Assembly (NCBI GenBank): GCA_937926445.1
Contig: CALBAK010000102.1
Location: 1-37,575, forward strand
DNA length: 37,575 bases
Direction of reading: 5' to 3'
From: an uncultured Alphaproteobacteria bacterium
GTDB taxonomy: Bacteria > Pseudomonadota > Alphaproteobacteria > Geminicoccales > Geminicoccaceae
The position numbers were made by a program, and so were the translations under genes. This document shows positions 1 to 37,575 of the stretch, piece by piece; within the stretch, counting starts at the first letter, position 1; every line of letters starts with the position of its first letter. The notes beneath the pieces are model-generated. The model had not been told where the DNA came from. It ran no database searches and saw only the letters and a list, made by a program, of their open reading frames with translations.

Positions 1-2270
1 GCCCGCTCGGACTCCGCGAGGCTCTCGCGCAGGAGCCGCCAGGCGGCGGCCTCGCGGGCGAGCGCCCGCTCCTGCAGGGAGAGAGCCTCGAGCTCGCGCT
101 CGAGTTCGTCGAGCCGGCTGTCGCAGGCCTCGATGCCGAGACCGCGCACCTCGCCCTCCAGCCGGTCGACCTCCTGCCGGCAGCGGGCGATCTCCGCCTC
201 GAGGGCGGCGATCTCGCGCTCGGCCTGGGCCTCGCGCGCCCGCACGCCCTCCGCATCGCGACGGGCGAGCTCGGCCTCGATCGCGGCGAGGTTCGCCCGC
301 GCCGCGGCGAGCGCCTCGGCCGAGCCGGCACGTCCCGCCTCGAGTTCGCCCTCGGGGCAGCGCGCTTCGGCGGCGAGAAGGGCCGCACGGATCGCCCCGA
401 CCGCACGCAAAAGTTCGCGCCGCCGGCCTTCGAGCCCGGCCGCCTGTTCGCGCAAACGGGCGAGCGCCTTGCCGGCCGCCGCGGCCTCGGCGCGGCGCGC
501 TTCGAGCGCGCGCTCGGCCTCCTCGACCTCTCGCGCCGCGGCCTCGAGCGTGGCAGCCAGCCGCTCCGGCTCCGCACCCTCGCCGAGGCTCTGCCGCCCG
601 GTCTCGAGGCGACGGAGCTCGACCTGCAGGCGGGCCCGGAGTGCGTCGAGATCGACGACACCGGTGCCGCGCAAGAGACCGTCGAGGGCCCGCCGTTCCT
701 CGGCAAGCCTCTGGGCGAGGGCGCGCCGACGGGCGAGCGCCTCCTCGGCGGCGGCCGGGTCGTCGACGCCGAGCTCCGCGAGGGTCGCTCGCAATCGGGC
801 CTCGGTCTCGGCCAGCGCCGCGCGACGCGGGGCGAGTTCGCCACCGGGCGAGACCCGGATGCGGCCGAAACCGTCGAGACGGAGCTCGCTCGGCCCCGTG
901 AGATCGAGCGGCCTGGTGGGATCGATCGGCGTGCCGTCCTGGAGGCGGGCGAGGCGGCCGGGTTCCGGAAAGAGCTCGATCCGCGTCGCCTGGGCGAGCA
1001 GCCCGGCCTCCCGCCGGTCGCGCTCGGCGACGAGCTCGCGCAGCCGGCGCAGCCCGCCCTCGTCGATCCGCAGCATTTCGAGCTCGGCCGCCTCGCGCGC
1101 GATCGCCGCGGCGCGCTCCTCCGCTTCGCTCAGGACCGCACGCAGCCGCTCGGCTTCGGCTTGCCGAGCGACCAGCTCGCGCGCCGCCTGGGCGAGTGCG
1201 AGGCGCCTGCGGGCCGCGACGGCCGCCTCGGTGGCCGAGGCCTGGCTCTTCTCGAGCTCCAAGAGCCGCGCCTCCGCCTCGCCGATCCAGCTGGCGAGCC
1301 GGCTCCGCTCCTCGTCGAGCGTGCGCAGCTGTGCCTCGTCGCGGGCGAGGTTCGCGCGCTGCTCGGCGCGGCCGCGAAGATCCTCCTCGATGCGCCCGAG
1401 CTCGGCGCTCGCCGCCTCGACCGCCTTGCCGGCGACTGCCCGGTCCCGCTCGAGCCGATCGATCAGGATCCGCTCCTCGACCGCTCGGGTGCGCCGCTCG
1501 CGGGCCCGCTCGAGCCGCTCGGGAGCCTCTGCCCGGGCCCGCTCGGCCCGCGCGCGTTCGAGCCGGTCGACGGTCTCGTCGTAGCGCCGGCGGGCTTCCA
1601 GCAGCCTCCGGCGCTCCTCTTCGAGGCGGGCGATCTCGCTTTGGACGGTCGCGAGCTCGCCGGACTTCTTGGGCTGGCCCCGCTCGGTCCAGAAGCGGGC
1701 ATACTGGCTCTCGATTCGGGCTCTGAGCGGCGCGAGTCGCGGTCCGCCCGCGACCATGCCGATCTCGTGCCGCAGCAAGGCCCGCAAGCGGTCCCGCTGG
1801 GCCTCGATCGCGGCCGAGGTCGTCTCTTCGCGAAAGCTCGTGCCCTGGTCGACCCAGAAGAGGGCGAGGAGACCCTGATGCTCGGGCCGCCGCTCGGCGC
1901 GGCCCTGGCGGCGGGCGAAGCGGAGGAGCTCGACGAGCCGATCCTCCGCCCGATCGCCCTGAAGGCGCCCCTCGGGGCCCGTGAGCGTACAGCTGCGACC
2001 GAACTCCTTCTCGAGCCGGTAGCGGGCGCCGGCGAGCTCGAGCTCGACCGCGACCCGGGGGATCCCACCCCCGTAGGCGGTCATCGCTTCGCGGACCCGA
2101 CCACCGACCGCGTGATGTTCGAGGAGGGCCGCCTTGAGGGCCAGAAGAACGGTGGACTTGCCCTCCTCGTTGTCGCCGCCGATCACGGTGAGGCCCGGGT
2201 CGAGCGGCCCGATCCGCCACTCGCCCGCGAGCTTGCGGAAGTCGCGGATCTCGATGCCGTGGAGCCTCAT
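1..2270 (-). CDS. SbcC/YhaN-like AAA ATPase with long coiled coil (C-terminus beyond window)
   Basis: The minus-strand frame from the ATG at 2270 stays open to the left edge: 756 residues are visible and the C-terminal ATPase half is missing. The N-terminus is an ABC/SMC-type head: residues 1-30 resemble the RecF/SbcC start, and a Walker A (GGDNEEGKST) covers about residues 31-40. A conserved segment of the YhaN kind (FWVDQG) follows near residue 140. From about residue 190 it is almost continuous Glu/Arg/Ala/Leu-rich coiled coil. The ATG overlaps the TGA of the SbcD-like gene (ATGA), so the two are translationally coupled. Family knowledge: SbcC/YhaN ATPases pair with SbcD/YhaO nucleases to process DNA ends and hairpins. 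The exact subfamily is inferred because the distal Walker B and signature are outside the window. GC-rich frames on the other strand here are shadows. Confidence 0.88.
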   Translation of the reverse strand, partial: MRLHGIEIRDFRKLAGEWRIGPLDPGLTVIGGDNEEGKSTVLLALKAALLEHHAVGGRVREAMTAYGGGIPRVAVELELAGARYRLEKEFGRSCTLTGPEGRLQGDRAEDRLVELLRFARRQGRAERRPEHQGLLALFWVDQGTSFREETTSAAIEAQRDRLRALLRHEIGMVAGGPRLAPLRARIESQYARFWTERGQPKKSGELATVQSEIARLEEERRRLLEARRRYDETVDRLERARAERARAEAPERLERARERRTRAVEERILIDRLERDRAVAGKAVEAASAELGRIEEDLRGRAEQRANLARDEAQLRTLDEERSRLASWIGEAEARLLELEKSQASATEAAVAARRRLALAQAARELVARQAEAERLRAVLSEAEERAAAIAREAAELEMLRIDEGGLRRLRELVAERDRREAGLLAQATRIELFPEPGRLARLQDGTPIDPTRPLDLTGPSELRLDGFGRIRVSPGGELAPRRAALAETEARLRATLAELGVDDPAAAEEALARRRALAQRLAEERRALDGLLRGTGVVDLDALRARLQVELRRLETGRQSLGEGAEPERLAATLEAAAREVEEAERALEARRAEAAAAGKALARLREQAAGLEGRRRELLRAVGAIRAALLAAEARCPEGELEAGRAGSAEALAAARANLAAIEAELARRDAEGVRAREAQAEREIAALEAEIARCRQEVDRLEGEVRGLGIEACDSRLDELERELEALSLQERALAREAAAWRLLRESLAESER

Positions 2271-3421
2271 GCTCGCCCCTCCGGGCCTTCGGCGAACCGC
2301 CTCTCCTCTTGCCAGAGCAGTCGCAGCGCGAGCCGGGCCACTGCCCGGTCCTCCTCGCTTGTGCCCGAGCACGCCCGTTCGGCGAGGGCCCGTGCGCAGG
2401 CGCCGATCGGCCCGCCGTCGTCGAGTCTCGCGAGCTCGGCCGTGCTCGGCTGGAGGAGGAGGCTGTCCTCGAGATCGAGATGACGAACCGCCGCCGCGAG
2501 ACGGGCGAGCGCCGCATCGACTGCGGTCCGACCGGCGAGATCGACCGAGCCCGAAAGCACCACACGCAACACACAGCGATCCGGCTCCGCCGGCAGCCCG
2601 CCGCGCAGACCGTCGATCCGCCTCTCGAGCTCGGCGGGCTCGAGCGGGGCGAGCTCGAGCGCGCGCTCGAGCCAGTGGAAGCGGCCGGTCGCGACCGGCA
2701 CTACCCGCAGCGGCGCGCCCGGCCCGTCGAGCTCGACCAGGAGCACGTTGCCGGCTTCGCGGTAGCGGAAACCGTCCGGCTCGGGGGTGCCGGCGTACCA
2801 GGTACGAGGAGCGGCCTCGAGCGTGCTGTGACGGTCGCCGAGCGCCAAATAGTCGAGCCGGGCCAGTTCGGCGCGGTCGCGGGCGATCGGGTTCGGCGCT
2901 TCCTCCGCCTCGGGCCTGAGCCCCTCGAGGATGCCGTGGGCGAGGCCGATCCGGATCGTACCTTCGGGCGTCGCCGCCCCGTCCATCCAGAGCGTGAGGT
3001 CCTCGGGTGTGCGGCGGGCGCGCAAAGGGGCCGGGAGTACGAAGGCCCGACCACCGGCGATCGCGATCGGCTCGCACCGATCGGCCAAGACCACCCCCGC
3101 GCCGGGGCCGAGCCGGGAAAGGCGCGACCACACACTCTCGGCGAGGGCCGCGTCGTGATTGCCGGGCAGGAGAATCCAGGGACCCCGGAAGCCCGCGAGG
3201 GCCGCGAGCATGCGGCGCAGGAGGGCATCGTCCACGTGCTGGTGATCGAGCACGTCGCCTGCCACGAGTACGGCATCCACCCGTCGCGCCGCGGCCAGGG
3301 CCGCGATCTCGCGCACCACCTCGAGCCGGCGCTCGCGCAGGGTCGCACCGGCGTCGCCCGGGATCCGGTGGAAGGGGCAACCGAGATGCCAGTCGGCGGT
3401 ATGGAGGAGCCGGACGGTCAC
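2267..3421 (-). CDS. SbcD/YhaO-like DNA repair metallophosphoesterase
   Basis: A 384-residue calcineurin-like phosphoesterase with the full set of metal-binding motifs of the Mre11/SbcD family: D10 and H12 in LLHTADWHLG, GD at 55-56, GNHD at 87-90, H162 in GLAHGI, and GDRH near 195-198. The C-terminal third (from about residue 215) would be the capping and ATPase-contact region. Family role: Mn-dependent exo/endonuclease acting with the partner ATPase on broken or hairpin DNA in the cytoplasm. It starts with GTG at 3421, 27 bases after the DUF971 stop, and its TGA overlaps the start of the ATPase gene. The YhaO-type branch rather than classical SbcD is suggested by the YhaN-like partner; this is inference. 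Confidence 0.9.
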   Translation of the reverse strand: MTVRLLHTADWHLGCPFHRIPGDAGATLRERRLEVVREIAALAAARRVDAVLVAGDVLDHQHVDDALLRRMLAALAGFRGPWILLPGNHDAALAESVWSRLSRLGPGAGVVLADRCEPIAIAGGRAFVLPAPLRARRTPEDLTLWMDGAATPEGTIRIGLAHGILEGLRPEAEEAPNPIARDRAELARLDYLALGDRHSTLEAAPRTWYAGTPEPDGFRYREAGNVLLVELDGPGAPLRVVPVATGRFHWLERALELAPLEPAELERRIDGLRGGLPAEPDRCVLRVVLSGSVDLAGRTAVDAALARLAAAVRHLDLEDSLLLQPSTAELARLDDGGPIGACARALAERACSGTSEEDRAVARLALRLLWQEERRFAEGPEGRA

Positions 3422-3448
3422 CGCCGCTCGCCGAGCCCTGCGTCCCGC

Positions 3449-3820
3449 TCAACCTTCGCGCGAGAGACCGCGGGCGGCGAGCGCCTCGAGATAGGCTTGC
3501 CAGATCCGCTCGCGATCGCGCCCCAGCCGGTAGAGATAGGGCCAGGAGTAGATGCCGGTATCGTGGCCGTCGTCGAAGACGATCCGCACGGCGTAATTGC
3601 CGACCGGCTCGAGGTCGCGAATCGCCACGTTGCGCTTACCAGCCACGACGACCTTCTGCGAGGGGGTGTGGCCCTGGACCTCGGCCGAGGGGCTCTCGAC
3701 CCGCAACAGCTCGGCCGGCAGGGTGAAGGTCCGGCCATCGTCGAAGTCGATCTCGAGGCAGCGCTCGGCCCGCTTGACGCGGATCTCGACCGGCCAGGGC
3801 TCGGCGATGGCCGAGGTCAT
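3449..3820 (-). CDS. DUF971 domain protein (gamma-butyrobetaine hydroxylase N-domain-like)
   Basis: A 123-residue single-domain protein. The region from WPVEIRVKR through [18 protein letters not shown] to [12 protein letters not shown] is characteristic of DUF971, the small beta-rich domain also found at the N-terminus of gamma-butyrobetaine dioxygenases. Stand-alone members have been linked to iron-sulfur or metal handling, but no reaction can be read from this sequence. The ATG at 3820 overlaps the TGA of the Trm112-like gene (ATGA), which places it in the cnoX-LON-Trm112 transcription unit, a neighbourhood often seen in alphaproteobacteria. Confidence 0.88.
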
Positions 3821-4041
3821 CGGCGCAGCTCTTCGGGCACCGCCTCGGCCTCGCCGAGGGGACGCGCCTCCTCGACCAGCATGATCGGAATGCCGTCGCG
3901 GATCGGGTAGGCGAGCCCGGCCCGCTCGGAGACGAGCTCGTTGCGCGCTCTATCGTAACGCAGCGGCCCTTTGGTGAGCGGGCAGACCAGCAGGTCCAAC
4001 AGACGGGGATCGACCCCGACCTCGCCTTCGCGCTCGGCCAT
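3817..4041 (-). CDS. Trm112/YcaR-like small protein
   Basis: About 74 residues. The core has the Trm112 pattern: [14 protein letters not shown] near the start, a middle segment ending [20 protein letters not shown], and an acidic tail. Family members are small activators or chaperones of methyltransferases, or act near lipid A enzymes (YcaR); the partner here is unknown. Only one Cys of the zinc-binding set is retained, as in many UPF0434 proteins. I chose the ATG at 4041 over an upstream start at 4074 because a GGGAGA ribosome site lies just before it and the LON gene stops at 4052, leaving an 11-base gap. Confidence 0.88.
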
Positions 4042-4051
4042 CGGCTCTCCC

Positions 4052-4702
4052 TCAGTGCCGGACGGGCGGCGCACCCGCCTGCGCCGCCCGCGCGTCCATC
4101 TCCAAGAGCGTGATCAAGAGCTCGCCCTGGCTCGCGAGATCGGCCGCCTCGAGCAGCGCCTGCTTCTCGGTCGGCGCGAACGGGCAGAGCATGGCGAGCG
4201 AGGTGACGAGGGCCGCGAGCGGCGCAGCCCGCACCGCGGCCCAATCGGTCTCGATCCCGCGCCGGCGGAAATAGGCCTCGGTGGCGGCCAGAAGGCGCGG
4301 CCGGGCGTCGTCGGGCGGATCGGGCGGGGCGAGGTCGCCGTGCCAGCGGGCGAAATCGGCGACCACCTGGCGGTACGGGGTCGCCACGGTGAGCTCGTCG
4401 ACCACATCGAAGCGGCAGAGCCCGGTGAGCGTGATCAGATAGCGGCCGTCCTCGGTCTCGGAGAAGCTCGTGATGCCGCCGAGGCACCCGACCCGGTAGA
4501 TCCCCCGCCGCTGGCCCGGCCGCTCGGGCTCGGTCGGCTGGATCATGCCGATCACCCGATGAGTTCGCATCGCGTCCTGCACCATCGCCAGATAGCGCGG
4601 CTCGAAGATGTTGAGCGGCAGGTTGCCGCCCGGCAGCAGGAGTGCACCCTCGAGGGGGAAGATCGGGAACCGGGTCGGGACGCTCTGGGCGGCGGCGCGC
4701 AT
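4052..4702 (-). CDS. LON substrate-binding domain protein (no protease domain)
   Basis: A protein of about 216 residues made only of the Lon N-terminal (LAN/PUA-like) domain. It opens with the hallmark [20 protein letters not shown] followed by [13 protein letters not shown]. There is no AAA or Ser-Lys protease part, so it is not a protease. Stand-alone LON domains of this size are common in alphaproteobacteria and are taken to be substrate-recognition or adaptor proteins. It sits 10 bases after cnoX, suggesting a joint protein-quality-control role. The ATG at 4702 is preferred: an upstream in-frame ATG at 4816 would add 38 residues of low-complexity sequence inside cnoX. Confidence 0.88.
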
Positions 4703-4712
4703 CGAGTGGACG

Positions 4713-5633
4713 TCAGGAGAAGAGCACGCTCGACAGCATCCGGCGGCCCTTGAGGGTGGCGGGGTGCTTGGGTCCGAGCGCGTCGAAGAAGCGGAGGAGC
4801 TGCTTCCTGGCCGCATCGTCTTTCCAGCCGCGGTCCTTCTTCACGATCCGGCAGAGATGCTCCATAGCGGGCTCGAGCCGGCCGCGCAGGAATAGGGCCG
4901 TAGCCAGGCGATAGCGTGTCTCGTGATCCTCCGGATCGGCCGAAAGGCGCGCCTCGAGGGTCGCCGGATCGCCGGTCTCGCCGGCCTCCTCGGCGAGCTG
5001 GATGGCGGCCCGGGCACCGGAGATCGCGGGGTGGTTCGCCACCGCCTTGGGTGCCTTGTCGAGCAGCCGCTTGGCATCCTCCCGCTGGCCGGAGGCCAAC
5101 AGGCAGCGGGCGAGCCCGCCGATCGCATCCGGGTTCTCGGGCTCGGCGCGCAGCACCGCGTTGTAGATCGCCGCCGCCGCCTTGACCTCGCCACGGTCGA
5201 GGGCGGCGCGCGCCGCCTCGAGGTCGGCCGTGAGGTCGGCGCCCACGGGCGCGCCCACGAGCTTCTCGACGAGCGCCTTGATCTGGCTCTCCGGCTGCGC
5301 GCCCACGAAGCCGGTGACCGGCTGGCCGCCCAGAAAGGCGTAAACCGTCGGCACCGACTGGATGCGGAGCTGCTGGGCGAGCTCCGGGTTCTCGTCGATG
5401 TTGATCTTGACGAGTTTGACCTTGCCGGCCGCCGCCTTGACCACCTTCTCGAGGACCGGCCCGAGTTGCTTGCAGGGGCCGCACCAGGGGGCCCAGAAAT
5501 CGACCAGCACCGGCGTGCTCATCGACGCCTGGATGACGTCCTGGGCGAAGGTCTCGAGCGAGCCGTCCTTGATGAGTGCGCCGTCGCCCGTGGCGGCTTT
5601 CGCTTTGGCGGACGCGCCGCTGAAAAGCTGCAT
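4713..5633 (-). CDS. cnoX: CnoX/YbbN-type thioredoxin-TPR chaperedoxin
   Basis: 306 residues: a thioredoxin fold at about 20-130 with a complete WCGPC active site (C51, C54) and the cis-Pro segment SVPTVYAF, then a TPR-like helical region to the end. This architecture defines CnoX/YbbN. In Escherichia coli CnoX is a holdase that protects proteins from hypochlorous acid and hands them to GroEL, and its CXXC is degenerate; here both cysteines are present, so thiol-disulfide exchange may be retained. It is the first gene of the minus-strand unit cnoX-LON-Trm112-DUF971-sbcD-sbcC-like. The promoter should lie in the 5634-5824 divergent gap; I could not define it convincingly. Confidence 0.92.
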   Translation of the reverse strand: MQLFSGASAKAKAATGDGALIKDGSLETFAQDVIQASMSTPVLVDFWAPWCGPCKQLGPVLEKVVKAAAGKVKLVKINIDENPELAQQLRIQSVPTVYAFLGGQPVTGFVGAQPESQIKALVEKLVGAPVGADLTADLEAARAALDRGEVKAAAAIYNAVLRAEPENPDAIGGLARCLLASGQREDAKRLLDKAPKAVANHPAISGARAAIQLAEEAGETGDPATLEARLSADPEDHETRYRLATALFLRGRLEPAMEHLCRIVKKDRGWKDDAARKQLLRFFDALGPKHPATLKGRRMLSSVLFS

Positions 5634-5824
5634 TCCTCATGATCCCCGACGCTGGGCGGCCGCACCGATCGCCGTCCGCGCGGCGGCCTACGAGCCGGCC
5701 GTAATGTGAGGCCCGGGGACGGTCGATACAAGCCCGGCCGGTGCAGTTCGTCTTGGGCGGCGCTCGCGGCTTGCGCCCGGGCCCGCTGCGGTCCATGGGG
5801 AGGGTCGGGAGGTCGCCGGTCGCG

Positions 5825-6511
5825 ATGCGCCGTCTCCTCGTCGTGTTCGTCGGATTGGCCGCGCTCGTGCTGTTGCCCTTCCTGCTCTGGGGCGAGAGGC
5901 TCGAGGCGGCGCTCGATCCGGCGCTGCTCGCCGCCCGAATGCAGGCCCAAGGGCCGCTCGCCACCCTCGTGGCCCTGGGGCTGCTCTGGTTCGATCTCGT
6001 GCTGCCGATCCCGGCGACCGCGGTGATGAGCGCGCTCGGCTTCGTCCACGGTGCGCTCCTGGGCGGTCTTTACGGAGCCGCGGGCTCGATGGCCGCCGGC
6101 CTCACGGGCTATGCGATCTGTCGAGCGCTCGGACCGCACGGGGCCCGCGCGATCCTCGGCGCCGAGGGTCTCGCGGAGGGCGAGCGCCTGTTCGCCCGGG
6201 TCGGCGCCTGGCTCGTCCTGCTCTCTCGCTGGCTGCCCGTCTTTCCGGAGGTCGTGGCCTGCATGGCAGGGCTCGCCCGCATGCACCTGCCGACCTTCCT
6301 GGTGGCGCTCGCCGCGGGCTCCTGGCCGATGGCCACGGCCTTCGCCGCAGTCGGTGCCTTCGGCCTCGAGCGGCCCGGTCTCGCGCTCGCGGCGAGCGCG
6401 CTCGTCCCACCCGTGATCTGGCTCCTCGTACGGCCCCTGGCCCTGAGGGCCGCCCGTAGCGAGCCGGCGGCCGGCGACGGCCCGCCGCCACCCGACCTCC
6501 GCTCCGGCTGA
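5825..6511 (+). CDS. VTT-domain (TVP38/TMEM64/DedA-like) membrane protein
   Basis: About 228 residues with a hydrophobic N-terminal helix and four or five further membrane segments. The central VTT/SNARE-associated signature is visible: LVLPIPATAVMSALGFVHGALLGGLYG in pieces, then SRWLPVFPEVVACMAGLARM, where the Arg and Pro are typical. Family members are inner-membrane proteins, several of which act as lipid scramblases or undecaprenyl-phosphate translocases; which applies here is not visible. I chose ATG 5825 because it begins directly before the first membrane helix, with GGGAGG about 12 bases upstream; in-frame ATGs at 5741 and 5795 are alternatives. It is followed 13 bases later by the PNPOx-like gene. 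Confidence 0.85.
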   Translation: MRRLLVVFVGLAALVLLPFLLWGERLEAALDPALLAARMQAQGPLATLVALGLLWFDLVLPIPATAVMSALGFVHGALLGGLYGAAGSMAAGLTGYAICRALGPHGARAILGAEGLAEGERLFARVGAWLVLLSRWLPVFPEVVACMAGLARMHLPTFLVALAAGSWPMATAFAAVGAFGLERPGLALAASALVPPVIWLLVRPLALRAARSEPAAGDGPPPPDLRSG

Positions 6512-6524
6512 AGGAGCCTCGCGC

Positions 6525-7019
6525 ATGAGCAAGCGGCCCACACCGGAGCCGGTCGATCCGGCGCAGCTTCCCCAACTCGCCCGGGCGGTGATCGCCGCCG
6601 ACCGCTTCCCGCGGCTCGCCACCCTGGACGGCGATCAGCCGCGGGTGCGACCGGTGAGCCCGGTACGCACCGACGGCTTCACCGTCTACGTCGCCAACCT
6701 GCGGCGCTACCACAAGACCCGGGAGCTCGCCGCCAACCCGCGCTGCGAGCTCTGCTATCTCTCGCCCGACCACGACCAGGTGCGGATCACGGGGGTGGTG
6801 GAGGTGGTCGAGGATAGAGCATTGCTCGACGACATCTGGCGCACCAACCCGCTCCTGCGGGCCTATCTCGGCACACCCGACAATCCCGAGCTCGTGGTCT
6901 ACCGGATCCGGCCGACCCGGGTGCGGTTCATGCGCGAGTGGGCGCTCGACTATCACGAGGTGCCCCTCGCGGGCACGGCCGCGCCCACTGCGGTGCCGGA
7001 CTCGGCTCAGCCCGGGTAG
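6525..7019 (+). CDS. Pyridoxamine 5'-phosphate oxidase-like (split-barrel flavin-binding) protein
   Basis: 164 residues. The segment PRLATLDGDQPRVRPVSPV followed by VYVANLRRYHKTRELAANPR is the classic FMN/F420 split-barrel pattern of PNPOx-like and general-stress-protein-26-like proteins. The later VRITGVVEVVED and YRIRPTRVRFM strands complete the barrel. It lacks the extra C-terminal domain of true PdxH, so a role as flavin- or haem-binding reductase is more likely than vitamin B6 synthesis. An AAGGAG site lies about 10 bases before the ATG. Its last 13 bases overlap convergently with the coiled-coil gene on the other strand. Confidence 0.87.
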   Translation: MSKRPTPEPVDPAQLPQLARAVIAADRFPRLATLDGDQPRVRPVSPVRTDGFTVYVANLRRYHKTRELAANPRCELCYLSPDHDQVRITGVVEVVEDRALLDDIWRTNPLLRAYLGTPDNPELVVYRIRPTRVRFMREWALDYHEVPLAGTAAPTAVPDSAQPG

Positions 7020-8236
7020 CGCCAGACCATCGTCAACGGCGTGCAGCAGCCGGGTAGGACGATCCGCAGCCGCAGCTCGTCGCCCGGCTTCCCGCTCTTC
7101 GGCGCGCGCAGGAGGAAGGCGCCCACCGTCTCGAGCCGGACCTCGCCGTCGCGCGTGCCGATCCAGAGTTCGGTCGGGCCGCGGCGGCGATCGCCGACGA
7201 GCTCGAGCCCTTCGACCTCGAGCCGCAATGGTAGAGCGACGGGCAAGGGCGGCCCGGCCTCACTCGCGCAACGGCCAACGAGTTCGACAGTGACCTCGCG
7301 ACCGGGCGGAATCGGATCGTCGAGCCCGCGCACCGTCCAACTGCAGACGAAACTCGCGATGCGTCGGTCGCGATCGAGCCAGAGGTCGAACAGCACGAAG
7401 CCGTCGGGGGTGCGGCCGATGCTGATCTGCTGGCTCGGGCCGGACGGTGGCTCGATCCGCAAATTGCGGACCTCGTGCAGCACCTCGACCCGTTCGAAGG
7501 CGCGCCGGACGGGTGCGGCGACGGGGGTGGCGGCCGGCACGGGCGTCGCCTGCGGCGGGGGTGCTGGTGCCGGCACCCGGGTCCGGGCGAGTTCGGCCTC
7601 GATCCGAGCCTGCCGCTCCGCGAGCCGGCGCTGCTCCGCCTCGACCCGCTGGCGCTCGGCCTCGAGCCGGGCCCGCTCGGCCTCCACGCGCTGCCGCTCG
7701 GCCTCGATTCGCGCCCGCTCTTCGGACGCCTTCCGGGCCTGCTCGGCGGCGATCCGCGCCTCTTCGGCGCGCCGCTGGATCTCGCGCTCGAGCCAGGCGA
7801 TCCGCTCGAGCGTGTCGCTCCGGGCTCGATCCAGGGCACCGATCTGCGGCACGAGTTCGCGGTCGACCAGCGCCCGGGTCTCCGCGGCGAGGGCCGCCAC
7901 GAGCGCCTCCGGCGTCGTGCCGGGTGGCAGCGCCGGCCGCGCCAGCTGTCGCACCGAGGCGGGCAGCGCCGCGGCGGTCGCCGCTTCCTCGGCGAGGCGG
8001 GCGCGCGATACCGGATGCAGGAGGCCGACCCGATCGTCGCGGAGTAGGAGATCCCCGCGCGAAGCGGCGGCGAGCAGCTCCCGCAGCTGACCGACGGCGC
8101 GCTCGAGGGCAGCGAGCTCGAGCCGCCGCTGGGCGATCTCGTCTTCGGGCGTACCCTGGGCTGCGACCAACCGGGGCGCGAGGTTCGCGAGCAGCAGGAG
8201 AACGAGCAGGAGCCGTCCGAGCCGAGAGGGGAGCAT
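7007..8236 (-). CDS. Secreted coiled-coil protein of unknown function
   Basis: 409 residues. Residues 1-26 form a signal peptide (Arg-rich start, Leu-rich core, cleavage near AAQ). Residues about 30-135 are helical and Ala/Leu-rich. Residues 140-220 are a strong coiled coil with repeated EAERQRV/EAERARL heptads. A Pro/Ala linker spans 220-243, and 245-409 form a beta-rich C-terminal domain with two adjacent cysteines near the end (GCC). I do not recognise the C-terminal domain. It is probably periplasmic or envelope-attached, perhaps a scaffold. Upstream lies a short SD-led mini-ORF and a perfect hairpin, described separately. The true Shine-Dalgarno for ATG 8236 appears to be GGAGGC. Confidence 0.8.
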   Translation of the reverse strand: MLPSRLGRLLLVLLLLANLAPRLVAAQGTPEDEIAQRRLELAALERAVGQLRELLAAASRGDLLLRDDRVGLLHPVSRARLAEEAATAAALPASVRQLARPALPPGTTPEALVAALAAETRALVDRELVPQIGALDRARSDTLERIAWLEREIQRRAEEARIAAEQARKASEERARIEAERQRVEAERARLEAERQRVEAEQRRLAERQARIEAELARTRVPAPAPPPQATPVPAATPVAAPVRRAFERVEVLHEVRNLRIEPPSGPSQQISIGRTPDGFVLFDLWLDRDRRIASFVCSWTVRGLDDPIPPGREVTVELVGRCASEAGPPLPVALPLRLEVEGLELVGDRRRGPTELWIGTRDGEVRLETVGAFLLRAPKSGKPGDELRLRIVLPGCCTPLTMVWRYPG

Positions 8237-8252
8237 CGAAGCCTCCGCGCGT

Positions 8253-8283
8253 AGCGGGCCCGCGCCGCGGGCTCGGGCCCGCT
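8253..8283 (-). other. Perfect 10-bp inverted repeat in leader of coiled-coil gene
   Basis: AGCGGGCCCG at 8253-8262 pairs perfectly with CGGGCCCGCT at 8274-8283 around an 11-base loop. It lies 17 bases upstream of the ATG at 8236, between that start and the mini-ORF at 8305-8291. There is no T-run on either side, so a normal intrinsic terminator is unlikely, though it could still slow transcripts coming from the TRAP operon at 8458. It could instead fold in the mRNA leader and affect translation. Confidence 0.5.
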
Positions 8284-8290
8284 CGAAGGA

Positions 8291-8305
8291 TTAACCGAGT
8301 GACAT
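8291..8305 (-). other. SD-led mini-ORF (four codons plus stop)
   Basis: On the minus strand AGGAGA stands about 5 bases before an ATG at 8305 that encodes only M-S-L-G before TAA. It is 55 bases upstream of the coiled-coil gene start, with the 10-bp hairpin between them. It may be a leader peptide or a chance occurrence; nothing else supports expression. Confidence 0.25.
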
Positions 8306-8457
8306 GCCGGTCTCCTAGCGAGCGATGAGCGAAGTTGCCCCGGGCCGAGCTCCAACCCACGGTCGAACGGGGTGTCCTTTCCTTTGCCGGTCAGCGGCTT
8401 GTCGGTGGGTGGTCCGAACAACCGGCGGCCCGGCCATGCGCGCGCTCGTGCACCCGG

Positions 8458-10656
8458 CTATGCGCCACCGTGCGGCGAAGGGGCCGTGGCCCTGCGCGCC
8501 AGGCTCGTCACCACGACCGGAAGACCGAGGGCGAGGCCGAGGAGCGAGGCGGACGGGCTCGGCGCGATCATCGAGAGGGCGGCGAGCGCCGCCACCAGGC
8601 GAGCGAGCGGGCCCAGCGGCGCGAACAGATAGCCCGTGAGCGCGACGCCCAGGAGCAGGATGCCGGCCACGCAGGTGGCCAGAGTGAGGACGAGCTCGGT
8701 CCAAGAGAAGCCGGGGAGCACGAGCAGCATCGAAGGCGCGTAGACGAACACGAAGGGCACGAGCGCCTTGGCATTGCCGAGCCGGAAGGCGGTGAGCCCG
8801 GTTCGGAAGGCGTCGGCGCCGGCGATCCCGGCGGCGGCGTAAGCCGCGACGCAGACGGGCGGGGTGAGGTCGGCGAGGACGCCGTAATAGAGGACGAACA
8901 AATGGGCGGCGAGCGGCGGGATGCCGAGCAGCACGAGGGCCGGTGCGGCGACCGCGGCGAGCACGATGTAGAGGGCGGTGGTCGGGATCCCGCAGCCCAT
9001 GATTACGCAGGCGACTGCGATGAAGAGGAGGGTGAGGAAGCGGGTGAGATCGGCCGCCAGGATCGTGCCGAAGGAGAGGGCCGCCACGATCGGCTCGAGG
9101 TCTTCGGCGAGCTGGGCGGCCTGCTGGGTGACCGCGAAGGAGACCTTGAAGCCCACGCCCGAGAGCGTGATCACGCCCACGAACATCCCGACCGCGGCGG
9201 CCGCCGCACCGATCGCGATGGCGTAGCGGGCACCGAGCGCGAAGATCTCGACGATCATCGGCAGCGAGAGGCGCTTTCGGGGGTTGAGGAGACCCACGAC
9301 GAGCGCGCTCGTGATGCCCCAGAAGGCCGCTTTGGTCGGGGTGTAGCCCTGCACCAGAACGCCCACGAGGACGCCGAGCGGCAGGAGCGTCGGCCAGCCC
9401 TCGGCCAGCACCCGACGCACGCTCGGGATCTCGGCCGGGGGCAGGCCCCGCAGTCCGGTCCGCTTCGCTTCCAGGTGGACCATGACGAAAATCGCGAGGA
9501 AATGAAGTGCGGCCGGGATCGCCGCGGCGATGCAGATCTGGAGATAGGGTATTCCCAGGAACTCGGCCATGACGAAGGCCGCAGCGCCCATGATCGGCGG
9601 CATGATCTGGCCGCCGGTGGAGGCGGCGGCTTCGACCGCACCGGCGAATTCCGGCCGGTAGCCGATCCGCTTCATGGCCGGGATGGTCAAAGAGCCGGTG
9701 GTCACCGTGTTGGCGACCGAACTGCCCGAGATCGAGCCGAACATCGCCGAGGACAGGACCGAGACCTTGGCCGGCCCACCGGCGTACCGGCCGGCCACGG
9801 CGGCGGCGAGGTCGAGAAAGAGCTGGCCGAGCCCCATCCGGGTCGCGACCACGCCGAACAGGACGAAGTGGAAGACGATCGTCGACATCACGACGATCGG
9901 CAATCCGAACAGGCCCTCCTGGGTGAGGTAGAGATGGCTCACGAGCGCCGGCCAGCTCGAACCGGCGTGGGCGAAGAGGCCGGAGAGCCGATGGCCCTGG
10001 AGCGCGTAGAGGAGGGCGGCAGCGACGATCAGCGCGAGGGGCCAACCCATCGCCCGCCGGGTGAGGTCGAGCACGAGGCCGATCATGGCCGTGCCCATCA
10101 CGAGGTCGAGCGTCGTCGGGTTGCCTATCCGGAAGGCGAGATCGGCGAAGGTCAGAGGATAGTAGGCGGCTGCCGCCGCGCCGAGCGCCGCGAGCCCCCA
10201 ATCGTAGAGCGGCACCCCGCCGGGTCGCCAGGGTGACACGATCGGCACGGCGGCACGCGTCCGCCTCGAGGCGCCATGGACCAGGAAGCCGATCGCCAGC
10301 ACGAAGGCTAGATGCGTGGCCGACATCACCTGGGTCGCCGGCTGGCCGAATCCGGCGGTCCACCAGTGGAACAGGCCCATCGCGAGAAGGAGGAGGAAGA
10401 CCAGGGGCTTGGCCGGCCGGGCGAGAGGCCGGAAATGCATCTCGGGATCGTATTCCTCCTCGAGCCGGCGGGCCCGCTCGAGATCGAGAGCGGCCGTTCC
10501 CGGGCCGGTCCGACCGCGCCCGTTTCCGCTCCCGATTCCGCCCTCGACCGTCCGCTCTCCCGCGTACAGACGGTTGCGCGCGGTCCCGGCCGCCCCGGTC
10601 GCGGGCTCGGAACTCACCGTCGCAGGTTCCGGGTCCGCGGCCGGAACAGCCGCCAT
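8458..10656 (-). CDS. TRAP transporter fused permease (4TM + 12TM, TAXI type)
   Basis: About 732 residues from ATG 10656. After a poorly conserved hydrophilic N-terminus of about 80 residues come many membrane helices: a DctQ-like small-subunit part (roughly the first 200 residues of the core) fused to a DctM-like large subunit. Family signatures include FGSISGSSVANTVTTGSLTI and the repeat-like FGTILAADLTRFLTLLF. Such fusions partner TAXI-type periplasmic binding proteins and use a sodium gradient to import organic acids or amino acids. It follows the TAXI binding protein gene in the same direction. The start is uncertain: an in-frame ATG at 10731 would overlap the upstream gene by 41 bases, and GTG 10617 is another option. 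Confidence 0.9.
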   Translation of the reverse strand: MAAVPAADPEPATVSSEPATGAAGTARNRLYAGERTVEGGIGSGNGRGRTGPGTAALDLERARRLEEEYDPEMHFRPLARPAKPLVFLLLLAMGLFHWWTAGFGQPATQVMSATHLAFVLAIGFLVHGASRRTRAAVPIVSPWRPGGVPLYDWGLAALGAAAAAYYPLTFADLAFRIGNPTTLDLVMGTAMIGLVLDLTRRAMGWPLALIVAAALLYALQGHRLSGLFAHAGSSWPALVSHLYLTQEGLFGLPIVVMSTIVFHFVLFGVVATRMGLGQLFLDLAAAVAGRYAGGPAKVSVLSSAMFGSISGSSVANTVTTGSLTIPAMKRIGYRPEFAGAVEAAASTGGQIMPPIMGAAAFVMAEFLGIPYLQICIAAAIPAALHFLAIFVMVHLEAKRTGLRGLPPAEIPSVRRVLAEGWPTLLPLGVLVGVLVQGYTPTKAAFWGITSALVVGLLNPRKRLSLPMIVEIFALGARYAIAIGAAAAAVGMFVGVITLSGVGFKVSFAVTQQAAQLAEDLEPIVAALSFGTILAADLTRFLTLLFIAVACVIMGCGIPTTALYIVLAAVAAPALVLLGIPPLAAHLFVLYYGVLADLTPPVCVAAYAAAGIAGADAFRTGLTAFRLGNAKALVPFVFVYAPSMLLVLPGFSWTELVLTLATCVAGILLLGVALTGYLFAPLGPLARLVAALAALSMIAPSPSASLLGLALGLPVVVTSLARRATAPSPHGGA

Positions 10657-10690
10657 CCGGCCGTTCGCGGGGTTCGGCGCGGCGCCCGGC

Positions 10691-11701
10691 TCACTTGAGG
10701 AGGCCGGCCTCGCGGTAGAAGCGCTCGGCACCCGGATGCAGCGGCAGGCTCACCCCGGCGAGGGCGGTCGCCTTCTGGATCGCCTTGCCCTTGGCGTGGC
10801 CGGCATCGAGCAGCGCCCGGGTATTGTCGTTCCAGAGCGCTTTGGTGACCTCGTAGATCAGCTTCTCGCTCTGGTCGGCGGAGGTGAGGAGCTGGGCGCC
10901 CACCGCCACGGTCGGCACGTCTCGGTCCTGACCCTTGTAGGTGCCGGCCGGGATCGTGGCCTTGGCCCAGAACGGCACTTTCTCGACGATCTTGTCCTGC
11001 ATCGCCGGCTCGACCGGCAGGATCCGCGCGCCGGCGGTGGCGGCGAGTTCGGTGATGGCCGCGGCCGGGTATCCTACGATGATGAAGGCGGCGTCGAGCT
11101 GGCCGTCGCGCACCCGGTCGGCAGCCGGGCCGGGCTGCAGGAACTCGGGGGTGAGGTCGACGTTCTCCTTGAGCCCGTAGGCTTCGAAGAAGAGCCGGGC
11201 GCCGATCAGCGTGCCCGAGGCGGGCGGACCGAAATTGACCCGCTTGCCCTTGAGATCCTCGATCCGCCCGATCTTCGAATCGGCGCGGGTGTAGACATGG
11301 ATGTGCTCGGGGAACAGGTTGGCGATGACGCGGAGCTTCTCGAGCCTGGGCTTGCCTTCGAAGAGGCCCGTTCCGGTATAGGCCCAGTGCGCGACGTCGG
11401 ACTGGGCGATCCCCGCCTCGAGCTGGCCCGAGACGATGCCGTTGACGTTGGCGACCGAGCCGTCGGAGGAGACCGCGGTGGCGATCAGGCCGGGCACACC
11501 GCAGGATCCGCCTTTCTCGCAGGGCCGCGAGCCCGGCGGGTTGGAGATCGCGGTCGCGATGATCCCGCCCACGGGATAGTAGGTGCCACCGGCTCCACCG
11601 GTCCCGATCCGGAAGAAACTCGGCTGCTGCGCCGCGGCCGTGCCCCAGGCGAGAACGGCGGCGATCGCCGCGAGGGCGGCGATCGAGGTGCGACGGTCCA
11701 T
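10691..11701 (-). CDS. TAXI-family TRAP periplasmic substrate-binding protein
   Basis: 336 residues. A signal peptide (MDRRTSIAALAAIAAVLAWG, cleavage after AAA) precedes the diagnostic TAXI start RIGTGGAGGTYYPVGG. The rest follows the TAXI/NMT1-3 pattern (GIAQSDVAHWAYTG, VNFGPPASGTLIG, AAFIIVGYPAAAI). It delivers an unknown, probably acidic, ligand to the fused permease encoded downstream. I chose ATG 11701 because a near-ideal GGAGGGAGGAAGGG site precedes it and the signal peptide begins there; the frame extends 49 codons further upstream without coding character. Two extra Cys (CGVPG and the preceding GGSC region) are unusual but not diagnostic. It is divergent from the dehydratase gene. 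Confidence 0.92.
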   Translation of the reverse strand: MDRRTSIAALAAIAAVLAWGTAAAQQPSFFRIGTGGAGGTYYPVGGIIATAISNPPGSRPCEKGGSCGVPGLIATAVSSDGSVANVNGIVSGQLEAGIAQSDVAHWAYTGTGLFEGKPRLEKLRVIANLFPEHIHVYTRADSKIGRIEDLKGKRVNFGPPASGTLIGARLFFEAYGLKENVDLTPEFLQPGPAADRVRDGQLDAAFIIVGYPAAAITELAATAGARILPVEPAMQDKIVEKVPFWAKATIPAGTYKGQDRDVPTVAVGAQLLTSADQSEKLIYEVTKALWNDNTRALLDAGHAKGKAIQKATALAGVSLPLHPGAERFYREAGLLK

Positions 11702-11769
11702 CCCTTCCTCCCTCCTTCCTCGTTCGGTGGCGCCGGGCTCGACGAGGGTCGGCGATGCGCGAGCCGGCA

Positions 11770-11798
11770 TTGCCCGGCACCCTCCGCGCCTGCATAGA
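11770..11798 (+). promoter_or_regulatory. Candidate sigma-70-type promoter for the dehydratase gene
   Basis: TTGCCC at 11770-11775, a 17-base spacer, and CATAGA at 11793-11798 preceded by TG give a plausible -35/extended -10 pair. Predicted transcription would begin near 11805, about 31 bases before the TTG start at 11836. The match is partial and GC-rich DNA gives false positives. Confidence 0.28.
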
Positions 11799-11835
11799 CG
11801 GCCGAAGGTCGACCGACAACGAAGGGGAGGCGGCC

Positions 11836-13032
11836 TTGAGCGGTCCAACGCGGATCGAGCGCGTCGAACTGCACCTGTTCCGCTTCGAGGTCGAGGACCT
11901 CGCGCTGCCCGAGCACGGTGCCGCGGGCGTGGGCAATGTCGAGTACCGCAAGGGCGGCCGGCTGCCGATGACGCGTTTCGCGGTGACCATCGACACCGCA
12001 GACGGGGCCCGCGGCGAATACGTCACGCACTGGGTCGGCACGGCCTCGACCTTCGGCCAGGCGCTGATGCTCGCGCCACACCTGATCGGCCGCGAACCGG
12101 ATGCGCGGGAGGCGATCTTCGACGATCTCAAGCGCGAGGTCCGGGCCTACGACCACATGGGTCACGGGCCACTCGACATCGCCCTCTGGGACCTCGCAGG
12201 CAAGCGGCTCGGTTGCTCGATCGCCCGTCTTCTGGGCGCGTTCCGCACGAAGCTGCCGACCTACGCCTCGACCTATCACGGCCAGGAGTCCGGTGGCGGG
12301 CTCGACAGCCCGGAAGCCTTCGCCGACTACGCTTTCGCCTGCAAGGAGCGCGGCTTCAAGGGCTTCAAGATCCACGGCTGGCACGATGGCGACGTGGCGC
12401 GCGAGATCCGGACCCTCGAGGCGGTCCGCCGGGCGGTGGGCGACGGCTACCGGATCATGATCGACCCCGCTTGCGAGATCCGCACCTGGATGGAGGCGCT
12501 CGAGCTCGGCCGCGCCTGCGACGCAGTGGGCTGCTTCTGGTACGAGGATCCGATGCGCGATTGCGCCACATCGATCGAGGCGCATCGCCGGCTGCGCGAG
12601 CGGCTTGCGACCCCGCTCCTGGTCTCCGAGCACGTCCGCGGGATCGAGGCCAAGGCCGCGTTTCTCCTGGGCGGCGGCTGCGACATGATCCACGCCGACC
12701 CGGAGTACGACATGGGGATCACCGGGGCGATGCGGCTCGCCCATCTCTGCGAGGCCTTCGGGCTCGACATCCAGTACCACGCCTGCGGCCCGGCCCACCG
12801 CCACGTCATGGCCGCGACCCGCAACACCCATCTCTACGAGATGGCACTGATCGGCCCCGGTATGCGCAACGCGGTGCCGCCGGTCTACGCTTGCGGCTAC
12901 AGCGATCAGGCCGAGGACCTGCCGGCCGATGGCTGCGTGCCGGTGCCGGACGGTCCGGGCCTCGGCGTGACCTACGACTGGGACTTCATCCTTCGCAACC
13001 GGATCCAGCACCACGTTTTTGCTCGAACCTAG
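11836..13032 (+). CDS. Mandelate racemase/muconate lactonizing enzyme family dehydratase
   Basis: About 398 residues with the two-domain enolase-superfamily layout: a capping domain (1-120), then a modified TIM barrel starting at HMGHGPLDIALWDLAGK. Visible catalytic residues, counted from the TTG start, are K175 and K178 (GFKGFKIH), metal ligands D210 (MIDPAC), E237 (WYEDP) and E265 (SEHVRG), and a likely D288/H315 dyad (HADPEYD; QYHACGP). These fit the mandelate racemase subgroup, where sugar-acid dehydratases predominate; the substrate is not identifiable here. I chose TTG 11836 because AAGGGGAGG sits 6 bases upstream; an in-frame ATG at 11755 lacks this site. It is divergent from the TAXI-TRAP genes, suggesting the transporter may supply its substrate. 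Confidence 0.88.
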   Translation: MSGPTRIERVELHLFRFEVEDLALPEHGAAGVGNVEYRKGGRLPMTRFAVTIDTADGARGEYVTHWVGTASTFGQALMLAPHLIGREPDAREAIFDDLKREVRAYDHMGHGPLDIALWDLAGKRLGCSIARLLGAFRTKLPTYASTYHGQESGGGLDSPEAFADYAFACKERGFKGFKIHGWHDGDVAREIRTLEAVRRAVGDGYRIMIDPACEIRTWMEALELGRACDAVGCFWYEDPMRDCATSIEAHRRLRERLATPLLVSEHVRGIEAKAAFLLGGGCDMIHADPEYDMGITGAMRLAHLCEAFGLDIQYHACGPAHRHVMAATRNTHLYEMALIGPGMRNAVPPVYACGYSDQAEDLPADGCVPVPDGPGLGVTYDWDFILRNRIQHHVFART

Positions 13033-13094
13033 GGCCGCCGCCGGCTGGCCCGCTGCGACCGGTGGCGCTAGCATCCGGCGGTCGGAGGGCAACC

Positions 13095-13709
13095 ATGCCT
13101 CGCACGGCCGAGCGCGCACCGATCCTTCGCGATGTCGACGACTTCCTCGCTTGCGCCGAGTCGCGGCCGGAGCGCTGGCAGTTCGTCGAGGGTCGGCTCG
13201 TGATGATGGCCTGTGCCTCCGATCCGCACGACTTCCTGACCGTCAACACGATCCTCCCTTCGGGCGAACGACTCGAGGGCGAGCCCTGTCTCCCGCAGGG
13301 CCCCGACCGCGCTGTGCGGATCGGTCGGCGGAACTTCTACCTGCCCGATGCGAGCGTGAGTTGCCGGCACGTCGACGGCACCTTCCCGAGCGAGCCCGTG
13401 CTCGTGATCGAGGTCCTTTCGGCCACGACCGAGCGCGACGATCGCGGGGTCAAGTGGCACCACTGTCAGACGCTGCCGAGCCTGCGGCACTATCTCCTTC
13501 TGAACCAGGACGAGCCTTTGGCCGAACTGTTCACCCGCGGTGCAGAGGGGTGGATCTATACCCGCCACGAGGGCCTCGAGGGCTCGGTGCCGCTTTCGGC
13601 CCTCGGGATCGAGCTGCCGGTCGCCGAGCTCTACGCCGACACCGTCTTCCCGCCGCGGGACGAGGCCGCGGACGCGGCGGTGGAAGCACCGCCGGCGGCG
13701 GCGATCTGA
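13095..13709 (+). CDS. Uma2-family (DUF820) PD-(D/E)XK nuclease-fold protein
   Basis: 204 residues with the Uma2/DUF820 pattern: WQFVEGRLVMM (the usual E-x-x-x-G-R), FYLPDASVSC giving catalytic D85, LVIEVLSATTERDDRG giving E106, then K120 and HYLLLNQDE. Uma2 proteins adopt a restriction-endonuclease-like fold. They are abundant in cyanobacteria and scattered elsewhere as multicopy accessory genes, and their biological role is not settled. The ATG at 13095 has GGAGGG upstream. It lies 62 bases after the dehydratase and only 6 bases before the DppB-type permease, an unusual pairing with no known functional link. Confidence 0.87.
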   Translation: MPRTAERAPILRDVDDFLACAESRPERWQFVEGRLVMMACASDPHDFLTVNTILPSGERLEGEPCLPQGPDRAVRIGRRNFYLPDASVSCRHVDGTFPSEPVLVIEVLSATTERDDRGVKWHHCQTLPSLRHYLLLNQDEPLAELFTRGAEGWIYTRHEGLEGSVPLSALGIELPVAELYADTVFPPRDEAADAAVEAPPAAAI

Positions 13710-13715
13710 GGCGCC

Positions 13716-14699
13716 GTGCTCGTCTACGTCCTGCAACGGCTCGGCCAGGCGATCGCCGTGATGTTGGTGGTGGCGCTGGTGAGCTTCCTTTTGTTCAACT
13801 TCGTGGGCGATCCGGTCAACAACATGGTCGGCCAGGAGGCAAGCCAGGCCGACCGCCAGGCGCTGCGCGAGCGGCTCGGCCTCGACGATCCGTTGCTCGT
13901 CCAGTTCGCCCGCTTCGTTGGCAACGCAGTGCGCGGCGAGTTCGGCATCTCGTACCGGCTGCAGCGGCCGGTGGCGCAGCTTCTGGCCGAGCGGCTGCCC
14001 GCCACCCTGGAGCTCGTCCTGGTCTCGGCACTCCTCGCCCTCGCGCTCGGCATTCCGCTCGGGGTCTATACCGGCATCCACCGCGACGGCTGGCTCGCCC
14101 GGCTGTTCATGGCGGTCTCCCTCCTGGGGGTGTCCCTGCCGACCTTCGTGATCGGCATCGGGCTCATCTACCTGTTCGCCGTCACGCTCGGGTGGCTGCC
14201 CTCCTTCGGCCGCGGCGAGGTGGTCCGCATCGGCTGCTGGAGCACGGGCCTCCTCACGGTGTCGGGGTGGAAAGCGATCATCCTGCCGTCGGTGACCCTC
14301 GCGCTCTACCAGCTCACCCTCGTCATGCGTCTCGTGCGCGCCGAGATGCTCGAGGTGCTGCGGACCGACTACATCAAGTTCGCCCGGGCCCGCGGGCTCA
14401 GCGATCGCGCGATCTACTTCGGCCACGCGCTCAAGAACACGCTGGTGCCGGTGATCACCATCACCGGACTGCAGATCGGCTCGCTGATCGCCTTCTCGAT
14501 CGTCACCGAGACGGTGTTCCAGTGGCCGGGCATGGGCAGCCTGTTCATCCAGGCCGTGCAGTTCGCCGACATTCCGATCATGGCGGCCTACCTCGTGCTC
14601 GTGGCCTTCTTCTTCGTGACCATCAACCTCGTGGTCGATCTCCTCTACTTCGCCGTCGACCCCCGCCTGCAGGTCCGGGCGGCCGAGGCCGCCCGTTGA
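13716..14699 (+). CDS. DppB/OppB-type ABC transporter permease, unpartnered
   Basis: 327 residues with about six membrane helices. The N-terminal signature is MLVYVLQRLGQAIAVM followed by FNFVGDPVNN, and the cytoplasmic EAA-like loop is YIKFARARGLSDRAIYFGHA; GMGSLFIQAVQ and the C-terminal RLQVRAAE also fit. These are typical of the first permease of peptide/nickel-type ABC importers. No DppC permease, DppD/F ATPases or binding protein follow: the next gene is an Asp-box lipoprotein on the same strand, 116 bases away. The gene appears full length with no frame break, so it is either an orphan that borrows partners encoded elsewhere or a remnant of a rearranged operon. It starts with GTG. Confidence 0.9.
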   Translation: MLVYVLQRLGQAIAVMLVVALVSFLLFNFVGDPVNNMVGQEASQADRQALRERLGLDDPLLVQFARFVGNAVRGEFGISYRLQRPVAQLLAERLPATLELVLVSALLALALGIPLGVYTGIHRDGWLARLFMAVSLLGVSLPTFVIGIGLIYLFAVTLGWLPSFGRGEVVRIGCWSTGLLTVSGWKAIILPSVTLALYQLTLVMRLVRAEMLEVLRTDYIKFARARGLSDRAIYFGHALKNTLVPVITITGLQIGSLIAFSIVTETVFQWPGMGSLFIQAVQFADIPIMAAYLVLVAFFFVTINLVVDLLYFAVDPRLQVRAAEAAR

Positions 14700-14815
14700 C
14701 CGTGCGATCACCATGCGGCGCAGGCCGGAGGCGTCCCTCGCCGATACCGGATCGAGCCCACTTCGTGCACGGGCGGTCGAGCGCTGGAGAGGGAACCGGA
14801 AGAGGATAGCGGGAG

Positions 14816-15991
14816 ATGCGGTGTCGAATCGCGGCGACGATCGCACTCGTGATGCTGGGCGGCTGCGGCTCGCCGGCGAACGAGCCTTGGAACATCGAAA
14901 AAGAGCTCTTCGCCAAGGTCTTCGACATCCAGGTCCTGGCCGCTCCGGCCGACGGGTCCCTCTACGCCGCCGGGACGCTGTCGGGTCTACCATTGACGAT
15001 CGACCGCACCGTTTGTCGCTCCGACGACGGCGGCGCGACTTGGACCCGGACGATCCTGCTCGAAGAAAAGAGAGAAATCTTCGAGCGGTTCACGATCCTC
15101 GCTGCCGAGCCGAGCGGAGCCACCGTCTATCTGGCGGGCCTCGTACAGCGACCGAGCTTCGGCCCGGAGCCCGAGGGGGTGCTCTATCGGTCGGACGACC
15201 GCGGGCGTCGGTGGGTGCGAATCGTCGGGCCCCGAGGCAACCTTCGCCTTTCCTCGATCGCGGTCGGACCTCGGGGCCGCGTTTACGTGTATTCTTGTCA
15301 GGGCATCCACCGCTCCGACGATCGCGGCGTCACCTGGACTCACACCGGGCTCTATCGCCACGTGACCTCGCGTCGTTATCCACATTGGTGTCATGTCTTC
15401 GCTTTAGGCAGGATGGTCGTGGACGCGGAGGGCAACCTCTACGCGCCGGCCACGGGTCCGGCCGGCGAAGGGATTTACCGATCGGTCGACGGCGAGCACT
15501 GGTCCCGGCTGCGTCTACCCCCGTTGCATCACCCCTATTTTCTGGCAGCGAACCGGACGAACGGGGTGGCCGCGCTCGGCTGGACGGAAAACGGGCCGCG
15601 GCTGTTTTTCTCCGCCGATGCAGGAAACGCGTGGGACGAAGTGGAGCTCCCGGAGGCGGCCGCGCGGCTCGGCGTGTCGCAGCTGGCCCTCGGACCGGAA
15701 AGCGAGCTCTACGTCGAGGCGCGGCACGGCTTTTTCGAAGAGGGCGGCCTCTTCCGATCGCGAGACCTCGGTGCCAGTTGGCAAAGGCTATCGAAGCTGC
15801 CGACACCGTTCTGGCCGGCGACGAAGACACCCCTCGTGGTCGACCGCGACGGCATCTTGTACGTCGGTGTCGGAATCGAGCAGGGTAAATCGTCCTTGGG
15901 AATGGCGCGAGGCTCGATTCTCGTCTCGCGGGACCAGGGCGAAACGTGGGAGACACTTCGCGTGCTGGAGCGGCTGCGGGAAGCGGGTTGA
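14816..15991 (+). CDS. Asp-box (BNR/sortilin-like) beta-propeller lipoprotein
   Basis: 391 residues. A short signal peptide ends in the lipobox LGGC with acylated C17. The mature part has about seven Asp-box turns of the S-x-D-x-G-x-x-W kind: CRSDDGGATW, YRSDDRGRRW, HRSDDRGVTW, YRSVDGEHW, FSADAGNAW, FRSRDLGASW and SRDQGETW. This predicts a seven-bladed propeller related to sialidase, sortilin or Ycf48-like folds; no sialidase catalytic residues are evident. It is probably anchored to the outer or inner membrane and may bind glycan or protein. Its base composition is visibly less GC-rich than its neighbours (runs such as GAAGAAAAGAGAGAAATC), suggesting recent acquisition. The ATG is preceded by AGAGGA and GGGAG. 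Confidence 0.85.
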   Translation: MRCRIAATIALVMLGGCGSPANEPWNIEKELFAKVFDIQVLAAPADGSLYAAGTLSGLPLTIDRTVCRSDDGGATWTRTILLEEKREIFERFTILAAEPSGATVYLAGLVQRPSFGPEPEGVLYRSDDRGRRWVRIVGPRGNLRLSSIAVGPRGRVYVYSCQGIHRSDDRGVTWTHTGLYRHVTSRRYPHWCHVFALGRMVVDAEGNLYAPATGPAGEGIYRSVDGEHWSRLRLPPLHHPYFLAANRTNGVAALGWTENGPRLFFSADAGNAWDEVELPEAAARLGVSQLALGPESELYVEARHGFFEEGGLFRSRDLGASWQRLSKLPTPFWPATKTPLVVDRDGILYVGVGIEQGKSSLGMARGSILVSRDQGETWETLRVLERLREAG

Positions 15992-16227
15992 CGGAGCCGG
16001 GGGCGGGGACGTCCGGATGCGTTCGGTCGATCGGCGGCGAAGGAAGGCGCCGAGGCCGGATCGCTCGGGCGGGCGGAGTTGCGCACGAGCGGGCGCGGGC
16101 CGGGCACCCGGTCGGTTCGGTCGGTCGACGGCAGAAAAGGGCGATCGAACCCCTAATAGGGAACGAACGAGCGTTGACGGCGGCGGCTCCCGACCGGCAG
16201 CATGCGGCGACAAAGGGAGAAGGCGGC

Positions 16228-16830
16228 ATGCCGAGGGCTCTGCTCGTATCGCTGGCGATCGTTGGTCTTTCGGTCTCGGCGGGTTTCGCCGACGACATCA
16301 CGGAGCAGATCGACACCGCCAAGAAGCTCTACCAGGAGGGCGATCTGGCCGGTGCGGTGAGCGAACTCGAGTTCGCCATCCAAGGGCTCAAGGCCAAGTT
16401 CGGCGAGGCGTTCCTGGCCACCTTCCCCCAGCCGCCCGAGGGCTGGACGGTCGGGGCGGACGGCGCCAAGGCCGGCGCGATCCCGTTTCTGGGCGGCACG
16501 AACGTCGCCCGGACCTATCGGCAGGTGAACGGCCCGGGGAAGATCGAGGCGCAGCTGTCGACCGGCGGCGGAATGCTCCAGGGTCTCGCCCAGATGTTCG
16601 CCAACCCGCAGATGCTGGCGATGCAGCCCAACGCCAAGCGGGTGCGCATCCAGCGCGAGACGGCTACCACCACCTACGATCCGAAAACCCGAGAAGGGCA
16701 GCTCGTGCTCGATCTCGGCGGCAAGGCCACGATCATGCTGCAGGGTTCGGGTCTATCGGGGCCCGAGCCGCTCGTCGAGCTGGCCCAGCGCTGGGACCTG
16801 AAGCAGACGCGAGCGCTCGCCGGTCTCTGA
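16228..16830 (+). CDS. Small secreted protein of unknown function
   Basis: 200 residues. A clear signal peptide (MPRALLVSLAIVGLSVSAGF, cleavage near FAD) is followed by a single TPR-like helical hairpin (ITEQIDTAKKLYQEGDLAGA) and then a beta-rich domain beginning FPQPPEGWTVG and containing MLQGLAQMFANPQM. I do not recognise the family. It is probably periplasmic. The ATG at 16228 has AAGGGAGAAGG just upstream. A GC hairpin follows the stop, so it appears to be monocistronic, ending before the liv operon. The frame is open a further 94 codons upstream but without coding character. Confidence 0.78.
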   Translation: MPRALLVSLAIVGLSVSAGFADDITEQIDTAKKLYQEGDLAGAVSELEFAIQGLKAKFGEAFLATFPQPPEGWTVGADGAKAGAIPFLGGTNVARTYRQVNGPGKIEAQLSTGGGMLQGLAQMFANPQMLAMQPNAKRVRIQRETATTTYDPKTREGQLVLDLGGKATIMLQGSGLSGPEPLVELAQRWDLKQTRALAGL

Positions 16831-16838
16831 GCTTGCCC

Positions 16839-16859
16839 GCGCGAGCCATGCGCTCGCGC
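16839..16859 (+). terminator. GC hairpin after the small secreted protein gene
   Basis: GCGCGAGC at 16839-16846 pairs perfectly with GCTCGCGC at 16852-16859 around a 5-base loop, starting 9 bases after the stop codon. There is no U-tract, so termination would be weak or factor-assisted. It separates the gene from the liv promoter. Confidence 0.4.
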
Positions 16860-16952
16860 CGAGGCTCGGTTGCGCCGGTCACGGGTGTGTCTTAAAGCCT
16901 CGAGGAACGCCGGCAGGAGGCGCTCGCGTCGAACGGGGCGGCTGCGAGAAGC

Positions 16953-16968
16953 TGGCACGAGTTTTGCT
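16953..16968 (+). promoter_or_regulatory. Sigma-54 (RpoN) -24/-12 promoter of the liv operon
   Basis: TGGCACG-AGTT-TTGCT matches every defined position of the RpoN consensus TGGCACG-N4-TTGCW, with GG and GC correctly 12 bases apart. Transcription is predicted near 16979, only about 2 bases before the livH ATG at 16981, so the mRNA would be almost leaderless. A loose half-site for an NtrC-like activator (TGCGCC, 16871) lies about 80 bases upstream; that is speculative. Confidence 0.72.
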
Positions 16969-16980
16969 TGCGTGGGGTCG

Positions 16981-17895
16981 ATGGCCTACTTCATCCAGCA
17001 GCTGATCAACGGCGTCGCCCTCGGCATGGTCTACGGGCTGATCGCGATCGGCTACTCGATGGTCTACGGGATCATCGGGATGATCAACTTCGCTCACGGC
17101 GAGATCTACATGATCGGGGCGTTCGTCTCGATCATCACCTTCACGCTGCTCGGCATGCTCGGCCTCTCTTGGGCGCCGCTCGCACTCCTGCTCGTCCTGA
17201 TCGTGGCGATCGGGGTCACTTCGCTCTACGGCTGGACGGTCGAGCGGATCGCCTACCGGCCGCTGCGCGGCTCGTTCCGCCTGGCGCCGCTCATTTCCGC
17301 CATCGGCATGTCGATCTTCCTGCAGACTTATGTCCAGGTCGCTCAGGGTGCCAAGATCAAGCCCCTGCAGCCGGTCGTCACCGGCGGCTTCACCTTCGCC
17401 GACGCCTCGGGCTTCACCGTCACGATCTCGTGGATCCAGATCCTCATCGTCGTGCTGACGCTCTTGCTGATGGTCGGCTTCACCTGGGTGATCGCGCGAA
17501 CGCCGCTCGGTCGGGCGCAGCGGGCCTGCGAGCAGGATCTCAAGATGGCGGCACTCTGCGGGGTCGACGTCGACCGGACGATCTCTTTGACCTTCGTGAT
17601 CGGCGCCGCGCTCGCGGCGGTGGCCGGGCTCATGGCCACCCTCTATTACGGCGTGATCGACTTCTTCATCGGCTTCCTCGCCGGGGTGAAGGCTTTCACC
17701 GCCGCCGTGCTCGGCGGCATCGGCTCGATCCCCGGGGCGATGCTGGGCGGTCTCGTGCTCGGCCTCGCCGAGGCCTTCTGGTCCGGCTATTTCTCGATCG
17801 AGTACAAGGACGTGGCCGCCTTCACCATTCTCGTGTTGGTACTGATCTTCCTGCCGACCGGGATCCTCGGGCGGCCCGAGGTCGAGAAGGTCTGA
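16981..17895 (+). CDS. livH: Branched-chain amino acid ABC transporter permease LivH
   Basis: 304 residues, about eight membrane helices. The N-terminal MAYFIQQLINGVALGMVYGL and MVYGIIGMINFAHGEIYM are hallmark LivH sequences, and the conserved EAA-like loop (RTPLGRAQRACEQDLKMAALCGV) contacts the ATPases. With LivM it forms the inner-membrane channel for high-affinity Leu/Ile/Val or related amino acid uptake. The ATG at 16981 aligns with usual family starts. The sigma-54 element directly upstream implies nitrogen-status control and a nearly leaderless transcript. LivM begins 5 bases after the stop. Confidence 0.95.
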   Translation: MAYFIQQLINGVALGMVYGLIAIGYSMVYGIIGMINFAHGEIYMIGAFVSIITFTLLGMLGLSWAPLALLLVLIVAIGVTSLYGWTVERIAYRPLRGSFRLAPLISAIGMSIFLQTYVQVAQGAKIKPLQPVVTGGFTFADASGFTVTISWIQILIVVLTLLLMVGFTWVIARTPLGRAQRACEQDLKMAALCGVDVDRTISLTFVIGAALAAVAGLMATLYYGVIDFFIGFLAGVKAFTAAVLGGIGSIPGAMLGGLVLGLAEAFWSGYFSIEYKDVAAFTILVLVLIFLPTGILGRPEVEKV

Positions 17896-17900
17896 GCCCC

Positions 17901-19177
<1,277 letters not shown>

Positions 19178-19181
<4 letters not shown>

Positions 19182-20026
19182 GCCGGCCGATCCTCGAAGT
19201 GCTGCACCTCACGATGCGGTTCGGCGGCCTCGTCGCCGTCGACGACCTCACCTTCACCGCATACGCCGACGACGTCACCGCGATCATCGGGCCCAACGGT
19301 GCCGGCAAGACCACCGTCTTCAACTGCCTCACCGGCTTCTACCGGCCGACCGCCGGCCAGCTCACCTTCCACGGCCACGAGGGCCCGGTGCTGCTCGAGC
19401 GGCTCGAGGGGTTTCGCGTGCCGCGCCACGGCCTCGCCCGGACCTTCCAGAACATCCGCCTGTTCGGCGGCATGAGCGTGCTCGAGAACCTCGTGGTGGC
19501 GCAGCACAACCGTCTCATGCGGGCTTCGGGCTACACGCTCCTCGGGCTTTTCGGTGCCGCCTCCTACCGCCGCGCCGAAGCCGAGGCGGTCGAGCGGGCG
19601 CACTTCTGGCTCGAGCGGACGGGGCTCCTCGAGCGGGCCGACCGGCCCGCCGCCTCGCTACCCTACGGCGAGCAACGCAAGCTCGAGATCGCCCGCGCGC
19701 TCTGCGCCGGCCCCAAGCTCCTCTGCCTCGACGAGCCGGCGGCGGGGCTCAATCCGCGCGAGACGGCCGAACTCGGCGAACTCCTGCTCGAGCTGCGCGA
19801 CCGGCACGGGATCGCGGTGCTCCTGATCGAACACGACATGAGCCTCGTGATGCGCATCGCCGACCACATCGTCGTGCTCGACTACGGCCGCAAGATCGCC
19901 GACGGCCCGCCGGCCGAGATCAAGCGCGATCCGGCCGTGATCAAGGCCTATCTCGGCGAGACCGAGGAGGAGGAGCTGCCGCCCGAGGTCGCAGCCGATC
20001 TCGCCGGCTCGGGAGGCGGCGGCTGA
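19178..20026 (+). CDS. livG: Branched-chain amino acid ABC transporter ATPase LivG
   Basis: 282 residues from GTG 19178. ABC ATPase motifs: Walker A GPNGAGKT with TTVFNCLTGFYRPT, the LivG-specific HGLARTFQNIRLFGGMSVLENL, a signature written LPYGEQRKLEIARAL (the LivG variant of LSGGQ), Walker B LLCLDEPAAGLNP and the switch His in IEHDM. It energises LivHM from the cytoplasm together with LivF. Compared with many LivG proteins it has a short acidic C-terminal extension ending in Gly repeats. The stop overlaps the livF start (TGATG). Confidence 0.95.
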
Positions 20027-20736
20027 TGCTCGAGATCGAGGGGGTCGTCGCCCGCTACGGCGCCATCGAGGCCCTGAAAGGCGTCTCGATTCGGGTCGGG
20101 GCGGGCGAGATCGTCACGATCATCGGCGCCAACGGGGCCGGCAAGTCGACGCTCCTCATGACGATCTGCGGCGATCCGCGTGCGGCCGCCGGCAGGATCC
20201 GTTTCGACGGCCGCGACATCACCGACATGGCGACCTACGACATCGTCCGCCTCGGCATCGCTCAGGCCCCCGAGGGACGCAGGATCTTCCCGCGCATGAC
20301 CGTGCTCGAGAACCTGATGATGGGCGCGGTGCCGAGCGGCGGGGTCCATTTCGAGGCGGACCTCGAGAAGGTCTTCACCCTCTTCCCGCGCCTCAAGGAG
20401 CGTCGGAACCAGCGCGGCGGTACGCTCTCGGGTGGCGAGCAGCAGATGCTCTGCATCGCTCGGGCGCTGATGGCCCGTCCCCGCCTGTTGCTCATGGACG
20501 AGCCGTCGCTCGGCATCGCGCCGATCCTCGTCCGACAGATCTTCGAGGCGATCGTGGCGCTCAACCGCGAGCTCGGCCTGCCGATCCTCCTGGTCGAGCA
20601 GAACGCCTACCAGGCGCTCAAGATCGCCCATCGCGGCTACGTGCTGGCGAGCGGCCGCGTGGTCATGCAGGGCACGGGGCGCGAGCTTCTGGCCGATCCC
20701 GAGATCCGCGCCGCCTATCTCGAAGGTGGTCACTGA
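20026..20736 (+). CDS. livF: Branched-chain amino acid ABC transporter ATPase LivF
   Basis: 236 residues. Walker A GANGAGKST, the LivF hallmark APEGRRIFPRMTVLENLMMGA, signature LSGGEQQMLCIARAL, Walker B LLLMDEPSLGIAP, and VEQNAYQALKIAHRGYVL. It forms the heterodimeric motor with LivG. The start at 20026 shares one base with the LivG stop. The next gene starts 8 bases after its stop, within the same operon. Confidence 0.95.
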   Translation: MLEIEGVVARYGAIEALKGVSIRVGAGEIVTIIGANGAGKSTLLMTICGDPRAAAGRIRFDGRDITDMATYDIVRLGIAQAPEGRRIFPRMTVLENLMMGAVPSGGVHFEADLEKVFTLFPRLKERRNQRGGTLSGGEQQMLCIARALMARPRLLLMDEPSLGIAPILVRQIFEAIVALNRELGLPILLVEQNAYQALKIAHRGYVLASGRVVMQGTGRELLADPEIRAAYLEGGH

Positions 20737-20744
20737 GAGGAGCC

Positions 20745-21098
20745 ATGGATCTCGAGAGCCTGCTCGGCGGTCCCCCCGGCGTCTTCCTCGGCCTGACCGT
20801 GGTTCTGGTCGGCTCGGCCGCCTGGCTCACCGGCCGGGCGATCGCCGAGACCTGGCGGCCGGTGCGCCAACTGCTGTTCGCCTGTCTCGGTCTGGCGATC
20901 GCCGCCCGGTTTCTTACCTTCGCCCTCTTCCACGGACCGCTTCTCTCGCTCTCGGGCTTCCTGATCACCTACCTCGTGCTCGCCGGCATAGGCCTTCTCG
21001 CCTGGCGGGTGACGCTCGTGGGCCGGATGGTCCGCCAGTACCCTTGGCGCTATCGGAGGGTGTCGCCTTTCGCCTACGAGGAGATGCGCGAACCGTGA
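20745..21098 (+). CDS. Small membrane protein of the liv operon (possibly DUF6867)
   Basis: 117 residues with three predicted membrane helices (about 12-31, 41-61 and 66-88) and a basic cytoplasmic tail ending RYRRVSPFAYEEMREP. A protein of this size in this place, between livF and livK, recurs in alphaproteobacterial liv operons; I associate it with DUF6867 from memory, without certainty. No function is known; an accessory role in the transporter is inferred from position only. It starts 8 bases after livF with GAGAGGAGCC as ribosome site. Confidence 0.82.
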   Translation: MDLESLLGGPPGVFLGLTVVLVGSAAWLTGRAIAETWRPVRQLLFACLGLAIAARFLTFALFHGPLLSLSGFLITYLVLAGIGLLAWRVTLVGRMVRQYPWRYRRVSPFAYEEMREP

Positions 21099-21212
21099 GG
21101 GAAAGCGCCGGCCGCTCTTGCAAAGGCCCCGGCGGGCACTAGGCTTTCGCGCAACCCTGCCGTGCGTCGGCGGGCTCGCGAAGGGGTTGCACACAATCAA
21201 CGGGAGAGCTTC

Positions 21213-22316
21213 ATGACCCGTCTGTCTTCGCTCCTCCTCGGCACCGTCGCGCTCGTGGCCCTCGGCGGTACGGCCCGGGCCGACATCCTGGTCGCTACCG
21301 CCGGGCCGATGACCGGCCAGTACGCCAGCTTCGGCGAGCAGATGAAGCGCGGCGCCGAGATGGCGATCGCCGACATCAACGCCAAAGGCGGCGTGCTCGG
21401 CCAGAAGCTCGTGCTCGAGATCGGCGACGACGCCTGCGACCCCAAGCAGGCGGTCGCGGTCGCCAACCAGATGGTCAACAAGAAGATCAAGTTCATGGCC
21501 GGGCATTTCTGCTCCGGCAGCTCGATCCCGGCCTCGAAGATCTACAACGAGGAGGGGATCCTGCAGATTACCCCCGCCTCGACCAATCCCAAGCTCACCG
21601 AGCAGGGGTACAAGAACGTCTTCCGCACCTGCGGTCGCGACGACGTCCAAGGCATCTACGCCGCCAACTACGTCGTCGACAAGAAGATCGGGTCCAAGAT
21701 CGCCATCCTCCACGACAAGTCGGCCTACGGCAAGGGCCTCGCCGACGAGTTCCAGAAGCAGCTCAACAAGCGCGGCGTCAAGGAGGTGATGTACGAGGCC
21801 TACAATCAGGGCGACAAGGACTTCTCCGCCCTGATCACCAAGATGAAGGGTGCCGGTGTCGACCTCGTCTATATCGGCGGCTACCACACTGAGGCTGGGC
21901 TGATCACGCGGCAGTCGCGCGAGCAGGGCTTCGGCGCCCAGATCATGTCGGGTGACGCGCTCGTCGACCAGCAGTACTGGCAGATCACCGGGCCTACGGG
22001 CGAGGGCACGCTCATGACCTTCGCTCCCGACCCGCGTGCCAACCCGGCGGCCAAGGATGTGGTCGCCAAGTTCAAGGCGCAGGGCTTCGACCCCGAGGGG
22101 TACACGCTCTACACCTACGCAGCGTTCCAGATCTTCGCCGAAGCGGCCAACCAGGCCAAGTCGACGGACCTGAACAAGCTGATCGAGACCCTGCGTGCCA
22201 ACACCTACAACACGGTGATCGGACCGATCGCTTTCGACGAGAAGGGCGATATCAAGAACCCCGAATATGTCATGTACAAGTGGAGCAACGGTCAGTACGC
22301 CGAGATCAAGGGCTGA
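21213..22316 (+). CDS. livK: Branched-chain amino acid ABC transporter binding protein LivK
   Basis: 367 residues. A signal peptide (MTRLSSLLLGTVALVALGG, cleavage after ARA) precedes a type I periplasmic binding fold: ILVATAGPMTGQYASFGEQM, GDDACDPKQAVAVANQMV, AGHFCSGSSIPASKIY, ITPASTNPKLTEQGYKNVFR, GYHTEAGLITRQSREQG. The two Cys in DACD and HFCSGS form the usual disulfide of LIVBP relatives. It captures the amino acid for LivHMGF. It lies 114 bases after the small membrane protein, with GGGAGAGC before the ATG. A weak promoter-like pair (TTGCAA at 21118, TAGGCT at 21140) may allow extra expression, as is common for binding proteins. A hairpin follows the stop. Confidence 0.95.
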   Translation: MTRLSSLLLGTVALVALGGTARADILVATAGPMTGQYASFGEQMKRGAEMAIADINAKGGVLGQKLVLEIGDDACDPKQAVAVANQMVNKKIKFMAGHFCSGSSIPASKIYNEEGILQITPASTNPKLTEQGYKNVFRTCGRDDVQGIYAANYVVDKKIGSKIAILHDKSAYGKGLADEFQKQLNKRGVKEVMYEAYNQGDKDFSALITKMKGAGVDLVYIGGYHTEAGLITRQSREQGFGAQIMSGDALVDQQYWQITGPTGEGTLMTFAPDPRANPAAKDVVAKFKAQGFDPEGYTLYTYAAFQIFAEAANQAKSTDLNKLIETLRANTYNTVIGPIAFDEKGDIKNPEYVMYKWSNGQYAEIKG

Positions 22317-22345
22317 GCCGGCCGCTCTCTACTTCGAGCAAGGGG

Positions 22346-22367
22346 GCCGGGCCCTGTCGGACCCGGC
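22346..22367 (+). terminator. Hairpin downstream of livK
   Basis: GCCGGG at 22346-22351 pairs with CCCGGC at 22362-22367, and two further pairs form inside after one mismatch. It starts 29 bases after the livK stop and is followed by a pyrimidine-rich run (CTCTCGCCCTTTCCC) rather than a true T-tract. Probably the end of the liv transcript. Confidence 0.38.
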
Positions 22368-22380
22368 TCTCGCCCTTTCC

Positions 22381-22394
22381 CGGACCCGGGTCCG
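22381..22394. repeat. Perfect 14-bp palindrome between livK and the amidohydrolase gene
   Basis: CGGACCCGGGTCCG reads identically on both strands. Its half CGGACCCGG also occurs at 22358, within the preceding hairpin. It could be an operator for the amidohydrolase gene 116 bases downstream, or part of the terminator region. No regulator gene is adjacent. Confidence 0.4.
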
Positions 22395-22509
22395 CGGGGT
22401 AGGCCAGCTCCGTCGGGCCTGTACGGAGCGCCCGATTTCGGCCAGAGGATCGCGCGCGCTCGGCCGTCGGACCGCCGGGCCGGCAGGATGCCAGCGAGGG
22501 GACGCCGCC

Positions 22510-23682
22510 TTGCCCATCGTCAATCGGATCGCCGAATTCCACGCCGACATGACGGCCTGGCGCCGGCACCTGCACCAGTATCCCGAACTCGCCTACGAAG
22601 AGGTCGAGACCGCTCGCTTCGTGGCGCAGAAGCTCCGCGAGTTCGGCGTCGACGAGGTGCACGAGGGGATCGCCCGGACCGGTGTCGTGGGGGTGATCCG
22701 GGGCCAACGGCCGGGCCCCTCGATCGGCCTTCGCGCCGACATGGACGCGCTGCCCATCCAGGAGCGGACCGGCAAGCCCTGGGCCTCCAAGGTCCCGGGC
22801 AAGATGCACGCCTGCGGCCACGACGGGCACACGGCCATGCTGCTCGGCGCGGCCCGCCACCTGGCCGAAACTCGGGCCTTCGCGGGCACCGTTCACGTGG
22901 TCTTCCAACCCGCCGAGGAGGGCTTCGCGGGCGCCCGCACCATGATCGAGGAGGGCCTGCTCGAGCGCTTCCCGATGGAGCGGATCTTCGGCCTGCACAA
23001 TTGGCCCGACCTGCCGCCCGGCCGCTTCGCGATGCGCACCGGGCCGGCCATGGCCGCCGCCGATCGCTTCACGATCACCCTCGAGGGCGCCGGCTGCCAC
23101 GGCGCCATGCCGCATCAGGGCAGAGATCCGGTGGTCGCCGCCGCCGCCTGCGTGCAGGCGCTGCAGACCCTGGTGGCCCGGGAGGTGGACCCGCTCGACC
23201 AGGCGGTCGTCTCCGTCACTCGGATCGCCGCTGGCGACGCCTACAACGTGATTCCCGATCGGGCCGAGCTCTGGGGGACGGTGCGGACCTACCGTCGCGA
23301 GACTCGACGAGCGATCGAGCGGCGGATGGGGGAGATCGTTCGGGGGATCGCCGCCGCCTATCGGATGACCGGAACGCTCGCTTACGAGCACGGCTATCCA
23401 GCCACCGTCAACAGCCCCGAGGAGACGAGCATCGCGGCCGCCGTCGCCGGCTCGCTCGTCGGCACCCACAATGTCGACGCCGACCATCCGCCCTGCATGG
23501 GGGCCGAGGACTTCGCCTTCATGCTCGAGAAGCTGCCCGGCTCCTATGTCTGGATGGGGCAAGGGGGCGGCGAGGAGGGGCGCGTCTGCCACAGCCCGAC
23601 CTACGACTTCAACGACGAGGTGCTGCCTCTGGGGGCGAGCTATTGGGTTCGGCTCGTCGAGCACCTCTTGCCGCGCCGTTGA
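22510..23682 (+). CDS. M20 family amidohydrolase (hippurate hydrolase-like)
   Basis: About 390 residues of the M20D dinuclear metallohydrolase family. Metal and catalytic motifs are visible: MHACGHDGHTAMLLG (Cys and His ligands), VFQPAEEGFAGA (Glu pair), FGLHNWPDLPPG, CHGAMPHQGRDPV, and CHSPTYDFND (last His). Family reaction: hydrolysis of N-acyl or N-benzoyl amino acids (hippurate, N-acetyl or IAA conjugates) in the cytoplasm; the substrate is not visible. I chose TTG 22510 since PIVNRIAEFHADMTAWRRHL matches usual N-termini and GAGGGG lies upstream; the frame is open further but without coding character. Being just after livK, it may liberate amino acids from imported conjugates. Confidence 0.92.
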   Translation: MPIVNRIAEFHADMTAWRRHLHQYPELAYEEVETARFVAQKLREFGVDEVHEGIARTGVVGVIRGQRPGPSIGLRADMDALPIQERTGKPWASKVPGKMHACGHDGHTAMLLGAARHLAETRAFAGTVHVVFQPAEEGFAGARTMIEEGLLERFPMERIFGLHNWPDLPPGRFAMRTGPAMAAADRFTITLEGAGCHGAMPHQGRDPVVAAAACVQALQTLVAREVDPLDQAVVSVTRIAAGDAYNVIPDRAELWGTVRTYRRETRRAIERRMGEIVRGIAAAYRMTGTLAYEHGYPATVNSPEETSIAAAVAGSLVGTHNVDADHPPCMGAEDFAFMLEKLPGSYVWMGQGGGEEGRVCHSPTYDFNDEVLPLGASYWVRLVEHLLPRR

Positions 23683-23707
23683 GGGAGGCCGGGGCGCAGC
23701 CTCAATG

Positions 23708-23722
23708 GCTTGCCGAGCAAGC
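23708..23722 (+). terminator. Small hairpin after the M20 gene
   Basis: GCTTGC and GCAAGC form a perfect 6-bp stem with a 3-base loop, starting 26 bases after the M20 stop. The following ATTATCCCTT is the most AT-rich stretch nearby. A second, weaker inverted repeat (TGCA around CCCCGGGGG) lies at 23732-23749. Confidence 0.35.
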
Positions 23723-23768
23723 ATTATCCCTTGCACCCCGGGGGATGCACGGGGCCGTCGCGGAACCG

Positions 23769-23796
23769 TTGCCGGGGCGTAACGATTCTTTAAGAT
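23769..23796 (+). promoter_or_regulatory. Candidate promoter overlapped by a CtrA-like box
   Basis: TTGCCG at 23769-23774, 16 bases, then TAAGAT at 23791-23796 forms a good -35/-10 pair in an unusually AT-rich patch. GTAA-N7-TTAA at 23779-23793 (on the minus strand TTAA-N7-TTAC) differs by one base from the alphaproteobacterial CtrA site TTAA-N7-TTAA. It overlaps the -10, which would predict control of the gene at 23832 by the cell-cycle regulator CtrA. Confidence 0.42.
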
Positions 23797-23831
23797 CGGC
23801 TGACGACGCGACGAGGCGCCGAGGTCAGCCG

Positions 23832-24344
23832 ATGCAGCGTGAACGCTATCCGGGCGAAGCCGCCGGCCTCCGCAACTTTGTCGCGGGCCTCTTGCCCGTC
23901 GTCCAGCGCGAGCTCGGTTCCGACAGCCTGCTTCTGCACGCTTGTCGGCGGGCGCTGCGCAGCGGCTCGCTCGCCGACCTCAGGCGCGCTCGGCAGATGT
24001 TCAACCTCCTCCCGCGAGAGCGCAAACGGGCGCTCTCGAGCGGGCTCGTGCGGGCGGGACGGGAGGCCCGCGGCGGCGACCCCGCCGCCGACCGAGGTCC
24101 CTGGATCAGTTTCGAGGGTGGTGTCCGCAGTGGTCCAGGCAGCACGCCCAGGGTCGGGCTCGGCGAACCGGGGCCCGGAGCCGGCGAGGGGCTGCGCGTG
24201 TTGATCCGACCCGGAACCCTACCCAGCGTGGCGGCCGGCACGCTCCGGCGGATCGCCCATTTGATCGAGGGCGACCGGCGGCTTCTCTCCGAGCGGTTCT
24301 GGTTCGGCCGCAGCCGCGACGCGGGCGGCGAAGGCTCCAGCTGA
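23832..24344 (+). CDS. Uncharacterised 170-residue protein
   Basis: I do not recognise this protein. The first 75 residues look helical and basic (RNFVAGLLPVVQRELGSDSL; LADLRRARQMFNLLPRERKR); a Gly/Pro-rich middle follows (about 85-125), then another helix-rich stretch (SVAAGTLRRIAHLIEGDRRL). There is no signal peptide or membrane helix, so it is probably cytoplasmic. It has its own promoter with a CtrA-like box, and converges on trcR with an 18-base gap. The ATG at 23832 lacks a strong ribosome site, so the start is tentative. Coding is supported by the orderly conserved-looking N-terminal half; the Gly/Pro stretch is less certain. Confidence 0.6.
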   Translation: MQRERYPGEAAGLRNFVAGLLPVVQRELGSDSLLLHACRRALRSGSLADLRRARQMFNLLPRERKRALSSGLVRAGREARGGDPAADRGPWISFEGGVRSGPGSTPRVGLGEPGPGAGEGLRVLIRPGTLPSVAAGTLRRIAHLIEGDRRLLSERFWFGRSRDAGGEGSS

Positions 24345-24362
24345 GCCGCCCGCCGCCCCGGA

Positions 24363-24947
24363 TCATTCCGCGAGCTCGCCCAGCTCCTCGAGGGGCACCT
24401 TGCGCGGCGCAGGCGGCATGCCCTGCTCGGCGCGCGCCCGGGCCACCGCCTCGTCGAGCTCGCTCTGGCTGCACAGGCCCAACAGGACCGGATCGCGCGG
24501 CCGGATGTCCTGGCTCTTCCAGTGCGTGCGATCACGAACCGCCTGCACGGTCGCCTTGGTGGTGCCCAACAGCTTGCAGATCTGGGCGTCACCGAGCTCG
24601 GGATGGTGGCGCAGCAACCAGGCGATCGCGTCCGGCCGGTCCTGGCGCTTAGAGAGCGGCGTGTAGCGGGCGGTCTTGCGCTTGGCCGGCTTGATCGTGG
24701 CCGCCACCGATTGGGCCATTCTGAGCCGCGCCTTGGGATCCCTCTCGCAGCGCGCGATCTCCTCGCGCGTCAGCATCCCGCTGACCGTCGGATCGAGCCC
24801 GCGCACGCCCACGAGCACCTCGCCGTCGGCGATACCCTTGACCTCGAGCGGATGCAGGCCCGTGAACTCGGCGATCTGGTCGAAGGTCAAGGCGGTGTTC
24901 TCGACCAGCCAGACCGCGGTGGCCTTGGGCATCAAAGGACGTTCCAT
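24363..24947 (-). CDS. trcR: DUF1013 / TrcR-type cell-cycle transcriptional regulator
   Basis: 194 residues. The opening MERPLMPKATAVWLVENTAL followed by TFDQIAEFTGLHPLEVKGIADGEV is the DUF1013 hallmark. A second helix-turn-helix-like unit sits near 105-135 (RPDAIAWLLRHHPELGDAQI; CKLLGTTKATVQAVRDRTHW). This family is, to my knowledge, restricted to alphaproteobacteria, where members are annotated as the cell-cycle regulator TrcR. I chose ATG 24947 because GGAGGAG stands 6 bases upstream; a TTG at 24962 would be inside that site. It converges with the uncharacterised gene at 23832 and follows the SDR gene on the same strand after a 74-base gap containing a strong hairpin. Confidence 0.9.
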   Translation of the reverse strand: MERPLMPKATAVWLVENTALTFDQIAEFTGLHPLEVKGIADGEVLVGVRGLDPTVSGMLTREEIARCERDPKARLRMAQSVAATIKPAKRKTARYTPLSKRQDRPDAIAWLLRHHPELGDAQICKLLGTTKATVQAVRDRTHWKSQDIRPRDPVLLGLCSQSELDEAVARARAEQGMPPAPRKVPLEELGELAE

Positions 24948-24971
24948 CGCATACTCCTCCAAACGACGACG

Positions 24972-24998
24972 GCCGGCCGCCGCACCGCCGCGGCCGGC
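24972..24998 (-). terminator. 9-bp GC hairpin between SDR gene and trcR
   Basis: GCCGGCCGC at 24972-24980 and GCGGCCGGC at 24990-24998 pair perfectly around a 9-base loop, 23 bases after the SDR stop on the minus strand. On that strand CGTCGTCGTTT follows. Probable weak terminator separating SDR from trcR; it could equally be a structured leader of trcR. Confidence 0.42.
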
Positions 24999-25021
24999 GA
25001 GCAGAGCCGCGGATGCGGGCC

Positions 25022-25795
25022 TCAGTCGGGCACCGGTACGGTGTAGTTGAGCGGTAACCGACCGCCGTCGATGTAGACGATCTGGCCTGTGATATAGCTC
25101 GCCTCCTCGCTCGCGAGGAAGAGGGCGAGGCGTGCCACCTCGGCCGGCTCGCCGAGCCGCCCCATGGGCGTGCGCGAAAGGATCCGCCGCCGGGCGGCCT
25201 CGTCGGCCATCACTTGGCGCAACAGATCGGTGGCGATCGAACCCGGGCCGATCGCGTTGACCCGCACGCCCTTGTCGGCGAGGGCCAGCGCCATGGCGCG
25301 CGTGAGCTGGTGCAGCCCGCCCTTGCTAACGACGTAGGCGAGCTGGTTGGGGATCGCGAGCAGGCCGTTGACGCTGCCCATGTTGACGATGGCGCCGCCG
25401 CCTCGGCCGACCATCGCCCGCGCCGCCGCCTGGCCCACGAGGAAGGCGCCCTTGAGGTTGACGGCGAGGACCGCGTCCAGATCCTCCTCGGCGAGCTCGA
25501 GGATGTCGCCCGCTTTGAGGATGCCGGCATTGTTAACGAGAACATCGAGGCGGCCGGTCCAGTCCAGCGCTGCCTGGACGAGGGCGCGAGCGTCTGCCGC
25601 TTTCGACACGTCGGCGGTCACGGAGCGGACTGTGCGACCTTCCGCCCCGAGCCGCACCGCCGCCGCTTCACCCGCCGCTCGGTCGACGTCGGCCAGCACG
25701 ACGGAAGCGCCCTCGGCGGCGAACGCCTCGACGCAGGCAAGGCCGATCCCGCGGGCCCCGCCGGTCACGATCACCGTTTTTCCGGAAAAGCGCAT
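25022..25795 (-). CDS. Short-chain dehydrogenase/reductase (SDR)
   Basis: 257 residues of the classical SDR fold. The cofactor motif is TGGARGIG near residue 11; an Asp at the end of the second strand (LADVD) suggests NAD(H) preference. DVLVNNAG follows, then the catalytic Ser-Tyr-Lys in NMGSVNGLL and AYVVSKGG, and NAIGPGSIATDLL and YITGQIVYIDGG toward the C-terminus. The family oxidises or reduces alcohols, sugars or 3-oxoacyl substrates; the specific one is not visible. ATG 25795 is favoured because MRFSGKTVIVTGG is the usual SDR start and GGGGAACG precedes it; the frame extends upstream without homology. It stands alone, before a gene-poor region. Confidence 0.92.
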   Translation of the reverse strand: MRFSGKTVIVTGGARGIGLACVEAFAAEGASVVLADVDRAAGEAAAVRLGAEGRTVRSVTADVSKAADARALVQAALDWTGRLDVLVNNAGILKAGDILELAEEDLDAVLAVNLKGAFLVGQAAARAMVGRGGGAIVNMGSVNGLLAIPNQLAYVVSKGGLHQLTRAMALALADKGVRVNAIGPGSIATDLLRQVMADEAARRRILSRTPMGRLGEPAEVARLALFLASEEASYITGQIVYIDGGRLPLNYTVPVPD

Positions 25796-26364
25796 GGTCG
25801 TTCGTTCCCCATGAGCAACGGGCCCGCTCCGAGCTGCGGCCGCTCGCCGGCCCGGCTGCACCGTCCTGCGATCCACCCCTGCTGCTCTTAAGAGCGGCGG
25901 GCCGCCTTGGCGAGGTGGTCCCTCGCGAAGTCTCGGCGGTTTCACCGACGGACGGCACGAACGAGTGCGCCGCCGCTCCCGCTGGTCTCGTCTGGGTTCT
26001 GCTGGCGCGACCGCGACGATCGACGGCCCGTGACCGGGCTCCGGGAGCGACGGCGATCCTCGGTGGCTTCGACCCGCTTTTCTTCGAGCAGCTTCGCGCT
26101 TCGACGCCCGTGCCGGACGGGCTTACCCTCTCGCGCACGGCACACAGCCGACCCGACCGAGCCTGCCGCTCTCGGCGGTCCGGAGGCTTTCGGCCTGCCG
26201 CGCGACTGCTGCTCTCGGCTCTATCGCGAAAGGGCGCACACGGAGCTCGCGCGGTCGAGCCGGACCTCACGCGGTCCGGATCCCGTTCTTTCGGGGCCGC
26301 GAGCCGGGTGGCCGGCACCCCCGCGGGCGCACGGCCAGCCGCCCTCGGACGGCCCGCTCGCGCC
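25796..26364. other. Gene-poor gap of about 570 bases
   Basis: No convincing gene here. Open frames exist on both strands, but their translations are Arg/Ser/Pro-rich with no family pattern, signal or membrane segment. Base composition looks slightly less GC-rich than surrounding genes, and GC is not concentrated at any one codon position. It must hold the SDR promoter (near 25800-25850) and could contain a decayed gene. Confidence 0.5.
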
Positions 26365-26559
26365 TCAGCTCTTGGCCGTCGGACAGGTCGAGAAGCCGAA
26401 GAGCGAGTAGGCCGGGCAGTAACCCAGGATCGCGGTCAGAAGCGGGATCACCCCGATCCATCCCCAGGCGGTCTGCGGCCCCACGAACACCATGGCGATC
26501 AGGAACAGGCCGACGAGGCCACGGATCACTCGATCGACGGTCCCGACATTGGCGGTCAT
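26365..26559 (-). CDS. DUF2892 (YgaP-like) two-helix inner membrane protein
   Basis: 64 residues with the DUF2892 signature NVGTVDRVIRGLVGLFLIAM, a second helix, and GYCPAYSLFGFSTC. The two conserved Cys (CPAYS; STC) are typical. The domain is also the membrane tail of the rhodanese YgaP, linking it to sulfur or persulfide metabolism. A very strong GGAGGGAAGG site precedes the ATG. It is 47 bases downstream of the Crp/Fnr gene on the same strand, and such pairs are common in proteobacteria, so the regulator probably controls it. Confidence 0.92.
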   Translation of the reverse strand: MTANVGTVDRVIRGLVGLFLIAMVFVGPQTAWGWIGVIPLLTAILGYCPAYSLFGFSTCPTAKS

Positions 26560-26606
26560 CGTCCTTCCCTCCGGTTATCGGGCTCGCCTCGAGCCCCACC
26601 CTTCAT

Positions 26607-27344
26607 CTAGGCTTTCTCGGAGCCTCCGTCAGTGACCTCGTCGCCGAAACCCGCGACATCGCGTCCCGCGAGCCGGGCGAGGGTGGTACTGGCACCCGGA
26701 GCGAGCTCGATCGTGCCGCGGCCGAGCCGCAGGAGCCCCCGACGCTCGAGCTCTTTGAGAAGGCGGCTCACCACCTCGCGGCTGGTACCGAGCTCTCTGG
26801 CGTTCGCCTCGTGGGTCGCCTCGAGGCGGGGCCCGCGGGCCCGTGCCCGCTCCCAGAGCCAACCAGCGAGCCGAGCGTCGGTGCGCCGGAACGCCACCTC
26901 GCTCACGAGCGCCAAGAGATCGGCCAGTCGGTCGCCGATCTGGGCGAGTGCGAAGCGGCGGAAGGCGGGCGAGCCCTCGATCAGTGCCTCGACCAGGGGC
27001 GTGAGCAAAAGGAGGCCCCGCAGAGCCGTCTCCACCACCCCTTCGGCCGGGTAGGCCCGACCACCCAGGAGGCAGGTGGTGGTGAGCACGCAGCTCTCGC
27101 CCGGCCCCACCCGGTAGAGCAGGATGGCGTGCCCGCTCGCATCCTGGAGCGAGACCCGCAGACTGCCCTCGAGCACGAGAAGATAGCCCTCGCAGCGATC
27201 GCCCGCCCGGAACAGGACCTTGCCCGGAGCGAAGGCGACCGGGAGGGCGGCCGCGAGAAGCCGAGCCAGGGTCGGGCCGTCGAGCTCGGCGAGGCCGGGA
27301 TAGGCGCGGACCAGCCTGTCGCGCTCGCTCGCTCGCGGGATCAG
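26607..27344 (-). CDS. Crp/Fnr-family transcriptional regulator
   Basis: About 245 residues. A cNMP-type beta-barrel (about 20-125: FAPGKVLFRAGDRCEGYLLV, then EGSLRV and YRVGPGESCVLTTTCLLGG) is followed by the dimer helix and a C-terminal winged helix (about 155-215) with recognition helix ARELGTSREVVSRLLKELE. There is no N-terminal Cys cluster, so it is not an oxygen-sensing FNR; C85 and C91 in the barrel could sense thiols or sulfide (inference). The frame has no ATG, GTG or TTG close to the start. The best candidate is CTG 27344, which overlaps the TGA of the upstream gene (CTGA). It likely drives the DUF2892 gene downstream. Confidence 0.86.
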   Translation of the reverse strand: MIPRASERDRLVRAYPGLAELDGPTLARLLAAALPVAFAPGKVLFRAGDRCEGYLLVLEGSLRVSLQDASGHAILLYRVGPGESCVLTTTCLLGGRAYPAEGVVETALRGLLLLTPLVEALIEGSPAFRRFALAQIGDRLADLLALVSEVAFRRTDARLAGWLWERARARGPRLEATHEANARELGTSREVVSRLLKELERRGLLRLGRGTIELAPGASTTLARLAGRDVAGFGDEVTDGGSEKA

Positions 27345-27952
27345 CGTAGGTCCCCGCCGGAGTGCCGAGCATGGAGCGCGGCGAGCGGCGCGTCGCGGCG
27401 CTGGACGATGTAGAATTGCCAGGTCGGCGAGAAGTCGGTGACCACGACCTTCACGGCGAAGGTTTCTCCGGGCAGGATCGTTGCACCGCTGAAGATCACC
27501 GCATCGAGCGGCTCGTCGATCTGCCGCATTTCGGGGAAGCGGTCGGAGCCGAACACTCGGACCGCGCCCATCGCCTGGCCGAAGGAGAGGCCGTCCTCGA
27601 AGCTCGAGGGTCGGCCGCGGAGCTCGCGGACCTCCATCTCGAAACTGTGCCAGGGCCGGGCCGTCCGATTGCGGACGATCTTGACGAGCACGAAGCCGAC
27701 GCCGTGGCCGGGCGCCGCACGATTGCCGAACGAGGCCCGCATACCCCGCACCGTGATCACCGCCGGTCCGTCGTCGGTTATGTCCTCGACGAGCACGATC
27801 GGGTCTTCGGGCGTGCCGGCACCGCGAGCATCGTGCAGTACCACCCCGCCTTCCTCGTCGCTGAAGGCGAGACCCGCAGTCTCGAGCGGCGCCGCGCAGA
27901 CCGGGATCACGGCGAGCGCGAGCGTGGCGAACGTCGCGAGCGGGCCGCGCAC
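27341..27952 (-). CDS. Exported protein of unknown function
   Basis: About 203 residues from GTG 27952. A signal peptide (VRGPLATFATLALAVIPVCA, cleavage after CAA) leads into a beta-rich domain (LVEDITDDGPAVITVRGM; VGFVLVKIVRNRTARPWHSF; FAVKVVVTDFSPTWQFYIVQ) that looks immunoglobulin-like. I do not recognise the family. GTG 27952 is preferred over ATG 28024 because GAGAGG lies 6-7 bases upstream and the signal peptide starts there. Its stop overlaps the putative CTG start of the Crp/Fnr gene, suggesting co-transcription and a possible envelope-stress or redox link. Confidence 0.72.
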   Translation of the reverse strand: MRGPLATFATLALAVIPVCAAPLETAGLAFSDEEGGVVLHDARGAGTPEDPIVLVEDITDDGPAVITVRGMRASFGNRAAPGHGVGFVLVKIVRNRTARPWHSFEMEVRELRGRPSSFEDGLSFGQAMGAVRVFGSDRFPEMRQIDEPLDAVIFSGATILPGETFAVKVVVTDFSPTWQFYIVQRRDAPLAALHARHSGGDLR

Positions 27953-28060
27953 CCTGGACCTCTCTCGGCCGACCCTCCAGTCGGCGAAGGCTATCAGAGA
28001 GCGGCCGGTCGCCGCCAGGGGCACGTCGCCGGGACGGCGCGCGGCCTGCCGCCGATCGCC

Positions 28061-28552
28061 CTAATCCGCCCGATCGAGCCGCGCGCGGCACCGCCGCCCT
28101 CGCCCGAAACCTCGTCGACGCGGGCGGGCAGCCGGCGCGTCGCCCGCTTCTCTCACCGAGGCCTCGGCGAGCCCCGGGGGCTCGTAGTCGGTCGCGTCTG
28201 GAGCACCGGCTGCCGACGCCGCCCAGGCGAAGGCGCGCTCCTGGCAAGCGCGCAGATGCGCCTGGGCCGAAGGGCCCTCGGGCGGGCCGGCGTACGTTCC
28301 TTCCGCCCGCTCGCTCGCGAACCAACCGACACCGGGCAGGCCGTCGGCCACCCGGACCACGAGACAGGTGAGATCGGGCGCGCCGCGTGCGGAAAAGCGC
28401 GCCTGCACCCGACCCAGATCGCGGCAGAGCGCCGCCACGGTCCGCGGTCCCGGGCGGAAGCCGAGCGCCCGCAAGAGCGCGCCGTAGGCGACCGGCCGCC
28501 GCTCGCGGGCGGCGGCGATCAGGATCCGCTCGAGCCGGTCCAGGTCGACCAG
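28061..28552 (-). CDS. Uncharacterised protein with helical N-domain (coupled to GST)
   Basis: About 163 residues. The N-terminal part (LERILIAAARERRPVAYGAL, then LRALGFRPGPRTVAALCRDL) resembles a winged-helix or alkyltransferase-like fold, followed by LVVRVADGLPGVGWF. The C-terminal third is Ala/Arg-rich and probably disordered. I cannot name a family. Conserved-looking blocks and translational overlap with the GST gene (34 bases) argue that it is real. No ATG, GTG or TTG fits; CTG 28552 with GAAGGGGG 6 bases upstream is the best start, otherwise the first residues are unknown. Confidence 0.62.
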   Translation of the reverse strand: MVDLDRLERILIAAARERRPVAYGALLRALGFRPGPRTVAALCRDLGRVQARFSARGAPDLTCLVVRVADGLPGVGWFASERAEGTYAGPPEGPSAQAHLRACQERAFAWAASAAGAPDATDYEPPGLAEASVREAGDAPAARPRRRGFGRGRRCRARLDRAD

Positions 28553-29193
28553 GGATGGCCCCCTTCGATCGGGTAATGCTGCGCCCAGATCCGCTCGACC
28601 GCCGGCCGCCTGCGGACCAGTCGCATGAGTCGACCGAGCCGCGGGTTCCGCTCGAAGGTGGCCTTCCGGCCCGGATGCCAGAGGGCGAGCATGAAGAGGT
28701 AATAGTCGACCGCGCTGAACCGGTCGCCGAGGAGCCAGGGCCCCGGATCGAGCGCTTGGTCGAGGATCGCGAGATCGCGGTCGAACTCGGCGAGCGCCGC
28801 CTGTCGCACCGGCGCCACCCCGGCCGGGTCCTCGGTGTACCGACCGGCGTACCAGTAGCGCAGGGCGGCCGGGTAGATCTGGGTGGCACCGAACAGGAGC
28901 CAGCGCAGCGCTACCGCGCGCGCGGGCGTGCCCGGCTCGGGCAGGAGCCCGGCATGCGGGAAACAATCGGCCAGATGCAGCACCATGGCCGCGCTCTCGG
29001 TGATCACCGTGCCGTCCGGCAGGCCCAAGGCCGGCACCTGGCCGAGCGGGTTGAGCGCCCGATAGCCGGGCGTGTGCTGGGCGCCGGCGCGGGTGTCGAC
29101 CTCGACCCGCTCGTAGGCGACGCCGGCTTCTTCGAGACAGAGCTGCGGAGCCCAGGCTCCGGTCCCTTTCGACCACCAGATGGTCCAGCCCAA
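28519..29193 (-). CDS. Glutathione S-transferase family protein
   Basis: 224 residues. The thioredoxin-like N-domain (residues 1-80) contains the GST start WSKGTGAWAPQLCLEEAG, the cis-Pro loop GQVPAL and the glutathione-binding TESAAMVLHLAD. The all-helical C-domain has GPWLLGDRFSAVDYYLFML. It resembles beta/theta-like bacterial GSTs, which conjugate or reduce electrophiles with glutathione in the cytoplasm. The catalytic residue near the first helix is not the usual Tyr or Cys; a Ser or Thr in WSKGT may serve. The TTG at 29193 is chosen because GGAGG stands 6 bases upstream. Divergent from the trypsin-like protease gene. Confidence 0.88.
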   Translation of the reverse strand: MGWTIWWSKGTGAWAPQLCLEEAGVAYERVEVDTRAGAQHTPGYRALNPLGQVPALGLPDGTVITESAAMVLHLADCFPHAGLLPEPGTPARAVALRWLLFGATQIYPAALRYWYAGRYTEDPAGVAPVRQAALAEFDRDLAILDQALDPGPWLLGDRFSAVDYYLFMLALWHPGRKATFERNPRLGRLMRLVRRRPAVERIWAQHYPIEGGHPWSTWTGSSGS

Positions 29194-29256
29194 AACCGTC
29201 CTCCGTCCGCCATGCGCCTTTCGCTCGCGCCCCGAGGGCGCGGTCGTGGTCCCGAG

Positions 29257-29272
29257 GGGCACGGAGCTTGCC
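29257..29272 (+). promoter_or_regulatory. Sigma-54-like promoter before the serine protease gene
   Basis: GGGCACG-GAGC-TTGCC matches the RpoN -24/-12 consensus except at the outermost two positions, with GG and GC 12 bases apart. Predicted start near 29283 leaves a 47-base leader before the GTG at 29330. This is weaker than the element before livH, but correctly placed in a divergent intergenic region. Confidence 0.4.
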
Positions 29273-29329
29273 GGCACCCGCCTCGGTCGGCATGCTGCGC
29301 TTTGCCATGCCGACCCGCAACCCTCCCGC

Positions 29330-30079
29330 GTGACCGCGTCCCTCGCCTGCGCCGCGCGTCGGCGGGTGGCGCCGCTCCTCGTGGCCCTCGGGCTCCTGAC
29401 GGCGGCCGGCGATAGCCCGGCAAGGGCCGCGCCCGAGCCGCTCGAGCCCGTCTTCGTCTGGAACGCGATCGGCCGGGTCAACGTCCCGCACGGCTTCTGC
29501 ACCGGCACGCTCGTCGGTCCCTCGGAGGTGCTGACCGCCGCGCATTGCCTGCGAGATCCACGCCGCGGCCGCATCTACGCCCCGGACGAGGTCCACTTCG
29601 TGGCCGGGTGGCGACGCGGCAGCTGGGTGGCACACGCCCGGGCGGCTTCCTTCCGAACGGCCCCCGAGCTCGCGTTCGACGCGCGCGGCGTGCCGACGCG
29701 GCTCGAGACCGACTGGGCGGTCTTGCGCCTCGAGCGGGCCCTGCTCGACCCCGACCTGCTCCAGCCCCTGCCCGTCGGCTGGCCGGGCGGTCGGGTCGGC
29801 GGTCCGGGTACGGCACAGCTCCTGGGGTATGCCCAGGATCGACCGCATTTGCCGGTGCGCCTGCATCCCTGCCCGATCGAACCCGGCCCGGGACCGGCCG
29901 GGCTCGTGCTGCACGGCTGCGTCGCGAGCCAGGGCCTCTCGGGCGCACCGCTCCTGGTGCCCGACGGCCAGGTCTGGACCGTGGTCGGTGTCCATCTCGG
30001 CAGCATCCTGCACGATGGGCGAAGGGTCGGTGTGGCCGTCCCGGTCCGACGCTCGCTGCCCGACACGTTGTTCCGTTGA
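29330..30079 (+). CDS. Secreted trypsin-like (S1) serine peptidase
   Basis: About 249 residues. Signal peptide VTASLACAARRRVAPLLVAL continuing to ARAAP, then a chymotrypsin fold with the complete triad: His in LTAAHCL, Asp in ETDWAVLRLE, Ser in ASQGLSGAPLL (the bacterial GxSGAP form of GDSGGP). FCTGTLVGP is the usual beta-strand before the His, and two Cys pairs (FC/HC and CP/GC) are consistent with disulfides. It is probably a periplasmic or extracellular protease. GTG 29330 is the only in-frame start close to the signal peptide, and its ribosome site is poor. A sigma-54-like element precedes it. HupE/UreJ follows after 188 bases. Confidence 0.9.
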   Translation: MTASLACAARRRVAPLLVALGLLTAAGDSPARAAPEPLEPVFVWNAIGRVNVPHGFCTGTLVGPSEVLTAAHCLRDPRRGRIYAPDEVHFVAGWRRGSWVAHARAASFRTAPELAFDARGVPTRLETDWAVLRLERALLDPDLLQPLPVGWPGGRVGGPGTAQLLGYAQDRPHLPVRLHPCPIEPGPGPAGLVLHGCVASQGLSGAPLLVPDGQVWTVVGVHLGSILHDGRRVGVAVPVRRSLPDTLFR

Positions 30080-30267
30080 AGGGATCGACTTCGGGTCTCG
30101 CGCCTGCCCATCTGACGGGCAGCTCGGACGATCCGTGGGCAAGCCGGGGCTCGGTCTGCCCGGCCCCGCCCGTCCGTTCGGCTCCGGCGCGGCGCTTGCA
30201 AGGCGCCGGCGAGCCGCGTGAAGAAGGCGCTGCTGCCGCTGTCGCGGTCGTTCGGAGGTTTCGCCCC

Positions 30268-30858
30268 GTGTCACGCTCCATGCTCTCGTTCGGCGCCGCC
30301 CTGCTTCTGCTCTCCGCTTCGGCCGATCCGGCCCCCGCCCACACCTTCGGCGCCGCCGGAGCCGGCCTGGTTGAAGGCGCCCTGCACCCGCTCGGCGGCT
30401 GGGATCACCTTTTGGCCATGCTCGCGGTCGGCGTCTGGGCCGCCCAGCTCGGCGGCCGCGCCGTCTGGACCGCTCCTTCGGCCTTCGTCGGCGGCCTCCT
30501 GCTCGGTGCCATCATCGGGATGTCCGGCATCGAGCTCGTCGCGGTCGAGACCGGGATCCTGGCCTCGCTCGTCGTCGTCGGGCTCCTGATCGCCCTTGCG
30601 ATCCGGCTGCCCCTCGCGGGCGGCCTCGCGCTCGTAGCGCTCTTCGGGCTCGTGCACGGCCACGCCCACGGCACCGAGCTGCCCGAGACTGCCGCGCCGC
30701 TCCTCTACGCCGCCGGCTTCGTGACCGCCTCGATCCTCTTGCATCTGACCGGCGTGGCGCTCGGCACGGCGGCGCGGCACTACGCGCTGCCGCTCCTGCC
30801 GCGGCTGGGCGGTGGGGCGGTGGCGGCCGCCGGCGTGCTCGGGCTCGTGCTCGGCTGA
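30268..30858 (+). CDS. HupE/UreJ-family metal transport protein
   Basis: 196 residues with a signal-like first helix (LSFGAALLLLSASADPAPAH) and five further membrane helices. Family motifs are HPLGGWDHLLAMLAVGVWAA and FGLVHGHAHGTELPE, whose His and Asp residues bind Ni or Co. Members import nickel for hydrogenase or urease, but neither enzyme is encoded nearby. GTG 30268 is chosen since GGAGG lies 9 bases upstream; ATG 30280 is an in-frame alternative. Its last 79 bases overlap, on the opposite strand, the tail of the DUF2256 gene. Confidence 0.9.
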   Translation: MSRSMLSFGAALLLLSASADPAPAHTFGAAGAGLVEGALHPLGGWDHLLAMLAVGVWAAQLGGRAVWTAPSAFVGGLLLGAIIGMSGIELVAVETGILASLVVVGLLIALAIRLPLAGGLALVALFGLVHGHAHGTELPETAAPLLYAAGFVTASILLHLTGVALGTAARHYALPLLPRLGGGAVAAAGVLGLVLG

Positions 30859-31001
30859 GCCCTGGCCCGGCGGCCCGTCCGCCGGCATTGCTCAGAGCAC
30901 CAGACGACCTCGTCCCACACGTTCGCCCAGCGCTTGCGCCAGGAGAAGGGACGACCGCAGGCCGGACAGGTCTTGCTCGGCAGATGCAGCTTCCGGTGCA
31001 T
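30780..31001 (-). CDS. DUF2256 zinc-ribbon protein
   Basis: 73 residues. The DUF2256 core is complete: HRKLHLPSKTCPACGRPFSW, then W...EVVWCSEQCRR, giving two CxxC-type pairs that probably bind zinc. Members are usually about 45-55 residues; here an extra Ser/Thr/Ala/Pro-rich tail runs into the 3' end of the convergent HupE gene. The ATG overlaps the TGA of the photolyase gene. DUF2256 genes are repeatedly found next to photolyase/cryptochrome genes, so a joint role is likely though undefined. Confidence 0.88.
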   Translation of the reverse strand: MHRKLHLPSKTCPACGRPFSWRKRWANVWDEVVWCSEQCRRTGRRARAQPSTSPSTPAAATAPPPSRGRSGSA

Positions 31002-32554
31002 CAGCCCTCGCCGAGTTCGAGCCGCAGCTGGGTCGATGGCCGGGTTCGTGGCGGCTGCCGGCGGTCGGGCCGCGGCACGCCCGCCTTGCGCGAGCCGTGC
31101 TTCTCCTGGATCGCATCGGCGAGCTCGGCGAAGCCCGGCCGCCGGCGGACTTCCCACAACCTCGCCTTGGCCTCGGCCGTGGCGCGAGTGGCGTCGACCC
31201 TGGGTAGCGGATAATCGACGCCGAGGCGGATGCCCGCATCGGCCAGGGCGAGCGGCGCCGCACGCCAGGGCGCCATCCGGTGCGGCATGGGCAGCCGTGC
31301 GAGCTCGGGTACCCAGCGGGCGACGAAGCCACCGTCCGGGTCGTGGTCGAGGCCCTGCTTGGTCGGATCGTAGATCCGAAGCGTGTTGATGCCGGTCGTA
31401 CCCGATTGCATCTGGACCTGCGGCCAGTGGATCCCCGGCTCGTAATCGGTGAACAGCCGCCCCAGGTGTAACCCCGGCTTTCGCCAGTCCTGCCAGAGCT
31501 GGTAGGACGAGACGGCCATCAGCATCGAGCGGGCACGAAAGTTGAGCCAGCCGGTCGCAGCGAGCGAGCGCATGCAGGCATCCACATAGGGCCAGCCGGT
31601 GCGGCCCTCGACCCACGCCCGGTAGCGCTCCGGGTCGTAGCCGCGCAGGCCTGCGAAGAAAGGATGGAAGGGCCGCCGCTCGATCTCGGGCTCGTCCTCG
31701 AGCTTCTGGACGAAATGGCAGCGCCAATGGAGGCGGCCGATGAAGGACCGCAGCGCCCCCGCCTTCTTCGACGCCTCGGCCTCGCGCGAACCGGCGCAGG
31801 CGCGAAGCGCCGCCTCGGCCCTTTGCAGGACCTCGCGCAGCGAGAGCGTGCCGAAGGCGAGGTGCGGCGAAAGACGCGAGCAGTGGACGGCGCCGGCCTC
31901 GGGAGCCGACATCGCGCGTTGGTACGGTAGGCAGCGCTCGGCGAGGAAGCTTTCGAGCGAATCGAGCCCTTGCTGTCGGCCGCCGCGCTGGCGGTGGGGG
32001 CAGGGATCGGCCGGAAGCCCGGGCGGGCTTTCGGGGATCGGCCCCGGGTCGACGCCCGGGACGGGCTCGAGGTCTCGCGGTGTCGGCACGGTCGGCCGTC
32101 TCATGAAGGCGTCCCACTTCCGGCTCCAACCCGTGCGGTCGCGCAGGCCGCGGATCACCCCGCTCTGGCGGAACTCGAAAAAGGGGATCGCGTGGACGCG
32201 GGCCCAGGCGCGGACCCGGCGGTCGCGGGCGAAGGTCCAGAGATTGCCGGTCTCCTCGTGCGCCCACAAGCCACCGATCGTCAGCCGGGAGTGGAGATCC
32301 TCCAGGACTTCGACCGCCTCGCCCGTGCGGACCACGAGCGGTGCGCCGAGGAGAGCGAGGGCCGTGCGCAGTTCGACGAGCGATTCACGCAGGAAGGCCC
32401 ACTGCCGGCCCGAGGCATCGGGCTCCCGCCATAAGCCGGGCTCGACGACGTACAGCGGGAGCACGGGACCGAGCCGCGACGCCTCGGCGAGCGGGGCGTG
32501 GTCGACGACCCGAAGGTCGCGCTTGAACCAAACGAGCTGGACGGGACGGCGCAC
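31001..32554 (-). CDS. Photolyase/cryptochrome family flavoprotein
   Basis: 517 residues. The N-terminal alpha/beta photolyase domain begins VQLVWFKRDLRVVDHAPLAE; RQWAFLRESLVEL and WAHEETGN follow. The FAD-binding helical domain holds RLSPHLAFGTLSLREV, LHWRCHFVQKLEDEP, GWPYVDACMRSLAATGWLNF and MLMAVSSYQLWQDWR, plus QSGTTGINTLRIYDP where FAD and the lesion bind. It repairs UV dimers by light, or acts as a photoreceptor; which cannot be decided by eye. GTG 32554 gives a normal length; the frame is artefactually open far upstream through thiY and thiX. It shares four bases with the DUF2256 gene and lies 74 bases after thiY. Confidence 0.9.
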   Translation of the reverse strand: MRRPVQLVWFKRDLRVVDHAPLAEASRLGPVLPLYVVEPGLWREPDASGRQWAFLRESLVELRTALALLGAPLVVRTGEAVEVLEDLHSRLTIGGLWAHEETGNLWTFARDRRVRAWARVHAIPFFEFRQSGVIRGLRDRTGWSRKWDAFMRRPTVPTPRDLEPVPGVDPGPIPESPPGLPADPCPHRQRGGRQQGLDSLESFLAERCLPYQRAMSAPEAGAVHCSRLSPHLAFGTLSLREVLQRAEAALRACAGSREAEASKKAGALRSFIGRLHWRCHFVQKLEDEPEIERRPFHPFFAGLRGYDPERYRAWVEGRTGWPYVDACMRSLAATGWLNFRARSMLMAVSSYQLWQDWRKPGLHLGRLFTDYEPGIHWPQVQMQSGTTGINTLRIYDPTKQGLDHDPDGGFVARWVPELARLPMPHRMAPWRAAPLALADAGIRLGVDYPLPRVDATRATAEAKARLWEVRRRPGFAELADAIQEKHGSRKAGVPRPDRRQPPRTRPSTQLRLELGEG

Positions 32555-32628
32555 GTCGCGGTTACGCGCGGGAGTGGCGGGCGGACGAGGACGAGACCGC
32601 TGAGGGGGCCCTTCCGGCCGGGACCGCC

Positions 32629-33570
32629 TCAGCGGGCGCCGAGGTCCACGGCGTAGGTCGCGAGCGGCGGCGGCGAGCCGATCAGGCCGCGCTCGTGCAG
32701 GAACGCCGCGAAACGGGTGTAGCGGGCGGCATCGAGAGCGGCAGGGGCGTGGGCGAAGCGGGGCAGGGTGGCGGCCCAGGCCCGGCGGTTGAGCTCGTCC
32801 TGCAACTCCCTGGCGGTCCCGGAAAAGACCGTCCAGGCCTCCTCCGGCCGATTCAAGATCCAGAAGGTCGCGCGCTCGACCGCCGCCAGGAAGCGGGAGA
32901 GCTCGGGCCGCCCGAGCCGGTCGCGGTGGGCGAGGTAGATCAGCTCGTCGTAGGGCGGAACACCCTCCTCTTCGGGGAAGAAGGCCCGGCCCGGCCTGCC
33001 TTCGAGGGCGAGCTGGTTGAGCTCGAAATTGCGAAAGGCACCGATCACGGCGTCGACCTGGCCCGAGAGCAGGGCGGCCGAGAGCGCGAAATTGACGTTG
33101 ACGAGCCGAACGTCGGCGAGCTTCAGGCCCGCCCGCTCGAGCATGGCGCCCAGGAGCGCTTCTTCGAACCCGCCCACGGAGAAGCCGACCCGCTTGCCGG
33201 CGAGGTCGCGAATCGAGCGGATCGGCCCGCCGTCGAGGAAGACCAGGCTGTTGAGCGGGGTGGCGACGAGCGTGCCGAAGCGGACGAGCGGCAGGCCCTC
33301 GTGGACCTGGAGGTGGAGCTGCGGCTGGTAGCCGATGGCGATGTCGGCTCTGCCGGCGGCGACGAGCTTGGGCGGATCGTTGGGATCGGCCGGTGCCACG
33401 AGCTCGACCTCGAGTCCTTGTTCGCGGAAGAAGCCCTTCTCGCGGGCGACCACGAGCGGCCCGTGGTCGGGGTTGACGAACCAGTCGAGCAGTACGGTGA
33501 GCCGCTCGGCCGCCGCGGCCGGGGTGGCGGCGAACAGGAGGGCGAGCAGGAGCGCGACGCGTGCCATCAT
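32629..33570 (-). CDS. thiY: ThiY-like pyrimidine-precursor binding protein (NMT1/THI5 family)
   Basis: 313 residues. Signal peptide (MMARVALLLALLFAATPAAA) then an NMT1/THI5-like binding fold opening with ERLTVLLDWFVNPDHGPLVV, the family hallmark, then KGFFREQGLEVELV, IAIGYQPQLHLQVHEG and GKRVGFSVGG. ThiY of the ThiXYZ system binds N-formyl-4-amino-5-aminomethyl-2-methylpyrimidine, a thiamine breakdown product, for salvage. The assignment follows from this fold plus ThiX, ThiZ, TenA and ThiD in the same operon. It is the last thiamine gene, 15 bases after thiX. ATG at 33567 is an equivalent start. Confidence 0.9.
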   Translation of the reverse strand: MMARVALLLALLFAATPAAAAERLTVLLDWFVNPDHGPLVVAREKGFFREQGLEVELVAPADPNDPPKLVAAGRADIAIGYQPQLHLQVHEGLPLVRFGTLVATPLNSLVFLDGGPIRSIRDLAGKRVGFSVGGFEEALLGAMLERAGLKLADVRLVNVNFALSAALLSGQVDAVIGAFRNFELNQLALEGRPGRAFFPEEEGVPPYDELIYLAHRDRLGRPELSRFLAAVERATFWILNRPEEAWTVFSGTARELQDELNRRAWAATLPRFAHAPAALDAARYTRFAAFLHERGLIGSPPPLATYAVDLGAR

Positions 33571-33585
33571 GCGCGGTGTCCGACT

Positions 33586-34338
33586 TCAGGCGGGATGGAG
33601 GGGCTCGCTCGGCCAGACGACCAGGCATCGAAGGAGCCGGTCGACGGCCTGCCAGAGGAGCAGAGCCATCAGACAAAGGACCAGAAGGCTCGCGAAGAGC
33701 AGGTCGGTCTGCATCCGGGCATTGGCGTGCAGCATGAGGTAGCCGAGGCCCGCGGAGCTGCCGACCCACTCGCCGACCACGGCTCCGATCGGTGCCACCG
33801 CGGCCGCCACCCTGAGGCCCGAGCCGAAGGCCGGCAGCGCCGCCGGCACCCGAACCCGCCAGAGGATGGCGGCCGGGCGGGCACCCATCACGCGCGCGAG
33901 CTCGAGCCAACCCTGGGGCGTGCGGCGCAGGCCGTCGTGGAAGGCCGCCGTGACCGGGAAGTAGATGATGAGCACCGCCATCGCGACCTTCGACGGCAGC
34001 CCGTAGCCGAGCCAGAGGACGAGGAGCGGGGCGAGCGCGAAGACCGGCAGGGCCTGGCTCACCACGAGCACCGGCAGGACCCATATCCTCGCTCGCCGCG
34101 AGGCCGCGAGCAGAAGGGCACTCGCCGCACCGAGCAGCGTGCCGAGCAAGAGGCCCAACAGGATCTCGAGCGCGGTCGTGGCCGCGTGGGCGAGGACGAG
34201 GTCGAGCCGGGTCCAGAGCGTGCGCGCCACCCGCCACGGATCGGGCAGAATGTAGGGCGGTACGGCGGTGGCGAGGCAGATGGCCTGCCAGAGCGCCAGC
34301 AAGCCCGTGGCGACGAGCAGGGGGCGCAGCCGGATCAT
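33586..34338 (-). CDS. thiX: ThiX-like ABC transporter permease
   Basis: 250 residues, about six membrane helices. It has the SsuC/TauC/ThiX-type pattern: PYILPDPWRVARTLW, the loop PQGWLELARVMGARPAAILW (EAA motif contacting the ATPase), and GAVVGEWVGSSAGLGYLMLH. It forms the inner-membrane channel of the pyrimidine-salvage importer. The ATG overlaps the thiZ stop (ATGA), and thiY follows after 15 bases. The sulfonate transporter alternative is less likely given TenA and ThiD in the operon. Confidence 0.9.
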   Translation of the reverse strand: MIRLRPLLVATGLLALWQAICLATAVPPYILPDPWRVARTLWTRLDLVLAHAATTALEILLGLLLGTLLGAASALLLAASRRARIWVLPVLVVSQALPVFALAPLLVLWLGYGLPSKVAMAVLIIYFPVTAAFHDGLRRTPQGWLELARVMGARPAAILWRVRVPAALPAFGSGLRVAAAVAPIGAVVGEWVGSSAGLGYLMLHANARMQTDLLFASLLVLCLMALLLWQAVDRLLRCLVVWPSEPLHPA

Positions 34339-35102
34339 GCCGCGACACCGAGCGGTTCACGGCCGGCGCCCGCGAGCTCTTCGAGCAGCCGGGCCTCGAG
34401 GGCGAGGAGTGCGGGATCGGCGCTCCGCGGTGGGTTGCCGGCGGGCCGAAGCGGCGGCCCGAGCCGGGCCGGCAGACCTTCGAGGGTCCGGACCTCGTGG
34501 CCGAGCCGCAGCGCCTCGAGCGGGCTGTGGGTGACGAGCAGCACCGTGCGGCCGCGTAACAGCTCGGCCGCGAGCTCCTGCAGCCGATGGCGGGTGATCG
34601 CGTCGAGCGCCGAGAATGGCTCGTCCATGAGCACGATCGGCCGATCCTCGACGAGGGTGCGGGCGAGGGCCGCACGCTGGCGCATGCCGCCCGAGAGCTC
34701 GTGCGGGAGAGCCCGGGCGCGCTCGGCGAGGCCCACCCGCTCGAGCAGCACCCGCGCCCGCTCGCGCGCAGCGCGCAGGACCTCCCGGTCGGCCCCGCGC
34801 AGCCGAAAACCCAAGATCAGATTGTCCTCGACCGTGAGCCAGGGGAGGAGGAGGTCGGACTGCGCCATCCAGGCGATCCGGCCGGAAAGCGGCTCGCCGT
34901 CCGAGGCGGTCCGCACCGCCCCGGGCAGAAGGCCGGCGGCGAGGCGCAGGAGGGTGCTCTTGCCCACGCCCGAGGGACCCAACAGGCAGGTCATCCGCCC
35001 GGCCGGTAGCTCGAGAGCGAGCCCCTCGAACAGGAGCCTGCCCTCGAAAGCGAAGCGCTCGACCGCGAGCGCGAGACCCGGGGCGGGCTCAACGGGCTGC
35101 AT
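34335..35102 (-). CDS. thiZ: ThiZ-like ABC transporter ATPase
   Basis: 255 residues from ATG 35102. Walker A GPSGVGKST, signature LSGGMRQRAALARTL, Walker B IVLMDEPFSALD, and switch His VTHSPLEAL; the Q-loop is MAQSDLLLPWLTVEDN. It is a nitrate/sulfonate/ThiZ-type ATPase energising ThiX. The start at 35102 overlaps the tenA end by 14 bases; an in-frame start at 35144 is possible but lies deeper in tenA. Its C-terminal 40 residues are Ala/Pro/Leu-rich and variable in the family. Confidence 0.9.
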   Translation of the reverse strand: MQPVEPAPGLALAVERFAFEGRLLFEGLALELPAGRMTCLLGPSGVGKSTLLRLAAGLLPGAVRTASDGEPLSGRIAWMAQSDLLLPWLTVEDNLILGFRLRGADREVLRAARERARVLLERVGLAERARALPHELSGGMRQRAALARTLVEDRPIVLMDEPFSALDAITRHRLQELAAELLRGRTVLLVTHSPLEALRLGHEVRTLEGLPARLGPPLRPAGNPPRSADPALLALEARLLEELAGAGREPLGVAA

Positions 35103-35796
35103 CGAGCCCCATCTGCCAGAAACCGACTTCGAGGGCGGTCGCACGAGCGAAGGTCGTGACTAGCGCCGGCCAACGTGGGCTCGCTTCGTTCGCCCCGCCG
35201 ATCCGCTGGACGGCCACCCGCTCGAGCTGGTCCGCAGCGGCCCTAGCGACCGCGGCATAGGCCGCGCCGGCGTAGGTCTCGATCCAGGCCCGGTAGGGAT
35301 TGCCGTCGAGCCGCGTGGCGGGATCCGCGAAGAGGCGGGCGCCGATCTCGCCGTAACCCACCACACAGGGGGCGAGGGCCACGAGCAGATCGAGGAGGTC
35401 GCCCGCGAGGCCGCGCTCGAGGACGAAGCTCGTGTAGGCGATGGTGGCCGGATGCTCCGGGGCCGTGAGGAGCGCCGCCTCGTCGATCCCGAAGCCGGCG
35501 CAGTAGCCGATGTGCAGCTTCAGTTCCTCGTCGATCAAGGCGTGGACGGTGGCGGCGCAGGCGCGGATCTCGGCCGGATCCTCGGCCTTGACGGCGGCCA
35601 GCGCCCAGGCACGCGCGAAATGGATCAAGAACCGATAGTCCTGAACGAGGTAGTGGCGGAAGGCGGCTTCGGGCAGGCTGCCGCTCCCTAGTCCGGCCAC
35701 GAAGGGGTGCTCGGTATAGGCGCGCCAACCCGAGGGGTCGGCGGCGATAAGCCGGCCCACGAGCGAGCCCGGCTCGACGAGATGGTGCAGGACCAC
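35089..35796 (-). CDS. tenA: TenA-family aminopyrimidine aminohydrolase
   Basis: 235 residues of the all-helical TenA fold. Key residues counted by eye: D53 in YLVQDYRFL, catalytic C144 in LAPCVVGYGEIG, Y175 in WIETYAG, and E223 in ALEVGFW, matching the Cys/Asp/Tyr/Glu set of Bacillus TenA. It deaminates aminopyrimidines to hydroxymethylpyrimidine for thiamine salvage (formerly thiaminase II). It is placed between the TRAP-type binding protein gene (10-base gap) and thiZ (14-base overlap), consistent with uptake-coupled salvage. Confidence 0.93.
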   Translation of the reverse strand: MVLHHLVEPGSLVGRLIAADPSGWRAYTEHPFVAGLGSGSLPEAAFRHYLVQDYRFLIHFARAWALAAVKAEDPAEIRACAATVHALIDEELKLHIGYCAGFGIDEAALLTAPEHPATIAYTSFVLERGLAGDLLDLLVALAPCVVGYGEIGARLFADPATRLDGNPYRAWIETYAGAAYAAVARAAADQLERVAVQRIGGANEASPRWPALVTTFARATALEVGFWQMGLDAAR

Positions 35797-35806
35797 GGCT
35801 CGCTCC

Positions 35807-36880
35807 TCAGCCGACCCGGCCGCGCGCGCCGAGATAGGCGCCGGCTGCGACCTGCGACCAGCGGGCGAGCCGGCGCCGGGCGGCTTCGTACGACTCGACG
35901 ATCCGCCGCTCGAGGGCGCCAGCCGCGGCGATCTCGCCGTAGAGCGCGCCGGCCGCCTCGCGGGCGGCTTCGACGATGTCGGCCGGCCAGGCGTGCAGCC
36001 GGGTGCCGTGCTGTTGCACCAGCAACGCCAGGGCCTCGGCGTTGCGGTTCTCGTAATCGGCGAGCGTGCTCTGTGTCTCCGCCGCGCAGGCTTCCTCGAG
36101 CACCGCTCGCAGATCGGCCGGCAGGGATTCGAAGGTCCGCCGGGCGATCAGACATTCGGCGGTGCCGTTCGGCTTGGTGAAACCGGGATAATAATAGTGT
36201 TGGGCGATTTGTGGCAGACCCTGCGCGCGGTCGGAGGCCGGGCCGAGCGCCTCGACCGCGTCGATCGCGCCGCTCTGCAGAGCGGGGAACACCTCGCCGA
36301 GCGGCAGGGCGACCGGAGTCGCACCGAGCCTTCGGAAGATGTCGCCGGAGAGGCCCACCGCACGGATCTTGAGGCCCTGCAAATCGCCCCGGCCGGTCAG
36401 CTCGCGCCGGAACCAACCGCCCATGTTGAAGCCGGAATTGCCGGCCATGAAGGCCTTGAGGCCGAACGGTTCGTAGAGCTCGTCCCAGAGCGCTTGTCCA
36501 CCGCCCTGCTCGATCCACACGACCTGTTCGGAGGGGGTGAGACCGAAAGGAACGGTGGTGAAGAAGGCCGCCGCCTTGGCCTTGCCGACCCAGTAGAGGG
36601 CGGCGCTGTGCCCCAGTTCGGCGATGCCGCGCGCGACCGCGTCGAACACTTCGAGGGCCGGCACGAGCTCGCCCGCGGCGAACAGCTGGACCCGGATCCG
36701 ACCACCCGACAGCCGCTCGATCCGCTCGGCGAGGCGTTGCGCGTTCGTCCCCGGCCCCGGAAGGCCGCGCGGCCAGGAGGTTACCATGCGCCAGCGCAAA
36801 GGCGTTTGCGCGCGCAGTACGGCAGGGGCCGCGAGCGGGGCTGCGGCGGCGCAGGCGAGGAAGGTTCGCCGACGGGTCAC
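35807..36880 (-). CDS. Tat-exported TakP-like TRAP (DctP) substrate-binding protein, orphan
   Basis: 357 residues. The start TRRRTFLACAAAAPLAAPAV is a twin-arginine signal, cleaved near LRAQ. The mature protein follows the DctP/TakP pattern: MVTSWPRGLPGPGTNAQRLA, FAAGELVPALEVFDAVARG, FFTTVPFGLTPSEQ, GGWFRRELTG, GLKIRAVGLSGDIFRRLGAT, EVFPALQSGAIDAVEALGP. TakP relatives bind 2-oxoacids for sodium-driven TRAP import. No DctQ or DctM gene is adjacent: the gene is tucked between thiD (GTGA overlap) and tenA (10-base gap). It may have been recruited to salvage a thiamine-related ligand, or its permeases lie elsewhere. GTG 36880 is the start. Confidence 0.9.
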   Translation of the reverse strand: MTRRRTFLACAAAAPLAAPAVLRAQTPLRWRMVTSWPRGLPGPGTNAQRLAERIERLSGGRIRVQLFAAGELVPALEVFDAVARGIAELGHSAALYWVGKAKAAAFFTTVPFGLTPSEQVVWIEQGGGQALWDELYEPFGLKAFMAGNSGFNMGGWFRRELTGRGDLQGLKIRAVGLSGDIFRRLGATPVALPLGEVFPALQSGAIDAVEALGPASDRAQGLPQIAQHYYYPGFTKPNGTAECLIARRTFESLPADLRAVLEEACAAETQSTLADYENRNAEALALLVQQHGTRLHAWPADIVEAAREAAGALYGEIAAAGALERRIVESYEAARRRLARWSQVAAGAYLGARGRVG

Positions 36881-37575
36881 GATGCGGTCTCCCGGTGGCT
36901 GGAGGCGGCCTCGAGCGTCGGCCAGAGCTGCCAGAAATGGTGGACGGGGCCGATACCGTGGCCGACGCCGAGCCGGTCGGCGGCGCGGAGCGCACCCTCG
37001 AGCCAGCGCTTGGCATCGTGGCAGGCGGCCGGAAGGGGCCGGCCGCGGGCGCAGAGCGCGGCGACCGCGGAAGCGAGCGTGCAGCCGGTCCCGTGGGTGT
37101 GGCGGGTGGCGACCCGCCGGCCCTCGAGCCAGATCAGCTCGCCACCGTGCAGGAGGAGATCGGGGCAATCGGGGCCCGGCAGATGGCCGCCCTTCAAGAG
37201 CACGTTCGGCACACCCAGACCCTGCAGACGGGCCGCCACCGCCGGCATCGCCGGGCGCTCGCTGGCCGGGGGCTCGCCGAGCAGGGCCGCCGCTTCGGGC
37301 AGGTTCGGAGTGATCACGGTAGCGAGCGGCAGGAGCCGCTCGCGCAGGGCTCGGACGGCGTTCTCCTCGAGCAGCCGGTCGCCACCCTTGGCGACCATCA
37401 CGGGGTCGAGCACCACGAGCCGCGGCCGCCAGTGGCGCAGCGCGTCGGCGACCGCATCGATGATCGGCGCGGTGCCGAGCATGCCGATCTTGACGGCATC
37501 GACCCGCAGATCCTCGAAGACCGAATCGATCTGGCGGCGGACGAAGGCCGGCTCGACCGGGAAGACGCCCTGCAC
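36877..37575 (-). CDS. thiD: ThiD hydroxymethylpyrimidine (phosphate) kinase, N-terminus beyond window
   Basis: 232 residues visible; roughly the first 40 (with the GGADPSGGAGIQAD-type start) are outside. Ribokinase-fold ThiD features present are VKIGMLGTAPIIDAVADAL, LVVLDPVMVAKGGDRLL, VITPNLPEAAALLG, VLLKGGHLPG and HTHGTGCTLASAVAALCARG, the anion hole with catalytic Asp replaced by the usual GTGCT motif. It phosphorylates HMP and HMP-P for thiamine synthesis. The C-terminus (GPVHHFWQLWPTLEAA) is a typical ThiD tail. Its stop overlaps the start of the TRAP-type binding protein gene. Any TPP riboswitch would be upstream, beyond 37575. Confidence 0.94.
   Translation of the reverse strand: MQGVFPVEPAFVRRQIDSVFEDLRVDAVKIGMLGTAPIIDAVADALRHWRPRLVVLDPVMVAKGGDRLLEENAVRALRERLLPLATVITPNLPEAAALLGEPPASERPAMPAVAARLQGLGVPNVLLKGGHLPGPDCPDLLLHGGELIWLEGRRVATRHTHGTGCTLASAVAALCARGRPLPAACHDAKRWLEGALRAADRLGVGHGIGPVHHFWQLWPTLEAASSHRETAS

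Follow-up and report, generated by a model that had tools for sequence, protein, structure and literature searches.

The liv operon of an uncultured Alphaproteobacteria bacterium (Geminicoccaceae) may be served by two promoters, a sigma-70-like promoter and a lineage-specific sigma-54 promoter with an activator other than NtrC. Judged from the sequence, this reading was given an even chance of being correct. The DNA was taken from assembly GCA_937926445.1 (contig CALBAK010000102.1), and the window, i.e., the whole stretch that was analysed, was 37,575 nt in length and read on the forward strand.

The sigma-54 -24/-12 element, TGGCACGAGTTTTGCT, is located at positions 16953–16968 (forward strand), with its T at 16953, GG at 16954–16955 and GC at 16966–16967; the two dinucleotides are 10 nt apart inside the pattern TGGCACG-N4-TTGCW. 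From T through W, all 12 defined positions of the sigma-54 consensus were matched, as the preliminary description of this DNA had reported. The published consensus is YTGGCACGNNNNTTGCWNNw, in the form quoted in the available text of PMC2848651. Compared with known sigma-54 (RpoN) -24/-12 promoters, consensus YTGGCACGNNNNTTGCW, the site before livH is the same in 12 of 12 positions, in spacing and in sense orientation, and rpoN is present in the genome. An RNA start about 2 bases before the livH ATG, also put forward earlier, is right as arithmetic: taking C16967 as -12 and counting 12 nt from it, +1 falls at 16979 and the ATG at 16981, and a leader of 2 nt (CG, 16979–16980, forward strand) is predicted. 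The SD-like GGGG run at 16974–16977 (forward strand) would be absent from such a transcript. AGGGGG or AGAGGG was found at the position of this run in three congeners (L005–L007). Anti-SD pairing of livH in six congeners ranged from -6.3 to -10.7 kcal/mol, values not separable from those of other genes or shuffles (129 ATG-called genes, median -7.4; shuffles, median -6.4), and SD strength was discarded as uninformative for telling leadered from leaderless livH.

The gene adjoining the element, livH (16981–17895, forward strand), encodes a branched-chain amino acid ABC transporter permease (PF02653, 3.4e-47; NCBIfam LivH, 379 bits, equal to the cut-off of 379). The protein also matched the UrtB model, at 144.5 bits and under the cut-off. 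The gene call is sound: of the 25 loci retrieved as relatives, 22 had an ATG at the aligned livH start. Downstream on the same strand are livM (permease, 17901–19181; BPD_transp_2 and DUF3382) and, from gene bounds and translation, two ATPase genes at 19178–20026 and 20026–20736, which, from gene order and translation, are probably livG and livF, respectively. A gene for a DUF6867 protein (20745–21098, forward strand) lies inside the cluster before that of the substrate-binding protein (21213–22316, forward strand; Peripla_BP_6, searched from 21207), so that the order is livH-livM-ATPase-ATPase-DUF6867-binding protein, with livH first. The product of the gene upstream of livH (16228–16830, forward strand), about 200 aa in length, had no Pfam match at 0.001; the 3′ end of the gene is recognisably common to the congeners. 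Just past its stop, an inverted repeat, GCGCGAGC-CATGC-GCTCGCGC, was observed at 16839–16859; by eye, its arms are not kept in congeners. No Rfam family reached its gathering score over the whole window. In a blastn search against plasmids, 142 records were matched, none over more than 80% of the query, and the matches listed were five Azospirillum livM/livH regions.

Orthologues of livH were present in all six genomes of the genus searched (L004–L009). A GG/GC element was located 28–29 nt before the ATG in four of them (L004–L007, scoring 12, 10, 10 and 11 of 12, respectively) and was lacking in L008 and L009, which are sisters in the livHM tree (11 rows). Alignment with relatives had been proposed in the preliminary description as a check on the GG/GC pair and on its spacing to the ATG; both were retained in 4 of the 6 congeners, and the pair was lost in the other two. 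The wider set consisted of 104 loci with 100 nt of upstream sequence, comprising 25 found by searching for relatives plus 80 from named genome contigs, minus L060 (too short); L027 (partial match) and L030–L033 (weak paralogues) were left out, and positions are off by a few bases at those loci whose matches start at residue 2–4. The core GGCNC-N5-TTGC was found in sense orientation in 4 of 6 congeners (at -27/-28) vs 1 of the 98 other loci (L088, at -70), and in antisense orientation at none of the 104. A 12-position score of at least 10 within 80 nt was reached in 4 of 6 congeners vs 2 of 98 others (L018 and L088), the 98 being not fully independent, with L062 duplicating L012 and L036 identical to L019 at 99 of 100 upstream bases. 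None of these 98 non-genus loci carried the element at the same place.

The absence of the site from its place in two congeners and in the other genera examined favours the alternative that the 16-mer is fortuitous and has been kept by kinship, livH being transcribed solely from the sigma-70-like promoter. This possibility is a serious one, to which we give somewhat less than an even chance. The conservation of the site as a whole agrees with it: in the four-way alignment, 8 of 16 columns were invariant in the site vs 67 of 134 intergenic columns outside it, and when all 12 positions were used as the mask, the site was equalled by 26 of 134 placements. Overall conservation was therefore rejected as proof, and because whole-site identity equals the background, only the distribution of the invariant columns is informative. 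All 8 core columns were invariant and none of the 4 spacer columns was; when the 8-position core mask, which was set after the alignment had been viewed, was slid over the 134 placements, only one reached 8, and this was taken to be the site itself. Such a coincidence of the invariant columns with the RpoN core, combined with a variable spacer, argues against chance. The Caulobacter RpoN motif GGCNC-N4-CTTGC, which has the same core, is given in the available text of PMC4287350, and the match to it was found only after the mask had been set. The strict core was not fitted by 5 of the 10 glnB and urtA sites described below. Simulated neutral drift from the site of the window gave the scores of the relatives with probabilities of 0.31, 0.15 and 0.03, each taken singly.

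Pattern counts were likewise in keeping with a chance origin. With at most one mismatch allowed, the 11-position pattern had 1 match in the window vs 0.36 expected, and at least one match occurred in 32 of 100 shuffles. When the genome (3.71 Mb, 120 contigs) was searched with the reversed pattern as the control, the strict 11-position pattern had 2 matches vs 1 for the control, and the 12-position pattern, at a tolerance of one mismatch, had 22 vs 24. Motif abundance was thus rejected as proof of a sigma-54 site, the reversed control being equally frequent. The element adjoining livH was the only site in the genome matching 12 of 12 positions. Four of the 22 sites, as placed with a rough gene caller, were in sense orientation less than 100 nt from a called start, namely those before livH, glnB, urtA and flgF, and 0.4–0.9 of 22 random sites, by our estimate, would be expected in this class. 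The 219 called starts from the window and a sampled 6% of the genome had, at distances of up to 130 nt, five sense and two antisense sites scoring at least 10. The genes glnB, urtA and flgF are of types classically served by sigma-54, and their presence in the same positional class speaks against a fortuitous livH site. As to the names of these genes, the PII and UrtA profile matches were below their own cut-offs and that of flgF (TIGR02490) was above; the gene following glnB, from its translation, is presumably glutamine synthetase. It is position together with the conservation pattern, not counts, that lifts the livH site above chance, and these provide moderate support for it as a probable promoter element.

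A sigma-70-like promoter candidate, TTGCGC-N17-TAAAGC (16870–16898, forward strand), was found approximately 83–111 nt upstream of the livH ATG and is present as a single copy in its own genome. Were transcription to begin some 7 nt beyond the -10 box, i.e., near 16905, the leader would be about 75 nt in length and would contain the G-run at 16974–16977. The candidate thus predicts transcription starting well upstream of 16953, an outcome that the preliminary description had itself named as counting against its proposal. The form TTG-N20-TAAAG was carried by 5 of the 6 congeners and by 5 of the other 13 family loci, i.e., 10 of 19, always with 17-nt spacing, and was missing from 9 of the 19. 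The five further loci belong to two other genera and carry TTGCGC, TTGCCT or TTGCTT. Outside the family, the element was found at 3 of 86 loci (L062, the duplicate of L012; L098; and L105). In sampled upstream regions, TTGC..TA was weakly enriched, with 12 sense vs 5 antisense occurrences at spacings of 16–17 and 2 vs 2 at 18; in 132 such regions, TTG..TA occurred 19 times in sense vs 8 in antisense orientation at spacings of 16–17, and 27 vs 16 at spacings of 14–20. General promoter motif discovery on the 132 sampled regions was discarded, its top pairs being noise-like.

A 15-codon ORF (ATG to TAA; 16848–16895, forward strand) overlaps the sigma-70-like element, with TAAAGC doubling as its stop. 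Length and frame of the ORF were kept in 6 of 6 congeners; in L008, the stop is kept as TGA and the TAAAGC box is lost. Changes were spread over the codon positions (18, 15 and 15), giving no support for coding constraint, and a conserved leader peptide was rejected on this ground as a demonstrated feature. The ORF may represent a leader peptide or a by-product of the promoter block.

Profile search revealed one full-length RpoN in the genome (PF04552, 1.4e-60; TIGR02395, 393.8 bits vs a cut-off of 277.35), and the presence of rpoN, on which the earlier proposal had been made to depend, was thereby confirmed. Six PF00158 matches were obtained in the genome, of which four are strong enhancer-binding proteins. 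NtrC and NtrX scored above the NCBIfam cut-offs, and their genes belong to the cluster ntrB-ntrC-ntrY-ntrX of contig 35, in which NtrB scored 204.7 vs a cut-off of 240 and NtrY was named by gene order. An FlbD-like protein (681.6 vs the FlbD cut-off of 750) adjoins a protein that reads as FlhA. In addition, a PEP-CTERM-type sigma-54 response regulator (L137:1066–2412; TIGR02915, 643.9 bits) is preceded by a histidine-kinase-like gene. This last, PrsR-like protein is a possible candidate for an activator other than NtrC.

NtrC of enteric bacteria binds palindromes of the form TGC-N11-GCA. As a positive control amtB was unsuitable, no site scoring at least 9 being found in the 700 nt before this gene in its own genome, and glnB and urtA were taken instead because the site list pointed to them; this choice favours the two genes by selection and has no bearing on their conservation in congeners. 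The sigma-54 site of glnB was kept in 4 of 4 readable genomes of the genus, a set excluding G004 (no glnB at the threshold) and G001 (copy cut off). That of urtA was kept in 6 of 6 congeners at 11–12 of 12 positions, vs 4 of 6 for livH. The urt (urea) ABC transporter operon is thus a related transporter operon with an upstream sigma-54 site in the same genomes, as at livH, but palindromes are located near urtA and no perfect one near livH. Also, GGAGGCAT was seen by eye before the ATG in six urtA loci.

Perfect TGC-N11-GCA palindromes starting 120–170 nt before the ATG were found in 4 of 4 glnB and 5 of 6 urtA regions. Among these 10 regions, five had perfect pairs, four had one perfect and one degenerate copy, and L170 had a single degenerate copy. 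Measured from the predicted starts, the centres are at about -107/-87 for glnB and about -116/-75 for urtA. With degenerate copies included, the palindromes (L160–L163 and L165–L170) are mostly in pairs, spaced by 20 bp at glnB and by 41–42 bp at urtA, and their distance from the sigma-54 sites hardly varies within the genus. By contrast, no perfect palindrome was present within 344 nt before the livH ATG in any of the six congeners, and livH lacks the perfect palindromes seen about 75–117 nt before the start at glnB and urtA. One-mismatch copies (5 of 6 letters) occurred in 4 of 6 livH intergenic regions (L005–L007 at -17, L006 at -147 and L009 at -83) and scored low on a matrix built from the glnB and urtA copies, which is circular for those two genes and not for livH. 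Perfect palindromes at -345 to -353 from livH in three genomes, and the best livH matrix score (8.4, at -394 to -398 in three genomes), fall inside the upstream gene. Direct NtrC control of livH, as far as palindromes can tell, is unlikely because perfect copies occur at glnB and urtA and none near livH; activation by another enhancer-binding protein is possible.

The predicted livH leader of 2 nt differs from those of other sigma-54 promoters. Leaders of 45–49 nt for glnB and 40–42 nt for urtA (40–49 nt together) and of about 16 nt for flgF were predicted, and the sigma-54 start of aoxAB in Herminiimonas, mapped by 5′ RACE, gives a leader of 26 nt according to the available text of PMC2848651. 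An element too near the ATG for a normal leader, like the absence of an NtrC-type enhancer site, is in line with a fortuitous 16-mer. Leaderless mRNAs resembling the predicted livH 5′ end 2 nt before the AUG are fairly common in Alphaproteobacteria, with 171 leaderless starts in S. meliloti (available text of PMC3616915) and 320 starts located 0–10 nt ahead of the start codon in B. japonicum; the B. japonicum set is unlike livH in its motif, which in the accessible portion of PMC4842269 is an extended -10 (TGnTA) and not -24/-12. In the article texts covered by our literature search, no sigma-54 promoter with leaderless livH or a near-leaderless transcript was found.

It could also be supposed that an RpoN closed complex before the ATG damps read-through from the sigma-70-like promoter and yields no useful message. 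Such a block would be consistent with the location of the site, 3′ of the other promoter candidate, and with the lack of any NtrC-type enhancer that could be recognised there, and repression or interference roles have been proposed for intragenic sigma-54 sites of Salmonella in the available text of PMC3844500. However, the sense orientation and promoter grade of the livH site are unneeded for such roles, and we regard this explanation as distinctly improbable. The reading of the preliminary description, i.e., NtrC/RpoN nitrogen control of liv with the near-leaderless RNA as the main message, is very improbable indeed and was not supported as to NtrC: it can draw on the perfect -24/-12 site, the ntrB-ntrC-ntrY-ntrX cluster, the degenerate palindromes near livH in L005–L007 and L009, and the Sinorhizobium meliloti liv operon, which rises under nitrogen stress via GlnD/GlnBK plus an unknown additional component (available text of PMC3596328), but perfect palindromes occur at glnB (4/4) and urtA (5/6) and none is nearer than 345 nt to livH (6/6), the degenerate copies are low on the matrix, and the more widely kept upstream element predicts a normal leader.

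In the two-promoter reading that we favour, the older, housekeeping sigma-70-like promoter at 16870–16898 would produce an RNA with a leader of approximately 75 nt, translated from the livH ATG by ordinary initiation. At the clade-specific sigma-54 promoter (16953–16968), RpoN polymerase would wait as a closed complex, which would be opened by an activator of the enhancer-binding type, but not by NtrC bound in the classical way. The resulting RNA would begin 2–3 nt before the ATG, and the message with its 2-nt leader may be translated. A more far-reaching proposal, which we hold to be unlikely, is that an RpoN promoter has arisen less than 30 nt from the start codon in one lineage and that a non-NtrC activator replaces the leadered, SD-containing mRNA of the operon by a leaderless one, shifting how livH is translated in relation to livMGF.

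If the RpoN promoter is unused, the site serves as a warning that consensus matches, taken by themselves, do not exceed chance in the genome studied, and that urtA and glnB are told from noise by position, conservation and enhancer sites. If it is used, an RpoN target outside NtrC control would be added in an unstudied alphaproteobacterial genus, and the choice of sigma factor would also set leadered vs leaderless translation of the first gene of the operon.
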